This document shows, in pieces, positions 1 through 64,000 of a DNA stretch of 64,000 bases (the stretch's first letter is position 1; every line of letters starts with the position of its first letter). Location of the stretch: contig NC_013165.1 of assembly GCF_000023885.1 (NCBI RefSeq), forward strand, positions 2,604,001 through 2,668,000, given 5' to 3'. A program made the translations under genes and the position numbers. Source of the stretch: Slackia heliotrinireducens DSM 20476. Lineage in GTDB: Bacteria > Actinomycetota > Coriobacteriia > Coriobacteriales > Eggerthellaceae. The notes under the pieces are model-generated. The model searched no databases, had not been told where the DNA came from, and worked only from the letters and a program-made list of their open reading frames with translations.

Positions 1-2571
1 CGATCCGGGAAGCGACCACCGCATGAGGTTCGAAATGGAAATGACCGTGGCAAAGAGGCCGTTCATTGGCGCAACGAGCAGGTTTGCCACCAGAACGCCG
101 ACCACGGCGCTCACCAATCCGATGGCGGCCGACTCGATGACCAGCAATCCTTCCACATGGCGCGGCGAGGCACCCAAGGACCGCAGAACCGCCAGTTCGT
201 GGGTGCGCTCGATGGCGGCATCGCGGGTGGATGACGACACCATGGACGAGATGACGAGCACGGCAACCGCGCCCACGCAGGCGAACAGCGCCGCCAGCCT
301 GAGCAGCCGGCGACGGATGAGCGTGAGCGCCGTGTCGGCGTAGGACATGGGCACCCAGGTGTCTTCGCAGAACTGGCTGTTGTACCGGTCGATAATCTCG
401 ATGGACTGCTCCATGGGGCGAAGGCCGTCGGGATAATACGCCACCGAGTCGGGGCTCGACCGGTCCACGGCTCCGATTGCCGCCATGTTCGCGCGATAGC
501 CCGACGACGCCGCGGCGTCCAGGGCCTCGGCGATGCCCTGCTCGAAGTCGCTGTCGGACACGTCCGCCAGGCGATCCCATTGGGCATCCGTCAAATCCAG
601 AGCTCCCTGGTCGTCGAACTGGTCGGGGTACTCCTCCCGCAAGGCGCTGACCTGCGCATCTGTCAGGCTTTCCACACAGGCGAGCTGGGCCTCGCTCAAC
701 CGGTCGATCCGCACGCCTTCCATCATGGCCGCCGCGGCGCCTTCGACGGTCTGCCCGCCGAAGGCTTCGCCTGTGAACACGTCCGTGTCGTAGCGGGCCT
801 GCTGATCGTGCGCGATGTCCGAATCCCATGCCCGGTCGATGAGCTGGACCTCCAGCTCTTGAAGGTACCCGAAGCCGCCGGCGACGTATACGCTGTCCGA
901 TTCGGAGGCGGGACGCACCACGCCCACCACCGTAAGGACCGTCGCGTCATTCTGCTTCGACTCCATGTATGCCGCGTCGGCGGAACGGTCCTGCCATACG
1001 TTCCCGTCGAAGTCGTACGCGTCGCTTCCCGCAAACGCGCAGAAGGTTACGCCCAGCACATCGTCGTAAGCCATCCGGTCGATACCCGTAAAAACCTCGC
1101 CGTCGGTCAGAAGAGCGGCGTCCTCCAAGCCCGCCGCATAAAGAACATAGTCGCTTACTGTGCCGTTCGCGCTGGTCACAAGGACGATTTCGTCATATGC
1201 GGCAGGCATGCGCCCGGCCAGCACCTCATACGGCTCGGCTCTGTCCCCTCCGTTCCAAATGAGGGGGCTCCACATGTCCGCCGTGCCGAACAGGTCGGCG
1301 GCCGCTTCGTCGGATCCGTCGGCCGCACCCAGGCGCGTTGCCAGAGACGAAGGATTGACTTGGATGAACGCGCCCGTGACGTCCCTTCGGTAAATCAGGG
1401 GCGTCACGCCGTAGTCCCGCACGACACCCATCAGGTCCACGTCGGCGTTGGCAGATGAGACCTGGAAGTACGAGAGGAACCGCGACATGCCCGGCACACC
1501 GGATACGCCGTTGGCCGCATCCACCGCGGATTCGAGCATCCCGTCGACCCCGATGCTTTCGGCGTCGGCCGCATCGGCATCGGACACGCTGTCCAGCGCG
1601 GCGTTTTCGGCTGCGGCGAACGCGGAGTCCGAAACCGTCAGCGGGTACGCCATGATGATGCCTTGTTCCAAGTCGCGAAGGTAATCGACACTTCCCAACA
1701 GCAGATTGCCGAACAACCCGAGGCCCAAAAAGCCGATCATGCAGGCCAAGGCGGTGCGCACGATCCGCCGCTTGCAGGCAACCATCCTGCGTTTTGCAAG
1801 CCAGATTGAAGACGGAAACGACAGGCCGCCCGCGACGTTCGACGGTTCGGCGGTTCGCGTCTGCACGTCCTTCCGATGTTCGCAGGCAACGACCCGGCCT
1901 TCGTCCAACCGCACCACCGTGTCGGCGTAGGTTTCGGCAATGTGTTCGTCATGGGTGACCACCACCACGACGCTGCCGCGGTCGGCGGCTTCGCGCAGCA
2001 AGCCCATGATGGCGTCGGCGCTGTCCGCATCCAACGACCCCGTGGGCTCATCCGCCAAAATAACCTGCGGGTTTCGTGCAAGGGTCCGCGCGACGGCCAC
2101 CCGCTGCTGCTGTCCGCCCGAAAGCTCATAGGGAAGGCGGTCCGCCACGTCGGCCACGCCCGCCCGATCAAGCGCCGACAACGCCTGCCGATGCAGCGCC
2201 TCGTCGGTCTGCCCGAATCCAGCAAGCCGCAGCGCCGCCTCGACGTTTTCGACGGCTGTCAAATGGTCTATCAGATTGAAGTCTTGGAACACCATACCCG
2301 AGACACGACGTCGGTAGGCATCCCAGTCGAAAGCGTCGTCGCAGGTCACTTCCGTACCGTTAACGACCACGGCGCCTTCGAAACTCCTATCGAGGCCGAC
2401 CAGCACCGAAAGCAACGTGGTCTTGCCGCACCCGGACGGACCTGTGACGGCCGTCAGCGTCCCCAGCGCGAAGGCCAAGGTGACGTCATCAAGGGCCACA
2501 ACAGGGCAAGAGCCCGAACGAAACCGTTTCGTCAGGCCCTTGCATCCGAAATATCCGACAGGAGCGGTCAT
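1..2571 (-). CDS. ABC transporter, fused ATPase and FtsX/MacB-type permease (C-terminus cut by window edge)
   Basis: One continuous frame runs from ATG 2571 to the window edge (857 codons, no stop reached). Residues ~1-230 are an ABC ATPase with Walker A GPSGCGKTT, signature LSGGQQQRVAVART and Walker B ILADEPTGSLD, the LolD/MacB subclass. A membrane segment follows (~262-285), then a large extracytoplasmic region (~290-745), then at least two more membrane helices before the cut, as in FtsX-type permeases. This single-chain arrangement is common for Gram-positive peptide-resistance or lipoprotein-type exporters; the substrate is unknown. It starts 9 bp after the stop of the zinc-ribbon gene upstream, so the two are probably co-transcribed. 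The last permease helix or helices lie outside the window. Confidence 0.9.
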   Translation of the reverse strand, partial: MTAPVGYFGCKGLTKRFRSGSCPVVALDDVTLAFALGTLTAVTGPSGCGKTTLLSVLVGLDRSFEGAVVVNGTEVTCDDAFDWDAYRRRVSGMVFQDFNLIDHLTAVENVEAALRLAGFGQTDEALHRQALSALDRAGVADVADRLPYELSGGQQQRVAVARTLARNPQVILADEPTGSLDADSADAIMGLLREAADRGSVVVVVTHDEHIAETYADTVVRLDEGRVVACEHRKDVQTRTAEPSNVAGGLSFPSSIWLAKRRMVACKRRIVRTALACMIGFLGLGLFGNLLLGSVDYLRDLEQGIIMAYPLTVSDSAFAAAENAALDSVSDADAADAESIGVDGMLESAVDAANGVSGVPGMSRFLSYFQVSSANADVDLMGVVRDYGVTPLIYRRDVTGAFIQVNPSSLATRLGAADGSDEAAADLFGTADMWSPLIWNGGDRAEPYEVLAGRMPAAYDEIVLVTSANGTVSDYVLYAAGLEDAALLTDGEVFTGIDRMAYDDVLGVTFCAFAGSDAYDFDGNVWQDRSADAAYMESKQNDATVLTVVGVVRPASESDSVYVAGGFGYLQELEVQLIDRAWDSDIAHDQQARYDTDVFTGEAFGGQTVEGAAAAMMEGVRIDRLSEAQLACVESLTDAQVSALREEYPDQFDDQGALDLTDAQWDRLADVSDSDFEQGIAEALDAAASSGYRANMAAIGAVDRSSPDSVAYYPDGLRPMEQSIEIIDRYNSQFCEDTWVPMSYADTALTLIRRRLLRLAALFACVGAVAVLVISSMVSSSTRDAAIERTHELAVLRSLGASPRHVEGLLVIESAAIGLVSAVVGVLVANLLVAPMNGLFATVISISNLMRWSLPGS

Positions 2572-2580
2572 GTGCGCCTT

Positions 2581-3375
2581 TTATTCAGACGCGGGGCTGT
2601 AGGAGAACTCGAAGGGGTAGTCTTCGGCTTCGCTCGCATCCACAACATCAGCGTCGTCAATGTAGAAGGTGTATTCGAAGTCGTCGGTCTCTTCCCAGGT
2701 CAAGTCGACCGTCTCGCTCGGATCCCAATCATCGATGCCGCAATTGCCGAAACCGAACACAGCCGTGCCGTCCTCGTCGATCTCGATGCCGTAGGTTTCG
2801 ACCTCGCCATCTCCGAAATCGAAGGAGATGCGCCAATCGCCCGTGTAATCGCCTTCGGGAATGCCGTTGCCCAGCAGCACGGATGCGGACAGGTCGGTGA
2901 TATCCTCACCTTCGCCATCTGTCAGGTTCGTAAGCTCGTACAGCGTGCTGCCGCCGATTTCCTCGACTTCTTCCATCGTGCCCGTAATGCTTCCGTCACC
3001 CGTATCGAGCACAGCCACGCCTTCTTCGTCAATGGTGACCCTCACGCTGGTTCCGATCAGCTCGCGTCCGCCTTCGCCGCCCAGCTTGTAGGTGCCGGCG
3101 ATGCCGTCGTTCGATTTGCCTATCAGGCCACCTGACCCCGAAAACGGACCTACGCCCGCGAATGCCGAGATGCCGAGCGCCGCCACCAGCACCACAGCCG
3201 CAGCTGCCGCCGCGATGATAGCAATCGGCTTCTTCGACTTCGGAGCCGGCGCCGGAGCGGCGTATGCTCCATACGTGTTGGCCTGCGTCGGAGCGGCTGC
3301 GTTGAGCCGGGATCCGCACTTGCCGCAGAACTGGGATCCGTCAGGCAACTGGGTACCGCAATGAGGGCAGAACAT
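2581..3375 (-). CDS. zinc-ribbon membrane protein of unknown function
   Basis: 264 aa from ATG 3375. I chose this start because GGAAAGGATT lies just upstream; an in-frame codon 12 residues earlier lacks a site. The N-terminus is a zinc ribbon (MFCPHCGTQL then FCGKCGSRL, two CxxC knuckles). An Ala/Pro linker, one hydrophobic helix (~48-72) and a ~190-residue acidic, beta-rich extracellular domain without catalytic motifs follow. The architecture (cytoplasmic zinc ribbon, one helix, outside domain) is common in Gram-positive bacteria and usually of unknown role. It lies 9 bp upstream of the fused ABC transporter, so it may assist or sense for that transporter (inference). Confidence 0.8.
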   Translation of the reverse strand: MFCPHCGTQLPDGSQFCGKCGSRLNAAAPTQANTYGAYAAPAPAPKSKKPIAIIAAAAAAVVLVAALGISAFAGVGPFSGSGGLIGKSNDGIAGTYKLGGEGGRELIGTSVRVTIDEEGVAVLDTGDGSITGTMEEVEEIGGSTLYELTNLTDGEGEDITDLSASVLLGNGIPEGDYTGDWRISFDFGDGEVETYGIEIDEDGTAVFGFGNCGIDDWDPSETVDLTWEETDDFEYTFYIDDADVVDASEAEDYPFEFSYSPASE

Positions 3376-3623
3376 CGTCAATCCTTTCCGCAGATTGGGA
3401 AACCAACCCAATACTCATGTTTTTGTTCTGGGAGAAGATTACCACAGCATGTCCTGTGTCAAGTTGTGCAACTCTTTCCTTTGCGCTATCAATTGTTCAT
3501 TACATAAAGCAGCACGATCGACAACGAAAAATGCAATAGGCAAGGTGCTGCCGTCACAGGCGAACACCTGCGCCTGACAAGCACCCTCCGAGCAGCTAGG
3601 CCAAGCGCCGGCAGCCCACCTTT

Positions 3624-3838
3624 TGCAACGAAAAACCGATTTGATGTGCACTTAAGGGGATAATCTGCGGCATCAACCCCGAAAGCGCCCTCAACCTGCG
3701 TTCAGATGCGCGCGTTAAGCCACACATTGAGTTTATATGTGGTATATCATTGACCATAAACTGATGCAAACGCCTCTCAGACAGCGCCAAGTTGCAGATT
3801 ATCCCCCTAAGTGCACCGAAAACTGAAATCTCGTTGCA
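3624..3838. repeat. inverted-repeat element, copy 1 (215 bp)
   Basis: Two ~45 bp arms in inverted orientation (3624-3668 and 3794-3838) both run from an outer TGCAACGA end to an inner GGGGATAATCTGC block, with GTGCACTTA between. The spacer (3669-3793) has no convincing coding frame. A second, diverged copy lies at 26962-27187 with the same arm layout and an unrelated spacer. Arms conserved while the spacer differs suggests a MITE-like or REP/BIME-like non-autonomous element. No target-site duplication was obvious. Confidence 0.75.
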
Positions 3839-4007
3839 CTTGGCTCTTCACTGCAGAGACACACCCTCCCCCGATTGGAACAAATCACGTTCCTTATCTC
3901 GCTGCACGGTCAAGAAGACCGAGGTATTGCCGCACAGGTCAGATTGAGGCAGTACGGCCAGCAAGGTTGCATCGGACGCCTGACGTAACGTTTCAATCCC
4001 TCAAATG

Positions 4008-4041
4008 AAATGGCTCCGATGCGCGAGCATCGGAGCCATTT
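4008..4041 (-). terminator. terminator hairpin after proS
   Basis: A perfect 14-bp stem (4008-4021 with 4028-4041) closes a 6-nt loop, about 95 nt past the proS stop. It ends in an ATTT arm followed on the minus strand by CATTTG, so the U-tract is weak. It probably ends the pyrH-proS transcript. Confidence 0.6.
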
Positions 4042-4135
4042 GAAAACCGTAGGTTGGAGCACGGCGCATAGCCCCGAAGGGGCGGTGGCCGGGCGGGCGT
4101 TGCGTCAGGAATCCGACGCAACCGAAGCCGACACG

Positions 4136-5854
4136 TTAAAGCAGCGACTCCACGAACGACACGACATCATCAACCGCAACGTCGGTCTTCTCGCCCGTCT
4201 TGCGGTTCTTCACTTCGACGGTGCCGGCAGCAAGGCCGCGCTTGCCGATGACGACCTGGGCAGGCCAGCCAATGAGGTCGTTGTCGGCGAACTTCACACC
4301 GGCACGTTCGTCGCGGTCGTCGATGCAAACCTCCAGACCGGCGGCAGCCAGCTTGGCGGCGACGTCCTCGGCGGCTTCCGTAACCTCGTCAGGCTTCGTG
4401 GACAGCGGAATGACCGCCACGTGAGCCGGGGCGATGCCGACAGGCCAGATGATGCCCATGTCGTCGTGGCTCTGCTCGACGGCAGCGGCCATGCAGCGGG
4501 ACACGCCGACGCCGTAGCAGCCCATGATGAAGGGCTTCTCGGTGCCGTCCTCATCCATGAACAGGGCGCCCATGGCCTCGGAGTACTTGGTGCCCAGCTT
4601 GAAGATCTGACCGACCTCGATGCCGCGGGCGGCCTGCAGGGGCTTGCCGCAGCAGGGGCAGGCATCGCCGGCGACGACGGTGCACAAATCGCCCCAGGCG
4701 TCGACCGTGAAGTCTTCGCCCTGCTTGGCGCCGAGCAGGTGGTAGCCCTCCTCGTTGGCGCCGACAATCCAGCGCTCGACGTCGCGCAGGCTGTCGTCAG
4801 CACAGATGCGCACGCCTTCGGGTAGACCGACCGGTCCCATAGAGCCCTTGACCAGGCCCGCATCCTTCATTTCCTCATCGGTAAGAGGCTCGAAGCCGCG
4901 CACCACATGCGCCGCCTTGTCCTCGTTCACTTCGTAGTTTCCAGGGACGAACAGCACCCAGATGGCGCCTTCCTTGTCCTTGCCGGAGAACGCCTTGACG
5001 GTGCCGTCGGCCTCGATGCCCAGGAAATCGGCCAGCTCTTCGATGGTGTGCAGGCCAGGCGTGGCGATCTTCTCCATGGTGTCGCCGACGTATCCGACGG
5101 GGTTGGGATGGCACTCGCCCACCTCGACGTCGGCGGCGTAGCCGCAGTCGCAGTAGACCAGCTCGGCCTCGCCGGTTTCGGCCAAGGTCATGAACTCCTC
5201 GGTGCCGTTGCCGCCGATTTCGCCCGGGTCGGCCTGGACGATGCGGTACTCCATGCCCATGCGCTCGCACATCCTGCTGTAGGCGTCGCGCATCAGCTGA
5301 TAGTTGACCTCCAGACCTTCCTGGTCCTTATCGAAAGAATAGGCGTCCTTCATGATGAACTCGCGGCTGCGCAGCAGGCCGAAGCGGGGACGGCGCTCGT
5401 CGCGGAACTTGAGCTGAATGTGGTAGAGGTTCTTCGGCAGGTCCTTGTAGCTGCGAAGCTCGTTCTTCACCAGGTCGGTGATGACCTCTTCGGCGGTGGG
5501 GCCGAGGCAGAACTCGTTGTCGTGGCGGTCACGCATGGTCATCATCTCTTCGCCGTACGCGCCCCAACGGCCGCTCTGGCGCCACAGGTCGGCGGACTGC
5601 ACGAAGGGCATCAGCAGCTCCTCGCCGCCGTGGGAGTCCATCTCCTCACGGACGATGTTCTCGATCTTGCGCAGCACACGCAGGCCCAGCGGCAGGAAGG
5701 AGTACAGGCCGGCGGCCTCCTTGCGGATCATGCCCGCACGGGTCAGCAGCTTAGCCGAAGGGATGTCGGCATCCGAAGGGTCCTCCTTCAGCGTGGGCAC
5801 ATACATAGTGCTCATGCGCAGGATGTTGCGGTTGAGATGTTTGTTCATTGCCAT
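4136..5854 (-). CDS. proS: proline--tRNA ligase
   Basis: 572 aa class II aminoacyl-tRNA synthetase, the usual length for the bacterial-type enzyme with an editing insertion between motifs 2 and 3. Motif 2 is visible around RDERRPRFGLLRSREF, and the C-terminal anticodon-binding domain contains DDRDERAGVKFADNDLIG. It charges tRNA-Pro with proline in the cytosol. ATG 5854 is preceded by GAAGGG at 7 nt; ATGs a few codons later (MSTMYVPTL) are also possible. It is the last gene of the minus-strand housekeeping run, 18 bp after ispG. Confidence 0.97.
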   Translation of the reverse strand: MAMNKHLNRNILRMSTMYVPTLKEDPSDADIPSAKLLTRAGMIRKEAAGLYSFLPLGLRVLRKIENIVREEMDSHGGEELLMPFVQSADLWRQSGRWGAYGEEMMTMRDRHDNEFCLGPTAEEVITDLVKNELRSYKDLPKNLYHIQLKFRDERRPRFGLLRSREFIMKDAYSFDKDQEGLEVNYQLMRDAYSRMCERMGMEYRIVQADPGEIGGNGTEEFMTLAETGEAELVYCDCGYAADVEVGECHPNPVGYVGDTMEKIATPGLHTIEELADFLGIEADGTVKAFSGKDKEGAIWVLFVPGNYEVNEDKAAHVVRGFEPLTDEEMKDAGLVKGSMGPVGLPEGVRICADDSLRDVERWIVGANEEGYHLLGAKQGEDFTVDAWGDLCTVVAGDACPCCGKPLQAARGIEVGQIFKLGTKYSEAMGALFMDEDGTEKPFIMGCYGVGVSRCMAAAVEQSHDDMGIIWPVGIAPAHVAVIPLSTKPDEVTEAAEDVAAKLAAAGLEVCIDDRDERAGVKFADNDLIGWPAQVVIGKRGLAAGTVEVKNRKTGEKTDVAVDDVVSFVESLL

Positions 5855-5872
5855 TGGAATACCCTTCTCTAT

Positions 5873-6928
5873 TTACAGGTTTTCGATTTCTTCCATAAGG
5901 GTGTTTACAATATCGCCCTCTTTGACTTTACGCAAGACCTTGCCTTGTTTGAATACGACGCCGACGCCGTCGCCCGACGCCACGCCGATGTCCGCGTCGC
6001 GCGCCTCGCCCGGCCCGTTGACGACGCATCCCATGACCGCCACCTTGATTGGCTTCTTGACGGTCCGCAGATGCTCCTCCACATCCTTGGCGATGCCGAT
6101 CAAGTCCACCTGGCAGCGTCCGCAGGTGGGGCAGCTGATGATTTCCGGTCCGCGACGACGCAGATCAAGGGCAGAAAGAAGCATCCAGCACGCACGGATT
6201 TCGGCGGTAGGTTCATCAGTCAGCGAGATGCGCATGGTGTCGCCGATGCCTTCTTCCAGCAGAATGCCCAGGCCGCAGGCAGATTTGACCACACCTTGCA
6301 TGAGCGTGCCCGCCTCGGTGATGCCGATGTGCAGCGGCACCTGAGGGATGGTCTTCGACAGAATGCGGTAGGTTTCCACCGTGGTCATGACGTCATGGGC
6401 CTTAGCCGATACCACGATGTCGGGAAAATCCCTGCTCAGGAAGTATTCCACGTACTGCTGGGCGGATGCGGCCAGCTTTTCGGGCAGCGTCAGGTCGTCG
6501 CGGGCGGCAAGCTCGTCGTCCAGCGACCCGGCGTTCACGCCGATGCGGATGGGAATGCCCGCTTCGCGTGCGGCTTCGATTACGGCGTCGGTCTTCTCCA
6601 GCCCGCCGATGTTGCCGGGATTGATGCGCAGCTTGGCGGCGCCGCGGCGGGCGGCCTCGATGGCGATGTTCGCGTTGAAATGGATGTCGGCCACCACAGG
6701 CAACGGGCTTTTCCGGCAGACCTCTTCGAAAGCGTCCAGGCATTCCGTTTTCGGGATGGCCATGCGAACGACCTCGCACCCGGCCTCAGCCAGCGCGTTG
6801 ATCTGCGCGAGGTTCGCTTCGACGTCCATGGCAGGGGCGTTCAGCATGGACTGCACCACGCACGGGGCGCCGCCGCCCAGTGGCACGCCGCCCACGTATA
6901 CCCTGCGGGTTGATTCATTCGGTTTCAC
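5873..6928 (-). CDS. ispG: 4-hydroxy-3-methylbut-2-en-1-yl diphosphate synthase
   Basis: 351 aa, typical for short bacterial IspG, the iron-sulfur enzyme that converts MEcPP to HMBPP in the MEP isoprenoid pathway. The TIM-barrel N-terminus shows VADIHFN and KLRINPGNIG. The [4Fe-4S] cysteines are seen in SCPTCGRCQ and the GCVVNGPGEA block. The start is a GTG at 6928, supported by AAGGGGG five bases upstream. Neighbours dxr, uppS and idi belong to the same isoprenoid network. A 159-bp gap separates it from the protease gene upstream, so it may have its own promoter. Confidence 0.97.
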   Translation of the reverse strand: MKPNESTRRVYVGGVPLGGGAPCVVQSMLNAPAMDVEANLAQINALAEAGCEVVRMAIPKTECLDAFEEVCRKSPLPVVADIHFNANIAIEAARRGAAKLRINPGNIGGLEKTDAVIEAAREAGIPIRIGVNAGSLDDELAARDDLTLPEKLAASAQQYVEYFLSRDFPDIVVSAKAHDVMTTVETYRILSKTIPQVPLHIGITEAGTLMQGVVKSACGLGILLEEGIGDTMRISLTDEPTAEIRACWMLLSALDLRRRGPEIISCPTCGRCQVDLIGIAKDVEEHLRTVKKPIKVAVMGCVVNGPGEARDADIGVASGDGVGVVFKQGKVLRKVKEGDIVNTLMEEIENL

Positions 6929-7087
6929 GTGGCCCCCTTAAGGCACCTCGAAACAATAGACCGTACAAGTCTATCGCATGATGCGCCTTGTCACGCCCGT
7001 TGAGCACCATATTTCACGCGCATTGCGCCAACCGCCTCCGTAGCGGAGACGAATCAGCGCGCACGGCACCCCGAAACGGAGGCACCG

Positions 7088-8158
7088 TTACCAGTTCCCG
7101 AAAACGAACCGTTGTATGTCTTGGTTGAGCATGACCACGAACAGCAGCATGAACAGCGTCACGCCGACGATGCTCATGGCGTTCATGGCGCGCGTACCCA
7201 CGAATCGGCTTGTGATTTTCTGATATATCTCGATGACGAACCGGCCGCCGTCCAGCGGAGGGATGGGCAGCAGATTCATAAGGCCCAGCGACACGGAGAT
7301 CATCGCCATGAACACCAGGAACATGGCCAAGCCGGCATCCGCGTACTGTTTGGAGACGACCGCCATGCCCACCACGCTTACGGAATTCGAGATGGTCTCG
7401 CCTGCCGTCGCGGGATTGAACAGCCCCACGATGGCCACGGCCACCACACCCATGTAGTTGAACGCGCCGACGATCGCCTGCCACACCGGCAGCACCACGT
7501 GTTGGACCTCGCCGGATTCCAACGTGTAGTCCATGCCCAAGATGGAGAACACGACGACGAACACCACAACGACGAAGAGCAGGTTCATGAAGATGCCTGC
7601 CAGCAGGATGACCGAACGCTTCCAGAACGGCAGCGAGCGGTAGGTGTGGGAGCGTTCCTCCAGGTAGAGCTCGTGGGCGTCGTCAAAGGGCCGGGGCTCG
7701 CCTTCCTTAAGATCGATGCCCTTGCGCTTGATGCGCCGCGCGCGGGTGTAGAAAACGTTGTGCTCGTCGGTCTTCTTGGGGCCAACCAGGCAGCCCCACT
7801 CCTCCAGGATGTAGAACACCTCTACGGCGTCGTCGATGGAGATGCCCTCCTGGAATGCGAAGTCGTCGGCGTAGAACGTGCCACGCTCATAGGCGAAGGC
7901 CAGGGCCTTCTCTATATAAGGGTTCTCGGCGCCGGGCTCCATACCGCAGATTTTGGCATAGCCGCCCAGCGGCACCGCAGTCACGCCGAACATCGTGTCG
8001 CCTTTGGTGAAGCCGATTTTCGGGCCGGGCAGGCCCAGCATGAACTCGGTCACCCTGACACCGAACATGCGGGCAGCCAGAAAGTGGCCGCCCTCGTGAA
8101 TGAACACGAGGATGCTCAGCACCAGGATCAGATACAGTATTTCAAGGGCAACGGTCAT
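7088..8158 (-). CDS. site-2 (M50) membrane metalloprotease without a recognisable PDZ domain
   Basis: 356 aa from ATG 8158, which overlaps the dxr stop (TGATG). Helix 1 carries the zinc motif HEGGH (~residues 22-26). The second zinc-site block is near the C-terminus, NLLPIPPLDGGR. This is the RseP/RasP/Rip1 family, which cuts transmembrane anti-sigma factors and signal peptides inside the membrane. Family members usually carry a PDZ domain after the second membrane block. Here that helix (FMNLLFVVVVFVVVF) is followed by only a short linker, while a charged ~95-residue stretch sits before it (~72-165). Position after dxr in the pyrH-proS run is the classic location. Confidence 0.9.
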   Translation of the reverse strand: MTVALEILYLILVLSILVFIHEGGHFLAARMFGVRVTEFMLGLPGPKIGFTKGDTMFGVTAVPLGGYAKICGMEPGAENPYIEKALAFAYERGTFYADDFAFQEGISIDDAVEVFYILEEWGCLVGPKKTDEHNVFYTRARRIKRKGIDLKEGEPRPFDDAHELYLEERSHTYRSLPFWKRSVILLAGIFMNLLFVVVVFVVVFSILGMDYTLESGEVQHVVLPVWQAIVGAFNYMGVVAVAIVGLFNPATAGETISNSVSVVGMAVVSKQYADAGLAMFLVFMAMISVSLGLMNLLPIPPLDGGRFVIEIYQKITSRFVGTRAMNAMSIVGVTLFMLLFVVMLNQDIQRFVFGNW

Positions 8159-9336
8159 CAAGCGACCCCCAAGTACTCACGCGAGACCGCGCGGGCCCAG
8201 GCGTCGATTTCCGCAAGCTGGTCAAGGCTTTCGACCGCCTGCACCTCATGGGCGTCCATGGCGTGCTCCACGCAGGCGTCGATATCCAGATACCCGCACC
8301 GGTCGGCCAGAAACGCAGCCACGGCAACCTCGTTGGCCGCATTCATCACGCAGGGCAGCGTGCCGCCCGTAGCGCCCGCGCGTTTCGCCAACGCGAAGCA
8401 GCGGAAGGTCTCCTCGTCCACGGGATAGAACTCCAGCTTACCGAGCTTGGTGAAGTCCATGGGCTCGACCGGGGCGTCCCAGCGGTCAGGATACGACAGT
8501 GCGAACTGGATGGGAATGCGCATGTCGGTGGTTCCCAGATGCGCCTTCACCGAGCCGTCGGAGTATTCGACCATGGAGTGGATCGCGCTTTGCGGCTGCA
8601 CCACCACCTTGATGCGGTCGTACGGCATGTCGAACAGGTGGTGCGCCTCGATGACCTCCAGACCCTTGTTCATGAGGGTGGACGAATCGATGGTGATCTT
8701 CGGACCCATCTTCCACGTGGGATGCGCCAACGCCTCTTTGGCGGTCATGCCTGAAAGCTGATCGCGCGTGCGACCGCGGAACGGTCCGCCGGACGCGGTC
8801 ACCCACAGCGCCGCCACTTCCTCGTGTCGCTCGCCCAGCAGGCATTGGTAGATGGCGCCGTGCTCCGAATCGATGGGCATGAGGGCCCACGGGTGCCCCG
8901 CAGCCTCGTCCAGCTGCTTGGCCAACGGCATGATGAGGTCGCCCGCCACCACCAGGCTCTCCTTGTTGGCAAGGGCAAGCTGCTTGCCCGCCGCCAGCGT
9001 CTCGTAGGACGCGCGCATGCCGGCGGCGCCGACCAGCGCGTTTACGACGCAGTCCACGTCGTCCGAATGCACCAGGTCCAAAATCCCCTGCTGCCCGAAC
9101 CCCACCGAAACGCCTTCGTGGACGTTCGCCAGCATGGCATGGTCGCGCATGGTCTCGTCGCCGAAGGCGACGTTGCGCACGCGGAATTCGTGGGCCTGCT
9201 CCACCACCGTCTCGACGCTGTGGTTGGCGGCCAGCGCCACGATCTGAATCTTGTCAGGATGACGCCATGCTACATCAAGCGTCTGGGTGCCGATGGAGCC
9301 CGTGGAGCCCAAGACGGCGACACGTTTTGCAGTCAT
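8158..9336 (-). CDS. dxr: 1-deoxy-D-xylulose 5-phosphate reductoisomerase
   Basis: 392 aa, normal length. The NADPH-binding N-terminus has LGSTGSIGTQTLDV. The substrate and metal region shows PIDSEHGAIYQCL, TASGGPFR and TWKMGPKITIDSSTLMNKGLE. It rearranges and reduces DXP to MEP, the first committed step of the MEP pathway. Its TGA overlaps the ATG of the protease gene by one base, and cdsA ends 45 bp upstream, so the run is one operon. Confidence 0.97.
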   Translation of the reverse strand: MTAKRVAVLGSTGSIGTQTLDVAWRHPDKIQIVALAANHSVETVVEQAHEFRVRNVAFGDETMRDHAMLANVHEGVSVGFGQQGILDLVHSDDVDCVVNALVGAAGMRASYETLAAGKQLALANKESLVVAGDLIMPLAKQLDEAAGHPWALMPIDSEHGAIYQCLLGERHEEVAALWVTASGGPFRGRTRDQLSGMTAKEALAHPTWKMGPKITIDSSTLMNKGLEVIEAHHLFDMPYDRIKVVVQPQSAIHSMVEYSDGSVKAHLGTTDMRIPIQFALSYPDRWDAPVEPMDFTKLGKLEFYPVDEETFRCFALAKRAGATGGTLPCVMNAANEVAVAAFLADRCGYLDIDACVEHAMDAHEVQAVESLDQLAEIDAWARAVSREYLGVA

Positions 9337-9381
9337 ATCAATACCCTTTCGCGCGCATCGGCGCAGTGTAGTCGGTTGCCT

Positions 9382-10320
9382 TTATCCGAGGCAGCCCGTA
9401 CCCAGCAGCAGGACGGCTGAGACGACAGCCACTGCGAACATGGAATCGTTGCGGTCGAGCAATCCGCCGTGACCAGGCATGATGTTGCCCGAATCCTTCA
9501 CGCCGGTATTCCTCTTGATGCGGCTCTCGGCCAAATCGCCGAGCACGCCGGCCAAACCGCACAGGATGCCGAACAGGATGGCTTTGGGAATGCCCATGGT
9601 GACGCCTGGGACCAGCGTCATGAAGCACCACACGACGACCGAAGCGAAAAGCCCCGCGGCGAAGCCTTCCCAGCTCTTCTTCGGAGATATTTTCGGGGCC
9701 ATCTTATGCCTGCCGAAGCGGCTGCCCACCAGGTAGGCCATTGCGTCGTTCAACCACACGCCGGCGAAAATGAGCACCACCAGCAGGCCGCCCCAGAAAC
9801 CGCCCAGCGCATAGCGCACGGGGATGAACGAGGACAGCATCATGCCGCAGTACAGCGCCCCGAAAAGCGAGATGCCCACGTCGCTGACGCGAACCTCCAA
9901 CGAGAACACGTACCAGCACAGAAGCGCGAACAGGAACACCAGCGTAAGCGCCATGGCGCCTTCCATACCCCACAGCCACACGACCACGGGATACAGCACC
10001 GCAGCCACGATGCCGAACACGGCGTTAGGCATCTTCGCGTCGGAGCGGAGCATGTAGAACAGCTCGCCGGAAGAGATGCCGGCAAGAACACACAGCAGGA
10101 TGACCATCGACGGGCCGCTGGCAAGCGTCAGAATAATGGCCAGCGCAACGTAAATGAACCCCGTCTGCGTGCGGACTGCCAGGTCAGATGACTGAACCTC
10201 CCTCTCCGCAGAAGTGCGAGGCATGTGCACCTCTTCGACACCGCGGGCAGCGACACGTCGGGTGCGCGACGCTTCCTGCGATTCCGAACGACGATTTCTT
10301 ACCCTGCGTTGGTCTTCCAT
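9382..10320 (-). CDS. cdsA: phosphatidate cytidylyltransferase
   Basis: 312 aa multi-helix membrane protein ending with the CdsA signature ESRIKRNTGVKDSG, PGHGGLLDRNDS. It makes CDP-diacylglycerol from phosphatidate and CTP for phospholipid synthesis. The first ~40 residues are basic and cytoplasmic. ATG 10320 overlaps the uppS stop (TAATG); a second start at 10224 (MPRTSAER) is preceded by GAGGTG and is a real alternative. Confidence 0.95.
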   Translation of the reverse strand: MEDQRRVRNRRSESQEASRTRRVAARGVEEVHMPRTSAEREVQSSDLAVRTQTGFIYVALAIILTLASGPSMVILLCVLAGISSGELFYMLRSDAKMPNAVFGIVAAVLYPVVVWLWGMEGAMALTLVFLFALLCWYVFSLEVRVSDVGISLFGALYCGMMLSSFIPVRYALGGFWGGLLVVLIFAGVWLNDAMAYLVGSRFGRHKMAPKISPKKSWEGFAAGLFASVVVWCFMTLVPGVTMGIPKAILFGILCGLAGVLGDLAESRIKRNTGVKDSGNIMPGHGGLLDRNDSMFAVAVVSAVLLLGTGCLG

Positions 10321-11099
10321 TACGAAACGGCTCCGAATCTTCTATTTCGCGACTGGTAATCAAGTAACGCACGGAGGAACTCGTAGCGGTCGAAATCCGG
10401 CCACAACGTATCCGTGCAATAGAATTCAGAATAGGCGATCTGCCACAACAGGAAATTGGACAGACGCATCTCCCCGGACGTGCGGATGAGCAGGTCGGGG
10501 TCGGGAATGCCCGATACATACAGGTGCTTGCTCAGCAGCTCCTCGGTGACCAGCGGAACGGTGTAGGTCTCTTCGTGCTGCTCGATGGCCTCCATGACGA
10601 TCTCGTTGACGGCATCGCAAATCTCCTTGCGGGAGCCGTAGTTGACCGCCACGAACAGCTTCATACCGTCGTTGTCCTTGGTCTTCTCCCAAGCCTTCAT
10701 GAACGCGTCCTGCGTATCCTGCGGCAGCGCGCTCAAATCACCCATGGGGCATACCACCACATGCTCTTCGTGCAGCCCGTCCACTTCGGCCAACATGGTC
10801 TTAGCGAACAGGTCCATAAGGCCCGTGACCTCTTCTTCGGGGCGTTTCCAGTTCTCCGTGGAGAACGAATAGATGGTCAAGCACTCCACGCCCACGTCAT
10901 TGGCGGCGCGAATGAGTTCGCGAACCGCCTCGACGCCGGCCTTATGGCCGTTCAGCCTATTGAGAAGACGTTTCTTGGCCCACCTTCCGTTGCCGTCCAT
11001 GATAACGGCGACGTGCTTGGGGACACGCTCCTCGATAAGCGCATGCGGATCCAAATCCTCAGGCGGATTCGGAAAAATCTCATCAATCGGCTTCTTCAC
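10320..11099 (-). CDS. uppS: isoprenyl transferase (undecaprenyl diphosphate synthase family)
   Basis: 259 aa from GTG 11099. I chose it because GAAAGGA lies 5 nt upstream and the conserved protein begins soon after; the open frame extends further upstream but looks non-coding. The motifs VAVIMDGNGRWAKKR, YSFSTENWKRP and the C-terminal DLLIRTSGEMRLSNFLLWQ are those of cis-prenyltransferases. It condenses IPP units to the C55 carrier lipid for cell-wall synthesis, linking the MEP genes here to the envelope. It overlaps cdsA by one base. Confidence 0.95.
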   Translation of the reverse strand: MKKPIDEIFPNPPEDLDPHALIEERVPKHVAVIMDGNGRWAKKRLLNRLNGHKAGVEAVRELIRAANDVGVECLTIYSFSTENWKRPEEEVTGLMDLFAKTMLAEVDGLHEEHVVVCPMGDLSALPQDTQDAFMKAWEKTKDNDGMKLFVAVNYGSRKEICDAVNEIVMEAIEQHEETYTVPLVTEELLSKHLYVSGIPDPDLLIRTSGEMRLSNFLLWQIAYSEFYCTDTLWPDFDRYEFLRALLDYQSRNRRFGAVS

Positions 11100-11329
11100 C
11101 GCATTCCTTTCATAAACGCGAAACGCGACCTGGGCCGCACACCGCAGATAAAGCATACCCGGCTTGACAAGCAAGCCTTCATCACCGCAGGCACGCAGCC
11201 TGCATGGCGAAAGAGCCCGTTCCAACCGCAGCCAGAACGGAAGGCGACAATATCGATGTCGGACGCCTTCGGGCTTCTGACCTGCACCCGGCTACGAGCG
11301 CAGCGCCAAAGGCAATCCGCAGCATCGGT

Positions 11330-11884
11330 TTAGATGGACATGACCTCGGCCTCTTTGGCCTTCAGGAGCTCGTCGACCTTCTTCACGTAGGAGTCGGTCA
11401 GCTTCTGGACCTGCTCCTCTCCGCGGCGAGCGTCGTCCTCGGGAATCTCAGATGCCTTTTTGCCCTTGTCAATCTTGGCGTTGGCCTCGCGGCGGACGTT
11501 GCGGATGGCGATGCGGCACTCCTCGGCATAGGTATGGCACGTCTTGGCCAGTTCTTTACGGCGCTCCTCGGTCAGGACGGGGAACGGCAAGCGGATGACG
11601 TGACCGTCGTTGGACGGCGTAATGCCCAGGTCGGAAGCCATGATGGCGGCTTCGACGGCACGCAGCATGGATTTATCCCACGGCTCGACGGTCAGCATGT
11701 GGGCCTCAGGCACCTTCACAGCAGCCATCTGGTTGATGGGCGTGGGGACACCGTAGTAATCCACCCTGATCTTGTCGAGCACCATAGCGTTGGCACGGCC
11801 GGTGCGGACGCTTGCGAAAGCGGTCTTCAAATTGTCGATTGCCTCATCCATGCCGATTTCGGCATCTGCCAAGATCTCCTCCAT
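11330..11884 (-). CDS. frr: ribosome recycling factor
   Basis: 184 aa, typical length, mostly helical. Conserved blocks include SVRTGRANAMVLDKI, PWDKSMLRAVEAAI, GITPSNDGHVIRLPFP and LTEERRKEL. It splits post-termination ribosomes together with EF-G. ATG 11884 has AAGGAGG five bases upstream. It lies 19 bp after pyrH, the standard bacterial order. The 230-bp gap to uppS shows no obvious hairpin. Confidence 0.97.
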   Translation of the reverse strand: MEEILADAEIGMDEAIDNLKTAFASVRTGRANAMVLDKIRVDYYGVPTPINQMAAVKVPEAHMLTVEPWDKSMLRAVEAAIMASDLGITPSNDGHVIRLPFPVLTEERRKELAKTCHTYAEECRIAIRNVRREANAKIDKGKKASEIPEDDARRGEEQVQKLTDSYVKKVDELLKAKEAEVMSI

Positions 11885-11903
11885 CGTGTCCTCCTTGTTG
11901 TCG

Positions 11904-12620
11904 TTAGTACACCAAAGTGCCGACGTTCTCGCCCTTCAAGGCGCGTCGGATGTTGCCATGGACCGTCAAGTCAAAGACGAGCAGCGGCATCTTGTTATCT
12001 TTGCACAGCGAGATGGCGGCGGCGTCCATGACGTTGAGTTCCTTGGTCAGAACCTCAAGGTAGCTGACCTTATCATACTTCACGGCATTGGGGTCCTTCA
12101 CGGGATCGGCGGTGTAGATGCCGTCGACCTTCGTGGCCTTCATCATGCAATCAGCACCGATCTCGCAGGCACGCAGCGCTGCGGTGGTGTCGGTGGTGAA
12201 GTAGGGGTTGCCGGTGCCGGCTGCGAAAATGACCACGCGGCCCTTCTCCATATGGCGGATGGCGCGCAGACGAATGTAGGTTTCGGCCACCTGGTGCATC
12301 TCGATGGCGGACTGCACGCGGGATTCCACGCCGTGGCGCTGCAGACCGTCTTGCAAAGCCAACGCGTTCATCACCGTGGCCAACATGCCGATATAGTCTG
12401 CCTGGGCGCGATCCATGCCGTTCGCGCTACCGGCAACGCCGCGGAAGATGTTTCCGCCGCCGACCGTAATGGCGATTTGGACGCCGTCGTTGACGACTTC
12501 CTTGATTTCCTCGGCCAACGCATCGATCACGCTGGGGTCGATGCCGTAGCCGTTTTGACCCATGAGGGCCTCGCCGGACAGTTTCAGCAATACGCGGTTG
12601 TACTTATAACCTTCGGGCAT
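11904..12620 (-). CDS. pyrH: UMP kinase
   Basis: 238 aa member of the amino-acid kinase family. Visible blocks are [41 protein letters not shown] and [13 protein letters not shown]. It phosphorylates UMP to UDP. GAAAGGAG precedes ATG 12620. It is the first gene of the minus-strand run. rpsB and tsf, which often precede pyrH, are absent; an HtrA gene and its terminator lie upstream instead. Confidence 0.97.
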
Positions 12621-12657
12621 ACATGCTCCTTTCGTCCCATCCTTAATATATTACGAT

Positions 12658-12696
12658 AAAGAAAAGGGCAACGCCTGCCGCGTCGCCCTTTTCTTT
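12658..12696. terminator. rho-independent terminator after htrA
   Basis: AAAGAAAAGGGC pairs with GCCCTTTTCTTT around a GC-rich interior; T-runs flank it in both directions. It lies 29 bp past the htrA stop and upstream of pyrH, so it insulates the two. Confidence 0.85.
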
Positions 12697-12724
12697 GGAT
12701 TTTCTTCGGTCCTAACGAAGTTCG

Positions 12725-14458
12725 TTACCTATTGAAGTACTCGAACAGGTCGTAAAGGTCTTGTTCGTTGTACCCATAGCCGTATTCGTTACCGCCGTCG
12801 TTGTTGCCGTACCCGTTTCCATTGTTCTGCGGGGCGCCTTCCTGGCTGAGCGCGGTCTCGTCTGATCCAAGCGTGACGGAAATGGTGATCTCTTCACCGC
12901 CACGGTTCACGACCACATCCACCGTATCGCCAACAGCGCAGCCGCGAACAGCCAGCTGAAGCTCTTCAGGAGCCGTTATCGACTGGCCGTCGAACTTGAC
13001 GATGATGTCGCCCGTTTCAAGACCGGCCTCGTCAGCTGCGGTTCCGCTGTAGACGGCCGCGACGTACACGCCTTTATCGGTGGGCAGGTTGTTGTACTGG
13101 GCCACCTCGGCGTTAATGGCGGACATGGACACGCCGAGCTGTGCGTGGGTCGGCGTCTGTCCTGCGATGATCTGTTCGGCCAGACCCATGGCGTAGTCGA
13201 TGGGGATGGCGAAGCCCACGCCCGAGCTGGAGCCCGAATAGGACGTGATCATGGAGTTGATGCCGATCAGCTCGCCGTTGGCGTTGACCAGCGCGCCGCC
13301 TGAGTTGCCCGGGTTGATGGTGGCGTCGGTCTGAATCATGTTGGGATAGATCATGACCTCGCCGGTGGTTTCGTCAGCCAAAGTCGTGGAGCGCTGCAAT
13401 GCCGAGACGATGCCCGTGGAAACGGAGTTGTCCAAGCCGAACGCATTGCCCAAGGACATGACCCATTCGCCCACCTGCACGTCGGAAGACGAGCCTATCT
13501 CGATGGCCGTCAGGTCGGTGGCGTTCACCTTGATGACAGCGATGTCGCTGGTCGGGTCTGCGCCGACGTATTCCGCATCGTATTCAACGCCGTTGATGGT
13601 GGCCGTCAGCGCGTCGGCGCCTTCAACCACGTGGTAGTTGGTGATGATGTATCCGTCCTCGGTAATGACCACGCCGGAACCCAGCGAGTACAGCGACAGG
13701 GCCGAGTTGGAATCGGAGCTGTCGGCCTCCATGCCCCAGCCCCACGAAGAGCCGCCGGACTTGGTATACACGTCGATGCTGGCGATGGAGGGCAAGGCCT
13801 TTGCCGCTACAGCCTGGGCCAAGGTGGTGTCTTCGCCGTTCACGTTAATCGTGGTGGAAGAGGATTCCTTGGTCTGCGGCTGTGTCAGGGCGGGGGTTTC
13901 GGCAACGTCGCCCTGCGATCCGTTGTTGCTGGTCAACGCACCGTACCCTACGAATCCGCCGAGGCCCAACGCGCAGGCCAGTGCAGCGCCGGCGAATCCG
14001 GCAGCGAAGGTTTTGCCGGCGCCGGACTTCTGGCCGGACGCGTTCTTTTTGGCCTGCTTCGCCTGGGCGGCCTGTTGGGCCTGCTGGGCCTGTTGCTGGG
14101 CGTATGCCTGCTGCTGGGCGAAGGCTTGCTGCTGCGCATACGTCTGCTGGTAGGTCTGATACCCTGCCGCAGACTGCTGGGACGCAGCCTGGAATTGGGC
14201 CGTCGACGCATAGCGCTGCGTGGTGCCAGGTGAAGCCGGCGCGGCCACCTGGTACGTGGCAGGCATCGAATCGGTAGCCGCCACCGTCGGGTATTGGGTA
14301 GGCATCTCTTCGGTGCTACGACCCATTGCCGCATTTGCGGGCATGTCGAACGCGGCTGCGGCAGATTGCTCGTCAAGCCCGCCGTACACGACGCCCTGCG
14401 TGATGTCGACGCCCGAAGCGTCCTTCTGGGTGCTCTTGTCGTTCAACTCGTCTGACAT
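12725..14458 (-). CDS. HtrA/DegP-like S1C serine protease, membrane-anchored, with PDZ domain
   Basis: 577 aa. Residues ~80-135 are Gln/Ala/Tyr-rich, a basic patch and one membrane helix (~150-172) follow, and the protease domain is outside the cell. The catalytic triad is H276 (TNYHVVEG), D305 (DPTSDIAVIK) and S386 (INPGNSGGAL). A PDZ domain covers ~440-545, and the tail is Asn/Gly/Tyr-rich. The family degrades misfolded envelope proteins under stress. The low-complexity cytoplasmic N-terminus is typical of actinobacterial HtrA proteins. It is a single-gene unit with its own terminator. Confidence 0.93.
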   Translation of the reverse strand: MSDELNDKSTQKDASGVDITQGVVYGGLDEQSAAAAFDMPANAAMGRSTEEMPTQYPTVAATDSMPATYQVAAPASPGTTQRYASTAQFQAASQQSAAGYQTYQQTYAQQQAFAQQQAYAQQQAQQAQQAAQAKQAKKNASGQKSGAGKTFAAGFAGAALACALGLGGFVGYGALTSNNGSQGDVAETPALTQPQTKESSSTTINVNGEDTTLAQAVAAKALPSIASIDVYTKSGGSSWGWGMEADSSDSNSALSLYSLGSGVVITEDGYIITNYHVVEGADALTATINGVEYDAEYVGADPTSDIAVIKVNATDLTAIEIGSSSDVQVGEWVMSLGNAFGLDNSVSTGIVSALQRSTTLADETTGEVMIYPNMIQTDATINPGNSGGALVNANGELIGINSMITSYSGSSSGVGFAIPIDYAMGLAEQIIAGQTPTHAQLGVSMSAINAEVAQYNNLPTDKGVYVAAVYSGTAADEAGLETGDIIVKFDGQSITAPEELQLAVRGCAVGDTVDVVVNRGGEEITISVTLGSDETALSQEGAPQNNGNGYGNNDGGNEYGYGYNEQDLYDLFEYFNR

Positions 14459-14756
14459 GGAATCTCACTCTCTTTCGTCCTATGAAAGATCGCACAATCG
14501 ACCTCGTCTTTTCACACGGTTGAGAATACTCCGTTTGCGCGCGGTTAGGGGCTAAGACCCGCCATTTGTCATGGTTGCGTAACGACTCGGCACCATTTCG
14601 TTACATGACCGACGGCTTTTCGGCACACTGTTACCAAGCATGCGGACGCCTTCTCCCTTACTATATTGGAGATACAAAGCATGCGCTCGCGCGCCTCGCC
14701 GAACACCGCGCGTGATGCGATACAATGGCTCCATTCGACAAGAGAAAGAAGGACTC

Positions 14757-14975
14757 ATGGCAACCATCGACACCATCAAGGCCATCCTGAACGACAATCT
14801 GGACATCGACCCCGACGCCGTCACCGACGACTCCACCTTCGACTCCCTGGACATCGACTCCCTGGATATGGTCGAGCTCGTCTGCGAGCTGGAAGACCGC
14901 ATGGGCATCGAATTCGGCGAGCCCGAAGGCCTGACCACCGTCGCCGACCTGGTCGCTTATATCGACTCGCTGTAA
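14757..14975 (+). CDS. acpP: acyl carrier protein
   Basis: 72 aa, acidic and helical. The phosphopantetheine-attachment serine is in IDSLDMVEL. ATG 14757 follows AAAGAAGGAC; the open frame extends upstream but does not look coding. It carries acyl chains as thioesters in fatty-acid synthesis. A second DSL a few residues earlier (FDSLDIDSL) duplicates the motif locally; by position the second serine is the modified one. A TACAAT -10-like box lies at 14721-14726. The PPTase at 55356 is a plausible activator. Confidence 0.93.
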   Translation: MATIDTIKAILNDNLDIDPDAVTDDSTFDSLDIDSLDMVELVCELEDRMGIEFGEPEGLTTVADLVAYIDSL

Positions 14976-15027
14976 ACATCCCGCCAGAAACGCAACGCCT
15001 TGCATCCGGCAGATTCCGGATGCTCCG

Positions 15028-15072
15028 ACGCGGCCCCTTCGTCACCACCGACGATAGGCCGCGTTTCGTTTT
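15028..15072 (+). terminator. terminator after acpP
   Basis: ACGCGGCC (15028-15035) pairs with GGCCGCGT (15057-15064), followed by TTCGTTTT. It lies about 50 nt past the acpP stop. Confidence 0.7.
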
Positions 15073-15245
15073 ACCAGGCGATGCGGAAGAACCGCTTCTC
15101 ATGTGACCGATCCTGAAAATGACGCGACGGCAACGCGACAACCGCGAGTCGCTGACAAGCCTGAGTTGCACAACCAGAAGCCAGCACGGTTGCTATATGA
15201 TGAGTGCATCATTTAATCGTCCAATCGTCAGGAAGGATCGACACC

Positions 15246-16256
15246 ATGGACGCCAACGAGACCATCCCCCAGCCCGAAGAGAATCCCGTAGAGCAGGCCG
15301 CCCAGGAAACCATCGAGGCCGTCGAGCCCGCCGCCGAAACCGCAGCGGAACCCGAAGTCAGCCTCTTCGAGGCCGTTGAAGCCGTCGAGGAGGAGGCGGC
15401 CGCTGAAGAGTCCGCCGCCGCATGGACCGATCCCATGGCCGAAGACGCCGCAACCGATGCCGAGCCTTCCGCCGTCGAAGCCGACGAGCATGCGGCCAAG
15501 ATAGACGCTGCGTTCGAGGCCCTGAAGGCCGACATCGAAGCCGAAGAGGCTGCGGTCGAACCTGCTGCCGAACCCGTCGCGGCTCCTGACGCCGCTCCGG
15601 TTGTGGACCCCTTCGCCAACGTGCCCGAACCTCCTGCAGCGCCAGAGGTTCCTCTGAGCGAAGCCTTCGCCCCTGCAGCCGAGCCCGTCGCGGCTCCGAC
15701 CGCTGCAGCTGCCGCTGCTGCCGCTGCACCCGCCGCAGCTGCAGCGTTCCAGCCCCAGGCGCAGCCTGCCTACCAGCCGCAGCCGGCCTATCAGCCCCAG
15801 CCTGCCGCCCAGCCTTACACGCAGCCGACGCAGCCCCAGAACCCCCAGCAGCCCTACACCCAACCGAACGCCCAGGCGTATGCGCAGCCGAACCAGCAGC
15901 CCTACAACCCCTACGCCCAAACCCAGGCGCAGCCGAATCCCCAGTACAACCCGTACGCGCAGCAGCAACAGCAGCAATACGGATATGCGCCCCAGGCCGT
16001 ATCCAGCAAGGACAAGGTCGCTGCCGGCCTGCTCGGCATCTTCCTGGGATCGCTGGGCATCCACAAGTTCTATCTGGGCTACACCAAGGAAGGCCTGATC
16101 ATGCTGCTGGTCAGCCTGATTGCCGGCATCTTGACGCTGGGTCTTGCCGCCCTGGTCATGGAGGTCATCGGCCTGATCGAGGGCATCATGTACCTGACCA
16201 AGAGCGATTGGGAGTTCCAGCAGACCTATGTGCAAGGCCATAAGGGCTGGTTCTAG
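15246..16256 (+). CDS. TM2 domain protein with long low-complexity N-terminus
   Basis: 336 aa from ATG 15246, preceded by AGGAAGGATC. Residues 1-~150 are Ala/Glu/Pro-rich and acidic; ~160-250 are Gln/Pro/Tyr/Asn-rich with repeated YQPQPAYQPQP and PYTQP-like units. The C-terminal ~85 residues form a TM2 domain: SSKDKVAAGLLGIFLGSLGI, then HKFYLGYTKEGL and a second hydrophobic helix. The function of TM2 proteins in bacteria is poorly known. The proline/glutamine part probably forms an unstructured cytoplasmic tether. Confidence 0.88.
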   Translation: MDANETIPQPEENPVEQAAQETIEAVEPAAETAAEPEVSLFEAVEAVEEEAAAEESAAAWTDPMAEDAATDAEPSAVEADEHAAKIDAAFEALKADIEAEEAAVEPAAEPVAAPDAAPVVDPFANVPEPPAAPEVPLSEAFAPAAEPVAAPTAAAAAAAAAPAAAAAFQPQAQPAYQPQPAYQPQPAAQPYTQPTQPQNPQQPYTQPNAQAYAQPNQQPYNPYAQTQAQPNPQYNPYAQQQQQQYGYAPQAVSSKDKVAAGLLGIFLGSLGIHKFYLGYTKEGLIMLLVSLIAGILTLGLAALVMEVIGLIEGIMYLTKSDWEFQQTYVQGHKGWF

Positions 16257-16280
16257 CCCCGAACCGTTCGCAATTGATGA

Positions 16281-16306
16281 CGGCCCGCTTCGGCGGGTCG
16301 TTTTTT
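16281..16306 (+). terminator. terminator after the TM2 gene
   Basis: An 8-bp GC stem with a TTCG loop (16281-16300) is followed by six T residues, 24 nt past the stop. Confidence 0.92.
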
Positions 16307-16433
16307 ATGCTTTGGCAGAAACCGTGCGGCGCTGGGATACATTGAATCCGCAACCGCAGAGCACGGTGCGCGAAGGCGCCTTCGCCACACGGCCGCAGCT
16401 CGGTCCGGGCACCTTGGACCTTTCGGGCGGAGT

Positions 16434-17795
16434 TTATCGGACCCGGCGCAGGATGACGAGCAGGCACCCGATGGCGCAGACCGCACTCACACCGAACGCC
16501 GCGTGGAAGGACATCTCGCCGGCAAGCCCGGCCCCTTCGAGGCAGAACACCATGAGCGCCGTACCCACCGAGGCGCTGGTCTGGCGCGCGGCCAAGCCGA
16601 ATCCGCTGCCGTCGGAGATGCATTTACCCTTGAGCTGCGACAGGCTGAACGACGTCAGCGGGCCGATAAGGCTGGAAACACCGATCTGCCGGATGGCCTG
16701 GATGCAGGCGACGACGCCGAGCGAAGTGGACGCGTCGCAGAAAGCCATCATGGCAGAGCCCGTCGCCAAGAACAATCCGGCCACCACGGTCACAGGACGC
16801 ACTCCGATCTTGTCTGTCAGATAGCCTGCCAGCGGATTCATGACAAGCGCCGTCACCGTGCCGGGTAGAAGCACGATGCCCGCCTCGAAGGCGGTGCCGC
16901 CGCACAGCCCCTGAATATAGAGCGGTACCAGCAGCGTGATGCCCATGAACGATGCCGTAAGCAGGCACAACGCCGCGAATCCTGCGTTGAACGAGCGGCT
17001 CTTGAAGATGCTCGGATCCACCATAGGCCGCTCGATGCGGGTTTGACGAAGGAAGAACGCCACCAGGGTCGCAACACCGACGACCGCCGGCCCCCAGACG
17101 TGCGGATCGAGCACCGCGTATGAGGAGGCGTAGGAGCATGCCATGAGTATGCCGCCGAACCCTGTGGTGCACAGCACGAAGGAAATCGGGTCGATGCCCG
17201 CCGGATACGAGGCGTCGTCGTGGCGTTGTACCAAGAAAGCGCAGGCCAAAGCGATAGCCAGTGCGATGCCCGCCAACATCCAGAAGAAGCTTCGCCAACC
17301 GAAAGCGTCGACCATGGAACCGCCGATGGTGGGCCCGATGTTCGGCGCGAAACCCATGGCGATGCCGGAGATGCCCATAGCCGTGGCCTTGCGCCCCTCT
17401 GGAAACCGGGTCATGGAGAAGGTCTGGGTGAGCGGCATGAGCAGACCTGTGGCGCAGGCCTGCATGATGCGGGCGAACAGCAGCATCCAGAAGTTGGGCG
17501 CGCACGCAGCCAGCAACGCGCCGCCGATGAACAGCCCCGCCGAAAGCAGCACCAGGTCTTTGGTGCGGAAACGCCCCATGAAAAACGACGAGAGCGGCAC
17601 GATGGCGCCGATGACGAACATATAGATGGTGGCGAGCCACTGCCCCACTCCGGTCGATATCCCGAACTCGGAACAGACCTGGGACAGCATAGCGTTCAGG
17701 CCCGTTTGGGACAGTCCGCCCAACGATGCGGACAACACGATGGCGGCAAACATCGCATACACCCATGCGCGGCCTTCGCGAAACACTGCCGTCAC
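16434..17795 (-). CDS. MFS transporter, DHA2 (EmrB/QacA-like) drug exporter family
   Basis: About 453 aa and 12-14 hydrophobic helices. FFMGRFRTKDLVLLSAGLF resembles the MFS loop 2-3 motif, and GIAMGFAPNIGPTIGGSM matches the antiporter motif C region. I chose GTG 17795, with AAAGGGG 8 nt upstream; an ATG at 17819 is the alternative. Homologues export toxic compounds by proton antiport; the substrate here is unknown. It stands alone, convergent with the TM2 gene. Confidence 0.88.
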   Translation of the reverse strand: MTAVFREGRAWVYAMFAAIVLSASLGGLSQTGLNAMLSQVCSEFGISTGVGQWLATIYMFVIGAIVPLSSFFMGRFRTKDLVLLSAGLFIGGALLAACAPNFWMLLFARIMQACATGLLMPLTQTFSMTRFPEGRKATAMGISGIAMGFAPNIGPTIGGSMVDAFGWRSFFWMLAGIALAIALACAFLVQRHDDASYPAGIDPISFVLCTTGFGGILMACSYASSYAVLDPHVWGPAVVGVATLVAFFLRQTRIERPMVDPSIFKSRSFNAGFAALCLLTASFMGITLLVPLYIQGLCGGTAFEAGIVLLPGTVTALVMNPLAGYLTDKIGVRPVTVVAGLFLATGSAMMAFCDASTSLGVVACIQAIRQIGVSSLIGPLTSFSLSQLKGKCISDGSGFGLAARQTSASVGTALMVFCLEGAGLAGEMSFHAAFGVSAVCAIGCLLVILRRVR

Positions 17796-17872
17796 GATGT
17801 CGCCCCTTTCCATCTTCACTCAACTGCGGCCTGTCAATGATACCGCCCGCCTGCACTCTGCATGCCGAAGCC

Positions 17873-17905
17873 ATATAAAAACCGCCGACCTGGTGGCCGG
17901 CGGTT
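17873..17905 (-). terminator. terminator after rho
   Basis: AACCGCCG (17880-17887) pairs with CGGCGGTT (17898-17905). On the minus strand it is followed by TTTTATA, about 27 nt past the rho stop. Confidence 0.85.
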
Positions 17906-17932
17906 GGAATTCTTTCGAACGGAAACCGGAAG

Positions 17933-19990
17933 CTAAAGCTCCATGTTGTCCATGTTGCGCGTGGTCTGCGCTTTCTTGGCGGTGCGGATGAGGAACTCCT
18001 GGTTGTCCTTGGTCTGGCGCAGCGACTTGATGAGCATGTCCGTGGCACGCTCGGTGTTGTTCATGTTGGCCAGAATGCGGCGAACGGCCCAGATGAGCGG
18101 GGCCTCCTGCGGATTGAGCAGCAGGTCCTCCTTGCGGGTGCCGGACTGCACCGGGTCGATGGCCGGGAATATGCGACGGTCGGCCAGGTTGCGGTCGAGC
18201 TTGAGCTCCATGTTGCCCGTGCCCTTGAACTCCTCGAAGATGACCTCGTCCATCTTCGAGCCGGTTTCGATCAGGGCCGATGCCAGGATGGTCAAGCTGC
18301 CGCCGCCTTCGATGTTGCGGGCGGCGCCCAAGAACTTCTTGGGCGGATACAGGGCTGCGGAGTCGACGCCACCGGACAGAATGCGCCCAGACGCAGGCTG
18401 CGCCAGGTTGTAGGCGCGGGCCAGACGGGTCAGGCTGTCCAGAAGGATGACAACGTCCTGCCCGTCCTCCACCAGGCGTTTCGCACGCTCGATGACCAGT
18501 TCGGACACCACGATGTGGTTCTCGGTGGGCATGTCGAAGGTGGATGCGATGACCTCGCCCTTGATGGAGCGCTGCATGTCGGTGACTTCCTCGGGACGCT
18601 CGTCGACGAGCAGGCACATGAGGTGCACCTCGGGGTTGTTCACGCTGATAGCAGCGGCGATATCCTTCAGGATGGTGGTCTTGCCGGCCTTCGGAGGCGA
18701 CACGATCAGACCGCGCTGGCCCTTGCCGATGGGCGACACCAAATCGATGACGCGGGCCGTGGTGGTATTGCGGCCGTGCTCCATCTTGAGAATCTCGTCC
18801 GGGAACACCGGGGTCAGATCGCCGAAGCGCGGACGTCCCGCAAGGTCGTCCAGGGACTTGCCGTTGACGGAGTGGATGGTCTGCAACGCGGCATACTTGT
18901 CGTTGTCGCGCGCCGGACGCGTCTGCCCCTTGACGTAGTCGCCTTTGCGCAGGCCGTTGCGGCGGATGAGTGCCGTGCCAACGTAGATGTCGTTCTCACC
19001 GGGCAGATAGCCGCCGGTGCGCAGGAATCCGTACCCGTCCTGGAGGATATCCAGAATGCCCTCGACCTCGAAGATGCCTTCAGCCTTCTTCGTGGCTTCG
19101 AACACGGCCTCCACCAAAGACGCCTTCTTCAACCCAGCGAAATCGACGCCGAGCAGCTCGGCCTTCTCACGCAGCTCGGCCACCTTGAGCTCGTTGAGCT
19201 CTTCCAGAGAGACGGAGGGGCCGGTGGGCTGGGCGTTGTTGCGGCGCTGGCGGCGCTGCTGCTTGCCGTTTTGCTGCTGTTTGTTGTTCTGCTTGCCCTG
19301 CTGCTTGTTCTGCTTGTTTTGTTTCTGGAACTGCTGGCGCTTGCCGTCGGAGGAATCCGCAGCGGGCTGCGATTCGCCCTGGGCCTGCGCATCTGCAGCG
19401 GCTTCGGAGCTCTTGGTTTCGACGGTGTGGGCGCGCGCACGGGGGCGGCGCTTGGGCAGCGGCCGCTCTTCGGCCTCGGCCTCGGCAGCGGTGGGAGCAG
19501 GGGCGACGTCGGCGGAGTCGGCTGCAGTTTCGGGCTGGGCTGCAGGCTCGGCCATGGCAGGCGCAGCCTCGGGAGCAACCTCGGGCGCGGCTTCAGGCGC
19601 AGCCTCGGCTGTCGGGTTCTCCTTGACGGCCGTCTTGCGGGGACGTCCGCGACGCTTGGGCGCCTCTTCGGCAGGGGTTTCGGTCGCAGGAGCCTCGGCG
19701 GCAGGTGCCGTTGCGGGCTCCGCGACGGCTTTGCGGGGACGTCCGCGACGCTTGGGCGCCTCTTCGGCAGGGGCTTCCGTTGCGGGCGTTTCCGCCGCGG
19801 AGGCCTCGTCGGCCTTCTTCACCGTACGGCGGCGAGGCTTTTTCACAGGTTCGGCGTCGGCAGACACCTCCTGCGTGGTTGCCTCGGGAACGGCTTCCGC
19901 AGTTTTCTTGGCGGTGCGGCGGGCAGTGCGCTTCTTAGGAGCCTCGACGGCCTCGGGGGCAGTCTCTTCCGGTGTCAGATTGTCAGACAT
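17933..19990 (-). CDS. rho: transcription termination factor Rho with extended low-complexity N-terminus
   Basis: 685 aa, against ~420 for E. coli Rho. The core (~265-685) has the RNA-binding cold-shock fold (DGYGFLRTGGYLPGENDIYV), Walker A SPPKAGKTT (~428-436), DERPEEVTDMQR, the Q/R-loop region and the terminal helicase blocks. The first ~265 residues are Ala/Glu/Pro/Lys-rich with two KRRGRPRK AT-hook-like motifs, then a Gln/Asn/Lys stretch. Similar extensions in GC-rich actinobacteria broaden RNA binding. Its ATG overlaps the transaldolase stop (TAATG), so the two are co-transcribed. Confidence 0.96.
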   Translation of the reverse strand: MSDNLTPEETAPEAVEAPKKRTARRTAKKTAEAVPEATTQEVSADAEPVKKPRRRTVKKADEASAAETPATEAPAEEAPKRRGRPRKAVAEPATAPAAEAPATETPAEEAPKRRGRPRKTAVKENPTAEAAPEAAPEVAPEAAPAMAEPAAQPETAADSADVAPAPTAAEAEAEERPLPKRRPRARAHTVETKSSEAAADAQAQGESQPAADSSDGKRQQFQKQNKQNKQQGKQNNKQQQNGKQQRRQRRNNAQPTGPSVSLEELNELKVAELREKAELLGVDFAGLKKASLVEAVFEATKKAEGIFEVEGILDILQDGYGFLRTGGYLPGENDIYVGTALIRRNGLRKGDYVKGQTRPARDNDKYAALQTIHSVNGKSLDDLAGRPRFGDLTPVFPDEILKMEHGRNTTTARVIDLVSPIGKGQRGLIVSPPKAGKTTILKDIAAAISVNNPEVHLMCLLVDERPEEVTDMQRSIKGEVIASTFDMPTENHIVVSELVIERAKRLVEDGQDVVILLDSLTRLARAYNLAQPASGRILSGGVDSAALYPPKKFLGAARNIEGGGSLTILASALIETGSKMDEVIFEEFKGTGNMELKLDRNLADRRIFPAIDPVQSGTRKEDLLLNPQEAPLIWAVRRILANMNNTERATDMLIKSLRQTKDNQEFLIRTAKKAQTTRNMDNMEL
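19635..19773. repeat. 43-bp direct repeat inside rho
   Basis: The same 43 bases occur at 19635-19677 and 19731-19773, a period of 96 bp. They encode the Rho segment APAEEAPKRRGRPRK twice, so the extension grew by in-frame duplication. Perfect identity suggests a recent event or a length-variable site. Confidence 0.85.
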
Positions 19991-20670
19991 TATGCGTTCT
20001 TAACTTTCTCCCAGTCCTTCAGGAAGGACTCGAGACCACGGTCGGTCAGCGGATGCTGGATCATCTTCTTCAGCACGTTGAAGGGAACGGTGGCGATGTC
20101 GGCGCCCATGAGAGCGGCCTGCGTCACGTGGTTCGCGCTGCGGATGGAAGCGGCGATGATTTCGATCTGCTCGCCGTTGACGGTGTTCTCAGTGTAATCG
20201 TAGTTGTTGATGGCGGTGACGACGTCCTCGAGCTGGGCAAGACCGTTCTCGGAGATGTCATCGAAGCGGCCCACGAAGGGCGAGATGTAACGCGCGCCGG
20301 CACGAGCGGCCAGGATGGCCTGCGGCACGGTGAAGCACAGGGTCATGTTGACGCGGATGCCCTCGTCGGCCAGGGTGCGGCATGCCGCCAGACCTTCGAC
20401 CATGGTGGGGACCTTCACGACAACGTTGGGGGCGATCCTGGCCAACTCACGGCCGTCGCGGACGATTTCGTCGCGGGTCATGGCAACGCTCTCGGCGCTG
20501 ACGGGGCCATCGACGATGTCGCAGATGCGCTCGATGTGGTTGTAGAAGTCGTCGAGCTTGCCGCCGATGCGGGAATACAAGGTCGGGTTGGTGGTCACGC
20601 CGGCGAGCGCACCCCAGCTCGCTGCCTCTTTGATCTCATCAAGGTCGGCTGTGTCCAAAAAGAACTTCAC
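19990..20670 (-). CDS. transaldolase, TalC/FSA family
   Basis: 226 aa, the short TIM-barrel class. The Schiff-base lysine is in VVVKVPTM, and the N-terminus MKFFLDTADLDEIKEA is diagnostic. At the position that is Gln in E. coli fructose-6-phosphate aldolase this protein has Glu (VSAESVAM), and at the Tyr position Phe (LCFTVPQA). SPFVGRFDDIS is also transaldolase-like. I therefore favour transaldolase activity in the pentose phosphate pathway, although annotation pipelines often call it fructose-6-phosphate aldolase. Confidence 0.9.
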   Translation of the reverse strand: MKFFLDTADLDEIKEAASWGALAGVTTNPTLYSRIGGKLDDFYNHIERICDIVDGPVSAESVAMTRDEIVRDGRELARIAPNVVVKVPTMVEGLAACRTLADEGIRVNMTLCFTVPQAILAARAGARYISPFVGRFDDISENGLAQLEDVVTAINNYDYTENTVNGEQIEIIAASIRSANHVTQAALMGADIATVPFNVLKKMIQHPLTDRGLESFLKDWEKVKNA

Positions 20671-21111
20671 GGTTTTCCTCCTCTAGGAACCTTCCCCACC
20701 TGTTGCGGTGGAGCTAGCAATATTCAGCGGGCTCAAGATATGCTCGTTACAAAGGCAACGTTCAACGCCTGTTCTAATGTGAGCAATGGGATTATTCAGA
20801 AACCCGCTGTGTGCGGACGCGCAGATAATACCACAGTCCAAAGAAACGCAACCCCCTAAATGTGAAAAATCGCAGGTAGCCACACATAGACGCGACCGAT
20901 TGCCTCGGTCGCAACGTTTCGGAACGTTTTGATATGCCGAAATCGCACCTTTCCGACCTTTTTGAGGCAACACAGCTCTGACCTGGGGTTGCAACCACCG
21001 GTATCTTGAAAGTTGCCAAAAAAGCAACCGCAAGTTGGTGGATTGCGGAGCGCCGCAACCCCATCATGAGACTCGTCAAGCATATAATGAAAACCGTAGG
21101 AAGGAACGACC
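20671..21111. other. intergenic region with hairpin and -10 box
   Basis: No coding frame is convincing. It holds a hairpin (GCGACCGA 20892-20899 with TCGGTCGC 20905-20912), adjacent AACGTT repeats (~20914-20929) and a TATAAT box at 21083-21088 for the XRE gene. Promoters for the divergent transaldolase-rho pair must also lie here. Confidence 0.4.
21083..21088 (+). promoter_or_regulatory. -10 box for the XRE regulator
   Basis: A perfect TATAAT lies 23 nt upstream of ATG 21112, followed by the AGGAAGGA ribosome site. No good -35 is visible. Confidence 0.5.
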
Positions 21112-22128
21112 ATGAGTTTTCGCGACAATCTTCAATACCTGCGTTCGACCCGCAGCATGACCCAGGAGCAGCTCGCCATGATGGTGGGCGTTTCGCGCCA
21201 GTCCGTCACCAAGTGGGAGTCCGAACGGGCCTACCCTGAAATGGACAAGCTCCTCAAAATCAGCCAGATCTTCGACTGCACCATCGACGAACTGGTTCAG
21301 GGCGACCTGACCCATCGGGACATCCAGCCCGAAAAGGCCATGCCGGTGGACATGTCTTCCGACAGCATCGGCTATGTCGACCGTTTCAAGGTGCACGCCC
21401 GTCTGATCTCCATCGGTGTAGGATGCTTCATCATCGGATGCGGACTTGGACTTTTGCTCACGGGCCTGTTGCAGACCATCGGCTTCTCCACCCAGGTCGA
21501 GATTCTCCTGCCCGTCCTGGTGCTCGCCTTCGTCATCGCCGGATTGGCCTTCGTCATCCCCGAATCCACACGGCACACCCTGTTCATGAAGGAGCATCCC
21601 TACATCATCGACTTCTTCTCCTCCGAAGAGCGGATGGAAAACGGCGTGCGCACATCCCGCGGCATCGTTTTGGGCACGGGCATCATCCTGGCGAGCCTCA
21701 TCCTGGTGTTCGTGTTCGGCGAACGCATCGACGGCATCGAGCCGCTGGAGGAGATCGTGTCCGGAATCATGCTCATCGGCATCGCCGTGGGCGTGGGGTT
21801 CATCGTCTACTTCGGCATCCTGTCCGACATGACGAACATCGCCGAGTACAACGTGAGCGCCCTGTGCGAACTGACCGATGAAGAGGCCGTCGAGCTGCTG
21901 GACGACCGCGACGCCTCCGAGCGCGAGCGCCTGCTGGCAAAACGCCGTATCAACAAGATCGTGGGCGCAAGCTGCGGCATCACCATGGTCATCGCCACCA
22001 TCGCCGGCTTGGTCCTGCTCTTCTCGGAATTCGAGTTTTTCTGGATGGCCTGGTGCGTCGGCGGCCTCATCTGCGCCGTGATCGCCATCGTCGGCAGCAT
22101 TCTGGCCCCCAAGCCGAACGCCGCATAG
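21112..22128 (+). CDS. XRE-family regulator fused to a multi-helix membrane domain
   Basis: 338 aa. Residues ~5-62 are a helix-turn-helix (LRSTRSMTQEQLAMMVGVSR then QSVTKWESERAYPEMDKLLK) of the Cro/C1 type. About five membrane helices follow from ~97. A cytoplasmic acidic/basic stretch (ALCELTDEEAVELLDDRDAS) separates the fourth from the last helix. Such proteins are membrane-tethered DNA-binding regulators, often autoregulatory. The signal sensed is not apparent, and no obvious target gene adjoins it. Confidence 0.88.
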   Translation: MSFRDNLQYLRSTRSMTQEQLAMMVGVSRQSVTKWESERAYPEMDKLLKISQIFDCTIDELVQGDLTHRDIQPEKAMPVDMSSDSIGYVDRFKVHARLISIGVGCFIIGCGLGLLLTGLLQTIGFSTQVEILLPVLVLAFVIAGLAFVIPESTRHTLFMKEHPYIIDFFSSEERMENGVRTSRGIVLGTGIILASLILVFVFGERIDGIEPLEEIVSGIMLIGIAVGVGFIVYFGILSDMTNIAEYNVSALCELTDEEAVELLDDRDASERERLLAKRRINKIVGASCGITMVIATIAGLVLLFSEFEFFWMAWCVGGLICAVIAIVGSILAPKPNAA

Positions 22129-22149
22129 CGCCCTTCGCATACCTCTTGC

Positions 22150-22180
22150 AGACGCCCTCGGTTTTCGCCAGGGGCGTCTT
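22150..22180 (+). terminator. terminator after the XRE gene
   Basis: AGACGCCC (22150-22157) pairs with GGGCGTCT (22172-22179), followed by TTGCGTT. The U-tract is short. Confidence 0.6.
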
Positions 22181-22269
22181 TGCGTTGCTTCTGGAAACGT
22201 CCACAGGCTCACCATTCAGGTCTGGTATCCTATGCCACCGCACTGACACCCGGCAAGAAACGGACTCCC

Positions 22270-23328
22270 ATGAAGATCAACCACGCCATCCTGCATGTTT
22301 TCGACTTCATCTCCTGCGTCAACGTATTCGCCACCGAAGAGGTGAACTTGGAAGACAAAAGCGCGAAAAGCTACATTTCGAAACATGCGAACAAGGCTCT
22401 GAACAGCCTGGACAACAAGCATGGCGTGTTTTACGAGGACAGCATGTTCGCCGAGGAGCTGCAGGCGTACGCCCAAGGGCAGCGCAGTTTCATGGACATG
22501 TCCCGCAAGATTGCAGACTATCTGGCCGACGAGCTGGGCCGTCAGCAGAAAGCCGACTCCACCGACCTGCTCATCGTCGATTTCGAGGTGCCTGTCAACG
22601 GCAACCAAGGCGGCGAAGCCACCGACGAAGAGGTGGACGCATCCTTCGAAGGCCAGGCCATGCGCTATTTCGCCATCCTGCTGCTGGACAGCAAGCAGGC
22701 CTACATGCATGAGGTGGGCCGCGGAGACGGCGGCCGCAACGACATCGCCCGCCACTTCGCCATCCTGCCGAGCCCCTCGCAGAAGGTGCAGTCCTACGCC
22801 GTGATCGACCTGATGACCGGCGGCGTAACTTTGTCCGACAAGAAACGCCTGATTGCCGGCGAAGAGCGCTTCCTCCTGGCGGACGGCCTGCTGCAGTGCT
22901 CCATGGAGGCGTCCAGCAAGGAGGCCTTCTCCGCAGTGGCCGACGTGGTGGAAACCGTGGCCAACGAATACGGCGCCAACAGTGCTTTGGCGCTTTCCAG
23001 GGCGAAGGCGTACGCTGCCGAAGTGGCCTTCGACGACGGGGACTTCGATTTGGACGAACTGGGCCGCGAAGTGTTCGACGGCCGCAGCGACATGATGGGG
23101 CGCTTCGACGAATACGCCGCCGAGGAGCACCTTTCCGGAAAGATGAAACTGGACAAGGCCGCCGTGCAGCGCTTCACCAAGAACCACAAGATTCGCACCG
23201 ACACGGGCATCGAGATCACCTTCCCCGCAGAATACGGGCGCAACCCCGACTTCATCGAGTTCATCAGCGAGCCTGACGGGCGCATTTCCATCTCGTTGAA
23301 GAACATCGGCTACATCGAGAACCGCTAG
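22270..23328 (+). CDS. nucleoid-associated protein, NdpA/YejK (NA37) family
   Basis: 352 aa from ATG 22270. The N-terminal block MKINHAILHVFDF...VNLEDKSAKSYISKHANKAL and the long alpha/beta body match the 37-kDa nucleoid-associated family, which binds DNA in E. coli; its exact role is unclear. The ribosome site is weak (AAGAAACGGAC). The mid-region (~195-235) and C-terminus (ITFPAEYGRNPDFIEFI) are conserved-looking. tcdA starts 21 bp downstream, so the two may share a transcript. Confidence 0.82.
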   Translation: MKINHAILHVFDFISCVNVFATEEVNLEDKSAKSYISKHANKALNSLDNKHGVFYEDSMFAEELQAYAQGQRSFMDMSRKIADYLADELGRQQKADSTDLLIVDFEVPVNGNQGGEATDEEVDASFEGQAMRYFAILLLDSKQAYMHEVGRGDGGRNDIARHFAILPSPSQKVQSYAVIDLMTGGVTLSDKKRLIAGEERFLLADGLLQCSMEASSKEAFSAVADVVETVANEYGANSALALSRAKAYAAEVAFDDGDFDLDELGREVFDGRSDMMGRFDEYAAEEHLSGKMKLDKAAVQRFTKNHKIRTDTGIEITFPAEYGRNPDFIEFISEPDGRISISLKNIGYIENR

Positions 23329-23348
23329 ACGCACGAAGGACGCCCGAC

Positions 23349-24125
23349 ATGGCACTCAACCGCTTTTCCCGCACCGAGCTCATCATGGGCGCCCCCGCCC
23401 TGGAACGCCTGTCCGCAAGCCGCGTCGCCGTGTTCGGCGTGGGCGGCGTGGGCGGTTACGTGGTAGAGGCCCTGGTTCGTGGCGGCGTGGGCGCGTTGGA
23501 CCTGATCGACAACGACACCGTGTGCCTGACTAACATCAACCGCCAGATCATAGCCACCGACGAAACGCTGGGGCGCCTTAAGGTGGACGTGGCCGCCGAG
23601 CGCATCCGCACCATCAACCCCGATTGCCGCGTGACCACCCACACCTGCTTCTATCTTCCCGAAACCGCGGACCGCTTCGATTTCACGCAGTACGACTACG
23701 TGGTGGACGCCGTGGACACGATTACCGCGAAGCTCCAGCTCATCACCGAGGCCTTCAACACGCAGACACCTATCATCTCCAGCATGGGCACCGCCAACAA
23801 AATGGACCCTACTGCGTTTCAGGTGGCCGATATCTCCAAAACCAGCGTGTGCCCCCTGGCGAAGATCATCCGCAAGGAGCTGCGCAAACGCGGCATCAAA
23901 CACACCAAGGTGGTCTATTCCACCGAGCAGGCCCTCACGCCGCTGCCCCTTCCCGAAGATACCGACCTGCCGCTGGACCCCTCCGACATCGACAGCCGTA
24001 CGGGCCGCCGCAAAATCACCCCGGGTTCGAACTCCTTCGTGCCTCCCGTCGCCGGGTTCATCATCGCCTCCGAGGTCATCAAAGACCTGACGGACGGTTT
24101 GCGCCTCGACCAGGCCGGCGTGTAA
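23349..24125 (+). CDS. tcdA: tRNA threonylcarbamoyladenosine dehydratase
   Basis: 258 aa ThiF/E1-like protein. It has the nucleotide-binding GVGGVGGYVVEALVRGG (~29), LIDNDTVCLTNINRQI with the Arg and Asp used for adenylation, and SSMGTANKMDPT. The TcdA/YgdL family cyclises t6A37 to ct6A in tRNAs reading ANN codons. The C-terminal PGSNSFVPPVAGFIIASEVI is typical. The length fits TcdA better than ThiF or MoeB. Confidence 0.9.
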   Translation: MALNRFSRTELIMGAPALERLSASRVAVFGVGGVGGYVVEALVRGGVGALDLIDNDTVCLTNINRQIIATDETLGRLKVDVAAERIRTINPDCRVTTHTCFYLPETADRFDFTQYDYVVDAVDTITAKLQLITEAFNTQTPIISSMGTANKMDPTAFQVADISKTSVCPLAKIIRKELRKRGIKHTKVVYSTEQALTPLPLPEDTDLPLDPSDIDSRTGRRKITPGSNSFVPPVAGFIIASEVIKDLTDGLRLDQAGV

Positions 24126-24222
24126 ACCAACAAAACGGTTTCAAGCGGAAAACCCGTGTTTGTACGGCGTTTTTGGAGTACCATGGCAAGCGTTTCATAT
24201 CTGGATGAAGAACAGGACACCC

Positions 24223-24951
24223 ATGGCTTTCGTGATTACATCGCTTCCGCAGTTCCGCGACGCCGAGGCTGACGGCCGCATCGCCACCCGCGGCTACATG
24301 AACTGGTTCCAAGACGCCGCAACCGGGCACTTCCATCAATTCGGAAAGGGCAACGACGTCATTATCGACGCTTACGGCTTGGGCTGGCTGGCAACTCGTT
24401 ACAACCTGGTGATTGAAAGCCGAGCCGATTTCTCGGGACCGGTGGAAAGCAAGGTGTGGATCGAATCGCAGAAATCCCCTGTACGCCTGGTGCAGTATCT
24501 CATCATCACCCAGGGCGGCGAACTGCGCGCGAAGGGCGCCATGGAGATGTGCATCGCGAATGTGGCCGAGGGCAAGGTCGCGCGGCTGTCCGAAATCGAC
24601 TTCCCCACCAATCTGGCCGAACATCTGGGCATCGAAACGCCCCGCCTGCAGCGCATCAGGTTCACGGCGGAAGGCGCCGACCACGCCTACACCTACCACG
24701 TGCGGTATTCCGACATCGACAACAACCTGCACATGAACAACCTGCATTACGTTGACCTGGCCCTGAACGCCTTCAATACGGAATTTCACATGGCGCACCC
24801 CACCCGAAGCTTCGAGATCGAATACATCGCGCAGTGCCACGAGGGCGACGCCGTGGAGGTGTTCAAACGCGAAGCCGAACCCGGAGTGTGGGAAGTTACC
24901 GGTATGAACGGCGACGAGCTGTGCACGCGTGTCCGCCTGACGGTGGATTAG
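24223..24951 (+). CDS. acyl-ACP thioesterase (double hot-dog, FatA-like)
   Basis: 242 aa from ATG 24223, preceded by AGGACACCC; the frame upstream is probably non-coding. There are two hot-dog repeats: an N-terminal one with NWFQDAATGHFHQFG and a C-terminal one with YHVRYSDIDNNLHMNNLHYVD. The D-x-N-x-H-x-x-N pattern of plant and bacterial FatA enzymes is visible. It would release free fatty acids from acyl-ACP. The gene overlaps tag tail-to-tail by four bases. Confidence 0.88.
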   Translation: MAFVITSLPQFRDAEADGRIATRGYMNWFQDAATGHFHQFGKGNDVIIDAYGLGWLATRYNLVIESRADFSGPVESKVWIESQKSPVRLVQYLIITQGGELRAKGAMEMCIANVAEGKVARLSEIDFPTNLAEHLGIETPRLQRIRFTAEGADHAYTYHVRYSDIDNNLHMNNLHYVDLALNAFNTEFHMAHPTRSFEIEYIAQCHEGDAVEVFKREAEPGVWEVTGMNGDELCTRVRLTVD

Positions 24952-25499
24952 CGGTACGGGCACTCCAGAATGTGGTCGTTGATCACGCCGATGGCCTGCA
25001 GATACGAATAGACGATGGTGGGGCCGACGAAAGTGAAGCCCCGCTTCTTCATGTCGCGGCTCACGCGCTTCGACAGGTCGTCGAAAGCGGGCATGTCGTC
25101 TTGCCGGGCCAGCCTGTGGTCGATGGTGCATCCGTCGGCAAAGCCCCATATATAGACGTCGAAGCTGCCGAACTCCTGCTGAACCCGTAGAAACGCCTGG
25201 GCATTCGTCCGCACCGACAGCATCTTGCGGCGGTTGTGGATGAGTCCGTCGCAGGCGAGCAGCTCTTCGATGCGCGCATCGTCATATGCCGCGATGACCT
25301 GCGGGTCGAAACCGTCGAAGGCCGCGCGGTAGGCCGCTTCGCGCTTCAGGATAAGCGACCAGGAAAGACCCGCCTGCTGGCCTTCGAGCGCAAGCATGGC
25401 AAACAGCTCGCGGTCGTCGTGGACGGGCTTGCCCCATCGGTTGTCGTGGTAATCCCGCATCAGGTCGTCCGAATCGCCCCAGGGGCACCGCATACCCAT
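24948..25499 (-). CDS. tag: DNA-3-methyladenine glycosylase I
   Basis: 183 aa, the family length. The zinc ligands C5, H18, H176 and C180 all appear to be present, together with DYHDNRWG and LEGQQAGLSW. It removes 3-methyladenine from alkylated DNA. It follows the GH25 gene with a one-base gap, so both are probably on one mRNA. Its TAA shares bases with the TAG of the converging thioesterase. Confidence 0.95.
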   Translation of the reverse strand: MGMRCPWGDSDDLMRDYHDNRWGKPVHDDRELFAMLALEGQQAGLSWSLILKREAAYRAAFDGFDPQVIAAYDDARIEELLACDGLIHNRRKMLSVRTNAQAFLRVQQEFGSFDVYIWGFADGCTIDHRLARQDDMPAFDDLSKRVSRDMKKRGFTFVGPTIVYSYLQAIGVINDHILECPYR

Positions 25500-25500
25500 G

Positions 25501-26676
25501 CTATCGCCCTTCCGGTCGTGCCGCGCTCAGGTCCAGGTCCAGATCGACATTGCCGACGATGCCTGCCACCTGGCCCGAATCGGTGTACTGCCACATTACG
25601 AAATCATAGTAGGCGTAGGCCGGCGATGGCGTGTATTCCGCATGCCAGCGTGGGTAGGCCGACAAGTCGCCCAGATTGAAGCAGAGCATGTCGGATGCGT
25701 TACCGTACACCATAGCCTGATAGCCGGCCTCCTCCACCGTCGTGCAGAAAGCCTGTGCGATGGCGGTCAGCTCGTCGCGGGTCAGGCCCTCAACCCGTCC
25801 GCCGTAGCTCATTTCCAGGTCGAAAACCACGGGATACTGCAGATGGGCGTCCTGGGCCTGCAGGTTCTCAATGCAGAACTGGGCCTCTTCGACGGCTTCT
25901 TCCACCGTTACGGCCGCCGAGAAGAAATACACGCCTACGTCCAATCCGCTGGCCTGGGCCTGTTCGAGGTTGTACGCATAGTAGTCGTCCAGAGCCACGT
26001 TGCCTTCGTCCACCGAGCGGTAGCCTAAGCGAATCATGGCGAAATCGATACCGTCGTCCACCACCGCGCTCCAGTCGATATGCTCCTGATGTGCGGAAAC
26101 GTCGATGCCCTGGCGGGAAACCACTTCGCCGTTCATCTCGTAGACGCGACGGCCGTCTTCCGTCATGCGCAGATTGCCCCAATCGTAAATGGGTTCGATC
26201 TGCGCATCGACGCCTTCACCCAGGCTTTCCGTAAACCGATGCTCGCCCGACGCACCCTGGTCGCTGGCCAGAAAACCGGCAATGCCGCCGCCCACTGCGA
26301 ACACGACCAACAGCAGGACAACTGCTGCAATGCGCAATGCCCAGGCAGATGCCCTGCCCGACCGCCTGGTCGGGCCCTTGCGCTTACGGGCTCCAGCACG
26401 CGCACGGTCGGCCCGCCTCTGGCTTTCGGCATACCGGCTGTGGGACCGTTGCGGCGAGCGCTGGGGTTCGCGCGCATACCGCGATGTCGAATCAGACCCC
26501 ATCCTCGACGAACCCGAACGCGGCTGTTGTGACCCGCCGACCTGCGTCGAGCGGACGGAGCGTTGGGATTGCGAGAGCCTCTGAGGCTGGGGGCGCGACG
26601 AGCCGGCAGACGTCGTGCGTCCGCTGGAGCCGCGAGTGGATTCGACCCTCGCATGCCTGCCCTGATGTTCTGCCAT
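25501..26676 (-). CDS. GH25 muramidase (lysozyme), membrane-anchored
   Basis: 391 aa from ATG 26676 with AAGGAGG just upstream. Residues 1-~115 are Ser/Arg/Gln-rich and basic, followed by one membrane helix (ALRIAAVVLLLVVFAVGGG). The outer domain is a GH25 barrel: QGIDVSAHQEHIDWSAV, VGVYFFSAAVTVEEA, the catalytic YPVVFDLEMSYGG, YGNASDM and VMWQYTDSG. It cleaves MurNAc-GlcNAc bonds in peptidoglycan. The arginine-serine N-terminus is unusual for this family and may touch nucleic acid or the membrane surface. Confidence 0.93.
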   Translation of the reverse strand: MAEHQGRHARVESTRGSSGRTTSAGSSRPQPQRLSQSQRSVRSTQVGGSQQPRSGSSRMGSDSTSRYAREPQRSPQRSHSRYAESQRRADRARAGARKRKGPTRRSGRASAWALRIAAVVLLLVVFAVGGGIAGFLASDQGASGEHRFTESLGEGVDAQIEPIYDWGNLRMTEDGRRVYEMNGEVVSRQGIDVSAHQEHIDWSAVVDDGIDFAMIRLGYRSVDEGNVALDDYYAYNLEQAQASGLDVGVYFFSAAVTVEEAVEEAQFCIENLQAQDAHLQYPVVFDLEMSYGGRVEGLTRDELTAIAQAFCTTVEEAGYQAMVYGNASDMLCFNLGDLSAYPRWHAEYTPSPAYAYYDFVMWQYTDSGQVAGIVGNVDLDLDLSAARPEGR

Positions 26677-27376
26677 GAGCCTCCTTGTCGGCGATATCCG
26701 CCTGAGTGTAGTCGGACTCGGTACGCGAACGCACCGCGATGGCGAAAGCCGACGAAAAACTCCGTCACTTATCTGCAAGGGTTCCACAGCCAGGCGGCAT
26801 TTCAAGCTCTGCCCCGCACTGCGGGTCGCCTTCGATCCGGATTCGAAACCACGCCCTGACAACGACGAATCGTCGTGCGTTGCGGCGAGCTGGCATTTTT
26901 CGGCACGCAAGCCCCCATCGTCCGAATCACCATCGTGAAACGAGGCCTCTGCACCCTGTCGTGCAACGAAATCTCAATTTGCGGAGCACTTGAGGGGATA
27001 ATCCGCGCAAACAGCCTCCTGCCGATAGGTTGTGAGCTCGGAAGGCTTTGTGTTTCGCCACAACCTAACGTATTCTGTTGCGTATCTTAAGGTCATCTGG
27101 TCATGAAGCATCCTCGTAACGCGTCGAAGGAGCCTCTTCGCGCAGATTATCCCCCTCAAGTGCTCCCAAAGTCGGATTTTCGTTGCACGAAGCCCGCCAG
27201 GAACCCTGGCAAGCCCGCCAACCGCCGCCGTTCGAACTGCGGCATTCCCGGTAGAAGCCGCCGGATGCCCGCAGGCGCGCACGACCGATTACGAAAGGAT
27301 GCCCAGATGTGCGGGCTTGCCGTCCTGAACTGCAGTATCATAGGAACATTCACTTTGAGATGCAGATGGAGGAGCC
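26677..27376. other. 700-bp intergenic region holding element copy 2
   Basis: Apart from the inverted-repeat element (26962-27187) I see no coding frame with a ribosome site or family resemblance. Divergent promoters for the GH25 and PARG-like genes are expected but not clear. Confidence 0.4.
26962..27187. repeat. inverted-repeat element, copy 2 (226 bp)
   Basis: Arms 26962-27008 and 27140-27187 run inward from TGCAACGAAA through AGCACTTGAGG to GGGGATAAT and CGCGC. The order matches copy 1 at 3624-3838, with substitutions. The ~130-bp spacer is unrelated to copy 1 and contains CACAACCTA/TAGGTTGTG complementary segments (~27021 and ~27059), so it can fold on itself. Confidence 0.75.
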
Positions 27377-28228
27377 ATGCCCACAAAAGAAGAGCGCGCG
27401 AAGCAGGCTGCCAAGCACCTTGCCTTCGTCAACACCGTATTCGCCAGCGACACTGCCGCAAGCATCGAAGCGACCGTCGTCTACGAGGACGGTGACGGAC
27501 GCGAACTGGCCGTTCCCGAACCCCGCTTCGAGGCCACCGCGACAGACGCCACCACCGACTTCACGGTAACGGCCCTGTTCAAGGCCCAGGGCAAGGTAGC
27601 CGTGGTCGACCCCTGCGCCTTCACCAAGCCCGGCGGCAATTACGTCGAAGGCGCCTTCGGTCCTGAACAGGTGCTTTGTGCCGACAGCAACCTTTACCCC
27701 ATCCTGTGCGGCCTGAAAGAAACCTACCACGACGCCAACCGCGACTATTGGTCGGGGCAGCTGTTCACCGACCGGGCCCTGTGGATTCCCGACGTCAAGT
27801 TCACCCGCTCGGGCGACCTGCGCACCGCCGGCATCGTGGCTGTTCCTGCACCCAACCGCACCCGTGCCCTTGAAAATCACCGCTCCGCTGCCGAATGCGA
27901 CCAGGCCATCAAGACCCGCATCGAAACCATCATGCGCGTCGCCGCTGCAAACGGCGTCGACACCCTTATCTGCAACGCTTTCGGCTGCGGCTTCAACGGC
28001 AACGACGACACGGTCGTCGCCCAGCTGTTCCGCGACTGGATCGACGCCCACCAGGGCGTTTTCGAAAATGTGATCTTCGCCGTACCCCGCGCGAACTTCG
28101 CCGCATTCGACGCGCTGTTCGCAGCCCCCGAAATCGAAGAACCCGTTTACGTTCCCACCGACGAGGAGGACGAGGACGACTTCGACATCTACAGCATCGA
28201 GCTGCCCGAAGGCATCACGCTGCGCTAG
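27377..28228 (+). CDS. PARG-like (TIGR02452-type) macrodomain protein with altered active site
   Basis: 283 aa, ATG after GGAGGAG. The macrodomain core reads VVDPCAFTKPGG, NYVEGAFGPEQVLCADSNLY and later CNAFGCGFNGN, matching microbial poly(ADP-ribose) glycohydrolase folds. The family signature is GGG-x(6-8)-QEE. Here it reads GGN (86-88) and PEQ (96-98), so the residue aligned with the catalytic second Glu is Gln98. It may bind rather than hydrolyse ADP-ribose (inference). The C-terminal ~25 residues are very acidic. It is followed by a strong terminator and sits near HIRAN and ADP-ribosylglycohydrolase genes. Confidence 0.82.
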   Translation: MPTKEERAKQAAKHLAFVNTVFASDTAASIEATVVYEDGDGRELAVPEPRFEATATDATTDFTVTALFKAQGKVAVVDPCAFTKPGGNYVEGAFGPEQVLCADSNLYPILCGLKETYHDANRDYWSGQLFTDRALWIPDVKFTRSGDLRTAGIVAVPAPNRTRALENHRSAAECDQAIKTRIETIMRVAAANGVDTLICNAFGCGFNGNDDTVVAQLFRDWIDAHQGVFENVIFAVPRANFAAFDALFAAPEIEEPVYVPTDEEDEDDFDIYSIELPEGITLR

Positions 28229-28243
28229 ACACCCCGTGCATAT

Positions 28244-28282
28244 AAGAACCGCAGGCCCTTGTTGACCTGCGGTTCTTCTTTT
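28244..28282. terminator. terminator between the PARG-like and HIRAN genes
   Basis: A 12-bp perfect stem (28244-28255 with 28266-28277) is followed by CTTTTA. It lies 15 nt past the PARG-like stop and can serve both converging genes. Confidence 0.9.
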
Positions 28283-28296
28283 ATGAAGCGAACGTA

Positions 28297-28980
28297 CTAA
28301 GCGCACGGGTTGTGAGCGCGAATGTCCAGCCGAACGCGGTACGGGCCCTCGCGGTCGTCGTCGACGGAGATGCGGACGTTGCTCGCCGTTGCCTCCCATC
28401 CGCTGTCCATCAAGTCGGCCAGCGTAGACGCCACATCGGCCGGTACATATCCGCCATGCAGCCCGTCGGCGTATACGGCTATGGCGTTCGGGTCGTATTC
28501 GTTATTCGGCTCCCTGACCAGGTCGATTTCGAGTCCGTAGGTGAATTCGGCATGCGACCAGGCCACGTCGTGGTTGTCGAACTTCGTGCCGGCCACATAC
28601 GTATGGAAATACAGATCCTCGTCTTCGTCATTGTCCGCGGCCCAAGGGTCTTCGCTATCGCCGTCTTCGTCATCGATGGTGTCACACCAGCTGCTTGCTG
28701 CCGACGGCTCGCTGGTCCAGGGATACTCGCTTTCAAGTACATCGTTCCAAGAATCCGTGGCCCGGTTGAAACCATCGTCGTCAGATGAATTCAGCCACGC
28801 ATCCAACGCGGACTTGCGCTGCGACGACGCCTTCGGCTTCGTCCGTGAGGAAGTCGTCCAAGCATCGTCGTCCGAACCGCCCTCTGTTCCGAACACGTCG
28901 AATATCACGTGGTGGCCGACGGACGCTTCGAAGGGGTCCATGCGCCCATTGTCGTTGAAATCGAACGGTCCGCCGTACAT
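28297..28980 (-). CDS. HIRAN-domain protein with acidic linker and EF-hand-like N-terminal loop
   Basis: 227 aa, ATG after AAGGAGG. The C-terminal ~105 residues form a HIRAN domain: FHTYVAGTKFDNHD, LVREPNNEYDPNAIAVYA, GGYVPADVASTLADLMDSG. HIRAN domains bind 3' DNA ends or stalled forks in eukaryotic HLTF; stand-alone bacterial versions are poorly known. Residues 7-18 (DFNDNGRMDPFE) match an EF-hand calcium-loop pattern. The middle ~100 residues are Asp/Glu/Ser/Trp-rich and probably disordered. It is a single gene, convergent with the PARG-like gene. Confidence 0.85.
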   Translation of the reverse strand: MYGGPFDFNDNGRMDPFEASVGHHVIFDVFGTEGGSDDDAWTTSSRTKPKASSQRKSALDAWLNSSDDDGFNRATDSWNDVLESEYPWTSEPSAASSWCDTIDDEDGDSEDPWAADNDEDEDLYFHTYVAGTKFDNHDVAWSHAEFTYGLEIDLVREPNNEYDPNAIAVYADGLHGGYVPADVASTLADLMDSGWEATASNVRISVDDDREGPYRVRLDIRAHNPCA

Positions 28981-29282
28981 GGTGCCTCCTTATCCGTGGA
29001 TGTCATCATGATACGCCGGCAACGCCTTCCTTATGAACAGGAAACGGGACAGCAACGATTTTCCCAGCTGGTCTGAAGGACCAGCTGACCGAATCGGGTC
29101 ACACAAGGCACATGCGACTTCCTGCAACCTCGCATGACCTGCGAATTCCGCGACGCACGAAGACGGTGCATGCGCAACGTGCGCCATACCGCACGACTGG
29201 CAGACCGGGGGACGAACACGTCGGCTCCTTTGCAGGCGGTCCGTCAGCTTGCTATCATTTCTGCAGTCGAAAGGAGCATCGC
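28981..29282. other. 302-bp divergent intergenic region
   Basis: It contains a 9-bp perfect hairpin (CAGCTGGTC 29065-29073 with GACCAGCTG 29079-29087) and a TATCAT -10-like box near 29253 for the ADP-ribosylglycohydrolase. No gene seen. Confidence 0.35.
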
Positions 29283-30122
29283 ATGAACAACGTGGCCAAT
29301 TGCCTGTACGGAGCCATGATCGGAGACATCGCCGGATCTCGTTTCGAATGGAACGCGACTAAACACAAAACGGGGTACGCCCTGTTCGACAGCGAATGCT
29401 GCTACACCGACGACACCGCCATGACCATCGCCATCGCGCGGGCGCTTATGGCCTCGGGCCGCGATGCGGAGCGTTTCGAATCCCTTGCCGTGCAGGAGCT
29501 TCGGGATGTGGGCCGAAGGTTCCCCCATGCCGGCTACGGCGGATCGTTCAGGCGTTGGCTCAAAAACCCGAATCCCGAACCCTACAACAGCTGGGGCAAC
29601 GGTTCGGCCATGCGCGTTTCGAGCTGCGGATATGCCGCGCGCACGCTGGACGAGGCCCTTCAGCTGGCCGAAGCATCCGCCCGCGTCACCCACAACCACC
29701 CCGAAGGCATCAAGGGCGCGCAGGCTACGGCCGCGGCCATCTATTTGGCCCGCACCGGCGCCGACAAGGACTCCATCAGGGACTACGTTGAAACCACGTT
29801 CGAATACGACCTGCACCGCACACTGAACGACATCCGTCCCGGCTACGCCTTCGACGTGTCCTGCCAAGGCTCGGTGCCCGAATCCATCATCTGCTTTTTG
29901 GAGTCTGACAGCTACGAGGACACTCTGCGCAACGCCATCTCCCTTGGAGGCGACAGCGACACCATGGCGGCTATCGGAGGCAGCATCGCCTGGGCGTTCT
30001 ACCTGGGCGGAAAGGACCTGGCGGAAGAGCCGGAAGCCGACCTTGCCAGCCAGGCCGACCTGTTCCTTCCCCAAGAGTTCATCCAAACCGCCCGGCAATT
30101 CGACGAGTTCTGCCTGGCATAG
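29283..30122 (+). CDS. ADP-ribosylglycohydrolase (ARH/DraG family)
   Basis: 279 aa from ATG 29283, preceded by GAAAGGAG. Two metal-binding blocks are visible: YTDDTAMT (41-48) and GGDSDTMAAIGGSIAWAF (~223). GAMIGDIAGSRFE at the N-terminus and THNHPEGIKGAQA in the middle are family hallmarks. Members remove ADP-ribose from Arg, Ser or other acceptors, or hydrolyse related compounds; the target here is unknown. No ADP-ribosyltransferase was recognised within the window. Confidence 0.93.
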   Translation: MNNVANCLYGAMIGDIAGSRFEWNATKHKTGYALFDSECCYTDDTAMTIAIARALMASGRDAERFESLAVQELRDVGRRFPHAGYGGSFRRWLKNPNPEPYNSWGNGSAMRVSSCGYAARTLDEALQLAEASARVTHNHPEGIKGAQATAAAIYLARTGADKDSIRDYVETTFEYDLHRTLNDIRPGYAFDVSCQGSVPESIICFLESDSYEDTLRNAISLGGDSDTMAAIGGSIAWAFYLGGKDLAEEPEADLASQADLFLPQEFIQTARQFDEFCLA

Positions 30123-30180
30123 CCCATGAAGTGCGGAAACACGGTTTCGGCTATGCTCTTGGATTTCGAATAGGAGCACC

Positions 30181-31365
30181 ATGCAGACGATTCTCGACTA
30201 TCTTGATTGGCGCGGCGACCTGTCGTTCACGACCAGCCCCTTCAACGAGGTGGACAACCTGATCCTGTCCGAGCTCGTCTACCTCGAGCTTGACGGCATC
30301 GTCGGCGGGCTGGAATCGGACGACTTCCCCACCTTGGCCCAAACCCAGAAGGAACTCGAGCGCCGCGGCGTCAAGCCGTCGTCGCCGATCAACAACCCGC
30401 ACATCCTGGCGAGCAAGGCCGCCGAAACCGACCGGTACCGCGACGTGCGGCTGGCCTGGTACCAGTCGAACGTCGATGCCGCGCGCCAGGTCCAATACGG
30501 CGCCGTCACCTTCTTCCTTCCGGACGGCACCGTCTACGTGGCGTTCCGTGGAACGGACAGCACCATTGTCGGCTGGCGTGAGGACTTCAACCTGTGGTAT
30601 TCCGACTCCACCCCAGGTCAGGACCACGCTCTCGCCTACCTGGATGCCGTTGCCGGCAAAACCCAGGGCGACTTGACGGTGGGCGGCCACTCCAAAGGCG
30701 GCAACCTGGCCATATACGCCGCAGCCTTCGGCCCCTACCGGGTGCGCGAACGCGTCCGCGTCGTCTACTCCAACGACGGGCCCGGGTTCAACAAGAAGAT
30801 CATCGCCACACCCCAGTACCACGCGGTGCTGCCGAAGGTGCGCCACATCATTCCCGAATCGTCGCTCATCGGCATCCTCATGGCGAACACCCCGATAAAG
30901 ACCATCGTCAAAAGCACGGCGTCCGGCGTCCAGCAGCACGACCCGTACACCTGGGCTGTGCTGGGAACCTCTTTCGAACTGGCCGACGAACTGTCTAGCA
31001 TAAGCCTGTTCGCCAACGACACCTTCAACCGTTGGTTCACCACCATGGATGAGGACAGCCGACGCACCGTGGTGAACGCGGTGTTCGATTCGTGGGAGGC
31101 ATCCGGCGCGACCACCGTGTCGGAGTTCAGAAGCATGAACCCTTCTGCATATGCGGCCATCCTGAAAAACGTTGCGGACCTGGACGCGGACACCAAACGC
31201 GAGGTGATGGACTCCGTAGGCAAGCTTTTCGAAGCCGGCGCCAGGACGTTTGCCGAGGGAGCGAAAAACCGCACCAAGGCAGCGCTGGAGCAGCATGTGG
31301 CCTCGCGCATCCAGACGAGCCGCGTGCAAATGCCCGCGCTTGAGCACCAGCGCCCGCAATCCTGA
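30181..31365 (+). CDS. DUF2974 (Mbeg1-like) alpha/beta hydrolase, paralogue 1
   Basis: 394 aa, ATG after AATAGGAG. The nucleophile elbow GGHSKGGNLA puts Ser at 171. FLPDGTVYVAFRGTDSTIVG and GWREDFNLWY are the conserved DUF2974 blocks. It is probably a cytosolic lipase/esterase-like enzyme of unknown substrate; no signal peptide is seen. The C-terminal ~90 residues are helical and charged. It is clearly paralogous to the gene at 51992. It lies 58 bp after the ADP-ribosylglycohydrolase with no terminator between, so they may be co-transcribed. Confidence 0.88.
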   Translation: MQTILDYLDWRGDLSFTTSPFNEVDNLILSELVYLELDGIVGGLESDDFPTLAQTQKELERRGVKPSSPINNPHILASKAAETDRYRDVRLAWYQSNVDAARQVQYGAVTFFLPDGTVYVAFRGTDSTIVGWREDFNLWYSDSTPGQDHALAYLDAVAGKTQGDLTVGGHSKGGNLAIYAAAFGPYRVRERVRVVYSNDGPGFNKKIIATPQYHAVLPKVRHIIPESSLIGILMANTPIKTIVKSTASGVQQHDPYTWAVLGTSFELADELSSISLFANDTFNRWFTTMDEDSRRTVVNAVFDSWEASGATTVSEFRSMNPSAYAAILKNVADLDADTKREVMDSVGKLFEAGARTFAEGAKNRTKAALEQHVASRIQTSRVQMPALEHQRPQS

Positions 31366-31434
31366 GACGGACGCCGTCTGTTCATGACAAACATATAACA
31401 GGCGTGTGTATACGCATACGGCCTATCTCTCCTG

Positions 31435-31443
31435 TGATATAAT
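31435..31443 (+). promoter_or_regulatory. extended -10 promoter of the four-gene operon
   Basis: TGATATAAT is an extended -10 (TGn plus TATAAT 31438-31443) in the most AT-rich stretch nearby, about 63 nt ahead of the operon's first ATG. No clear -35 is seen. Confidence 0.6.
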
Positions 31444-31455
31444 TAGCCTTATCTT

Positions 31456-31483
31456 ATTGTATACAATTTAATTGCTCGCAATT
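31456..31483. promoter_or_regulatory. two adjacent dyads in the operon leader
   Basis: ATTGTATACAAT (31456-31467, perfect palindrome) and AATTGC-TC-GCAATT (31470-31483) lie just downstream of the -10, between it and the ribosome site. Placement suggests a repressor operator or an early mRNA structure. Confidence 0.45.
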
Positions 31484-31505
31484 GTTTTATGAGGGGGATA
31501 CTCGC

Positions 31506-32867
31506 ATGGACCGTATTCTGGCTTTGATTGTCCGCTTTTGCGCGTTCCTCGGTCGGTTCACAAACCGCGTCTCATATCGGCCCCTCGACTCGCACGGCGC
31601 AGACGACCCGCTGAAAATCCTGCTCGTAGGGTACAACGGGGCCCGCAACACCGGATCCGACGTCCGTGTCGCGTCGCTCATTACCCAGCTCAACGACGAA
31701 TTCGGCAGCGACCGCATACGCATGTCCCTCATGTCGCTGGACCCGTCCAGCACCGAACCCTACCTCGCGCCCAACGTGGACGCCATCCCCTTTGACACCA
31801 TGTTCTTCCTCCCGCTGCTGAAAGCCTGCAGCACCCACGAAGTCATCATCTTGTGCGAAGGATCCATGCTCAAAAGCAAGTTTGCCAACGGCCTAACCCT
31901 GTTCATGTGCGAGGCGGCCGGCATCGCAAAAGCCCAGCACAAGCCCTGCATCGCCTATGGAGGCGAAGCAGGCGACATGGATGCCTTCGTCAGCAACACC
32001 GCCCGCAAGCTCTGCACCGACGCCAAGTTCATCGCCCGCACCGAAGGTTCCCGCGAAGCCATGCGGCAGCTGGGGTTCGAAGCCGAGCTGGGCACGGACA
32101 CCGCATGGACCTTCGACGGTGCCCACGCCTCCGAAAAGGCCCGTGACCTGCTTGTATCCCAGGGTTGGAACGGCACCCAGCCCCTGCTGGGGATCGCGGT
32201 CATCAACCCCTTCTGCTGGCCGGCCAAGCCTTCGCTGGGCAGACTCGCTAAATCGGCCCTGACAGGCACCTGGGAGCAGCACTACCAGAAATGGTATTTC
32301 TTCAGCTGGTCGGAAGAGCGCGCCCGCGCCTTCGAAACGTATTTGCAGAAAATGGCCCAGGCCGTCGAAGACGCCTGTGCGAAATACGGGTTCTTCCCCG
32401 TCATCATCGGCATGGAAAAGCTCGACCTGGAGGCCTGCACCAGGCTCGGCGCCATGACCGAACGCCCCCATGCCAGCATCTTGTCCAATAACCAGGACGG
32501 CTACGTCATCTCCGAGGTCATCGGAATGCTGAGCCGGCTGGCCACCTCGCGTTACCACGCGGCTGTGCTGGCCATCAAGCAGGGCATATGCCCGATCGGC
32601 GTGTCCATGGATGAGCGTCTGCAGAACCTGTTCGAGGATGCAGGAATCAGCAAAACCCTGCTCCTGAGCGTAAACGACCCAGCCCTGGAGACGTCCATGG
32701 CGAAAGCCCTGGACGAGGTTTCGAACCTGAGCCAGGAGAAGCATGCGGAACTGAGCCGCTATGTCGACGACCGCCGTGCGTTGTGCCGTCGCATGGCCGT
32801 TGACACCAAACGCTATCTTGCGGAGTTCAGCCCGCTTGCCCACGACCTGCACCTGAAGGAGGCCTAG
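31506..32867 (+). CDS. polysaccharide pyruvyl transferase family protein
   Basis: 453 aa from ATG 31506, with GAGGGGG 8 nt upstream. LLVGYNGARNTGSDVRVASL is the family's N-terminal glycine block; YGGEAGDMDAF, GTDTAWTF and SRYHAAVLAIKQGICPIGVS match its conserved C-terminal half. Members such as CsaB add pyruvyl ketals to envelope glycans, but many homologues have other or unknown donors. It is the first gene of a four-gene operon (4-bp gap to the next), suggesting it acts on a glycan or lipid-linked product made by the following enzymes (inference). Confidence 0.82.
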   Translation: MDRILALIVRFCAFLGRFTNRVSYRPLDSHGADDPLKILLVGYNGARNTGSDVRVASLITQLNDEFGSDRIRMSLMSLDPSSTEPYLAPNVDAIPFDTMFFLPLLKACSTHEVIILCEGSMLKSKFANGLTLFMCEAAGIAKAQHKPCIAYGGEAGDMDAFVSNTARKLCTDAKFIARTEGSREAMRQLGFEAELGTDTAWTFDGAHASEKARDLLVSQGWNGTQPLLGIAVINPFCWPAKPSLGRLAKSALTGTWEQHYQKWYFFSWSEERARAFETYLQKMAQAVEDACAKYGFFPVIIGMEKLDLEACTRLGAMTERPHASILSNNQDGYVISEVIGMLSRLATSRYHAAVLAIKQGICPIGVSMDERLQNLFEDAGISKTLLLSVNDPALETSMAKALDEVSNLSQEKHAELSRYVDDRRALCRRMAVDTKRYLAEFSPLAHDLHLKEA

Positions 32868-32871
32868 CCCC

Positions 32872-35685
32872 ATGCCCGAAACCAGCTGTCACCACGTTCT
32901 GCTCACCGGCGCCACCGGGTTTTTGGGCACGCGTCTGGCCGAAGAGCTCGTCAAACGCGGTCATGCGGTGTATGCCGTGGTGCGGCCTTCAGGCCAGCTG
33001 AATGCAGAACAGCGCCTGGCCCGCCTGTGGTACGAAAACGCCACACTGAAACCGGCACTGGGCACCCAGGTCGTGCCTTTGGACGGATGCATCACGAAGC
33101 ACATGCTCGGTTTGGACGAAACCACCGTCGACATGCTGTGCGGCCAGGTCGACACGGTGATCCACGCCGCTGCCGACGTCAACATCAACCAGACCATCGA
33201 GGTGCTTCGCCAGGCCAACGTGGAAGCCACCGGCCATATTCTCAATCTTGCCGAACGGATCAACGAACGTCGTCCGCTTCATCGGTTCATGCATGTGTCC
33301 ACGGCCTACGTCGCCGGCAAACGCAGCGGACTCATCGATGAGGAGTCCTTCGAAAACCGTGGGTTCAACAGCCTGTACGAGCAGACGAAATTCGAAGCTG
33401 AAGAACTGGTGCGCAGCCGGGCGGAATCCATGCCTGTCACCGTGCTGCGTCCTGCCCAAATGGTGGGAGACTCCTGCACGGGCTGGATCACCTCGTTCAA
33501 CACCGTGTACTACCCGCTGAAGATGTACCTGAAGGGCATGCTGCCGATCATCCCCGTCGCAGCCGATCAGAGGCTCAATATCGTGCCCGTCGATTACGTC
33601 GCTAGCATCGCCATGGCCGCATTGGACTCCCCCAAGGCCGTCGGAACCACCTACCACTGCACCATGCCCGCCCGCCTGCAGCCCACCGTTGGCGACATCG
33701 TCGAAACGACCCGCGGATGGGCTCGGCTGGAACTTGGCGTGAAGCTGCAAAAGCCCGTGTACGTAAGTTCGACCGAGCTGGGATCGTTGGGATCCAACCG
33801 CAACCTGAAGCGGGCTTCGCAAGAAAAGAAGAAGGGCTTTCTGTCGAACATGCTGGCCCTTTCTCCGTATTTCAACGACGAGCACGTCTTCTCGACCGAC
33901 AACACCGAGAAGCTCATGGGCACCTGCACGCTGAGCTGGCGCTCCATTCTTCCCGTAATGCTCAGGTACGCCGTCGACCGCAGCTTCCTGAAACACACGG
34001 GCCGCACTGCTTTCGAGCAGATGCTGGTCAGGTTGTCGTCGAAACGCAGCTCCATCTCGTATTTCGACGTGACGGACGAAGGCGTGCGCGAAACCACCGC
34101 CGACCAGATGAAGGAGCAGGTCCTCACGCTGGCCGCCGCGCTGCGTTCGGTGGGCATCCGGCCTGGCGACCGCGTAGCGCTGGTGGGCGTGAACTCTTCG
34201 GCCTACACGTCGGTGGATGCCGCCATCGGCTTGGTCGGAGGCGTAAGCGTGCCGCTGTACTACACGTCGCCCTATGCGGACATCCGCCAATTCGTGAACC
34301 GAAGCCACGCGAAACTCCTGTTCATCGGTATGGAGAAACTGGCGCGCGCCGCCGCCGAGGATGATCCGGGTATCCCCTGCGTGCTCATGCCGCCCATCGC
34401 CACCCTTGAGAACCTGCCCGAAACTATCACGCCTTGGGAAGTGTTTCTGGGCATCGGACGCACCGCCGATGACAAGGCGAAGGCCCTTCCTGCCGTCGGT
34501 TACGACGACATCGCCACCATTCGCTACACATCGGGCACCACCGGGCTGCCCAAGGGCACCATGTTCAACCACTACCAGTTGGCGTGGATGGGCCAGACCA
34601 TGCCCGAAATACTGGACTGGAAGACCCGCAACGCCCCCAATCGGTACCTGTCGTTTTTGCCCATGAGCCACGTGGTCGAGGGCATCCTTGTGGCCTACGC
34701 ACCGTTTTACCTGCTCAGCGATGTGGAAGTGTACTGCCTGAATGACTTCTCCAAACTGACCGAAACGCTGCCGAAGGTACGTCCCACCATCTTCTTCTCG
34801 GTCCCCCGCTTCTACGAGAAAGTCTGGAACCAGTTCGCAGCCACCGCCGCCGGCAAGCGCTACCTGGCCATGAAGCCGGGCCCGGCCAAGAAGGCCTTCG
34901 CCCGCATCTGCAAGCGCGCCATCCTCAAGAAGGCGGGGCTGGACGCATGCCGCCAGCTCATCGTGGGGTCGGCCCCTATCCGCAACGACCTGCTGGAAGC
35001 CTACCGCGAGCTGGGCATCGAAATCCATAACGCGTTCGGCCTGACCGAGGCCCCGCTCATCACCCTCAACCGCATGGGTCGAAACGACCTGGGCAGTTTG
35101 GGACAGGCCCTGCCCCAAACCGATCTGAAGATTGACGGCACCGGGGAAATTTGGATGCGCGGCCCGCAGCTGACCGTGGGATACGACGGCATGGGCCCCC
35201 TTCCCGTGGACGACGAAGGTTATTTCGCCACGGGTGATCTGGGATCGTTGTCGCCGCAAGGCAATGTGGTCATCCAAGGGCGCCGCAAGGAACTGGTCGT
35301 GACCTCTTACGGCAAGAATGTCCAATCCGAAAAGATAGAAGCCCTGGTCAAGTCAATCCCTGGTGTAAGCGAAGCCATGCTTGTAGGCGACGGGCGCCCG
35401 TACTGCACCGGCCTGATCTGGCTGGAAGACGACGCCGAGCTTGACGCGCAGGCTTTCGACGCGGCCATCCTGAAGATGAACGAAGGCCTTTCTCACCCCG
35501 AGATGCTCAAGCGTTGGGCCGTTATGGAACGCCCTCTGGCGCTGTCCAGCGGCGAGCTCACGCCCAACCTGAAGATGCGCCGCAAGGTCATTCTCGAGCA
35601 TTATCCCCAGGTCATCGAGGCGCTTTACGATGAATCCGGCCTGCATGGGGCCGTTGGCGCCATGCACATAGGAGCCATGTCGTGA
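32872..35685 (+). CDS. bifunctional acyl reductase (SDR, N-terminal) / AMP-forming acyl ligase (C-terminal)
   Basis: 937 aa. Residues ~7-360 are an extended SDR of the thioester/fatty acyl-CoA reductase type: LLTGATGFLGTRLAEELVKRG, VIHAAADVN, STAYVAG, and catalytic Y169/K173 in SLYEQTKFE. Residues ~375-930 are a long-chain acyl-CoA synthetase-like adenylating domain: YTSGTTGLPKGT (~552), GLTEAPLI, TGDLGSLSPQGN and a terminal LTPNLKMRRKVI. No carrier-protein domain is seen between them. Carboxylic acid reductases have the opposite order with a carrier domain between. It could activate a fatty acid and reduce it to an aldehyde or alcohol (inference). Its stop overlaps the next gene. Confidence 0.88.
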   Translation: MPETSCHHVLLTGATGFLGTRLAEELVKRGHAVYAVVRPSGQLNAEQRLARLWYENATLKPALGTQVVPLDGCITKHMLGLDETTVDMLCGQVDTVIHAAADVNINQTIEVLRQANVEATGHILNLAERINERRPLHRFMHVSTAYVAGKRSGLIDEESFENRGFNSLYEQTKFEAEELVRSRAESMPVTVLRPAQMVGDSCTGWITSFNTVYYPLKMYLKGMLPIIPVAADQRLNIVPVDYVASIAMAALDSPKAVGTTYHCTMPARLQPTVGDIVETTRGWARLELGVKLQKPVYVSSTELGSLGSNRNLKRASQEKKKGFLSNMLALSPYFNDEHVFSTDNTEKLMGTCTLSWRSILPVMLRYAVDRSFLKHTGRTAFEQMLVRLSSKRSSISYFDVTDEGVRETTADQMKEQVLTLAAALRSVGIRPGDRVALVGVNSSAYTSVDAAIGLVGGVSVPLYYTSPYADIRQFVNRSHAKLLFIGMEKLARAAAEDDPGIPCVLMPPIATLENLPETITPWEVFLGIGRTADDKAKALPAVGYDDIATIRYTSGTTGLPKGTMFNHYQLAWMGQTMPEILDWKTRNAPNRYLSFLPMSHVVEGILVAYAPFYLLSDVEVYCLNDFSKLTETLPKVRPTIFFSVPRFYEKVWNQFAATAAGKRYLAMKPGPAKKAFARICKRAILKKAGLDACRQLIVGSAPIRNDLLEAYRELGIEIHNAFGLTEAPLITLNRMGRNDLGSLGQALPQTDLKIDGTGEIWMRGPQLTVGYDGMGPLPVDDEGYFATGDLGSLSPQGNVVIQGRRKELVVTSYGKNVQSEKIEALVKSIPGVSEAMLVGDGRPYCTGLIWLEDDAELDAQAFDAAILKMNEGLSHPEMLKRWAVMERPLALSSGELTPNLKMRRKVILEHYPQVIEALYDESGLHGAVGAMHIGAMS

Positions 35686-36221
35686 GTCGCACGATTGGCA
35701 TACGCCTGATTGAGAGCGAATGGTTTCGGCGCATGCAGCTGCGTTGCATGACCAGGCTTTTCGCCAAGGCCGTAGGCGCACAGGCACCGGGGCTTTCCAA
35801 CATGGACGCCGACGGGATGCTGCACGCGTTCACCTCGTTCACCGTTCAGGAAACGGCACGGCTGGCAGGAACCGAAGCCGGCGATGCCGCCCGAGCCGAC
35901 CTGCGGCGACGGGCCTACAACCTGGGGCGTAGGCTTGCGGCCATGCCGCCGTTTTCAGGAATCGACAGGTTCGAGCTCGTCCAGGCGCTCTATCGGAACA
36001 TCGACATCACCCTGGAAGGCGCCCTGCCGGGCCAGATAACCATGTGCCCGTGCTCGTTCAGCACATACTATGCCCCTTCGGCGTGCCTGTTCATGTCCGC
36101 CTTCGACGAGGGCATCATGGCGGGCATCGTGGGCGAAGGCGCTTTGACGTTCTCATGCCGCATCACCGAAGGAGCGCCCTGCTGCACAGCCGCATTCGAA
36201 CAGGAAGGAATTCTATTATGA
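35682..36221 (+). CDS. small Cys-rich protein, ATC-hydrolase/V4R-like
   Basis: 179 aa from GTG 35682, which overlaps the preceding TGA (GTGA); AGGAG lies 7 nt upstream. The C-terminal ~60 residues hold five to six cysteines: MCPCSFSTYYAPSAC, FDEGIMAGIVGEGALTFSC and ITEGAPCCTAAF. The pattern resembles L-2-amino-thiazoline-4-carboxylate hydrolase-like and V4R small-molecule domains, which often sit beside redox or lipid enzymes. I cannot tell which. The N-terminal half is helical and basic. It is translationally coupled to both neighbours. Confidence 0.65.
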   Translation: MSRTIGIRLIESEWFRRMQLRCMTRLFAKAVGAQAPGLSNMDADGMLHAFTSFTVQETARLAGTEAGDAARADLRRRAYNLGRRLAAMPPFSGIDRFELVQALYRNIDITLEGALPGQITMCPCSFSTYYAPSACLFMSAFDEGIMAGIVGEGALTFSCRITEGAPCCTAAFEQEGILL

Positions 36222-37501
36222 AGAATGCCATCGTCATAGGTGCAGGTGCCGGCGGTTGCGCGGCCGCACGCGAACTTGTCGGGCTCGGGTGGCATGTGGC
36301 CCTTGTCGAGCGGGGATCCGAGTTCAAACCCTTCGCATACCAGCTCAAGACCTTCGAACCTTTGCGCCAAGCAGGCCTGTTTGTGGACACCCGCATGATC
36401 CAGGCGGTCTTCGGCGACATGCGCATCGACAAAATGGACAGCATGCCCCTGGTCAGAGGACGAGGTATAGGCGGCACCACCCACCTCGCCACCGCGAACG
36501 CACTTCGCTACGACGATGACCTGAAGGCTCTTGGCATAGATTTAGATGACGAATTCGACGAACTTGCCGACCTGGTCCCTCAATGCACAAACCACCAACG
36601 TCGCTGGTCGGACCTGACCCGGCAAACGTTCGAAGCATTCGAGGCCGAAGGCTTCGACCCCCGGGTTATGCCGAAGATGGTCGACGAAGACCGGTGCGTC
36701 GCCTGCGGCAAGTGCGTTCTGGGCTGTAAGCTTGGAGCCAAATGGACCGCCGACAAGCTGCTGGAAGGCCTTGACCAAAGCCTGGTCGACGTTATGGAGA
36801 GCTGTACGGTCACCAAGTTGACCTGCGAAAACAACCATGTGACAGGAGTGGTATGCCGTCAAGGGCTCCGCACGGTAACCCTCGACGCCGATCTTGTGCT
36901 GCTCGCGGCCGGAGGTGTTGGCACACCCAAGATCCTGGACCGCTCAGGCATTCCCTCCAAACCCACGTTCTTCGTCGACCCCGTGCTCTGCGTGGCTGCG
37001 CCCTGGGAGAACGCCCGGTTCGACAGCGAAATCCCCATGCCCTTCGCTTCGCAGCGCGACGGATACATTCTCTCGCCGTATTTCGACTTTCTGAGTTTCT
37101 TCTTCGACAAGAAATGGCGGGCGCCATCGAAGGACATCTTCAGCCTGATGATCAAATTCGCCGATGACGAGGTCGGATCCGTAACGGCTCGCACGGTATC
37201 CAAACCGCTGACCGACCACGACTACGAGACCATGGCCCGAGCCGTCGACGACTGCCGACGCATCATGGGGCGGCTCGGCATTCGGGAATCCGACACCTTC
37301 TACGGCATGCTGAACGCCGGGCATCCCGGCGGCGCCTACCCGTTGACCCAGGCAGAGGCGGAAACCCTCCATCATCAGGAGTTGCCCGACAACCTCTATC
37401 TGGCCGACTCGACGCTGTTCAACGCCTCGATGGGCAACCCGCCTATCCTGACCATCATGGCACTGGCCAAAAAGGTCGCCAAAACCGCCGCTGCTCGGTA
37501 G
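36218..37501 (+). CDS. GMC-family FAD oxidoreductase with [4Fe-4S]-type cysteine motif
   Basis: 427 aa from ATG 36218 (ATGA overlap with the previous stop; AGGAAGGA upstream). The FAD motif is VIGAGAGGCAAARELVGLG. A C-x2-C-x2-C-x3-C motif (C160, C163, C166, C170; CVACGKCVLGC) is followed by GAKW, as in long-chain alcohol oxidase-type GMC proteins. The C-terminal GMC block is NAGHPGGAYPL...ADSTLFNASMGNPPILTIMALA. It probably oxidises or reduces a hydrophobic alcohol or aldehyde. In this operon the acyl reductase is the obvious metabolic partner. Confidence 0.87.
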   Translation: MKNAIVIGAGAGGCAAARELVGLGWHVALVERGSEFKPFAYQLKTFEPLRQAGLFVDTRMIQAVFGDMRIDKMDSMPLVRGRGIGGTTHLATANALRYDDDLKALGIDLDDEFDELADLVPQCTNHQRRWSDLTRQTFEAFEAEGFDPRVMPKMVDEDRCVACGKCVLGCKLGAKWTADKLLEGLDQSLVDVMESCTVTKLTCENNHVTGVVCRQGLRTVTLDADLVLLAAGGVGTPKILDRSGIPSKPTFFVDPVLCVAAPWENARFDSEIPMPFASQRDGYILSPYFDFLSFFFDKKWRAPSKDIFSLMIKFADDEVGSVTARTVSKPLTDHDYETMARAVDDCRRIMGRLGIRESDTFYGMLNAGHPGGAYPLTQAEAETLHHQELPDNLYLADSTLFNASMGNPPILTIMALAKKVAKTAAAR

Positions 37502-37566
37502 CGACGCGCGTCGTAGCGGCGAAGCCCCGTAAACCGTTCGAAAGCGTCTGGCCTTCAGCGTGCAGG

Positions 37567-38766
37567 TTATTTCATCTCGCCGATGACCTGCAGAAACGTG
37601 TATGCGTTCTGCAGTGTGGCAGGATGGCCTTCTTCGGCGAGGAGTTTCTGAATGCGTCCCAGATGTCCCAGGAACCGAGAATAGCTCGGCCACGTGCATG
37701 CGCCGGACAGAGACAAGTCCATGCCCAGTTTCCTGAACCCGGCCTCGGCCGCTTCGGAGTCAACAGGCACATAGGCCTGCGCGTCCTTCAGGAACAGCAG
37801 GTGCGAAACCATACCGTAATAGCGGACGAACAGGGATTTCATGGCTTTAAGGAATGCTTCTGCGGACATCTCGTCCTTGTAGAAGGACATGAGCGGACCT
37901 TCGAACAGGAGATTGCCCCGCTGGCGGTCTTTGCGACGCAGCACCGCCGCTATGTTCGGCACCCTGCCCTCGAAGCGGCTCCAGGGAGCTTCATCATCGT
38001 CGATAGTTGCCTGAATCTTGGCAACCAGCGCACCCGTCCCCACCATATCCTCAGTCCAGCTGGGGATATCCAAATCACCAAGCCACACATCGCGCGCCGT
38101 CAACCGGCTTTCCTCTAAGGCGGACACCACAACGTTGTCGAACAGCGGCGCGCCTGGATCGGCGTCTTCTACATACTGGCAGAACTGTGCGAAACACTCC
38201 TTGAACGCAGCAGCATCGATCGACTGCACCGTCACGACCGCCGAACCCTGCTTCACAACGCCAGCAGCCTCTCGCTTCGACGTTACCGCAGAGGTCTTTT
38301 CCCTACGCGCCGCCGTACGCGGGGCAGACGTTTTCCTCTCAGCAGGTTTGCGAACCGCACGAGGCGCTGACTCCGGCTCTTTGGCGGGAATGAGGTTCCT
38401 GAACTGCGCAACGGCGCCTGCACTCAAGTTGCCGATGGTCTGAATCTCCTGCTCCCACAATGACATCGCATCGGTTATAGATTTGCTTCCGTACAGGGCC
38501 TTCAGCAATCCAGAATCAGGTTTACGGTACCCCTTGTCAATCACGACCAGGGCGGGAAGCAGCGGCTGGTTGTTCTTCCTGCACCATGCGACGGCATCTT
38601 TCAGGGCTTCCTTGTCGCCGAACGGCACGCGAGGCCGGCCGCCTAGCATGCCGTTGAGTTCGACGGCATCAACCGTCAGGTTCTCGCGGCGGCCGCTTTG
38701 ATAGTCCGTGACCACTCCGACAAGCCGCACCAACACATCGATAGCTACAGGAGAAAGGTTCGCCAT
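37567..38766 (-). CDS. hypothetical protein with central basic linker
   Basis: 399 aa, family not recognised. Residues 1-~125 are a compact alpha/beta region (LVRLVGVVTDYQSGRRENLT). Residues ~130-175 are Lys/Arg/Ala/Pro/Thr-rich and histone-H1-like. Residues ~180-399 form a helical domain ending in LGMDLSLSGACTWPSYSRFL, a pattern I have seen near McrB-like restriction proteins, though I cannot confirm a relation. No signal peptide or membrane helix. It is a monocistronic gene convergent with the four-gene operon. DNA binding is a guess from the basic linker. Confidence 0.75.
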   Translation of the reverse strand: MANLSPVAIDVLVRLVGVVTDYQSGRRENLTVDAVELNGMLGGRPRVPFGDKEALKDAVAWCRKNNQPLLPALVVIDKGYRKPDSGLLKALYGSKSITDAMSLWEQEIQTIGNLSAGAVAQFRNLIPAKEPESAPRAVRKPAERKTSAPRTAARREKTSAVTSKREAAGVVKQGSAVVTVQSIDAAAFKECFAQFCQYVEDADPGAPLFDNVVVSALEESRLTARDVWLGDLDIPSWTEDMVGTGALVAKIQATIDDDEAPWSRFEGRVPNIAAVLRRKDRQRGNLLFEGPLMSFYKDEMSAEAFLKAMKSLFVRYYGMVSHLLFLKDAQAYVPVDSEAAEAGFRKLGMDLSLSGACTWPSYSRFLGHLGRIQKLLAEEGHPATLQNAYTFLQVIGEMK

Positions 38767-38863
38767 AGTGCACCGCCTTCGGAACTCTGAAACTCAACGG
38801 CACCATAGTAGCACGTGCGCGCCACCAACCGCTAACTGTCATGCATCGTCATGCATACAGAAC

Positions 38864-38895
38864 AAAAAACCGGACCGGAGAATTCTCCGGTCCGG
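38864..38895 (-). terminator. terminator after the alanine symporter gene
   Basis: A perfect 26-base palindrome (38870-38895) can form a 12-bp GC-rich stem with almost no loop. On the minus strand it is followed by six T residues (38864-38869), 24 nt past the stop. Confidence 0.9.
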
Positions 38896-38919
38896 CTGCA
38901 GATATCGGGATTCGCCGCT

Positions 38920-40434
38920 TTAGCTCAGAGCCTCGTCGACATATTCCTTAATGGTGTTGCCACCCAGCTGTTCAAGATGCTGAGCGTCAACATGCCAGCA
39001 TTCGGCATGAGGCATGCCCATAGCTTCGAACTTCTCGGACAGGTAGATGGGGTCCTTGCCCGCCTTCTTCTGCTCCTCGTAATCCTCCAGAGCTTTGAAT
39101 GCCCACTTGCCGAGGACGACGATAGCAATAAGGTTTTCGATGGCCATAAGGCCCATGGTGATGTCCGCCAGGTTCCAAGCCAGGTCGAAGGAGGACATGC
39201 AGCCCATCAGGATGACCAGCATGCAGCAGATACGGAAGACGGTCAGGACGATACGGTCGTTCTTGATGAACTTGATGTTGCTCTCGGCATAGTAGTAGTT
39301 GCCGACCATGGACGAGAACGCGAAGCACACGATTGCGAAGGTGATGAAGTGGATGCCCACGGGGCCGACTTCGTTGGAGATGGCGTACTGGACCAGCGTC
39401 ATACCAGACAGGCCGGCGTCGCCACCGATGCCTGCGCCAGCAACCTTCACGTAGTAGACCATGACCATGAATGCGGTGCAGGAGCAGATCAGAATCGTGT
39501 CGATGTACACGGACAGCGACTGGACCAGACCCTGCTTGACCGGGTGGGAAACGGAAGCGGCAGCGGCGGCGTTAGGAGCGGAACCCATACCGGCTTCGTT
39601 CGAGAACAGGCCGCGCTTGATGCCCAGCAGGATCATGGATCCGGCAAGACCGCCGGCCAACGACTGGAAGTCGAACGCATAGGTGAAGATGAAGCTCATG
39701 ACCTGGGGCAGAAGACCGATGTTGGTGATGGTGACGAACAGGGCCAGACCGATGTAGGTGAAGGCCATGATCGGAACCAGCACGGAGGTAATGGTGGAGA
39801 TGAGCTTGGAGCCGCCGAACACGACGAAGCCGAAGAAGGCTGCCGTGGCAAGGCCCATGACCAGAGCGATGGCCTTATAGTCCTGCTCAACGAAGTAGTA
39901 CTGGATGGCGCTGGTCATGTTGTATGCCTGCAGGCCGTTGAAGCCAAGTGCGAAGCAGAGGATCAGGAAGATGGCAAACAGAATGCCGAAGGCACGGCTA
40001 TGCAACGCCTGCTGGATGTAGTATGCAGGACCGCCGCGGAACTCGCCTTCGTCGCCCCTGACCTTCCAAATCTGGGCCAAGGTGGATTCGACGAACGCGG
40101 TTGCAGAGCCCAAAAGGGCCATAAGCCACATCCAGAAAACGGCACCAGGACCGCCTGCGGCGATTGCCACGGCGACACCTGCAATGTTGCCGGTACCGAC
40201 GCGCGATGCGGTGGAAATCATCATCGCTTGGAACGAGGATACGGATTTCTCACCTTCAACGTGCTTCTTCTCGCCAATCTGCTTGAACATGTCGCCAAGA
40301 AGACGGAATTGGACGCCCTTCGTCCTAGCCGTGAAATAGATGGCACATGCAACCAGCAGGAATACCAGCAGATAGCTGTACATGAGGTCGCTGATATTAC
40401 CGGTGATTTGAACCAGTGTGTCATTGAGGCTCAT
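38920..40434 (-). CDS. sodium:alanine symporter (AGCS family)
   Basis: 504 aa with about 11-12 membrane helices. STASRVGTGNIAGVAVAIAA, GGPGAVFWMW and GPAYYIQQAL are AGCS signatures. It imports alanine or glycine with sodium. AAGGAG precedes ATG 40434. It is a single gene with a strong terminator. The C-terminal tail is charged and cytoplasmic. Confidence 0.94.
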   Translation of the reverse strand: MSLNDTLVQITGNISDLMYSYLLVFLLVACAIYFTARTKGVQFRLLGDMFKQIGEKKHVEGEKSVSSFQAMMISTASRVGTGNIAGVAVAIAAGGPGAVFWMWLMALLGSATAFVESTLAQIWKVRGDEGEFRGGPAYYIQQALHSRAFGILFAIFLILCFALGFNGLQAYNMTSAIQYYFVEQDYKAIALVMGLATAAFFGFVVFGGSKLISTITSVLVPIMAFTYIGLALFVTITNIGLLPQVMSFIFTYAFDFQSLAGGLAGSMILLGIKRGLFSNEAGMGSAPNAAAAASVSHPVKQGLVQSLSVYIDTILICSCTAFMVMVYYVKVAGAGIGGDAGLSGMTLVQYAISNEVGPVGIHFITFAIVCFAFSSMVGNYYYAESNIKFIKNDRIVLTVFRICCMLVILMGCMSSFDLAWNLADITMGLMAIENLIAIVVLGKWAFKALEDYEEQKKAGKDPIYLSEKFEAMGMPHAECWHVDAQHLEQLGGNTIKEYVDEALS

Positions 40435-40640
40435 GAGCCTTCTCCTTTCCTTATAAGTGGCAGATATCGCATCGAGCTTCGAATAAACTCAATTGCATCA
40501 CTTTACCCGAAAACAGTGGTTTCGTAATCCAGATTATTGATTTAAATGGGTCAACAATCCAAAAAGTTGGTGAAAACACGGTGCTTTATTCGCAGCAATA
40601 CATAAAATGCAGGGCGAATCAGTCGTTCCTGCATAAACGA

Positions 40641-40664
40641 AAAGGACGCCCGAGGGCATCCTTT
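40641..40664 (-). terminator. terminator after the carbohydrate-binding lipoprotein gene
   Basis: AAAGGACGCCC (40641-40651) pairs with GGGCATCCTTT (40654-40664); on the minus strand TTCGTTT follows. It lies 25 nt past the stop. Confidence 0.85.
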
Positions 40665-40689
40665 CAAGCTGTCAATATGGAATTACGTT

Positions 40690-42072
40690 CTATGCGGAAA
40701 GCTCGCCAGGCATCCGCCCGCCCATGTCGCCGCCAGGCATCTGCCCGCCCATGTCGCCAGGCGCGCCGCCCATGTCGCCGCCCGGCATCTGCCCGCCCAT
40801 GTCGCCACCCATCATGGCGCTGGTCAGTTCCGTAACCTGCTCGCCGTTCACAATCACGGTGCCACCTTCCAAAACGCCCTGATAGTCATAGTCGAAAGGC
40901 GAATTCGCCGTGATGTCGACCGTGCCACCTGTGATGACGAGATTTCCGTTGGAATCCAGCGCATCGGTGTCGCCCTGCGCCATGACGATGGCGGTCTCGC
41001 CGCCGTTGATCTCGAGCACGATGTCGTAAGCCGTCGACTTGCCGGTGGCGTTGATGCCGTCGTCGCTGGCCTCGATGTCGATAGTGCCACCGTTGATCTG
41101 GACATACGTCCCCTCGATACCTTCGACAGCGCTGATAGTGAACGTGCCGCCATCAATCTGGCCGATCGTGGTTGCCTGGATGCCGTCATCGGCGGCCGTA
41201 ATGTCGAAGGTGCCGCCGCTGATATAGACGTAGCCCACCGTGTCGTCGTCGGAATCCTCACTGTGGAAACCGTCCTTGCCAGAGTGGATGGTGAAGATGC
41301 CGTCGCAAATGCGGATGGAGTCGTGGCCTTCCACAGCATCGGCTTCACTCGTTATATTGTATGTGCCGCCGGTAATCTTCAGGTCGTCATGCCCGGAAAT
41401 GCCGTTGTCAGTCGAGGTGACGTTCAGCGTGCCGACGCCGTTCAGCACCAGATCGGATTTGGAGAAGACCGCCGCATCGCCTGCGGTTTCGTTTTCGGTG
41501 GAGAAGGTGCCTGTCACCTCCAAGGTGTTCTCGGTGTCCGTGGTTGTTACGAACACCTTGTCGCAAGACGCCACGTAGATGGCTGCCGCGTCGTCGTTGA
41601 CGATGGTCACGCCGTCAAGCACGAGCTGAACCTTTGCGGCATCGTCCGCCGCGACGACGATAGTGCAGTTCTCGGCCGACCCCGTGATGACGTAGACGCC
41701 TTCTTCGGTAATGGCGACGTCCTCGTTGCTGGTCAGCGTGATTTCCGTGGCGTTCGAGGTGTCCGCCTCCTGTTCCAGGTCGCGATCCGAGAACATGTCG
41801 GATGTGTCCAGCGCGCCTTCACCGTTCGATTCCGTCGCAGAAGAGGCGGCAGCTTGGGCCTCACCCTCTGTCGCAGGCCCGCTAGGCGTGGCGTTGTCGG
41901 CGGAAGTGTCCTGCAGCCGCGCCTCGGTGGCCTCGGACGCTTCGACCTGCACGTTTTCCGCAGTCGCATCCGTCGACCCGCACGCCGTCAGGGAGAATAC
42001 AAGCACGCCAGTCACGCAGGTCGTTGCGATAAGTTTCGTGAGTCGCTCACGTTGGGTTTCGAATTTGATCAT
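40690..42072 (-). CDS. secreted lipoprotein with carbohydrate-binding beta-helix (Cthe_2159-like)
   Basis: 460 aa from ATG 42072 (AGGAG 7 nt upstream; earlier in-frame ATGs lack such a site). A lipoprotein signal ends in the lipobox LTAC (VTGVLVFSLTACGS). Residues ~40-125 are an Ala/Ser/Thr/Glu linker. The main domain repeats strands such as LKITGGTYNITSEADAVEGH and YISGGTFDITAADDGIQA, as in the right-handed beta-helix of Cthe_2159-type polygalacturonate-binding proteins. The C-terminus is a Met/Gly/Asp/Pro repeat. It probably binds polysaccharide at the cell surface; the ligand is unknown. Confidence 0.86.
   Translation of the reverse strand: MIKFETQRERLTKLIATTCVTGVLVFSLTACGSTDATAENVQVEASEATEARLQDTSADNATPSGPATEGEAQAAASSATESNGEGALDTSDMFSDRDLEQEADTSNATEITLTSNEDVAITEEGVYVITGSAENCTIVVAADDAAKVQLVLDGVTIVNDDAAAIYVASCDKVFVTTTDTENTLEVTGTFSTENETAGDAAVFSKSDLVLNGVGTLNVTSTDNGISGHDDLKITGGTYNITSEADAVEGHDSIRICDGIFTIHSGKDGFHSEDSDDDTVGYVYISGGTFDITAADDGIQATTIGQIDGGTFTISAVEGIEGTYVQINGGTIDIEASDDGINATGKSTAYDIVLEINGGETAIVMAQGDTDALDSNGNLVITGGTVDITANSPFDYDYQGVLEGGTVIVNGEQVTELTSAMMGGDMGGQMPGGDMGGAPGDMGGQMPGGDMGGRMPGELSA
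40704..40815. repeat. tandem repeats encoding a Met-Gly-rich tail
   Basis: Imperfect ~27- to 39-bp units containing CATCTGCCCGCCCATGTCGC recur and encode MPGGDMGGQ-like units at the C-terminus of the lipoprotein. Length variation by slippage is plausible. Confidence 0.75.
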
Positions 42073-42215
42073 AGCTGGTCTCCTCTTCATGGGGTTTCCT
42101 GTAAGAACCATGGTAGAGGGGGAAGCTGAATCGAACCTGAAACGCAGATTACAGAACGGTGCCCCGTGCGCAACGAAAAGCGCACGGGGCACCGGTTGAG
42201 GCTATGCCGTAGTTC

Positions 42216-43394
42216 TTAGTGATGGAACAGACGCATGCCCGTGAAGGCCATGGCGATGCCGTACTTGTTGGCGGTTTCGACCACATGGTCATCGCGGATG
42301 GAGCCGCCCGGCTCGGCGATGTAGCACACGCCGGACTTGCGAGCACGTTCGACGTTGTCGCCGAAGGGGAAGAACGCGTCGGATCCGACGGAAACGCCGG
42401 TCTGGGTGGCGATCCACTCCTTCTTCTCCTCGGCAGTCAGCGGTTCGGGCTTCACCTTGAAGATCTGCTGCCACTCGCCCTCGCGCAGGACGTCTTCCCA
42501 CTCGTCGCTGGTGTAGACGTCGATGGCGTTGTCGCGGTTCGGACGGCGGATGTCGTCGACGAACTGCAGCCCCAGAACCTTCGGATGCTGGCGCATGTAC
42601 CAATTGTCAGCCTTGCTGCCAGCCAGACGCGTGCAGTGGATGCGGCTCTGCTGACCCGCACCGACGCCGATGGCCATGCCATCTTTGACGTAGCAGACCG
42701 AGTTGGACTGCGTGTACTTGAGGGTGATGAGAGAAATGATCAGGTCGATGACCGCCTGCTCGGGCAGGTCCTTGTTCTCGGTCACCATGTTGGAGAGCAG
42801 CTCGCGGTCGATCTTGAAGTTGTTGTGGCCCTGCTGGAACGTGATACCGAAAACGTCCTTGAACTCCAGTTCGGCGGGAGTGTATTCGGGGTCGATCTGC
42901 ACCACGTTGAACTTGCCGCCCTTCTTGGTGGTGAGGATTTCCAGCGCCTCATCGGTGTAGCCGGGTGCGATGATGCCGTCGCTCACCTCAAGCTTCAGGT
43001 AACGGGCCACGTCGGCGTCGCACACATCGGACAGGGCCGCCCAGTCGCCGTAGGAGCACAGGCGGTCGGCGCCGCGAGCGCGAATGTATGCGCAGGCGAT
43101 GGGGCTGAGTTCGCCTTCCTGGTCGACGAAATAGATCTTGCGGTCCAGGTCGGTCAGAGGCAGGCCCACGGCAGCGCCGGCAGGGCTGACGTGCTTGAAG
43201 GATGCCGCCGCGGGCAGGCCGGTGGCTTCCTTCAGCTCTTTAACCAGCTGCCAGGAGTTGAAGGCGTCGAGGAAGTTGATGAAGCCGGGCTTGCCGTTGA
43301 GCACCTCGATCGGCAGATCGCCGCCTTCACGCATGAAGATGCGGGCAGGCTTCTGGTTAGGGTTCATGCCATATTTGAGTTCGAGCTCGTTCAC
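42216..43394 (-). CDS. standalone AICAR transformylase (PurH C-terminal domain homologue)
   Basis: 392 aa, only the transformylase half of classical PurH; the N-terminal IMP cyclohydrolase domain is absent. The catalytic Lys-His pair is K67-H68 in SFKHVSPAGAA. DVFGITFQQGHNNFKI, KYTQSNSVCYVKDGMAIG and SDAFFPFGDN are conserved blocks. It formylates AICAR to FAICAR with 10-formyl-THF. The last ring closure is supplied by purO, which ends 11 bp upstream in the same operon. Confidence 0.93.
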   Translation of the reverse strand: MNELELKYGMNPNQKPARIFMREGGDLPIEVLNGKPGFINFLDAFNSWQLVKELKEATGLPAAASFKHVSPAGAAVGLPLTDLDRKIYFVDQEGELSPIACAYIRARGADRLCSYGDWAALSDVCDADVARYLKLEVSDGIIAPGYTDEALEILTTKKGGKFNVVQIDPEYTPAELEFKDVFGITFQQGHNNFKIDRELLSNMVTENKDLPEQAVIDLIISLITLKYTQSNSVCYVKDGMAIGVGAGQQSRIHCTRLAGSKADNWYMRQHPKVLGLQFVDDIRRPNRDNAIDVYTSDEWEDVLREGEWQQIFKVKPEPLTAEEKKEWIATQTGVSVGSDAFFPFGDNVERARKSGVCYIAEPGGSIRDDHVVETANKYGIAMAFTGMRLFHH

Positions 43395-43405
43395 GGGGGT
43401 TCTCC

Positions 43406-44032
43406 TTACTCGTGCTTGTTGAAAATCTTGACTTCACCTGCGACGTTGGTGTACAGCGATACCTTGTTGTCGTCGTTGAGCGCAGCCCATACCGCATCGG
43501 GCTCGGGCATGGTCACCGGAATAGGCTCGCCCGCGAAGGTGGGCAGCGGGTTGCCGTCACCCTGGTAGGTGCTGATAAAGTAGCCGCAGCCCTCGTCAAC
43601 GCCTTCGTAGGCGAAGAACTCGCGGACGCAGCGGCCGTCGACATGTTTGAGGATGGAGAGTTCGAAGGTGCCGTCGCCATTGATGATGGCGGAAATGCGG
43701 GGCGTGAAGTTCGGAGCATCAGGCTCGTATTCGCGGGCCATGCAGCCGTCGCGGAAGCTGCCCTTCTCCACGATGGTGTCGGTCTGGTCGCCGTTGGTAA
43801 CAACCAGGGCATCACCCATGGTGCGCACGGGATGGTAGATGATCAGGCTGGGGTCTGCCAACAGGGCGGGATCGTAGGCTTCGGTGCGAATGCCGTCCTC
43901 GGTCTCCACGAAGATGCGGTTGCGGCTGTTGACGCTGCGCCCCATGATCCAGTAGTAGACGCGGTCCTTGCCCACGACGATGCCACGTCCCGGGTAAGGA
44001 TTGTTCTCAAGAATGTCTACGAGATTCTGCAT
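43406..44032 (-). CDS. purO: IMP cyclohydrolase, archaeal-type PurO
   Basis: 208 aa. NPYPGRGIVVGKDRVYYWIM, GRSVNSRNRIF and the following beta-rich body match archaeal PurO, not the PurH N-terminal domain. It closes FAICAR to IMP, the final de novo purine step. It pairs with the downstream transformylase, so the two replace bifunctional PurH. A hairpin (GGCAAGCC 44095-44102 with GGCTTGCC 44117-44124) lies in the leader on this strand and could attenuate transcription. Confidence 0.92.
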   Translation of the reverse strand: MQNLVDILENNPYPGRGIVVGKDRVYYWIMGRSVNSRNRIFVETEDGIRTEAYDPALLADPSLIIYHPVRTMGDALVVTNGDQTDTIVEKGSFRDGCMAREYEPDAPNFTPRISAIINGDGTFELSILKHVDGRCVREFFAYEGVDEGCGYFISTYQGDGNPLPTFAGEPIPVTMPEPDAVWAALNDDNKVSLYTNVAGEVKIFNKHE

Positions 44033-44727
44033 GCTGCTCCCTTCAAACGGTTATCTACGCCTTATCGCCGAAGCGAGGTTGCCCATATAACGAAGGCAAG
44101 CCACTTCGTTCGATTCGGCTTGCCCAGACGGTCGGCATACTATGGAATGCGCTGTTCCCCCGTGGTTGTTCCACTTTGTTCCGTCAGTCACAGCACATAT
44201 GATTACGCGGAAAGTGTATCACACGGCCCTCCCCGAACGGCACACCATCGGCAAGCAATATTAAATCGCCTTTTTCTCACAATTTACGAACACATGTTCC
44301 TATTTTTGTGATAGAATCCCATCAACATATTGAAGACACGGCCTTATACGTGCCGTCGCAGCGCCCGCCTGAAGGCATGCGGTCGGCGCATCGGGCACAG
44401 CTTCGAAACCCTGTTGAAAATCCTGTACATATACCCACCCGGCTTCCCGGGTTTGGTGCTGTACGCGCTCATTCACGAAACGGAGGTATGACATGAGCAT
44501 CGAAACCACCCATACACGCATACGTTGCCGCAAAAGCGAATCTGGCATCGCACAATCTGGTTGCGGCAGTTCAGCCAAGTTGCCTAGCGCCGTTTCAGAA
44601 CGCGCACCCATGCGCACGCGGGCAACAATGCGACTACGTTTGACTTCGAAGACCGCTTCAAGAAAGAGCAGAGGCAATCTTCAGGAGTGCAATGCTGCAA
44701 AACAACCCCGTACAGAAGGATTCAGAT
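44033..44727. other. region with purO leader, SOS promoter and a transcript lacking a clear gene
   Basis: After the purO leader (44033-~44260) comes the SOS promoter (44287-44317). From 44318 to 44727 no frame is convincing. A frame from ATG 44493 has a strong GGAGGT site but unusual composition, and protein-like fragments appear in the other frames (HNLVAAVQPSCLAPFQNAH; TFDFEDRFKKEQ). That fits a decayed or rapidly evolving SOS gene, with low certainty. Confidence 0.35.
44287..44317 (+). promoter_or_regulatory. LexA (SOS) box overlapping a promoter
   Basis: CGAACACATGTTCC (44287-44300) fits the Gram-positive LexA consensus CGAAC-RNRY-GTTYC exactly. It covers the -35 position of an extended -10, TGATAGAAT (44309-44317). 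Such placement means LexA repression and DNA-damage induction of what follows. Confidence 0.75.
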
Positions 44728-45021
44728 ATGGGCAGCAAAAAGCGTTCGGCCCGCGCCAAGCAGGTCGCCGAGTTCAAAGCGTCATTGGGCGGTATGGATG
44801 ACGTGTTCGGACGCGAGGAGCGCCGACGCATCGCTGCGTCCGAAGAGAAGGAAGCGGCACTGCGTCGCAAAGCCTGTGAATCGAAGAACCGGTATTCCTG
44901 TAAAAGCGATGCCGATCAGGCCATCCTCTCCTGCGCGGCATACGGAACCACAGGGCTCCATGCGTACCGATGCCCCTATTGCAACGGATGGCATCTGACC
45001 TCGAAGCCCGAACGCCGTTAG
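44728..45021 (+). CDS. small protein with C-terminal Cys/His motif
   Basis: 97 aa from ATG 44728, with AGAAGGA upstream. The N-terminal half is Lys/Arg/Glu-rich and helical. The C-terminal part is KACESKNRYSCKSDADQ, AILSCAAYGTTGLHAY and RCPYCNGWHLTSKPERR. The YRCPYCxGWHLTS ending recurs in small actinobacterial and phage-associated proteins of unknown function and probably binds zinc. It is the first clear gene downstream of the SOS promoter, so damage-inducible expression is likely if the transcript reaches it. Confidence 0.7.
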   Translation: MGSKKRSARAKQVAEFKASLGGMDDVFGREERRRIAASEEKEAALRRKACESKNRYSCKSDADQAILSCAAYGTTGLHAYRCPYCNGWHLTSKPERR

Positions 45022-45151
45022 AAAAAGCCGGGCAAACGCACCGCACAACACCATAGCAGCATGCCGATTCGACCCGAAGCGACATGGGGTCGGTCTAGGC
45101 TGCGCCGCCCAAAAGCCCGTCACAACACAGATAATCACCTCGATTGCGCGT

Positions 45152-45170
45152 TATAGAATCTTATTCTATA
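45152..45170. promoter_or_regulatory. palindromic TetR operator
   Basis: TATAGAATCTTATTCTATA is a perfect 8+3+8 inverted repeat. It overlaps the TATACT -10-like box (45167-45172), 35 bp ahead of the TetR start. It is the likely autoregulatory operator. Confidence 0.75.
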
Positions 45171-45204
45171 CTGCGTTTCGAGCAAAAGTTATAGGAGGTA
45201 AACT

Positions 45205-45798
45205 ATGCCGAAGACGACGCCGGACATCAGGCGCGAAGCATTCGTCCAAGCAGGCATAGCCCTGTTCACGGAGCGAAGGTACGGGGACGTTTCCGTTCGA
45301 GACGTGCTTGACGCCGTCGGCGTCCGCACGGCTTCGCCAAGCGTCTTCTACTACTACTTCAAGGACAAACAGAGCCTGTACCGCACATGCATCGAGACGG
45401 TCGCCTCGTCGTACGTCGAGGCGCTTGAGCAGGCTTTCGACGTCGACGACCCCTTGGATAGGCAGATACGTGCCGCCTATAAGATTATGGCCGACAGCAT
45501 GGCCCGCACACAGGGTGCGCTCGGAGCAGGGCAGCCATCTCAGCCGTTTCTGCTCGAGGCGCGCGAACGCGTCACCCAACGCTGCGCTTCGCTTATCGAA
45601 AAGCTGCTGATTCGCGAGAACCCGGACATGCCGCGGCACGAGACCCAAACAACCGCACTGTTCCTGGCCGGAGGCATGGGCCAGGTCATGTGGTCATGGC
45701 AGGCAAGCCACCCAGAAGGCGCCGACGACAGAAGCCTCGATGGCACCATGCGGACCCTTGAGGCGCTAACCGACGCATTCACACCCCATTTGCACTGA
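45205..45798 (+). CDS. TetR/AcrR-family regulator
   Basis: 197 aa, ATG after ATAGGAGGTAAACT. The N-terminal helix-turn-helix is DVSVRDVLDAVGVRTASPSVFYYYFKDKQ. The C-terminal ligand domain (from ~60) is variable and ends LDGTMRTLEALTDAF. It probably represses itself and the methyltransferase 27 bp downstream through the 45152-45170 palindrome. Confidence 0.92.
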   Translation: MPKTTPDIRREAFVQAGIALFTERRYGDVSVRDVLDAVGVRTASPSVFYYYFKDKQSLYRTCIETVASSYVEALEQAFDVDDPLDRQIRAAYKIMADSMARTQGALGAGQPSQPFLLEARERVTQRCASLIEKLLIRENPDMPRHETQTTALFLAGGMGQVMWSWQASHPEGADDRSLDGTMRTLEALTDAFTPHLH

Positions 45799-45825
45799 CC
45801 CGTTCGAACACCGAAAGGAATAATC

Positions 45826-46629
45826 GTGGCCGAACTCAACACCGTCTCTGAAACACTCTTCGTCCCCTTGGCCGGACGCATCCAGATAAGCCAACAGAAG
45901 CCCAACATACTGCACGACGCCAAAGCCCTCGAGCTGAAATCCAGGGTGCCTGCCGAACTGCTCAACAAGGGCAAGCAAAGCCAATACACCCTGGTGGCAA
46001 GCGCATCGCGCGCTGCGAACCTCGATCGCTACATCCAGACGTTCAGACTAAGGCACCCCGATGGGGTCATCGCCCAAATCGGATGCGGTCTGGAAACCGC
46101 GTTCTACCGCAACGACGACGGATACGCTGTCTTCTACGAAATAGATCTGCCCGAGGTCATCGAATTCCGCCGCGAAGTGCTTGGAGAAACCGAGCGCGAC
46201 CGCTGCATTCCAGGATCTGCATTCGAGCTGGGCTGGATCAAACAGATCCGCCAAGATTTCCCCACCGCACCCGTTCTGGTGGTTGCCGGCGGCCTGTTCT
46301 ACTACTTCGAGAAGGAAGCCGTGGTCACGCTACTGCGCCAGTTGAAGAATTTCGGACCCATCGAAACCGTTTTCGACACCGTCAACAGCACTGGCATGAA
46401 GTTTATGGATGGCTACATGAAACAGCTTGGCCACGAGGATGCCAAGATGTTCTTCTATGTCGACAATGCCGCTGAACTCGGCAATGAATTGGACGGCGTC
46501 CTCTCGGCCGACGAGGAGCCGTATTACCGGTCGATTCCACGCAAGGGTCTCGGGCTCGATACGAAGTTCAGGATGGTGTTCTCGGACCGGTTCAACATGG
46601 TGAAGATGGTGCACCTGAAGCTGGCATGA
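45826..46629 (+). CDS. SAM-dependent O-methyltransferase (LCM/PPM-like class)
   Basis: 267 aa from GTG 45826 with GAAAGGA upstream. VIAQIGCGLETAFYRNDD is the SAM-binding loop and VFYEIDLPEVIEFRREVLGE the acidic beta2 region, as in the leucine carboxyl-methyltransferase/TcmP family. VLVVAGGLFYYFEKEAV follows. These act on carboxyl or hydroxyl groups of small molecules or polyketides; the substrate is unknown. Its position right after a TetR gene with its own operator suggests induction by a ligand, perhaps detoxification. Confidence 0.87.
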   Translation: MAELNTVSETLFVPLAGRIQISQQKPNILHDAKALELKSRVPAELLNKGKQSQYTLVASASRAANLDRYIQTFRLRHPDGVIAQIGCGLETAFYRNDDGYAVFYEIDLPEVIEFRREVLGETERDRCIPGSAFELGWIKQIRQDFPTAPVLVVAGGLFYYFEKEAVVTLLRQLKNFGPIETVFDTVNSTGMKFMDGYMKQLGHEDAKMFFYVDNAAELGNELDGVLSADEEPYYRSIPRKGLGLDTKFRMVFSDRFNMVKMVHLKLA

Positions 46630-46644
46630 CGCAACATCGGCAGG

Positions 46645-47568
46645 TTACGACGCCCTCAGGCCTGCCCTGTACCTCAGGGCCGCATCGGCCACGACGAAAG
46701 ACAGACCCGCCCAGATGCACGCGAAGCAGACCGCATGGGCCAAAGTGAACGGTTCACCGAACACGAACACGCCTATGATGAGCTGCAGCGTCGGCGATAC
46801 GTACTGGATGAACCCGAGAGATGCCAGCGGGATCTTATTCGCGGCAGCCGAAAACAGCATGAGCGGAATTGCCGTCACCGGTCCGCCCAGTATCAGCAGC
46901 GCAGTGGTTTTCCATCCTGCAACGCTCGATACGTCGCCGAAAAACGCATGGGTTCCCGTAATGTGCGCTACCGTTATCGCCAAGCCGATGGCAATCGGCA
47001 GTGTAATCGTGTTCTCTACCGCCAAGGCTTCGAAGGACGGATAGCCACCGTGCTTCTTGATGGCGCCGTACACGCCGAAGCTGATTGCCAGGGCAAAAGC
47101 CAGCCAGGGGAACCGACCGTATGACACAGTGAAATAGGTCACGCCCAAAGTGCACAAAACCACGGCGATACACTGCATAGGCGTCAGACGCTCCTTGAAC
47201 GCCACGCGTCCGATGAGAACGGAGACCAGCGGGTTTATGTAATATCCCAGCGCAGCTTCGACCACGTAGCCGTTGTTCACGCCCCATATGTACATGCCCC
47301 AGTTCGTGGCGATGATCAGGGCGGCAGGCAGCAGATGGGCCCAGCCGCGACGATTGCTCAGCAACCTGTAAGGATGCAGACGAAGGACGGCGCACACCAC
47401 GATTGCAGTTGCGAAGCACCAGATGATGCGATGGCAGATGATCTCGATGGAGTTGACGTCGACGAGCATCTTCCAGTACAAAGGGAACAGGCCCCAAAGG
47501 ATATAGCATGCCAGACCGGCCAACGTGCCCGTTCGTTCCTCCCGCATATCCGCCTGCCCAGCCGCCAC
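46645..47568 (-). CDS. rarD: EamA-family transporter, RarD type
   Basis: About 307 aa and 10 membrane helices. The RarD-like start GTLAGLACYILWGLFPLYWK, then EIICHRIIW, NWGMYIWGVNNGYVVEAALG, YYINPLVSVLIG and QYVSPTLQLIIGVFVF are diagnostic. I chose GTG 47568 (AGGGGAG five bases upstream); ATG 47586 is possible. The transported metabolite is unknown. It ends 15 bp past the convergent methyltransferase gene. Confidence 0.9.
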   Translation of the reverse strand: MAAGQADMREERTGTLAGLACYILWGLFPLYWKMLVDVNSIEIICHRIIWCFATAIVVCAVLRLHPYRLLSNRRGWAHLLPAALIIATNWGMYIWGVNNGYVVEAALGYYINPLVSVLIGRVAFKERLTPMQCIAVVLCTLGVTYFTVSYGRFPWLAFALAISFGVYGAIKKHGGYPSFEALAVENTITLPIAIGLAITVAHITGTHAFFGDVSSVAGWKTTALLILGGPVTAIPLMLFSAAANKIPLASLGFIQYVSPTLQLIIGVFVFGEPFTLAHAVCFACIWAGLSFVVADAALRYRAGLRAS

Positions 47569-47688
47569 TGGCGCTCCCCTCTTCATCAAGACGTTGCAGA
47601 AGGATACACGCACCGAATCTGGCGTTCGATGGAATTCGGGTTTTAGGTCAGCGAAATCCAGCCATCGGTCATACCTGAACCACGGGTT

Positions 47689-48927
47689 CTACATGCCGCG
47701 GAGCACACAGGTGAATGTGATTGAGCCGGATTTCCAACCGACCTTAATGGAGCCGCGGTATCGGGTGCAGATGCTTTCGGCAACCGACAGGCCGATGCCG
47801 TACCCCTGCTGGTTCTCATGGGATTCGTCTTCGCGGTAGAACCTGTCGAAGAAGCGTTTGTAGTCGACGTCGGCGCCATCGGCGTAGGTGTTGGAGACCA
47901 TGAGCGTGCAGCCGCGGCCGACGCGCTGAGGAATCAGGCGCACGCTGATGGTACCCAGCGGGTCGCAGTATTTGACGGAATTGTCCAGCAAAAGGCACGT
48001 AAGCTGTTCCAGCGATGCCGCCGTGCCGACGACGCTCACATGCTCGTCGAGGTTGGATTCCAGCATGACGCCGCGGGTCGAGGCCAGCGCGCGGAACGAC
48101 TCCACCGACTCGCCGACCACCTTTGTGGCATCGATTTCCGAAATATCGCCTTCGCTGATCTCGCGTTCGGCGCCGCGGGCGATGGTCATCAGGTCCCGGA
48201 CCATGCCATCAAGCCGGTCCACCTGGCGCAACGTGGACTGGGTCCATTCGGTTTCTCCGGAAATCATCTCGGTCACCTCGGTGTTCGCACGAATGACCGA
48301 AATAGGCGTCTTCAGCTCATGGCTTGCATTGGTCATGAACTTCTGCTGACGGCGGGCGTTTTCCACTTCGGGCTGGATGGCCCATCCGGACAGCACGACG
48401 ACGCAGACGAACGTTGCCAAAAGCGCGATAATGCTCACCAGGACGGTGTTGACTCCCGTGTTGTGGGCGATGGCCAGCTGGTACGAGTAGTCCAAAAACA
48501 CCACGATAGAGCCCCCGTCAGGCGTTGCTCCCTCCTTGTAGACATAGCCGTTCTTCTGGGAGAGGCCGGCCAGCTCGTTGGGGCTGGATGCCTCGTCGGC
48601 CATCTGGACTGCCGCATCCCAATCGATGGAAGCCACGTGGGTCAGGTCCACGTCCCTCACGTTGCCGTCGGCGTCGAAGAACACCGCGAAATAGCGCAAC
48701 CCTTCGAGCGCTTCCTGCTGATAGGGGGCATCATCGATGCTTTCTACCTTTGGCGCCACGCCGCCCGCCTCGATGATCACATCCAAGGTGCGCTCGGCCT
48801 GCTGCATGGTCGACGTCAAGGCTGCCACGTAAGACATGGTCCCCATGAAGCAGATGACGATGAAAAAGCTTACCATGAAGATGGCGATGAAGGTGCGGCG
48901 GAGCTTGGAAATGGATTCGGGCGTCAT
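47689..48927 (-). CDS. sensor histidine kinase
   Basis: 412 aa. Membrane helices at ~12-38 and ~160-181 flank a ~120-residue extracellular sensor. The phospho-acceptor is H203 in TNASHELKTPIS. The N-box is LLLDNSVKY and the G-box GYGIGLSVAESICTRY. It autophosphorylates and passes phosphate to the response regulator just upstream, with which its start overlaps (ATGA). The signal is unknown. Confidence 0.95.
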   Translation of the reverse strand: MTPESISKLRRTFIAIFMVSFFIVICFMGTMSYVAALTSTMQQAERTLDVIIEAGGVAPKVESIDDAPYQQEALEGLRYFAVFFDADGNVRDVDLTHVASIDWDAAVQMADEASSPNELAGLSQKNGYVYKEGATPDGGSIVVFLDYSYQLAIAHNTGVNTVLVSIIALLATFVCVVVLSGWAIQPEVENARRQQKFMTNASHELKTPISVIRANTEVTEMISGETEWTQSTLRQVDRLDGMVRDLMTIARGAEREISEGDISEIDATKVVGESVESFRALASTRGVMLESNLDEHVSVVGTAASLEQLTCLLLDNSVKYCDPLGTISVRLIPQRVGRGCTLMVSNTYADGADVDYKRFFDRFYREDESHENQQGYGIGLSVAESICTRYRGSIKVGWKSGSITFTCVLRGM

Positions 48928-49604
48928 TGCAGGTCGCCTTCCACCAACCGATATCCGGCCTCGCTGGACTTCACCATGACATTGGATTGGATGCCCTGCA
49001 GCTTGCTGCCGAGATAGCGAATGTACAGGTCGACCGTGGCAGCATCCGCATCATCTGCGGCGCCCCATACTCGACCCAGCAAAAAGTCCGCAGACAGGTC
49101 GCGGTCGGTATTCAGAATAAGCGTGCGCATGAGCTCGAATTCCTGATGCGAGAGACGCACGCTGTTGCAGGCCGCCAGCTCGAACGTCTCCGCATTCAGA
49201 CGGACATTGCCGAACGACAGGTTGCCAACGCCGTAATCGGTGTTTCGCCTGTCCAGCGATTTAATGCGCGCCACCAGCTCCTTCATGGCGAAGGGCTTTG
49301 ACAGGTAGTCGTCAGCGCCGGCCTCAAGACCAGCCACTCGGTCGTCGACCTCGGTTTTGGCCGTCAGCAGGAGAACCGGCGTCACATCGCCTTCTGCACG
49401 CATGTCCTTCAAAACGTCGAGGCCGCTTCTGTTCGGCATCATGATGTCAAGAACCACCACGTCATACCTGCTGCTGGCAAGCGCCTTTGACGCTTCCACC
49501 CCGTCAAAACACGAGGTCACATCGAAGCCCTGGTGCTTCAACACAGCGCTTACCGCTCGATTCAAATCGCGGGTATCTTCAGCGTAAAGGACTCTCGAAG
49601 ACAT
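48924..49604 (-). CDS. OmpR/PhoB-family response regulator
   Basis: 226 aa. The receiver domain has the phospho-acceptor D53 (VVVLDIMMP) and K in YLSKPF. The C-terminal winged helix contains LSHQEFELMRTLI and TVDLYIRYLGSKLQ. It overlaps its kinase gene by four bases, forming a standard two-component operon. Target genes are not evident here. Confidence 0.95.
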   Translation of the reverse strand: MSSRVLYAEDTRDLNRAVSAVLKHQGFDVTSCFDGVEASKALASSRYDVVVLDIMMPNRSGLDVLKDMRAEGDVTPVLLLTAKTEVDDRVAGLEAGADDYLSKPFAMKELVARIKSLDRRNTDYGVGNLSFGNVRLNAETFELAACNSVRLSHQEFELMRTLILNTDRDLSADFLLGRVWGAADDADAATVDLYIRYLGSKLQGIQSNVMVKSSEAGYRLVEGDLQ

Positions 49605-49637
49605 ATGCTTCCTTTCGTATGCAAGGCGCCGTGTGCG

Positions 49638-50303
49638 TTACCGCGCGGCGTTGCGGTCTTCCAAAATCAGGTCCCGAATCGCCTGCATGGACAGGTCGGT
49701 CGAGGCCAGCTCGTCAGCACAGCGTTTGAGCTCGGCCACGATGAGCCTCTCTTTGGCGGAGGGCTCCTTCTTGTATTTCATCTGGTGTTCGAGGGCCGCC
49801 CAAGACTCCATCGAGATGGTCCGCAGCTGGACCTCGACGAAGAAGCCGCCTGCGCGGGGCGTTCCCGGAGTCAGCAAGGCACAGCCGGCAGGCGCTCGTC
49901 CGTCGTTCGTTCGAAGGATAAGGTGCAGGCTGCGGTAGCCGTTGGACTTTGCCTCGCGGATGTAGTCCTTCTCCTCGAAGATCTCGAATCCGGGTAGGTC
50001 CCGCAAATGATCCCTCACCAGATACACGTCGCTCGGAAATGCACAGACCACCCGCACGCCGATGGCGTCGTGAATAGTCAAAAGCGCCGATGCGGCGGTT
50101 TCCGGAAGGCCACGGCGGCGGCATTTCTCGCGCATGGACTCTTCGGACTTGATGCGCGACACGCAATGGTCGACCGGACTGAGGCCCGATTCCATCTCCA
50201 AGCTCTGACCTAGGGTTTTTATTGAAGTTACTATTTCCTGACGCAAGGCTTCCATGACTTCGAGATTATCGCCGTAAATGGAATCGCGAATTTCGGTTTG
50301 CAC
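49638..50303 (-). CDS. small alarmone synthetase (RelQ-like GTP pyrophosphokinase)
   Basis: 221 aa from GTG 50303, supported by AGGAG 8 nt upstream. It has only the RelA/SpoT synthetase domain: SRIKSEESMREKCRRRG, HDAIGVRVVCAFPSDVY, EKDYIREAKSNGYRSLHLIL and VEVQLRTISMESWAALEHQM. It would transfer pyrophosphate from ATP to GDP or GTP, giving (p)ppGpp. A ~12-residue Gly/Pro insertion (GRAPAGCALLTPGTPRAGG) before the last block is longer than in typical RelQ. The response-regulator gene follows 33 bp downstream. Confidence 0.9.
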   Translation of the reverse strand: MQTEIRDSIYGDNLEVMEALRQEIVTSIKTLGQSLEMESGLSPVDHCVSRIKSEESMREKCRRRGLPETAASALLTIHDAIGVRVVCAFPSDVYLVRDHLRDLPGFEIFEEKDYIREAKSNGYRSLHLILRTNDGRAPAGCALLTPGTPRAGGFFVEVQLRTISMESWAALEHQMKYKKEPSAKERLIVAELKRCADELASTDLSMQAIRDLILEDRNAAR

Positions 50304-50439
50304 CAAAGCAGCTCCTGTCGGTTGATGCACATGTGGCGGATTCATCCTATCACAGCAGCCCGATCACCTTCAGGCGGTCAACGTATCGTTGCCAAACCCG
50401 TGGAGCGCCATCACAACCGAACGAGCCGGATGTCAGCCG

Positions 50440-51810
50440 TTATTTTTCTTGGATCAGCGCTACCAGCAGCATGGCGATGCAGGCTGAAGCCGCCACGGCC
50501 AGCAGCATGCCCGCATAGCCGCTCAGCCCTGCACCTGCGGAAACGAACCCGACGAAAACGGCAGGCGCAACAGTGGTGCCGATTTGGCGGATCAGACTCA
50601 TCGTGGCGATGGCCGACGAGCTCTCGCCTTCAGGAACGGCATGCAACATGAGGTAGTTCAAAGGCGTACCCATGGTAAAGCCCATACCCAGACCCACCAG
50701 CGCAAGACCGAAAACCATAGCCGCAACGCTCGGATGCGCCGTCACGAACAGCGCCAGGAACGCGTACCCCGCTGCACTCACCAACGAACCGCCGATGAAT
50801 ACCGGTTTTGCACCGTGCTTGTCGATAATCTTGCCACCCATAGGCGGCCCCACCACCGCGAAAACGCCGAGAATGGCCATGTAATAGCCACCCGAACCCG
50901 TCTCGGCGCCAAGCGCCGCTTCGGCGAATTCGGGAATAAGCACCATGCTGATGATGACGCACCCCACGAAAAACGACGCGGCCATGAGCAACGCGATGTT
51001 TCTGTCCGTAAAGTACTCCAGATGGAACATGGGATAGAAAACCGAGCGCTCAACCAGAACGAACGCGACGCCCAGCACCAAGGCGGTCGCCAGGGGCACC
51101 CAGGTAGATGGACGGCCGAGACTCTCTTTCAGTGCAAAAAAGTCGAGTCCCGTCAAGCCCAGGAGCAGCAGCACCAGAAACGCCACCAGCAGAATCGAAC
51201 CGGGGATGTCCAACCTGCCGCGGACCTGCCGATCGTTGTCGGGAAGCCACAGCACCGCCCCCGCCTCCAACAGCGCGCACACCGGCACGCACATGAAGAA
51301 GGCCCAGCCCCAGGAGTCCAAGCCCACCGCCGCTACGACCAGGCTCCCGACTGCGGCACCGAGCACGTTCGAAATGCCCGAAACCGCCGCCGCCATGCCG
51401 AGCCACATGCCCCGCTTCTCTTCGGGAGCGGACACGCCCATTTCCGCCGTTGCAACAGGAATGATGCCTCCGGCGCCCGCCGCTTGAATCACACGCCCGA
51501 CCAGCAGCAGGACAAACGAGCCCGCTACCTGCGACAATCCGCACAAAAGCGCACCTGCGGCAAACACCAGCAAGCAGACGGAGAACACCTTCTTGCGCCC
51601 GTGTATGTCGGCGAGCTTGCCGGAAACGGGGATGAGAGCCGCGTAGAACAGAGTGTAGATGTTCACCATCCAGATGCCCATCGAGCTGCCAAACCCCAAA
51701 TCGGCCTGGATGACGGTGCGCAACGGGGCGATAAGTCCCACATACAAGCCGCCAATCAGCAGCCCCGCCAGATAGACCGCAGCTATGCGGCCGAATTTCC
51801 GTTGTTCCAC
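50440..51810 (-). CDS. MFS transporter, DHA2 family
   Basis: 456 aa with ~13-14 hydrophobic helices. PVSGKLADIHGRKKVF is the MFS loop 2-3 motif, and GMAAAVSGISNVLGAAVGSL matches motif C of proton antiporters. It starts at GTG 51810, with GGGGA rather far upstream. It probably exports drugs or metabolites. It diverges from the DUF2974 paralogue, and the short intergenic region must hold both promoters. Confidence 0.9.
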   Translation of the reverse strand: MEQRKFGRIAAVYLAGLLIGGLYVGLIAPLRTVIQADLGFGSSMGIWMVNIYTLFYAALIPVSGKLADIHGRKKVFSVCLLVFAAGALLCGLSQVAGSFVLLLVGRVIQAAGAGGIIPVATAEMGVSAPEEKRGMWLGMAAAVSGISNVLGAAVGSLVVAAVGLDSWGWAFFMCVPVCALLEAGAVLWLPDNDRQVRGRLDIPGSILLVAFLVLLLLGLTGLDFFALKESLGRPSTWVPLATALVLGVAFVLVERSVFYPMFHLEYFTDRNIALLMAASFFVGCVIISMVLIPEFAEAALGAETGSGGYYMAILGVFAVVGPPMGGKIIDKHGAKPVFIGGSLVSAAGYAFLALFVTAHPSVAAMVFGLALVGLGMGFTMGTPLNYLMLHAVPEGESSSAIATMSLIRQIGTTVAPAVFVGFVSAGAGLSGYAGMLLAVAASACIAMLLVALIQEK

Positions 51811-51991
51811 GATGATTGAATCCCCACTGAATACGCGCCAATCCTTCGTCTACGCATATTGCCAAACCAGCAGCACCCACGCAGCCGCAATACCCATGTT
51901 TAACAAACCGACCACACACGACCCATATGCCCGTCGGGGTTGCTACAATACGGACAACACCGAAACTCTCCGACGTACGAAGGAGCAGCTC

Positions 51992-53185
51992 ATGGCCAGC
52001 ATCGTCGACTACATCCGCAGCACCGTGGACGGTTTCGAAACCAAGCCTATCAACAGACTGGACGGCCTGGTGTTCTCGTGGCTTGCGAACCTGCACATCC
52101 CCGAAGACGAGCCGAAATCCTTGACCGACGAAGGCATCACCATCGCTGAGCTGGGCAATCGCGCCGACCTGCTGGGGTTCTGCGCCCCCGCATACGACTC
52201 GAAGAACTCCGAGGCGCTGCTCAAGGCCTGCGCCGCAAGCTCCCGCTTCGGCTCCGTGACGGTATGCCGCGCCGCCGACGAATGGTCCCGTACGGCCGAA
52301 AAGCAGTTCTCGGCCCTCACGTTCCTGCTGCCCCAAGGTGCGTTCCTCGCGTTCCGCGGAACCGACAACACGCTGGTGGGCTGGAAAGAGAACTTCAACA
52401 TGGCCTTCCGCGACACCGTGCCCTCGCAGGAGGAGGCCAAGGCCTATGTGGAACGCATCGGCAACGCGCTGAAGTGCTCTTTGTGGCTGGGCGGACATTC
52501 CAAGGGCGGCAACCTGGCGATGTACGGCGCGGCGTTCTGCGATCCGCTGACCCGCCTGCGCATCGAGCGTGTCTTCGCCTTCGACGCCCCGGGGTTAAGC
52601 AAGCAGGCCGTCGCACTGTCGTTCTGGAACGACACCGTGGGGCTCATCGACCGCACCATGCCGGAAGAATCGCTGGTCGGTCTTCTGTGGAGCACGCCCG
52701 ACGTCGAAGCGACCATCGTGCAGTCCACAAACATGAGCATCCTGCAGCATTCGCCTTTCAGCTGGACCGTCGAAGGCGACGACTTCGCAACCGTCAGGGC
52801 GCTTTCCTACGACGCCTACCGCATGGGCAAGCGCATCAACGGATGGATGGAAAGCCTGTCGGCCTCTGACCGGGAGCGGCTCGTCGAGCTGCTGTTCAAA
52901 CTGGTGCGAGCCACGGGCGAGCCCACCGCCTCGGGCCTTCTGCAAAGCCTTGCCACCAACTCGCTCGATCTGGTTTTCCAGCGGCTTGACGGATTGCCCG
53001 CAGACGACCAGGCATTTTTCAAGAATTCCCTAGAAGATTTGGCCGCAACCATACTGCTGGGACCGGCACCCGCCAATCCGCAGACGCCTAGCGAGCGCGC
53101 CAACGCCGCCGTGGACAAGGTGGACGATCTGACCGCGAAATTCAACAGCACCCAGGCCAAGCTGGATAAGCTGCTCGGTCTATAA
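51992..53185 (+). CDS. DUF2974 (Mbeg1-like) alpha/beta hydrolase, paralogue 2
   Basis: 397 aa from ATG 51992 with AAGGAG upstream; the open frame continues 5' but is not conserved-looking. GGHSKGGNLAMYGAAF carries the nucleophile S170. FLPDGTV is replaced here by FLLPQGAFLAFRGTDNTLVG, followed by WKENFNMAF. It has the same length, block order and spacing as the gene at 30181, so they are ancient duplicates rather than a recent copy. The C-terminus is helical (NAAVDKVDDLTAKFNSTQAK). Substrate unknown. Confidence 0.88.
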   Translation: MASIVDYIRSTVDGFETKPINRLDGLVFSWLANLHIPEDEPKSLTDEGITIAELGNRADLLGFCAPAYDSKNSEALLKACAASSRFGSVTVCRAADEWSRTAEKQFSALTFLLPQGAFLAFRGTDNTLVGWKENFNMAFRDTVPSQEEAKAYVERIGNALKCSLWLGGHSKGGNLAMYGAAFCDPLTRLRIERVFAFDAPGLSKQAVALSFWNDTVGLIDRTMPEESLVGLLWSTPDVEATIVQSTNMSILQHSPFSWTVEGDDFATVRALSYDAYRMGKRINGWMESLSASDRERLVELLFKLVRATGEPTASGLLQSLATNSLDLVFQRLDGLPADDQAFFKNSLEDLAATILLGPAPANPQTPSERANAAVDKVDDLTAKFNSTQAKLDKLLGL

Positions 53186-53220
53186 ACCGTTTGGAACGGG
53201 ACGGGGCCTCCGCCGACTCG

Positions 53221-53436
53221 TCATTCGCCGTCGGATTCGTCGTCGGCTCCTTCATCGTAGTAACCGTGCTCTTCGAAGTCGCGAAGCTCCTTGCGGTTGA
53301 GCTCCCGCGTCTGGGCGCGAAACATCTTCCAATAATCGCGCTTCATCCCGTTGCGCTTATTGCGGGATTTGGAGCCGGCACGCAGATGGACGTTGTATTC
53401 CGTCCATGCGGTCAGGCCCAGTCCGGGCTTTCTCAC
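53221..53436 (-). CDS. small basic/acidic hypothetical protein
   Basis: 71 aa from GTG 53436, chosen for the GAGGAGG site 8 nt upstream. It has a basic core (RAGSKSRNKRNGMKRDYWK) and an acidic tail ending DEGADDESDGE, and no known domain. The clear ribosome site and protein-like composition favour a real gene. It is convergent with the DUF2974 gene. Confidence 0.55.
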   Translation of the reverse strand: MRKPGLGLTAWTEYNVHLRAGSKSRNKRNGMKRDYWKMFRAQTRELNRKELRDFEEHGYYDEGADDESDGE

Positions 53437-53612
53437 GGCAACCACCTCCTCGTCTCGATGTCGTGACGACATTATGCGGATCGGGAAGCGGCCGCATTGC
53501 GCAACAACCATGCGGAAAGGCCGACCCCTCCCCCGATGTGGCGGTTCATACTTTTGCTACTATGGCCTTGCACAAGCGAAGCAGCCCACGACCGGAAGAG
53601 CCAAGCAACCCC

Positions 53613-54458
53613 ATGTTCCCGCTGAAGCCCGACAAAGACATCCAGGCGCGTACCGTCGCCATATCCGCAGATGGCAGGACCATTCCCGCCCTTGTGCTGT
53701 CGCCGATGCAAGGCGCCCGAAAAGCCACGGGCGTGTTATGGATCCATGGCGGAGGCTATTTCTTGGGCATGAAGGAGATGGTCCACATGTCACGGGCGGT
53801 GGACCTTGTGAAGCGGTTCGGAGCGGTGGTGGTGTCCCCCGGGTACCGCATGGCGCTGCTGCATCCCTATCCCGCAGCCGTCGACGACTGCTATACTGCC
53901 CTGGCGTACCTGTACGAACACGCCGATGAGCTGGGCGTCCGCCGCGACCAGATTATGGTGGGTGGCGAAAGCGCCGGCGGAGGCCTGTGCGCGGCGGTCT
54001 GCATGATGGCCCGGGACCGGGGCGTCATCCCCGTTGCGTTCCACATGCCCCTCTACCCCATGATGGACAACTTCGACACGGAAACGTCCCGCGACAACCA
54101 CGGCCGCGTATGGAACACCCGCCGCAACCATCTGGGTTGGCGGCTTTACCTCCGCAGCCACGCCCATGACCAGGTCTCGCCCTACGCGGCGCCGGGACGG
54201 CAGACCCGTTACGAGGGCTTGCCGCCCGCCTATACCTTCGTCGGGAAAGGCGAGCCTTTCTACGCGGAGACCCTTGCCTACGTAGAAAACTTCCGGGCCG
54301 CCGGCGTTTCGGCCCAGGTCGACACCTACGACACCGACATGCACGCCTTCGACATGCTGAATCCGAGCGGTCCGGAATCGGCCAAGGCCATCGCAGCGTT
54401 TCTCGAACGGTTCTCCTACGCGCAAGCGCACTGCTTTGCAGACGAAACCGTGCAATAA
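53613..54458 (+). CDS. alpha/beta hydrolase, hormone-sensitive-lipase-like esterase
   Basis: 281 aa from ATG 53613; ATG 53562 is also possible, and neither has a strong ribosome site. The oxyanion motif is HGGGYF (H45) and the nucleophile elbow GGESAGGGL (S~120). An acid residue and H in DMHAFDM complete the triad. Such enzymes hydrolyse short acyl esters. It has no signal peptide, so it is probably cytosolic. It converges on hypB, separated by a terminator. Confidence 0.9.
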   Translation: MFPLKPDKDIQARTVAISADGRTIPALVLSPMQGARKATGVLWIHGGGYFLGMKEMVHMSRAVDLVKRFGAVVVSPGYRMALLHPYPAAVDDCYTALAYLYEHADELGVRRDQIMVGGESAGGGLCAAVCMMARDRGVIPVAFHMPLYPMMDNFDTETSRDNHGRVWNTRRNHLGWRLYLRSHAHDQVSPYAAPGRQTRYEGLPPAYTFVGKGEPFYAETLAYVENFRAAGVSAQVDTYDTDMHAFDMLNPSGPESAKAIAAFLERFSYAQAHCFADETVQ

Positions 54459-54461
54459 CGG

Positions 54462-54485
54462 AAAAGGGCGGCTCGACGGCCGCCC
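54462..54485 (-). terminator. terminator after hypB
   Basis: GGGCGGC (54466-54472) pairs with GCCGCCC (54479-54485); on the minus strand TTTT follows, 18 nt past the hypB stop. Confidence 0.8.
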
Positions 54486-54503
54486 CATTGCTATCTGAAC
54501 AGG

Positions 54504-55196
54504 CTAGATGACCTCTGCCCGTTTCTCGCGGAACCATGCGGCCAACTCAGGCATGCCTTCGCCCGTACGCGCGCTTGTCACGAAGATCGGCATATCCGGA
54601 TGCAGCACGCGGGCCTGGGTCTTGAGGGCCTCCATGTCGAAATCCGGGTTGAGCGGCAGGTAGTCGCACTTGGTCACGATAAGGGCATCCGCTACGGCGA
54701 ACATGGGCGGATACTTCATGACCTTGTCCCATCCTTCGGGAACGGAGAGCAGCATGACGCGCAGGTGTGCGCCCGTGTCGAACTCCGCGGGGCACACCAG
54801 GTTGCCGATGTTCTCCAGGAACATGTAGTCGTAATGCTCGCCGCCGAAGGCCGCGTAGGCCTTGCGCACCATGTTCATCTCCACATGGCACACGCCCTTC
54901 GTATTGAGCTCCACGCTCTGGACGCCGGCTTCTTTAATCTTGAGGGCGTCAACGTCGCTTTCCAGGTCGGCCTCGATGACCGCCAGCTTCGGCTCGGGCT
55001 CGCCGGCGGCTGCGGCATCTTCGCGAAGCTGTTTGATTAGCGCCAGAAGAATGGTGGTCTTTCCAGCTCCAGGGCTTGCCATCACATCGACGAAATAGGT
55101 GCCTTCCGCAATGCGCTCCGCGCGGAAGTCGTCGGCCTGGCTCGTGTTCTCAGCCAGAATGGACTGCTTGATCTCTATGACTCGCGTCTCCTTCAT
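54504..55196 (-). CDS. hypB: HypB-like nickel-insertion GTPase
   Basis: 230 aa SIMIBI GTPase: P-loop MASPGAGKTTILLALIK, VIEADLESDVDALKI, metal-site Cys-His in NTKGVCHVEM, FLENIGNLVCPAEFDTG and base-recognition VTKCDYLP. It delivers nickel to [NiFe]-hydrogenase during maturation. It has no His-rich N-terminus and no hypA, hypC-F or hydrogenase gene next to it, so it is an orphan in this window. The P-loop and switch region differ slightly from textbook HypB, but the metal cysteine is kept. Confidence 0.88.
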   Translation of the reverse strand: MKETRVIEIKQSILAENTSQADDFRAERIAEGTYFVDVMASPGAGKTTILLALIKQLREDAAAAGEPEPKLAVIEADLESDVDALKIKEAGVQSVELNTKGVCHVEMNMVRKAYAAFGGEHYDYMFLENIGNLVCPAEFDTGAHLRVMLLSVPEGWDKVMKYPPMFAVADALIVTKCDYLPLNPDFDMEALKTQARVLHPDMPIFVTSARTGEGMPELAAWFREKRAEVI

Positions 55197-55355
55197 GAGA
55201 CCTCCCGTTCCTTGTTGTTATGAACTGCAAAGATTGTAGCACTCGTTGAGCAGTCTAGCGCATGCACCGCAGAAGTCCACCATGAATGGACAATCCGCTG
55301 CAATTGTCTCGCCCCAAAGGCGCCATGCCGAAACGCCTTTGGTAGAATCCTGTTC

Positions 55356-56066
55356 ATGCGAAAACCGCTCGACATACACGATGTGGAAGCCGCAGCCGCC
55401 AATCTGGCACGGCGCGCTTTCGCCAACCGCGGCATAATCTCCTGGGGCATCACCCTGGGCTGCGGCAAACGCTGGCAGGACGTCGACAAGAAAGAGCTTC
55501 TCACCGTAGGCGAACAGCTGCCGCCCTACGCCATCGGCCACGATGAGCGCAAGGCCCCCTTCCCCATGTTGGAAGACGGGACGGAAGTTCCCAGAATGCT
55601 CGTGAGCTTTACCGATGACAACGGGGTATGCCTGTATGCCTGGGCAATCGCGGATGAAGCCAGCCCTGTGTTGGGGCTGGGCGCCGATCTGGCATCCACC
55701 GAAGACTTCGAGGGCGGCCCGTCCGACGACCGGCTCGTCAAGCTGCTGCTCAACGACAGAGAAAGGGAGATTGCGAAGACCATCTGCCCAGATGATTTCA
55801 TATCGGGATACGCGGCGGCGTTTTCCGCCAAGGAGGCCGCGTTCAAGCGCACGGCCCGCGTCCTGCGCACCTGGTACGAAACCCACGATGAGGAGTTGTT
55901 CTTCGAGGTCCGCGATTTCGAAATGACCGAACCGGGCCTGGAGCGGGGCACCGCCCGAACGGGCCGGGCCCAAACAGCCTGCGACAAGTTAGGCATATCC
56001 CGTATCGAAGTGCTCCACGATCCGCTGCCCGGCGCCGTGCTCACCTTCGCGCTGGCGCTTCGCTAG
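55356..56066 (+). CDS. 4'-phosphopantetheinyl transferase superfamily protein
   Basis: 236 aa. LGLGADLASTEDF carries the magnesium-binding Asp, and YAAAFSAKEAAFKRTARVL carries the F-S-x-K-E-x-x-x-K motif. It would move phosphopantetheine from CoA to a carrier protein; AcpP at 14757 is a candidate target. It is longer than AcpS (~120 aa) and closer to Sfp in size, though its N-terminal half is divergent. The SGNH hydrolase starts within 25 bp downstream. Confidence 0.78.
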   Translation: MRKPLDIHDVEAAAANLARRAFANRGIISWGITLGCGKRWQDVDKKELLTVGEQLPPYAIGHDERKAPFPMLEDGTEVPRMLVSFTDDNGVCLYAWAIADEASPVLGLGADLASTEDFEGGPSDDRLVKLLLNDREREIAKTICPDDFISGYAAAFSAKEAAFKRTARVLRTWYETHDEELFFEVRDFEMTEPGLERGTARTGRAQTACDKLGISRIEVLHDPLPGAVLTFALALR

Positions 56067-56090
56067 AGCATGCGGGAGGAAAGACAAGCC

Positions 56091-56789
56091 GTGAACGTAT
56101 CCGTGCTCGGGGACTCCATATCCACCTTCGAAGGGTACAACCCGCCAGCCAATGCCGTGTACTATTACACAACCCGGCTCAAGGCGAACCATCTGGACAC
56201 CGTCCACGATACCTGGTGGGGACAGGTGATCGACCACGTCGGAGGCGAGCTGCTGGTCAACGAGTCCTTTTCGGGGTCCCTTGTGGCGGGGCGGGGCTTT
56301 CCCGCAGGCTGCTGCCCCGAACGCTCGCAGGGGCTCGACGCACACGGCGTTTGCCCCGATGCGGTGCTCGTGTATTTCGGCATCAACGATTACTTCAGCT
56401 GCGTTCCGTTATCGCAGGGCGCGTCTGCGCATGTGCCGGATACGACCTGTTTCGACGGGGCCTATGCCGCCATGGTCGACAACGTGCTTGCCGCATACCC
56501 GGACACGCAGATGTACTGCGCCACGTTGATGCGCGGCCACATTCCCGACTCCCCCACCTGGATGTTCCCAGGCTGGCGGTTCCCTACGAAGAACGCTTCG
56601 GGCGTGGCGCTGGCAGAATACAACGACGTCATCCGCCAGGTGGCGCATGCCCGCCCCGACTCCGTGCACCTTATCGACCTGGCCGCCTCGCATCTGACTT
56701 ACGAGACCATCGACGGCCTGCACCCCACGTCCGCTGGACACGCGACCATGGCCCGTCTTTGGATCGACCGGATGGAAAACCAAGCGTAG
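56091..56789 (+). CDS. SGNH/GDSL-family hydrolase
   Basis: 232 aa from GTG 56091, with GGGAGG 11 nt upstream; ATG 56070, seven codons earlier, is possible. Block I is VLGDSISTFEG (nucleophile S9), block II a Gly in NESFSGS, block III GINDYFS, and block V DGLHPTSAGH. It is probably an esterase or deacetylase acting on a small or carbohydrate ester. No signal peptide is seen. It follows the PPTase closely and is probably co-transcribed. Confidence 0.88.
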   Translation: MNVSVLGDSISTFEGYNPPANAVYYYTTRLKANHLDTVHDTWWGQVIDHVGGELLVNESFSGSLVAGRGFPAGCCPERSQGLDAHGVCPDAVLVYFGINDYFSCVPLSQGASAHVPDTTCFDGAYAAMVDNVLAAYPDTQMYCATLMRGHIPDSPTWMFPGWRFPTKNASGVALAEYNDVIRQVAHARPDSVHLIDLAASHLTYETIDGLHPTSAGHATMARLWIDRMENQA

Positions 56790-56793
56790 CTTG

Positions 56794-57912
56794 TCACGCT
56801 TGAGAAGCGTCCTGTTCATACCATGCAATCAGATAGTCCACGACGATGCCGTAGGACTGCACGCCGGCTTCTTCACCAAAGCCCCGCAGGTACGTGTTGT
56901 TGACGGCGTCGCCCACATCCTCCAGCGACCCCTCATAGGCGTCGTAATGGGCACGCGTGTCCGACGAATCGGTCAGCACCAACGCCACGCCCAGGGCGTT
57001 TTCGCCATCCATCGCGTCCTCCAACAGCTGGCCCGCAAGCTCGGGGTCGGCCCGGTACAGCGCGCTGTAACAATATGAGAAAGCGTTGTAATAGCCTGAG
57101 TATCTGAAGCGTACGTCGTCGCTGGCATCGCAGGCCAGAAACGCGGCGAAGTTGGCCTCTTCTTCGCTGGCGATGCCCAGCCGATGGGCCGCCTCGTGGC
57201 ACATGGTGAAGGGACGGTCCGCGTTCGCGCAGTTGTAGGCAACGCTTGATTCACCCGTGACGGGCATAAATATGCCCACGTATCCTAAATAGAGATGCGG
57301 CTCGCCCCACAGCAGCAGCGCCTTCACCGGAGCATGGGACCCGTCCGAAAACACGTCGTAGCGGCCCTCCAGCGGGCCGTACGCCGCACCGGCGATGGCT
57401 CCGAGCTCGTAAAAGTCCTGGTCGGCAAGGTGTCCTTCTCCAGTCCGCGGCACCTGGGGCGCTAGCTGCGCCGCCTGGTTAAGGTAATACCGCGTTGCCT
57501 CGGCCAACTGCTCGGCAGAGCTTTCGTGAGTCTTAAGCCCCAGCTCGTCGGACAGGGGCGGCGCGTAGTGGTTGAGCGCCCATCCGCCCACGAACAGCGT
57601 CGCCGCAACCGAAACCGCAAGGGCGACCGCTGAAATCCAAGGCATGATTCGCTTCCCGCCCCGCACACGCAGCGCCAACGCAGCAAAAGCCACCGCCGCC
57701 AGCGCCACGACCAGGAAGTCCCACAAGGCGACGGGGGCCACGCCTGTGACCGTCGAAAGGATCCCCATCAGCCCTTTCGAAAAACCACGGTAGGCGGGAA
57801 AGAACAATTCAGGAAAGCGCCCGGCGGCAAAGCGAATCGCAAGGCATGCGGCCGCCAGCACCGCCGCTACGGCGAAGCGCTCGATGGTTGCGTTGTCCCT
57901 TTTTCCGTCCAT
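56794..57912 (-). CDS. DUF3810 membrane protein with HExxH metalloprotease-like motif
   Basis: 372 aa from ATG 57912 (ATG 57954 possible). Three N-terminal membrane helices are followed by a large outer domain with [20 protein letters not shown] (HExxH near residue 245, with a downstream Glu). [10 protein letters not shown] follows. DUF3810 proteins are presumed zinc peptidases without known substrates. A TACAAT box ends 7 nt before the chosen ATG and no ribosome site is seen, so the mRNA may be leaderless. Confidence 0.82.
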
Positions 57913-58087
57913 GGCGGCAATTGTACGCGAACCTTCCGCCCGCACGTTTCCCATCAGGGTTTCCGCATGGTTTCTGCGGCTGTGCCAGCCCCAGAAAAGC
58001 CACGGCCGGGGCCATGCACAACCAACAAGGTTGCGTTAACAGCGTGTGACAAATCCCGTTTACCGACACGAACCTACCTATCAAGGG

Positions 58088-58093
58088 TACAAT
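58088..58093 (+). promoter_or_regulatory. -10 box for asnA
   Basis: TACAAT lies 45 nt upstream of ATG 58138. No convincing -35. Confidence 0.45.
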
Positions 58094-58137
58094 CGCTACC
58101 AACGTTTTCCGATGAACGAGAAAGAGCAGTACCAACC

Positions 58138-59145
58138 ATGACCCTGATCCTACCAGAGGGGTACGACCCCAAAATGTCCGCCCGCGAGACGGAAGAAGCC
58201 ATCAAATACATCCGCGACACGTTCCAGCGTGAATACGGTCGCGAAATGCGCCTTTCGCGCGTGTCTGCGCCGCTGTACGTATTCCAGAACACCGGCTTGA
58301 ACGACAACCTCAACGGCGTGGAGCGCCCCGTAAGCTTCGACGTGCCCTGGGCCCCCGACGAGCCGGTGGAAGTCGTGCAGTCTCTGGCCAAGTGGAAGCG
58401 CATGGCTCTCAAGAAGTACGGCTACCTGCCCCACGAAGGCATCTACACCAACATGAACGCCATCCGCCGCGACGAGGAGCTGGACAACCTGCACTCCATC
58501 TACGTGGACCAATGGGACTGGGAACGCGTCATCTCCAAGGAGGAGCGCACCGAGGAAACGCTGCGCCAGGCCGCCAAGGACATCTTCCGCATCATCAAGC
58601 ACATGGAGCATGAGGTCTGGTACAAGTACCCCCATGCCGTCCACCATCTGCCCGACGAGATCCACTTCATCTCCTCCGAAGAGCTCCTGCAGATGTATCC
58701 CGACATGACCCCCGGGCAGCGCGAAGACGCCATCTGCAAGAAGCTGGGCTGCGTGTTCGTCATGGGCATCGGCGACACGCTCTCCAACGGCGAAAAGCAT
58801 GACGGCCGCGCCCCCGACTACGACGACTGGCACCTCAACGGCGACATCCTCATGTGGTACGAACCGCTGGGCCGCTCGCTGGAAATCTCCAGCATGGGCA
58901 TCCGCGTCGACGAGGATTCGCTGCTCGAACAGCTCAAGAAGGCCGGCTGCGAGGAGCGTGCGAACATGCCGTTCCACCGCATGATCCTGGAGAAGGAGCT
59001 CCCCTACACCATGGGCGGCGGCATCGGCCAGTCGCGTCTGTGCATGCTGCTGTTGGGCCGCGTGCACGTGGGCGAGGTCCAGGCCAGCATCTGGCCCCAG
59101 GACATGATCGACGCGTGCGAAAGCCACAACATCCATCTGCTGTAA
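58138..59145 (+). CDS. asnA: aspartate--ammonia ligase
   Basis: 335 aa, the usual AsnA length and class II synthetase-like fold. [38 protein letters not shown] and the C-terminal [14 protein letters not shown] are conserved. It makes asparagine from aspartate, ammonia and ATP. ATG 58138 follows GAAAGAGC. It is a single gene followed by a very stable hairpin. Confidence 0.96.
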
Positions 59146-59174
59146 CGCATCGCTTCCCCATACCGCAACCGCTC

Positions 59175-59209
59175 GCGGCGGCCGCAGGGACCCTTCCTGC
59201 GGCCGCCGC
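59175..59209 (+). terminator. strong hairpin after asnA
   Basis: A 14-bp GC-rich stem (59175-59188 with 59196-59209) with a 7-nt loop lies 30 nt past the stop. The T-tract is poor (TGCATTGT), so termination may need Rho or the hairpin may only protect the 3' end. Confidence 0.65.
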
Positions 59210-59354
59210 TGCATTGTGCCCGCGGGCATTTCGCCGCATGGTTATGGAAAACGCCCATTATGCGGACATCTCCCTATGCATCGTCCGTTCGAAACGCCAG
59301 TGCGGCCTTTACGCTTGCCCCACGCAAGCGTATACTTGCCCCATTGAATTCTGT

Positions 59355-59482
59355 TTCAGGGCGGGGTGGAAGTCCCCACTGGCGGTAAACCTGCATGGCA
59401 AGTCCGCGACCCCGAGGCTGCGGCTTCGGGCTGACTTGGGTTAGATTCCCAGACCAACGGTACAGTCCGGATGGAAGAAGCA
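59355..59482 (+). ncRNA. FMN riboswitch (RFN element)
   Basis: The conserved RFN core is read directly: TCAGGGCGGGGTGGAAGTCC, CCACTGGCGGTAAA, AAGTCCGCGACCC, then GATTCCCAGACCAACGG and AGTCCGGATGGAAGAAG. It lies ~120 nt upstream of ribU, so riboflavin uptake is turned down when FMN is abundant. The expression platform between 59483 and 59601 is not obvious; translational control is possible. Confidence 0.95.
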
Positions 59483-59601
59483 GAAGCCCCGCATCTGCGG
59501 CGAGCCTGTGTAACCTATGCAAACGGATTCATGCCGACGACCGTGCTCCAAGGAACGGCCGTCAGGAGCATCGTTGCCTTGGGTGAAAGAAAGGACTCGT
59601 T

Positions 59602-60165
59602 ATGCCGACCATGACAAACACCAACAAGTGGGATACCCGCACCCTCGTCACCATGGCGCTGCTTGCAGCCATCGCCATCCTGCTGAGCTTTTTGGAATTC
59701 CCCATTTTCGCCGCCGTTCCCTTCCTGAAGCTGGACGTGTCCTTCACGCCCTGCGCCGTGGCGGGCTTCGCCTACGGACCGCTGGCAGGCTTCGTCGTCG
59801 GAGCCATCACCGCCGTGGCCCACGGCATGATTTCCGGCAACTGGGTGGGCGCCCTCATGAACATCGTCATGGTGCTCGCATTCGTGGTACCCGCTGCCTT
59901 CATCTACAAGAAGAACCACACCTTCAAGGGCGCCGTCATCGCGTTGGTCGTGGCCACACTCGTCCAGTCCATCGTTTCCGTTCCCGCCAACGTCCTCATC
60001 GACCCGCTGTACGGCGTTCCTGCCGATGTGGTCCTGGGCCTTGCCGGCTGGATCGCGGCCTTCAACGTGGTCAAGGGCGTCGCGAACTCCGTTCTGACCA
60101 TGGTGGTCTACAAGAGCATCTCCAACCTCATCACCCCGCAGAAAGACCAGGTGAGCGGCCGCTAG
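59602..60165 (+). CDS. ribU: ECF transporter substrate-binding subunit, riboflavin (RibU)
   Basis: 187 aa, about six membrane helices. ALLAAIAILLSFLEFPIF, FLKLDVSFTPCAVAGFAYGP and NVLIDPLYGVP fit RibU-type S components. It is placed directly under the FMN riboswitch and 9 bp before ecfA. AAAGAAAGGAC precedes ATG 59602. Confidence 0.93.
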   Translation: MPTMTNTNKWDTRTLVTMALLAAIAILLSFLEFPIFAAVPFLKLDVSFTPCAVAGFAYGPLAGFVVGAITAVAHGMISGNWVGALMNIVMVLAFVVPAAFIYKKNHTFKGAVIALVVATLVQSIVSVPANVLIDPLYGVPADVVLGLAGWIAAFNVVKGVANSVLTMVVYKSISNLITPQKDQVSGR

Positions 60166-60174
60166 GCCAAACCT

Positions 60175-61011
60175 ATGGAAGCACTACGGCTGGACGACGC
60201 CTGGTTCACCTACACAGGCGATGAATTCGTGTTGAAGGGTATCGACCTTTCGGTGCAGGAGGGCGAGTTCCTCTGCATCCTGGGCGGCAACGGCAGCGGC
60301 AAAAGCACGCTTGCCAAGCATATCAACGCCCTGCTGGCACCCGACCGCGGAAGCGCCCAGGTGCTGGGATGCGACACCTCCGATCCCGAAAACCTGTATT
60401 TCATCAGGAGCAACGCGGGCATGGTGTTTCAGAACCCCGACGACCAGCTGGTAGCCAACCTGATTGAGAACGACGTCGCATTCGGCCCGGAGAACCTGGG
60501 CGTTCCCGCAGCCGAGCTGCGCCAACGCGTGACCGAAGCCCTTGAGCAGGTGGGTCTGCAGGGCTTCGAGCGCAAGGAGACCAACGCCCTTTCCGGCGGC
60601 CAGAAGCAGCGCGTCGCCATTGCCGGCGTGCTGGCCATGCGGCCGAAGATCCTGGTGTTGGACGAAGCCTCCGCCATGCTCGACCCCCGCGGCCGCAACG
60701 GGCTCATGCGCGTCTGCCGCGAGCTCAACGACGCGGGCATGACCATCATCATGATCACTCACTATATGGAAGAGGTCGTCCACGCAGACCGCGTCGTGGT
60801 GCTTGACTCCGGCTCCGTCGCCCTTGAGGGCACCCCCGAAGAAGTGCTGACCCAGGCGCAGGAGCTCGAGCGGCTGTCGCTCGACGTGCCGTTCGCCGTC
60901 AAGGCGAGCCTGGCATTGCGTGAGGCGGGCGTGCCCGTGCGCGTGCATGTGGACGAAGACGACCTGGTCAGCGATGTAGAGCGGCTGTTTGCGGAAGGCG
61001 GTGCGCAATGA
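60175..61011 (+). CDS. ecfA1: ECF transporter ATPase subunit A
   Basis: 278 aa ABC ATPase: GGNGSGKSTLAKHIN, NPDDQLVANLIENDVAFGPE, LSGGQKQRVAIAG and ILVLDEASAMLD. The Q-loop DDQ and the late segment (EVLTQAQELERLSLDVPF) mark the EcfA1/CbiO class. It forms a heterodimer with the next gene's product and couples to EcfT. Its end overlaps ecfA2 by four bases. Confidence 0.94.
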   Translation: MEALRLDDAWFTYTGDEFVLKGIDLSVQEGEFLCILGGNGSGKSTLAKHINALLAPDRGSAQVLGCDTSDPENLYFIRSNAGMVFQNPDDQLVANLIENDVAFGPENLGVPAAELRQRVTEALEQVGLQGFERKETNALSGGQKQRVAIAGVLAMRPKILVLDEASAMLDPRGRNGLMRVCRELNDAGMTIIMITHYMEEVVHADRVVVLDSGSVALEGTPEEVLTQAQELERLSLDVPFAVKASLALREAGVPVRVHVDEDDLVSDVERLFAEGGAQ

Positions 61012-61925
61012 TCGAGTTCGACAATGTCGGCTTCACTTATCAGCACGCCGCCGACATCAAGCGCGCAAAGCGCCGCAAGCGCGTTGCTGCCGAACCCCGC
61101 GCCGATTGGGGCAACCGTCCCGATGAGGTATGGGCGCTGCGCAACATCAGCTTCACGTTGGACAAGGGCGAGTTCCTGGGCATCGCCGGGCATACCGGCA
61201 GCGGCAAGAGTACCCTCATCCAACACATAAACGGCCTGCTCACACCTACCGAAGGACGAGTGCTCATCGATGGGGAGCCCGTCGGCAACCCCGAAACCGC
61301 CGCCAAATCCGGCATCGGCATGGTGTTCCAATACCCCGAACACCAGCTGTTCGCAGCCAGCGTGTATGAAGACGTGGTGTTCGGGCCGCGCAACCTGGGC
61401 TGCAGCGCCGACGAGGCCGAAGAGCGCTACCGCAAGGCCATGGACCGCGTCGACCTAGATGCCGACGCCCTGCGGGACGCGAGCCCCTTCGGGCTGTCCG
61501 GCGGACAGCAGCGCCGCGTCGCCTTCGCCGGCGTTTTGGCCATGGAGCCCACCGTGCTGGTGCTCGACGAGCCGGTGGCGGGCCTCGACCCCAAATCCCG
61601 AGAGGACTTTCTGCAGTTCATAGCCAGGCTTCATCGTGAACAGGGGCTCACCGTGGTCATGGTGTCCCACGCCATGGACGACCTGGCGCGACTGTGCACC
61701 CGGGTGCTGATGCTCAACCAAGGGCGGATGCATGCCTTGGGCACGCCCGCCGAAGTGTTTGCCGACGGCGACCAGATGAAGGCCATCGGCCTGGGCCAGC
61801 CCGCCGCGCAACGGGTGGGGTCCAAGCTCATGGCGAAAGGCATCGACCTGCAGCAGCCCGACGGGCTGTTTACCCTGGAGACGCTGACCAGCGCCGTGGC
61901 TCAGGTTTGGAAGCAGCGTGCCTGA
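61008..61925 (+). CDS. ecfA2: ECF transporter ATPase subunit A'
   Basis: 305 aa: GHTGSGKSTLIQHINGLL, YPEHQLFAASVYEDVVFGPR, LSGGQQRRVAFAG and LVLDEPVAGLDP. An unusual basic insertion (ADIKRAKRRKRVAAEPRADW, ~15-40) separates the first strand from the core, making it longer than typical EcfA2. It overlaps both neighbours, as expected for a stoichiometric complex. Confidence 0.94.
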   Translation: MIEFDNVGFTYQHAADIKRAKRRKRVAAEPRADWGNRPDEVWALRNISFTLDKGEFLGIAGHTGSGKSTLIQHINGLLTPTEGRVLIDGEPVGNPETAAKSGIGMVFQYPEHQLFAASVYEDVVFGPRNLGCSADEAEERYRKAMDRVDLDADALRDASPFGLSGGQQRRVAFAGVLAMEPTVLVLDEPVAGLDPKSREDFLQFIARLHREQGLTVVMVSHAMDDLARLCTRVLMLNQGRMHALGTPAEVFADGDQMKAIGLGQPAAQRVGSKLMAKGIDLQQPDGLFTLETLTSAVAQVWKQRA

Positions 61926-62725
61926 TGAACGACGCATTGCTCGGTAAATACTACGCCGCCGACAGCGCGGTGCACAACCTGGACGCACGCATCAAGATCA
62001 CGGCGATGCTCGCCATGATGGGAGCCATCTTCGCATGCGGCAGCTACGCCGCCCTTGGAGTATGCGCCCTGTTCATAGCGGCGGCCTTCGCACTCTCGCA
62101 CGTGCCGGCGGGCCAAGCCCTGCATTCCATCGCGCCGCTCATGTTCATCGTAGTCATCACGGCCATCATCAACATCTTCTTCGAGCATGACGGCGCCGTG
62201 CTGCTGCAGCTCGGACCTATTGTCATCAACCAGGGCGGCGTGCACCTGGCCGTGTTCATGGGCATCCGACTCACCCTGCTGCTGCTTGTCGCCAGCCTGC
62301 TGACACTGACGACCACCACCATCGATTTGACCGACGGCATGGAGGCCCTGCTCAAGCCCTTTGCGAAAATCGGGTTTCCCGCCCATGAGTTCGCCATGAT
62401 CCTCGGTATCGCCCTGCGGTTCCTTCCCCAGTTCATGACGGAATTGAATGTCATCCGCGCCGCTCAGGCATCCCGCGGCGCACATTTTTCAGCCAACGTG
62501 TTCAAGGACGGCCTCAAGGGCATATCGAGTCTGATGGTACCTCTGTTCACGAGCGCGTTCCGTCATGCCGAAACCCTTTCCGGCGCCATGGAGGCGCGCT
62601 GCTACCACGGTGGGACGGGCCGCACAAAGCTCAATCCCTTCAAGCTGCGCGCGGCAGACGGCTTGGCCATGCTTCTGGTCTGCGCTTGCATCGCCTGCGT
62701 AGTGGCGCTCAATATCCTTCTGTAA
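61925..62725 (+). CDS. ecfT: ECF transporter transmembrane subunit
   Basis: 266 aa from ATG 61925, which shares its A with the ecfA2 TGA. DARIKITAMLAMMGAIFACG opens the membrane domain; the coupling motif is RAAQASRGAHFS, with a second EARCY motif later. It completes RibU-EcfA-EcfA'-EcfT, a full ECF importer under one riboswitch. The upstream frame in phase is not coding. Confidence 0.93.
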   Translation: MNDALLGKYYAADSAVHNLDARIKITAMLAMMGAIFACGSYAALGVCALFIAAAFALSHVPAGQALHSIAPLMFIVVITAIINIFFEHDGAVLLQLGPIVINQGGVHLAVFMGIRLTLLLLVASLLTLTTTTIDLTDGMEALLKPFAKIGFPAHEFAMILGIALRFLPQFMTELNVIRAAQASRGAHFSANVFKDGLKGISSLMVPLFTSAFRHAETLSGAMEARCYHGGTGRTKLNPFKLRAADGLAMLLVCACIACVVALNILL

Positions 62726-62778
62726 GAAAGCTGGGGCATCGGACGTCTGAAATGCGGTGGGAAGACGCACTCCCCCTT

Positions 62779-63408
62779 TTACGCATGCATCTCCCCACCA
62801 TGATTGCCGCTGTCCAAAAGCGCCAGCAAGCCGTGCTGGAACACCGTCTGGACATCGCGCATCTTCGAATACACCTCTTCACGCGGGCAATCGCTCACCA
62901 CGATTTGGGCCAGCATCGAGTAGTACGAGCCCATAACCATACCGAATACGTCCGGATCGATGCACCCTTCCAGATGTGCCCGCTCCAGGACTTCCCCAAT
63001 GCGCGCGATGTTCCGCCCGCTGAAATCCTGCAGGAAGTTCTCATACCGCGTGCCTTCGGATCTAGTCAGGATAAGACGCATGTCGTCACGGTGTTCGAAG
63101 AAGAAATCGACCAGTTCAGGCAGGTGATCGAGATAGGCTTCAGGCAACTGGCCCACGCGTTCCTCGTCGGGATAGCTCTGCCATTGCGCCGTCATCGACC
63201 CCAGGATACGGCTCATGCCCTCGAAGGTGTCGCTGACCAGCGCATGGAACAGCTCCTCCTTGCTGGCGTAATACCCGTAGAACGCGCCTTTGGTGAAGCC
63301 CGCATCCTTTACAATCTGGTTGAGAGAGGCCCCGCGGAAGCCCTTTTCCGAAAAATGGCGCCGTGCACTGTCTAGAATGGCCTGCTGTGTTGCGGTTGTT
63401 TCAGTCAT
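62779..63408 (-). CDS. TetR/AcrR-family regulator
   Basis: 209 aa. The N-terminal helix-turn-helix is GASLNQIVKDAGFTKGAFYGYYASKEELF. The ligand domain (~70-205) contains FFFEHRDDMRLILTRSEG, a typical TetR_C block. Its targets are unknown. It converges on ecfT. Confidence 0.92.
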   Translation of the reverse strand: MTETTATQQAILDSARRHFSEKGFRGASLNQIVKDAGFTKGAFYGYYASKEELFHALVSDTFEGMSRILGSMTAQWQSYPDEERVGQLPEAYLDHLPELVDFFFEHRDDMRLILTRSEGTRYENFLQDFSGRNIARIGEVLERAHLEGCIDPDVFGMVMGSYYSMLAQIVVSDCPREEVYSKMRDVQTVFQHGLLALLDSGNHGGEMHA

Positions 63409-63772
63409 GGTTCCTCTTATACCACCGGTACATGCTGAAGAAATATTACCCCCAGCAAACTTTTATCGCAAGTAGCCTTCGTGCACAGCTCCAGACGCCC
63501 GCCTCGACATGGGTCGCATGGCCCGTAGCGTACACCGAGGACACTGATTGAACCGGATTCGGGTTCGTGTTGGCGAAAACCCTGTTTTTTGCACCAGATT
63601 CAATGTTGTGCTTTCCTCGGCGGGCTTCAAACCTCCGCAGCACGTCAGGCTCGCGCGTGCGCTTAACGAATCGTCAGGCGTTTTCCTCCGCGGTTCGCGC
63701 CGCACGGTGCTTGCGCTAGAATGAATCTCTGGTTAAAACCCGATGCCGCCCGTCCGAGAAAGGGATGCAACC
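63409..63772. other. 364-bp divergent intergenic region
   Basis: No gene seen. A TAGAAT -10-like box (63717-63722) with a weak TTCGCG at 63694 (17-bp spacing) could drive idi. A weak TACC-ACC-GGTA dyad near 63420 might be a TetR site. Confidence 0.35.
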
Positions 63773-64000
63773 ATGAATGTCGAACATGTCGTCGAATGCA
63801 ACCGGCAGCCTGATCCGATGGCTAGCGATCCGGCCAAAAGCGACGAACTCATCCTCGTGGACGTGTTCGACAACCCTGTGGGCACGGCTTCCAAAGAGCG
63901 CGTCCATCGGGAAAGCCTGCTTCATCGGGCATTCTCGGTCGTCTTGGTGCGCGACGGCGCATCCGGGCCGGAGGTGCTGGTCACCCGCCGCGCGCCGTGC
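63773..64000 (+). CDS. idi: isopentenyl-diphosphate delta-isomerase, type 1 (N-terminal part)
   Basis: 76 codons before the window edge. DELILVDVFDNPVGTASKER then VHRESLLHRAFSVVLV match the N-terminus of Nudix-fold Idi, including the metal-site His and LHRAFSV. The first ~20 residues are an unrelated leader. It isomerises IPP and DMAPP, complementing dxr, ispG and uppS. AAAGGGATG precedes ATG 63773. Confidence 0.88.
   Translation, partial: MNVEHVVECNRQPDPMASDPAKSDELILVDVFDNPVGTASKERVHRESLLHRAFSVVLVRDGASGPEVLVTRRAPC

Follow-up and report, generated by a model that had tools for sequence, protein, structure and literature searches.

What do four closely packed genes of the rumen bacterium Slackia heliotrinireducens RHS 1T make, and do they act as one unit? 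The genes span positions 31506-37501 (+) of the 64,000-nucleotide stretch of DNA that was analysed, called the window below. The first (31506-32867, +, 453 aa) encodes a protein resembling CsaB and other polysaccharide pyruvyl transferases (PST-like). It is followed by a reductase-ligase fusion (FARlig; 32872-35685, +, 937 aa), by a small cysteine protein with a predicted V4R/TRAPP-Bet3 fold (35682-36221, +, 179 aa) and by a GMC oxidoreductase carrying an Fe-S motif (36218-37501, +, 427 aa). As described below, the last three genes form a core, FARlig-V4R-GMC, to which the PST-like gene is an accessory.

Layout and distribution of the cassette

The four open reading frames lie on the same strand. 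PST-like and FARlig are separated by a 4-nt gap (32868-32871), and each of the following junctions is a 4-nt stop/start overlap, GTGA at 35682-35685 between FARlig and the small protein and ATGA at 36218-36221 between the small protein and GMC. Such overlaps between cassette genes are retained in other lineages. This agrees with the four-gene operon of the original prediction, and we infer a single co-transcript of the four genes. Judged by sequence comparison, the first gene most likely starts at ATG 31506 rather than at the upstream TTG 31482, since four of six homologues start with MDRIV or VDRIV at that point.

An AT-rich promoter with dyads had also been proposed. The leader (31366-31505) is indeed AT-rich, with 41.4% G+C as compared to 60.7% for the window, and a perfect 12-bp palindrome, ATTGTATACAAT, was found by the search tool at 31456-31467, where it may serve as an operator. 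It is the single such site in the window at up to two mismatches (0.48 expected); because 34 of 100 shuffled sequences contained at least one, the palindrome is weak evidence when taken alone. A TGTATAC half site at 31407-31413 recurs as its reverse complement at 31459-31465, so that the two copies possibly represent operator copies on either side of a candidate extended -10 sequence, TGATATAAT (31435-31443, +), read by eye. The promoter itself is less well supported, as a sigma-70 consensus scan called none in the leader. No Rfam family was matched between 31300 and 37700.

The distribution of the genes was then examined. FARlig, V4R and GMC occur in this order at 17 loci: ten in Eggerthellaceae, the window included, five in genus g73 of family f4, and two in f41 and f36, which are distant families of the same phylum as the window. 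Homologues are thus not scattered without synteny, the outcome that had been named as counting against the operon. The identical gene order in different families, together with the overlaps retained across lineages, places the arrangement beyond chance, and the core order kept at 17 loci across families shows that the operon is a real, old and mobile unit.

Co-occurrence of all four gene families in Eggerthellaceae was borne out for the core, found in order at the ten loci, though within a narrow set of genomes. GMC was detected (E<=1e-10) in 14 of 138 genomes of the family, belonging to 4 of 48 genera, and in none of the 11 other members of the genus. FARlig (E<=1e-80, 11/138) and PST (E<=1e-20, 8/138) were found exclusively among these 14 genomes; naive hypergeometric values for the co-occurrence with GMC, which ignore kinship, were 6e-14 and 1e-9, respectively. 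PST is therefore absent, at this threshold, from 6 of the 14 GMC-bearing genomes. It lies 5′ of the core in three loci and 3′ in five, showing that its link to the core survives rearrangement. For 14 genomes with all three core genes in the alignments, the pairwise distances of one core protein follow those of the others (r 0.80-0.89); this set excludes G033, G036, G118, G125, G127, G129, G448 and Formimonas.

Several loci depart from the complete core. In Candidatus Formimonas warabiya (phylum Bacillota), the V4R and GMC genes are adjacent and FARlig was not found in the genome at E<=1e-20; the pair can thus exist without the reductase. G118 carries a GMC gene with neither FARlig nor V4R on the same contig, and G125 and G036 contain fragments only. 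G176 was not counted, its GMC match being of 30% identity with no fusion or V4R match on the stretch examined. In the order of G521, the fusion was detected (E<=1e-120) in 1 of 27 genomes, G521 itself. A scan of genome contigs with short exact peptide patterns of the GMC protein gave at least one locus (L002), and a plasmid search with the same protein gave one distant match (26%, Photobacterium). Beyond the cassette, and excluding frames that overlap its genes, no flanking family was common to more than 4 of 18 loci among the members listed; the widest, named by eye as ABC-type, reached 4 of 18.

The enzymes of the cassette

FARlig consists of an N-terminal thioester/acyl-CoA reductase (PF07993, NAD_binding_4, E 1.6e-56) and a C-terminal acyl-AMP ligase (PF00501, AMP-binding, E 2e-55), with a further match to PF23562 (E 1.8e-8). 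A carrier-protein (PP-binding) domain was not listed up to E 0.1. In an alignment of 15 sequences, the GxxGFxG motif (G13-G19), S143/T144, Y169 and K173 of the reductase part are invariant; these are the Rossmann motif and the S/T-Y-K triad of FAR/thioester reductases. Equally invariant in the ligase part are TSGTTGxPKG, E726, D789, R804 and K901, which make up functional adenylation motifs of the CAR type.

The GMC protein matches PF00732 (GMC_oxred_N, E 1.8e-14) and contains the FAD motif. Its codons 160-170 (36695-36727, +) read CVACGKCVLGC, in which C160, C163, C166 and C170 have the C-x2-C-x2-C-x3-C spacing of a 4Fe-4S type. All four cysteines are invariant in 16 sequences, and a putative cluster may be placed there. 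Of the C-terminal pair, H369 is present in 16/16 sequences and N407 in 15/16, with Leu in G521. Profile matches were obtained with glucose dehydrogenase 6a2u (E 1.4e-5) and with cholesterol oxidase (E 1.3e-7, positions 387-421). The AF2 model of this protein was poor (pLDDT 67). For one pathway to hold a reductase as well as an alcohol oxidoreductase seems in part futile, unless each works on a group of its own. With the active-site residues of both enzymes invariant, the families and the likely chemistry first assigned to them, namely acid activation, acyl reduction and Fe-S GMC alcohol chemistry, hold.

The C-terminal match to cholesterol oxidase, together with the patchy and mobile distribution, would be compatible with a catabolic unit in which a hydrophobic alcohol from the diet or the host, such as a long-chain alcohol, a sterol or a bile-type compound, is oxidised by GMC, and the acid or aldehyde so formed is taken on by the fusion. 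We consider this rather unlikely. Fusions of an ATP-using ligase to a reductase normally run in the reducing direction in such families. Moreover, since no flanking family was found in more than 4 of the 18 loci among the members listed, the unit contains no transporter or degradation gene.

An ElbD-like fusion could alternatively feed the synthesis of alkyl or vinyl ether lipids with a fatty alcohol or aldehyde, in keeping with the ether-type lipid named in the original prediction. Like FARlig, ElbD pairs an N-terminal reductase with a ligase (PMC9131029), and dimethyl acetals and some fatty aldehydes are reported in several Eggerthellaceae (PMC12494484). However, no ACP, acyltransferase or alkylglycerone-phosphate-synthase domain is listed for the operon, and its GMC gene is confined to 4 of the 48 genera of the family. 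In addition, two fused ORFs elsewhere in the genome (L055 and L056, of 1663 and 1507 aa), each containing two BcrAD stretches and DUF2229, are, by their domain content, candidate PlsA-type plasmalogen synthases. With these two candidates, an ether-lipid or plasmalogen role of the operon is less needed; plasmalogen was dropped as the leading reading once they turned up, and we now hold such a product to be possible but unlikely.

The PST-like protein belongs to the accessory part. It scored 24.6 bits against PF04230 when searched alone and 25.8 with its frame neighbours (Pfam gathering cut-off 25.3), while two distant homologues reached 61.5 and 44.3 bits. It is related to the CsaB/PF04230 pyruvyl transferases by this superfamily match, by a GYNGARNTG start motif and by an R-Y-H motif (R349-Y350-H351, invariant in 7 sequences), both of which we take to be kin to CsaB motifs. 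A search of PDB sequences with its profile gave nothing useful. Unlike CsaB, it scores far under the equivalog cut-off of TIGR03609 (E 8e-19, 68.1 bits as compared to 213.1). As the sole PF04230 match in the S. heliotrinireducens genome, with its TIGR03609 match, it might act like CsaB in SLH-domain anchoring and pyruvylate a glycan of the wall, the other genes being passengers. We judge such a cell-wall unit to be most improbable: besides the low TIGR03609 score, the genome contains one weak SLH match (22.4 bits), the core occurs without PST, and PST was not found in any genome of the family that lacks GMC. Attachment to an envelope glycan, as originally suggested, comes down to this one gene; at E<=1e-20 it was not found in 6 of the 14 family genomes with GMC.

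The small protein and its predicted fold

The small protein had been described as Cys-rich, and C124, C135 and C168 are invariant in an 18-sequence alignment. It matched no Pfam family, and a search of PDB sequences gave no useful match. Among its homologues, matches to FAD-SLDH (PF12318; one homologue, E 0.089), DUF6628 (2 members, best E 0.0078), UBact and DUF4785 were taken as chance.

To this description a fold can now be added. The AF2 model (pLDDT 92.1, pTM 0.88) has a mixed helix-sheet fold resembling Bet3, PoxR and MopR. Using this model, Foldseek returned PoxR alone at E<=0.001 (E 8.2e-4, probability 1.00, TM 0.51), with TM-scores of about 0.5. The top rows of the VIA alignment were occupied by Bet3, TRAPP, MopR and PoxR; the match to 6aq3_B (TRAPPC3-palmitate) had a Z of 11.1 over 140 aligned residues at 3.4 A, a value that may, at about 11, reflect a common arrangement. 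We confidently predict, on the strength of the model, a fold of the V4R/TRAPP-Bet3/XylR_N superfamily, with which the protein may bind hydrophobic ligands. BchJ is presumably another V4R protein. It was long named a vinyl reductase, enhances a reductase, and has been discussed as a carrier, scaffold or chaperone (PMC4432870). PMC2253512 treats V4R domains as probable binders of hydrophobic ligands and gives, as a motif of the V4R/Bet3 group, glycine pairs with three residues in between in helices 2 and 5. In the small protein, helix 132-150 contains G144xxxG148, with both glycines in 18/18 sequences, and helix 65-87 has one invariant glycine, G82. By spacing and by eye, C135 and C168 fall at the positions of C151 and C185, zinc ligands of DmpR (PMC7264223). 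Unlike in DmpR, the position of C177 is occupied by R160, and C124 is additional.

The C-terminal motif of the small protein also prompted the idea of an ATC-hydrolase-type enzyme (PF14196), the operon then acting on sulphur-containing heterocycles. Weak PF14196 matches were obtained with 2 of 11 small-protein sequences (best E 0.013), and PMC5847659 describes an archaeal domain as akin to HNOB, V4R and ATC hydrolase, sharing a three-Cys cluster with the latter two. However, PF14196 did not match the window protein up to E 10, the genome encodes three members of this family above the cut-off at other places, and hhalign against nine PF14196 proteins was weak (probability 10.8%, E 0.0028). With matches of this kind, we set the idea aside as very unlikely.

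A possible route and its relation to known systems

Overall, the cassette probably makes an aldehyde or alcohol from a fatty or similarly greasy acid, aided by a small lipid-binding protein. In its full form, our proposal is more tentative: the operon could well be a horizontally moving metabolic cassette for the reduction of a carboxylic acid that is hydrophobic and most likely long-chain. Within it, we infer the substrate, the direction, the carrier role, the electron acceptor and any part played by the PST-like enzyme. The ligase domain would use ATP to convert the acid to an acyl-AMP and then to a thioester, which the N-terminal NAD(P)H domain would reduce to the aldehyde, possibly further to the alcohol. 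The V4R/Bet3-fold protein would bind the greasy acyl, aldehyde or alcohol intermediate and present it to its partner. An alcohol/aldehyde redox step would fall to the Fe-S GMC enzyme, whose gene is coupled in translation to that of V4R, its electrons leaving via the cluster and not to oxygen. In lineages that have the PST gene, its product may modify the end product or an acceptor.

A more specific version of this reductive route, modelled on the palmitate covalently bound in the TRAPPC3 structure 6aq3, has the V4R protein standing in for a phosphopantetheine carrier. The ligase would load the acyl group onto one of the three invariant Cys residues in a hydrophobic channel, the fused reductase would release the aldehyde, and V4R would pass it to GMC. 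We regard this as conceivable but quite unlikely. If true, the chemistry of a carrier protein would here dispense with phosphopantetheine, and a relative of a eukaryotic vesicle-tethering fold would serve in biosynthesis.

We found no description of this combination of genes in the openly licensed PMC papers searched, none of which combined three or more of six terms for the cassette. From the cassette, some Actinomycetota are expected to make a lipid-type product that has yet to be described. The cassette also connects an orphan small-protein family with the V4R/Bet3 ligand-binding fold and gives it a defined enzymatic setting, so that experiments on two or three proteins could address what a stand-alone V4R protein does.

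A close enzymatic parallel is provided by carboxylic acid reductases (CAR), which combine acyl-adenylate formation and NAD(P)H-dependent thioester reduction in a single chain. These have the domain order A-PCP-R, with a phosphopantetheine carrier domain. The ligase part of FARlig aligns with CAR (E 3.8e-53). In contrast, its order is R-A, with the reductase N-terminal and no phosphopantetheine carrier domain found, and its score against NF041592 is 180.5 for a cut-off of 1300.

The GMC protein shares the FAD motif, the His-Asn-type C terminus and a Cys cluster with a group made up of cholesterol oxidase and of Fe-S GMC oxidoreductases such as FAD-glucose dehydrogenase and fatty alcohol oxidase. 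A small gene directly upstream of the GMC gene is, we assume, an arrangement also of FAD-glucose dehydrogenase. The protein differs from this group by its ferredoxin-like C-x2-C-x2-C-x3-C motif and its V4R-fold partner, and it is 427 aa long as compared to roughly 495-702 aa for the GMC-type chains listed.

Finally, ElbD of the Myxococcus xanthus elb operon, compared here by its description in PMC9131029, joins FAR-like and acyl-CoA synthetase domains in one protein as FARlig does. As described there, ElbD has an N-terminal FAR1-like domain followed by acyl-CoA synthetase, ACP and AGPAT-like acyltransferase domains, whereas FARlig has neither the ACP nor the acyltransferase domain of this four-domain set. 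The partners differ as well: HAD-like, epimerase/dehydratase-like and unknown proteins in the elb operon, and V4R, GMC and PST-like proteins in the cassette.

Organisation of the operon and its enzymes

The operon lies in a single-contig genome of 3,165,038 bp (family Eggerthellaceae). It is made of gene 1, polysaccharide-pyruvyl-transferase-like (PST-like; 31506-32867), gene 2, the reductase-ligase fusion FARlig (32872-35685), gene 3, encoding a small protein (35682-36221), and gene 4, a GMC oxidoreductase (36218-37501). A 4-nt gap separates genes 1 and 2, and stop/start overlaps join genes 2 and 3 (GTGA) and genes 3 and 4 (ATGA). When coordinates and junctions were rechecked, the original prediction of four adjoining genes was borne out; all four lie on the + strand. 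The G+C content of the operon is close to that of the window (61.2% versus 60.7%), giving no compositional sign of recent import. The leader, with a G+C content of 41.4%, carries the perfect palindrome ATTGTATACAAT at 31456-31467. A putative extended -10 element was read by eye at 31435-31443; a consensus promoter scan made no call there. No Rfam family matched at the operon. Just upstream on the same strand lies an Mbeg1-like (PF11187) gene (30181-31365), of which no homologue adjoins the cassettes elsewhere.

The gene 1 product has a borderline score against the Pfam cut-off, and its match to CsaB is far below equivalog level. FARlig consists of an N-terminal NAD_binding_4 reductase followed by an AMP-forming ligase that ends in AMP-binding_C_3; a domain profile search found no carrier domain in it. 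The gene 4 product belongs to the GMC oxidoreductases and carries a 4Fe-4S-like motif. Residues of the expected catalytic motifs are invariant in the aligned fusions (15), GMC proteins (16) and PST-like proteins (7), the exception being GMC N407, kept in 15 of 16. The chemistry of the cassette parts is well supported.

Conservation and mobility of the three-gene core

Within the family, the GMC gene was found in 14 of 138 genomes, from 4 of 48 genera (E<=1e-10); the 11 further genomes from the same genus as the window all lack it at that threshold. The fusion (11/138, E<=1e-80) and the PST-like gene (8/138, E<=1e-20) occur exclusively among these 14; absences there are soft because several assemblies are incomplete. 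A class draw of 396 genomes gave the GMC gene in 13 (E<=1e-20), the additions being five genomes of genus g73 (family f4) and G176, whose match is weak. In a phylum draw of 396 genomes, the small protein was found in the window's genome and in two from distant families, G448 and G521.

The order FARlig-V4R-GMC, V4R denoting the fold predicted for the small protein, was observed at 17 loci: ten in the window's family (window, G031, G033, G113, G114, G116, G117, G119, G128, G129), five in g73 (G305, G330, G336, G353, G383), and G448 and G521. Among these, the G129 fusion is interrupted and cut by a contig end, and contig ends also cut the G033 fusion and the G448 GMC gene. With starts inferred, NTGA stop/start overlaps occur at 13 of 16 FARlig-V4R junctions (the 17 loci minus G033) and at 10 of 17 V4R-GMC junctions (the same 16 plus Candidatus Formimonas warabiya). 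This member of Bacillota, outside the phylum, has a V4R and GMC pair (GMC identity 50%), and its genome gave no match to the fusion at E<=1e-20. The pair stands there in another setting (L002 4640-10281), 3′ of genes for a CrtI-like flavoprotein, a radical SAM/SPASM protein and, by eye, a small membrane-type protein; a TetR-like gene was also noted by eye.

The position of the PST-like gene varies: it precedes the fusion (5′ side) in the window, G448 and G521, follows the GMC gene (3′ side) in G033, G113, G127, G128 and G129, and is on a separate contig in G031 and G036. It was not found in the neighbourhoods of the five g73 cassettes. There are exceptions to the core order: G118 has a GMC gene on a contig without FARlig or V4R, the G127 cassette is split across contigs, and G125 and G036 show fragments and odd FAR-GMC hybrids. 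ORFs joining a partial FAR domain in frame with a partial GMC (L028 2718-3533, -; L030 9906-10508, +) lie in two contigs from incomplete assemblies, and may be assembly chimeras or deletion relics. No further family is common to more than four of 18 loci among the members listed. By eye, TetR-like genes are common to the wider neighbourhood, at least 1 kb away, of the G119, G114 and G129 cassettes (L020 3210-3893; L023 10513-11187; L024 7732-8370), and possibly encode a regulator.

G336, although a g73 genome, clusters with g44 cassettes from the other family in the FAR tree (support 86/92 and 81/90) and in the GMC tree (96/97), and in neither with its own genus. This placement points to joint transfer of at least the FAR and GMC genes. 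The small-protein tree gives no resolution around G336. Long branches were seen for G521 in all three trees and for the window in two of them. At the same G336 locus, the ligase part of the fusion (L075 9345-12839, -) is enlarged by an insert of about 58 residues, and the small protein (L075 8758-9348, -) by one of about 22. Overall, the three-gene core is real, deeply conserved and mobile, and the PST-like gene is accessory.

Predicted fold of the small protein

Gene 3 encodes a protein without a match in Pfam or NCBIfam. Its AlphaFold2 model, built from an 11-sequence alignment, has a mean pLDDT of 92.1 and a pTM of 0.88. The best Foldseek match in the PDB, alone at E<=0.001, is the phenol-sensing domain of PoxR (E 8.2e-4, probability 1.00, TM 0.51), followed by Bet3/TRAPPC3 and other V4R-type chains. 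VIA-align ranks first TRAPPC3 with covalent palmitate (Z 11.1, 140 residues, 3.4 A); Bet3 and MopR come next (Z about 10-10.5), with ties within about 1 Z. Values of this size may stem from a common arrangement, in helical proteins especially. The list is mostly of TRAPP, phenol-sensor, BcsD and H-NOX chains.

An alignment of 18 sequences, 17 from Actinomycetota and one from Bacillota, shows three cysteines and no others to be invariant (C124, C135 and C168); other invariant residues include D142, G144, G148, R160, T162 and G164. Hydrophobic ligands are the proposed binding partners of V4R domains, which have glycine pairs, as does Bet3 (PMC2253512). An archaeal domain is described as related to HNOB, V4R and ATC hydrolase, sharing a three-cysteine cluster with the latter two (PMC5847659). 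We accept the predicted fold as that of a V4R/TRAPP-Bet3 superfamily member because the match list is uniform and because the protein has both the glycine pair and the three cysteines. Judged by spacing, in our own reading, two of the four DmpR zinc-ligand positions (C151, E172, C177, C185; PMC7264223) are kept. Elsewhere, the window's genome has three ATC-hydrolase (PF14196) genes (L041, L042, L043; 81-93 bits).

A possible route and its precedents

Reduction of a greasy acid would suit the combined presence of an acid-activating ligase, a thioester reductase, a fold that binds hydrophobic ligands and an alcohol oxidoreductase of the flavin/Fe-S type. We infer a pathway in which such an acid would be reduced to an aldehyde or alcohol, with the intermediate protein-bound. 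The published account of the strain's lipids reports predominant C18:1 and little else (PMC3035243, 2009). Plasmalogen synthesis, as an alternative role of the cassette, is weakened by two fused ORFs in the same genome, outside the window (L055 428-5419, 1663 aa; L056 749-5272, 1507 aa), each with two BcrAD stretches and a DUF2229. By domain content and length these are candidate PlsA-like plasmalogen synthases, or possibly other members of that enzyme family; single-gene plsA, reported at 4,248 to 4,920 bp (PMC12838417), is of about the same length.

For the favoured acid reduction, the place of the small protein may be compared with known systems. TRAPP I function reportedly requires neither the hydrophobic channel of Bet3 nor its palmitoylation (PMC4811894). 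This counts against a carrier, so the palmitate match reads as a mere possibility. BchJ, a V4R protein, is a precedent for the proposed mechanism. It is described as boosting a bacteriochlorophyll reductase, with carrier, scaffold or chaperone roles discussed (PMC4432870).
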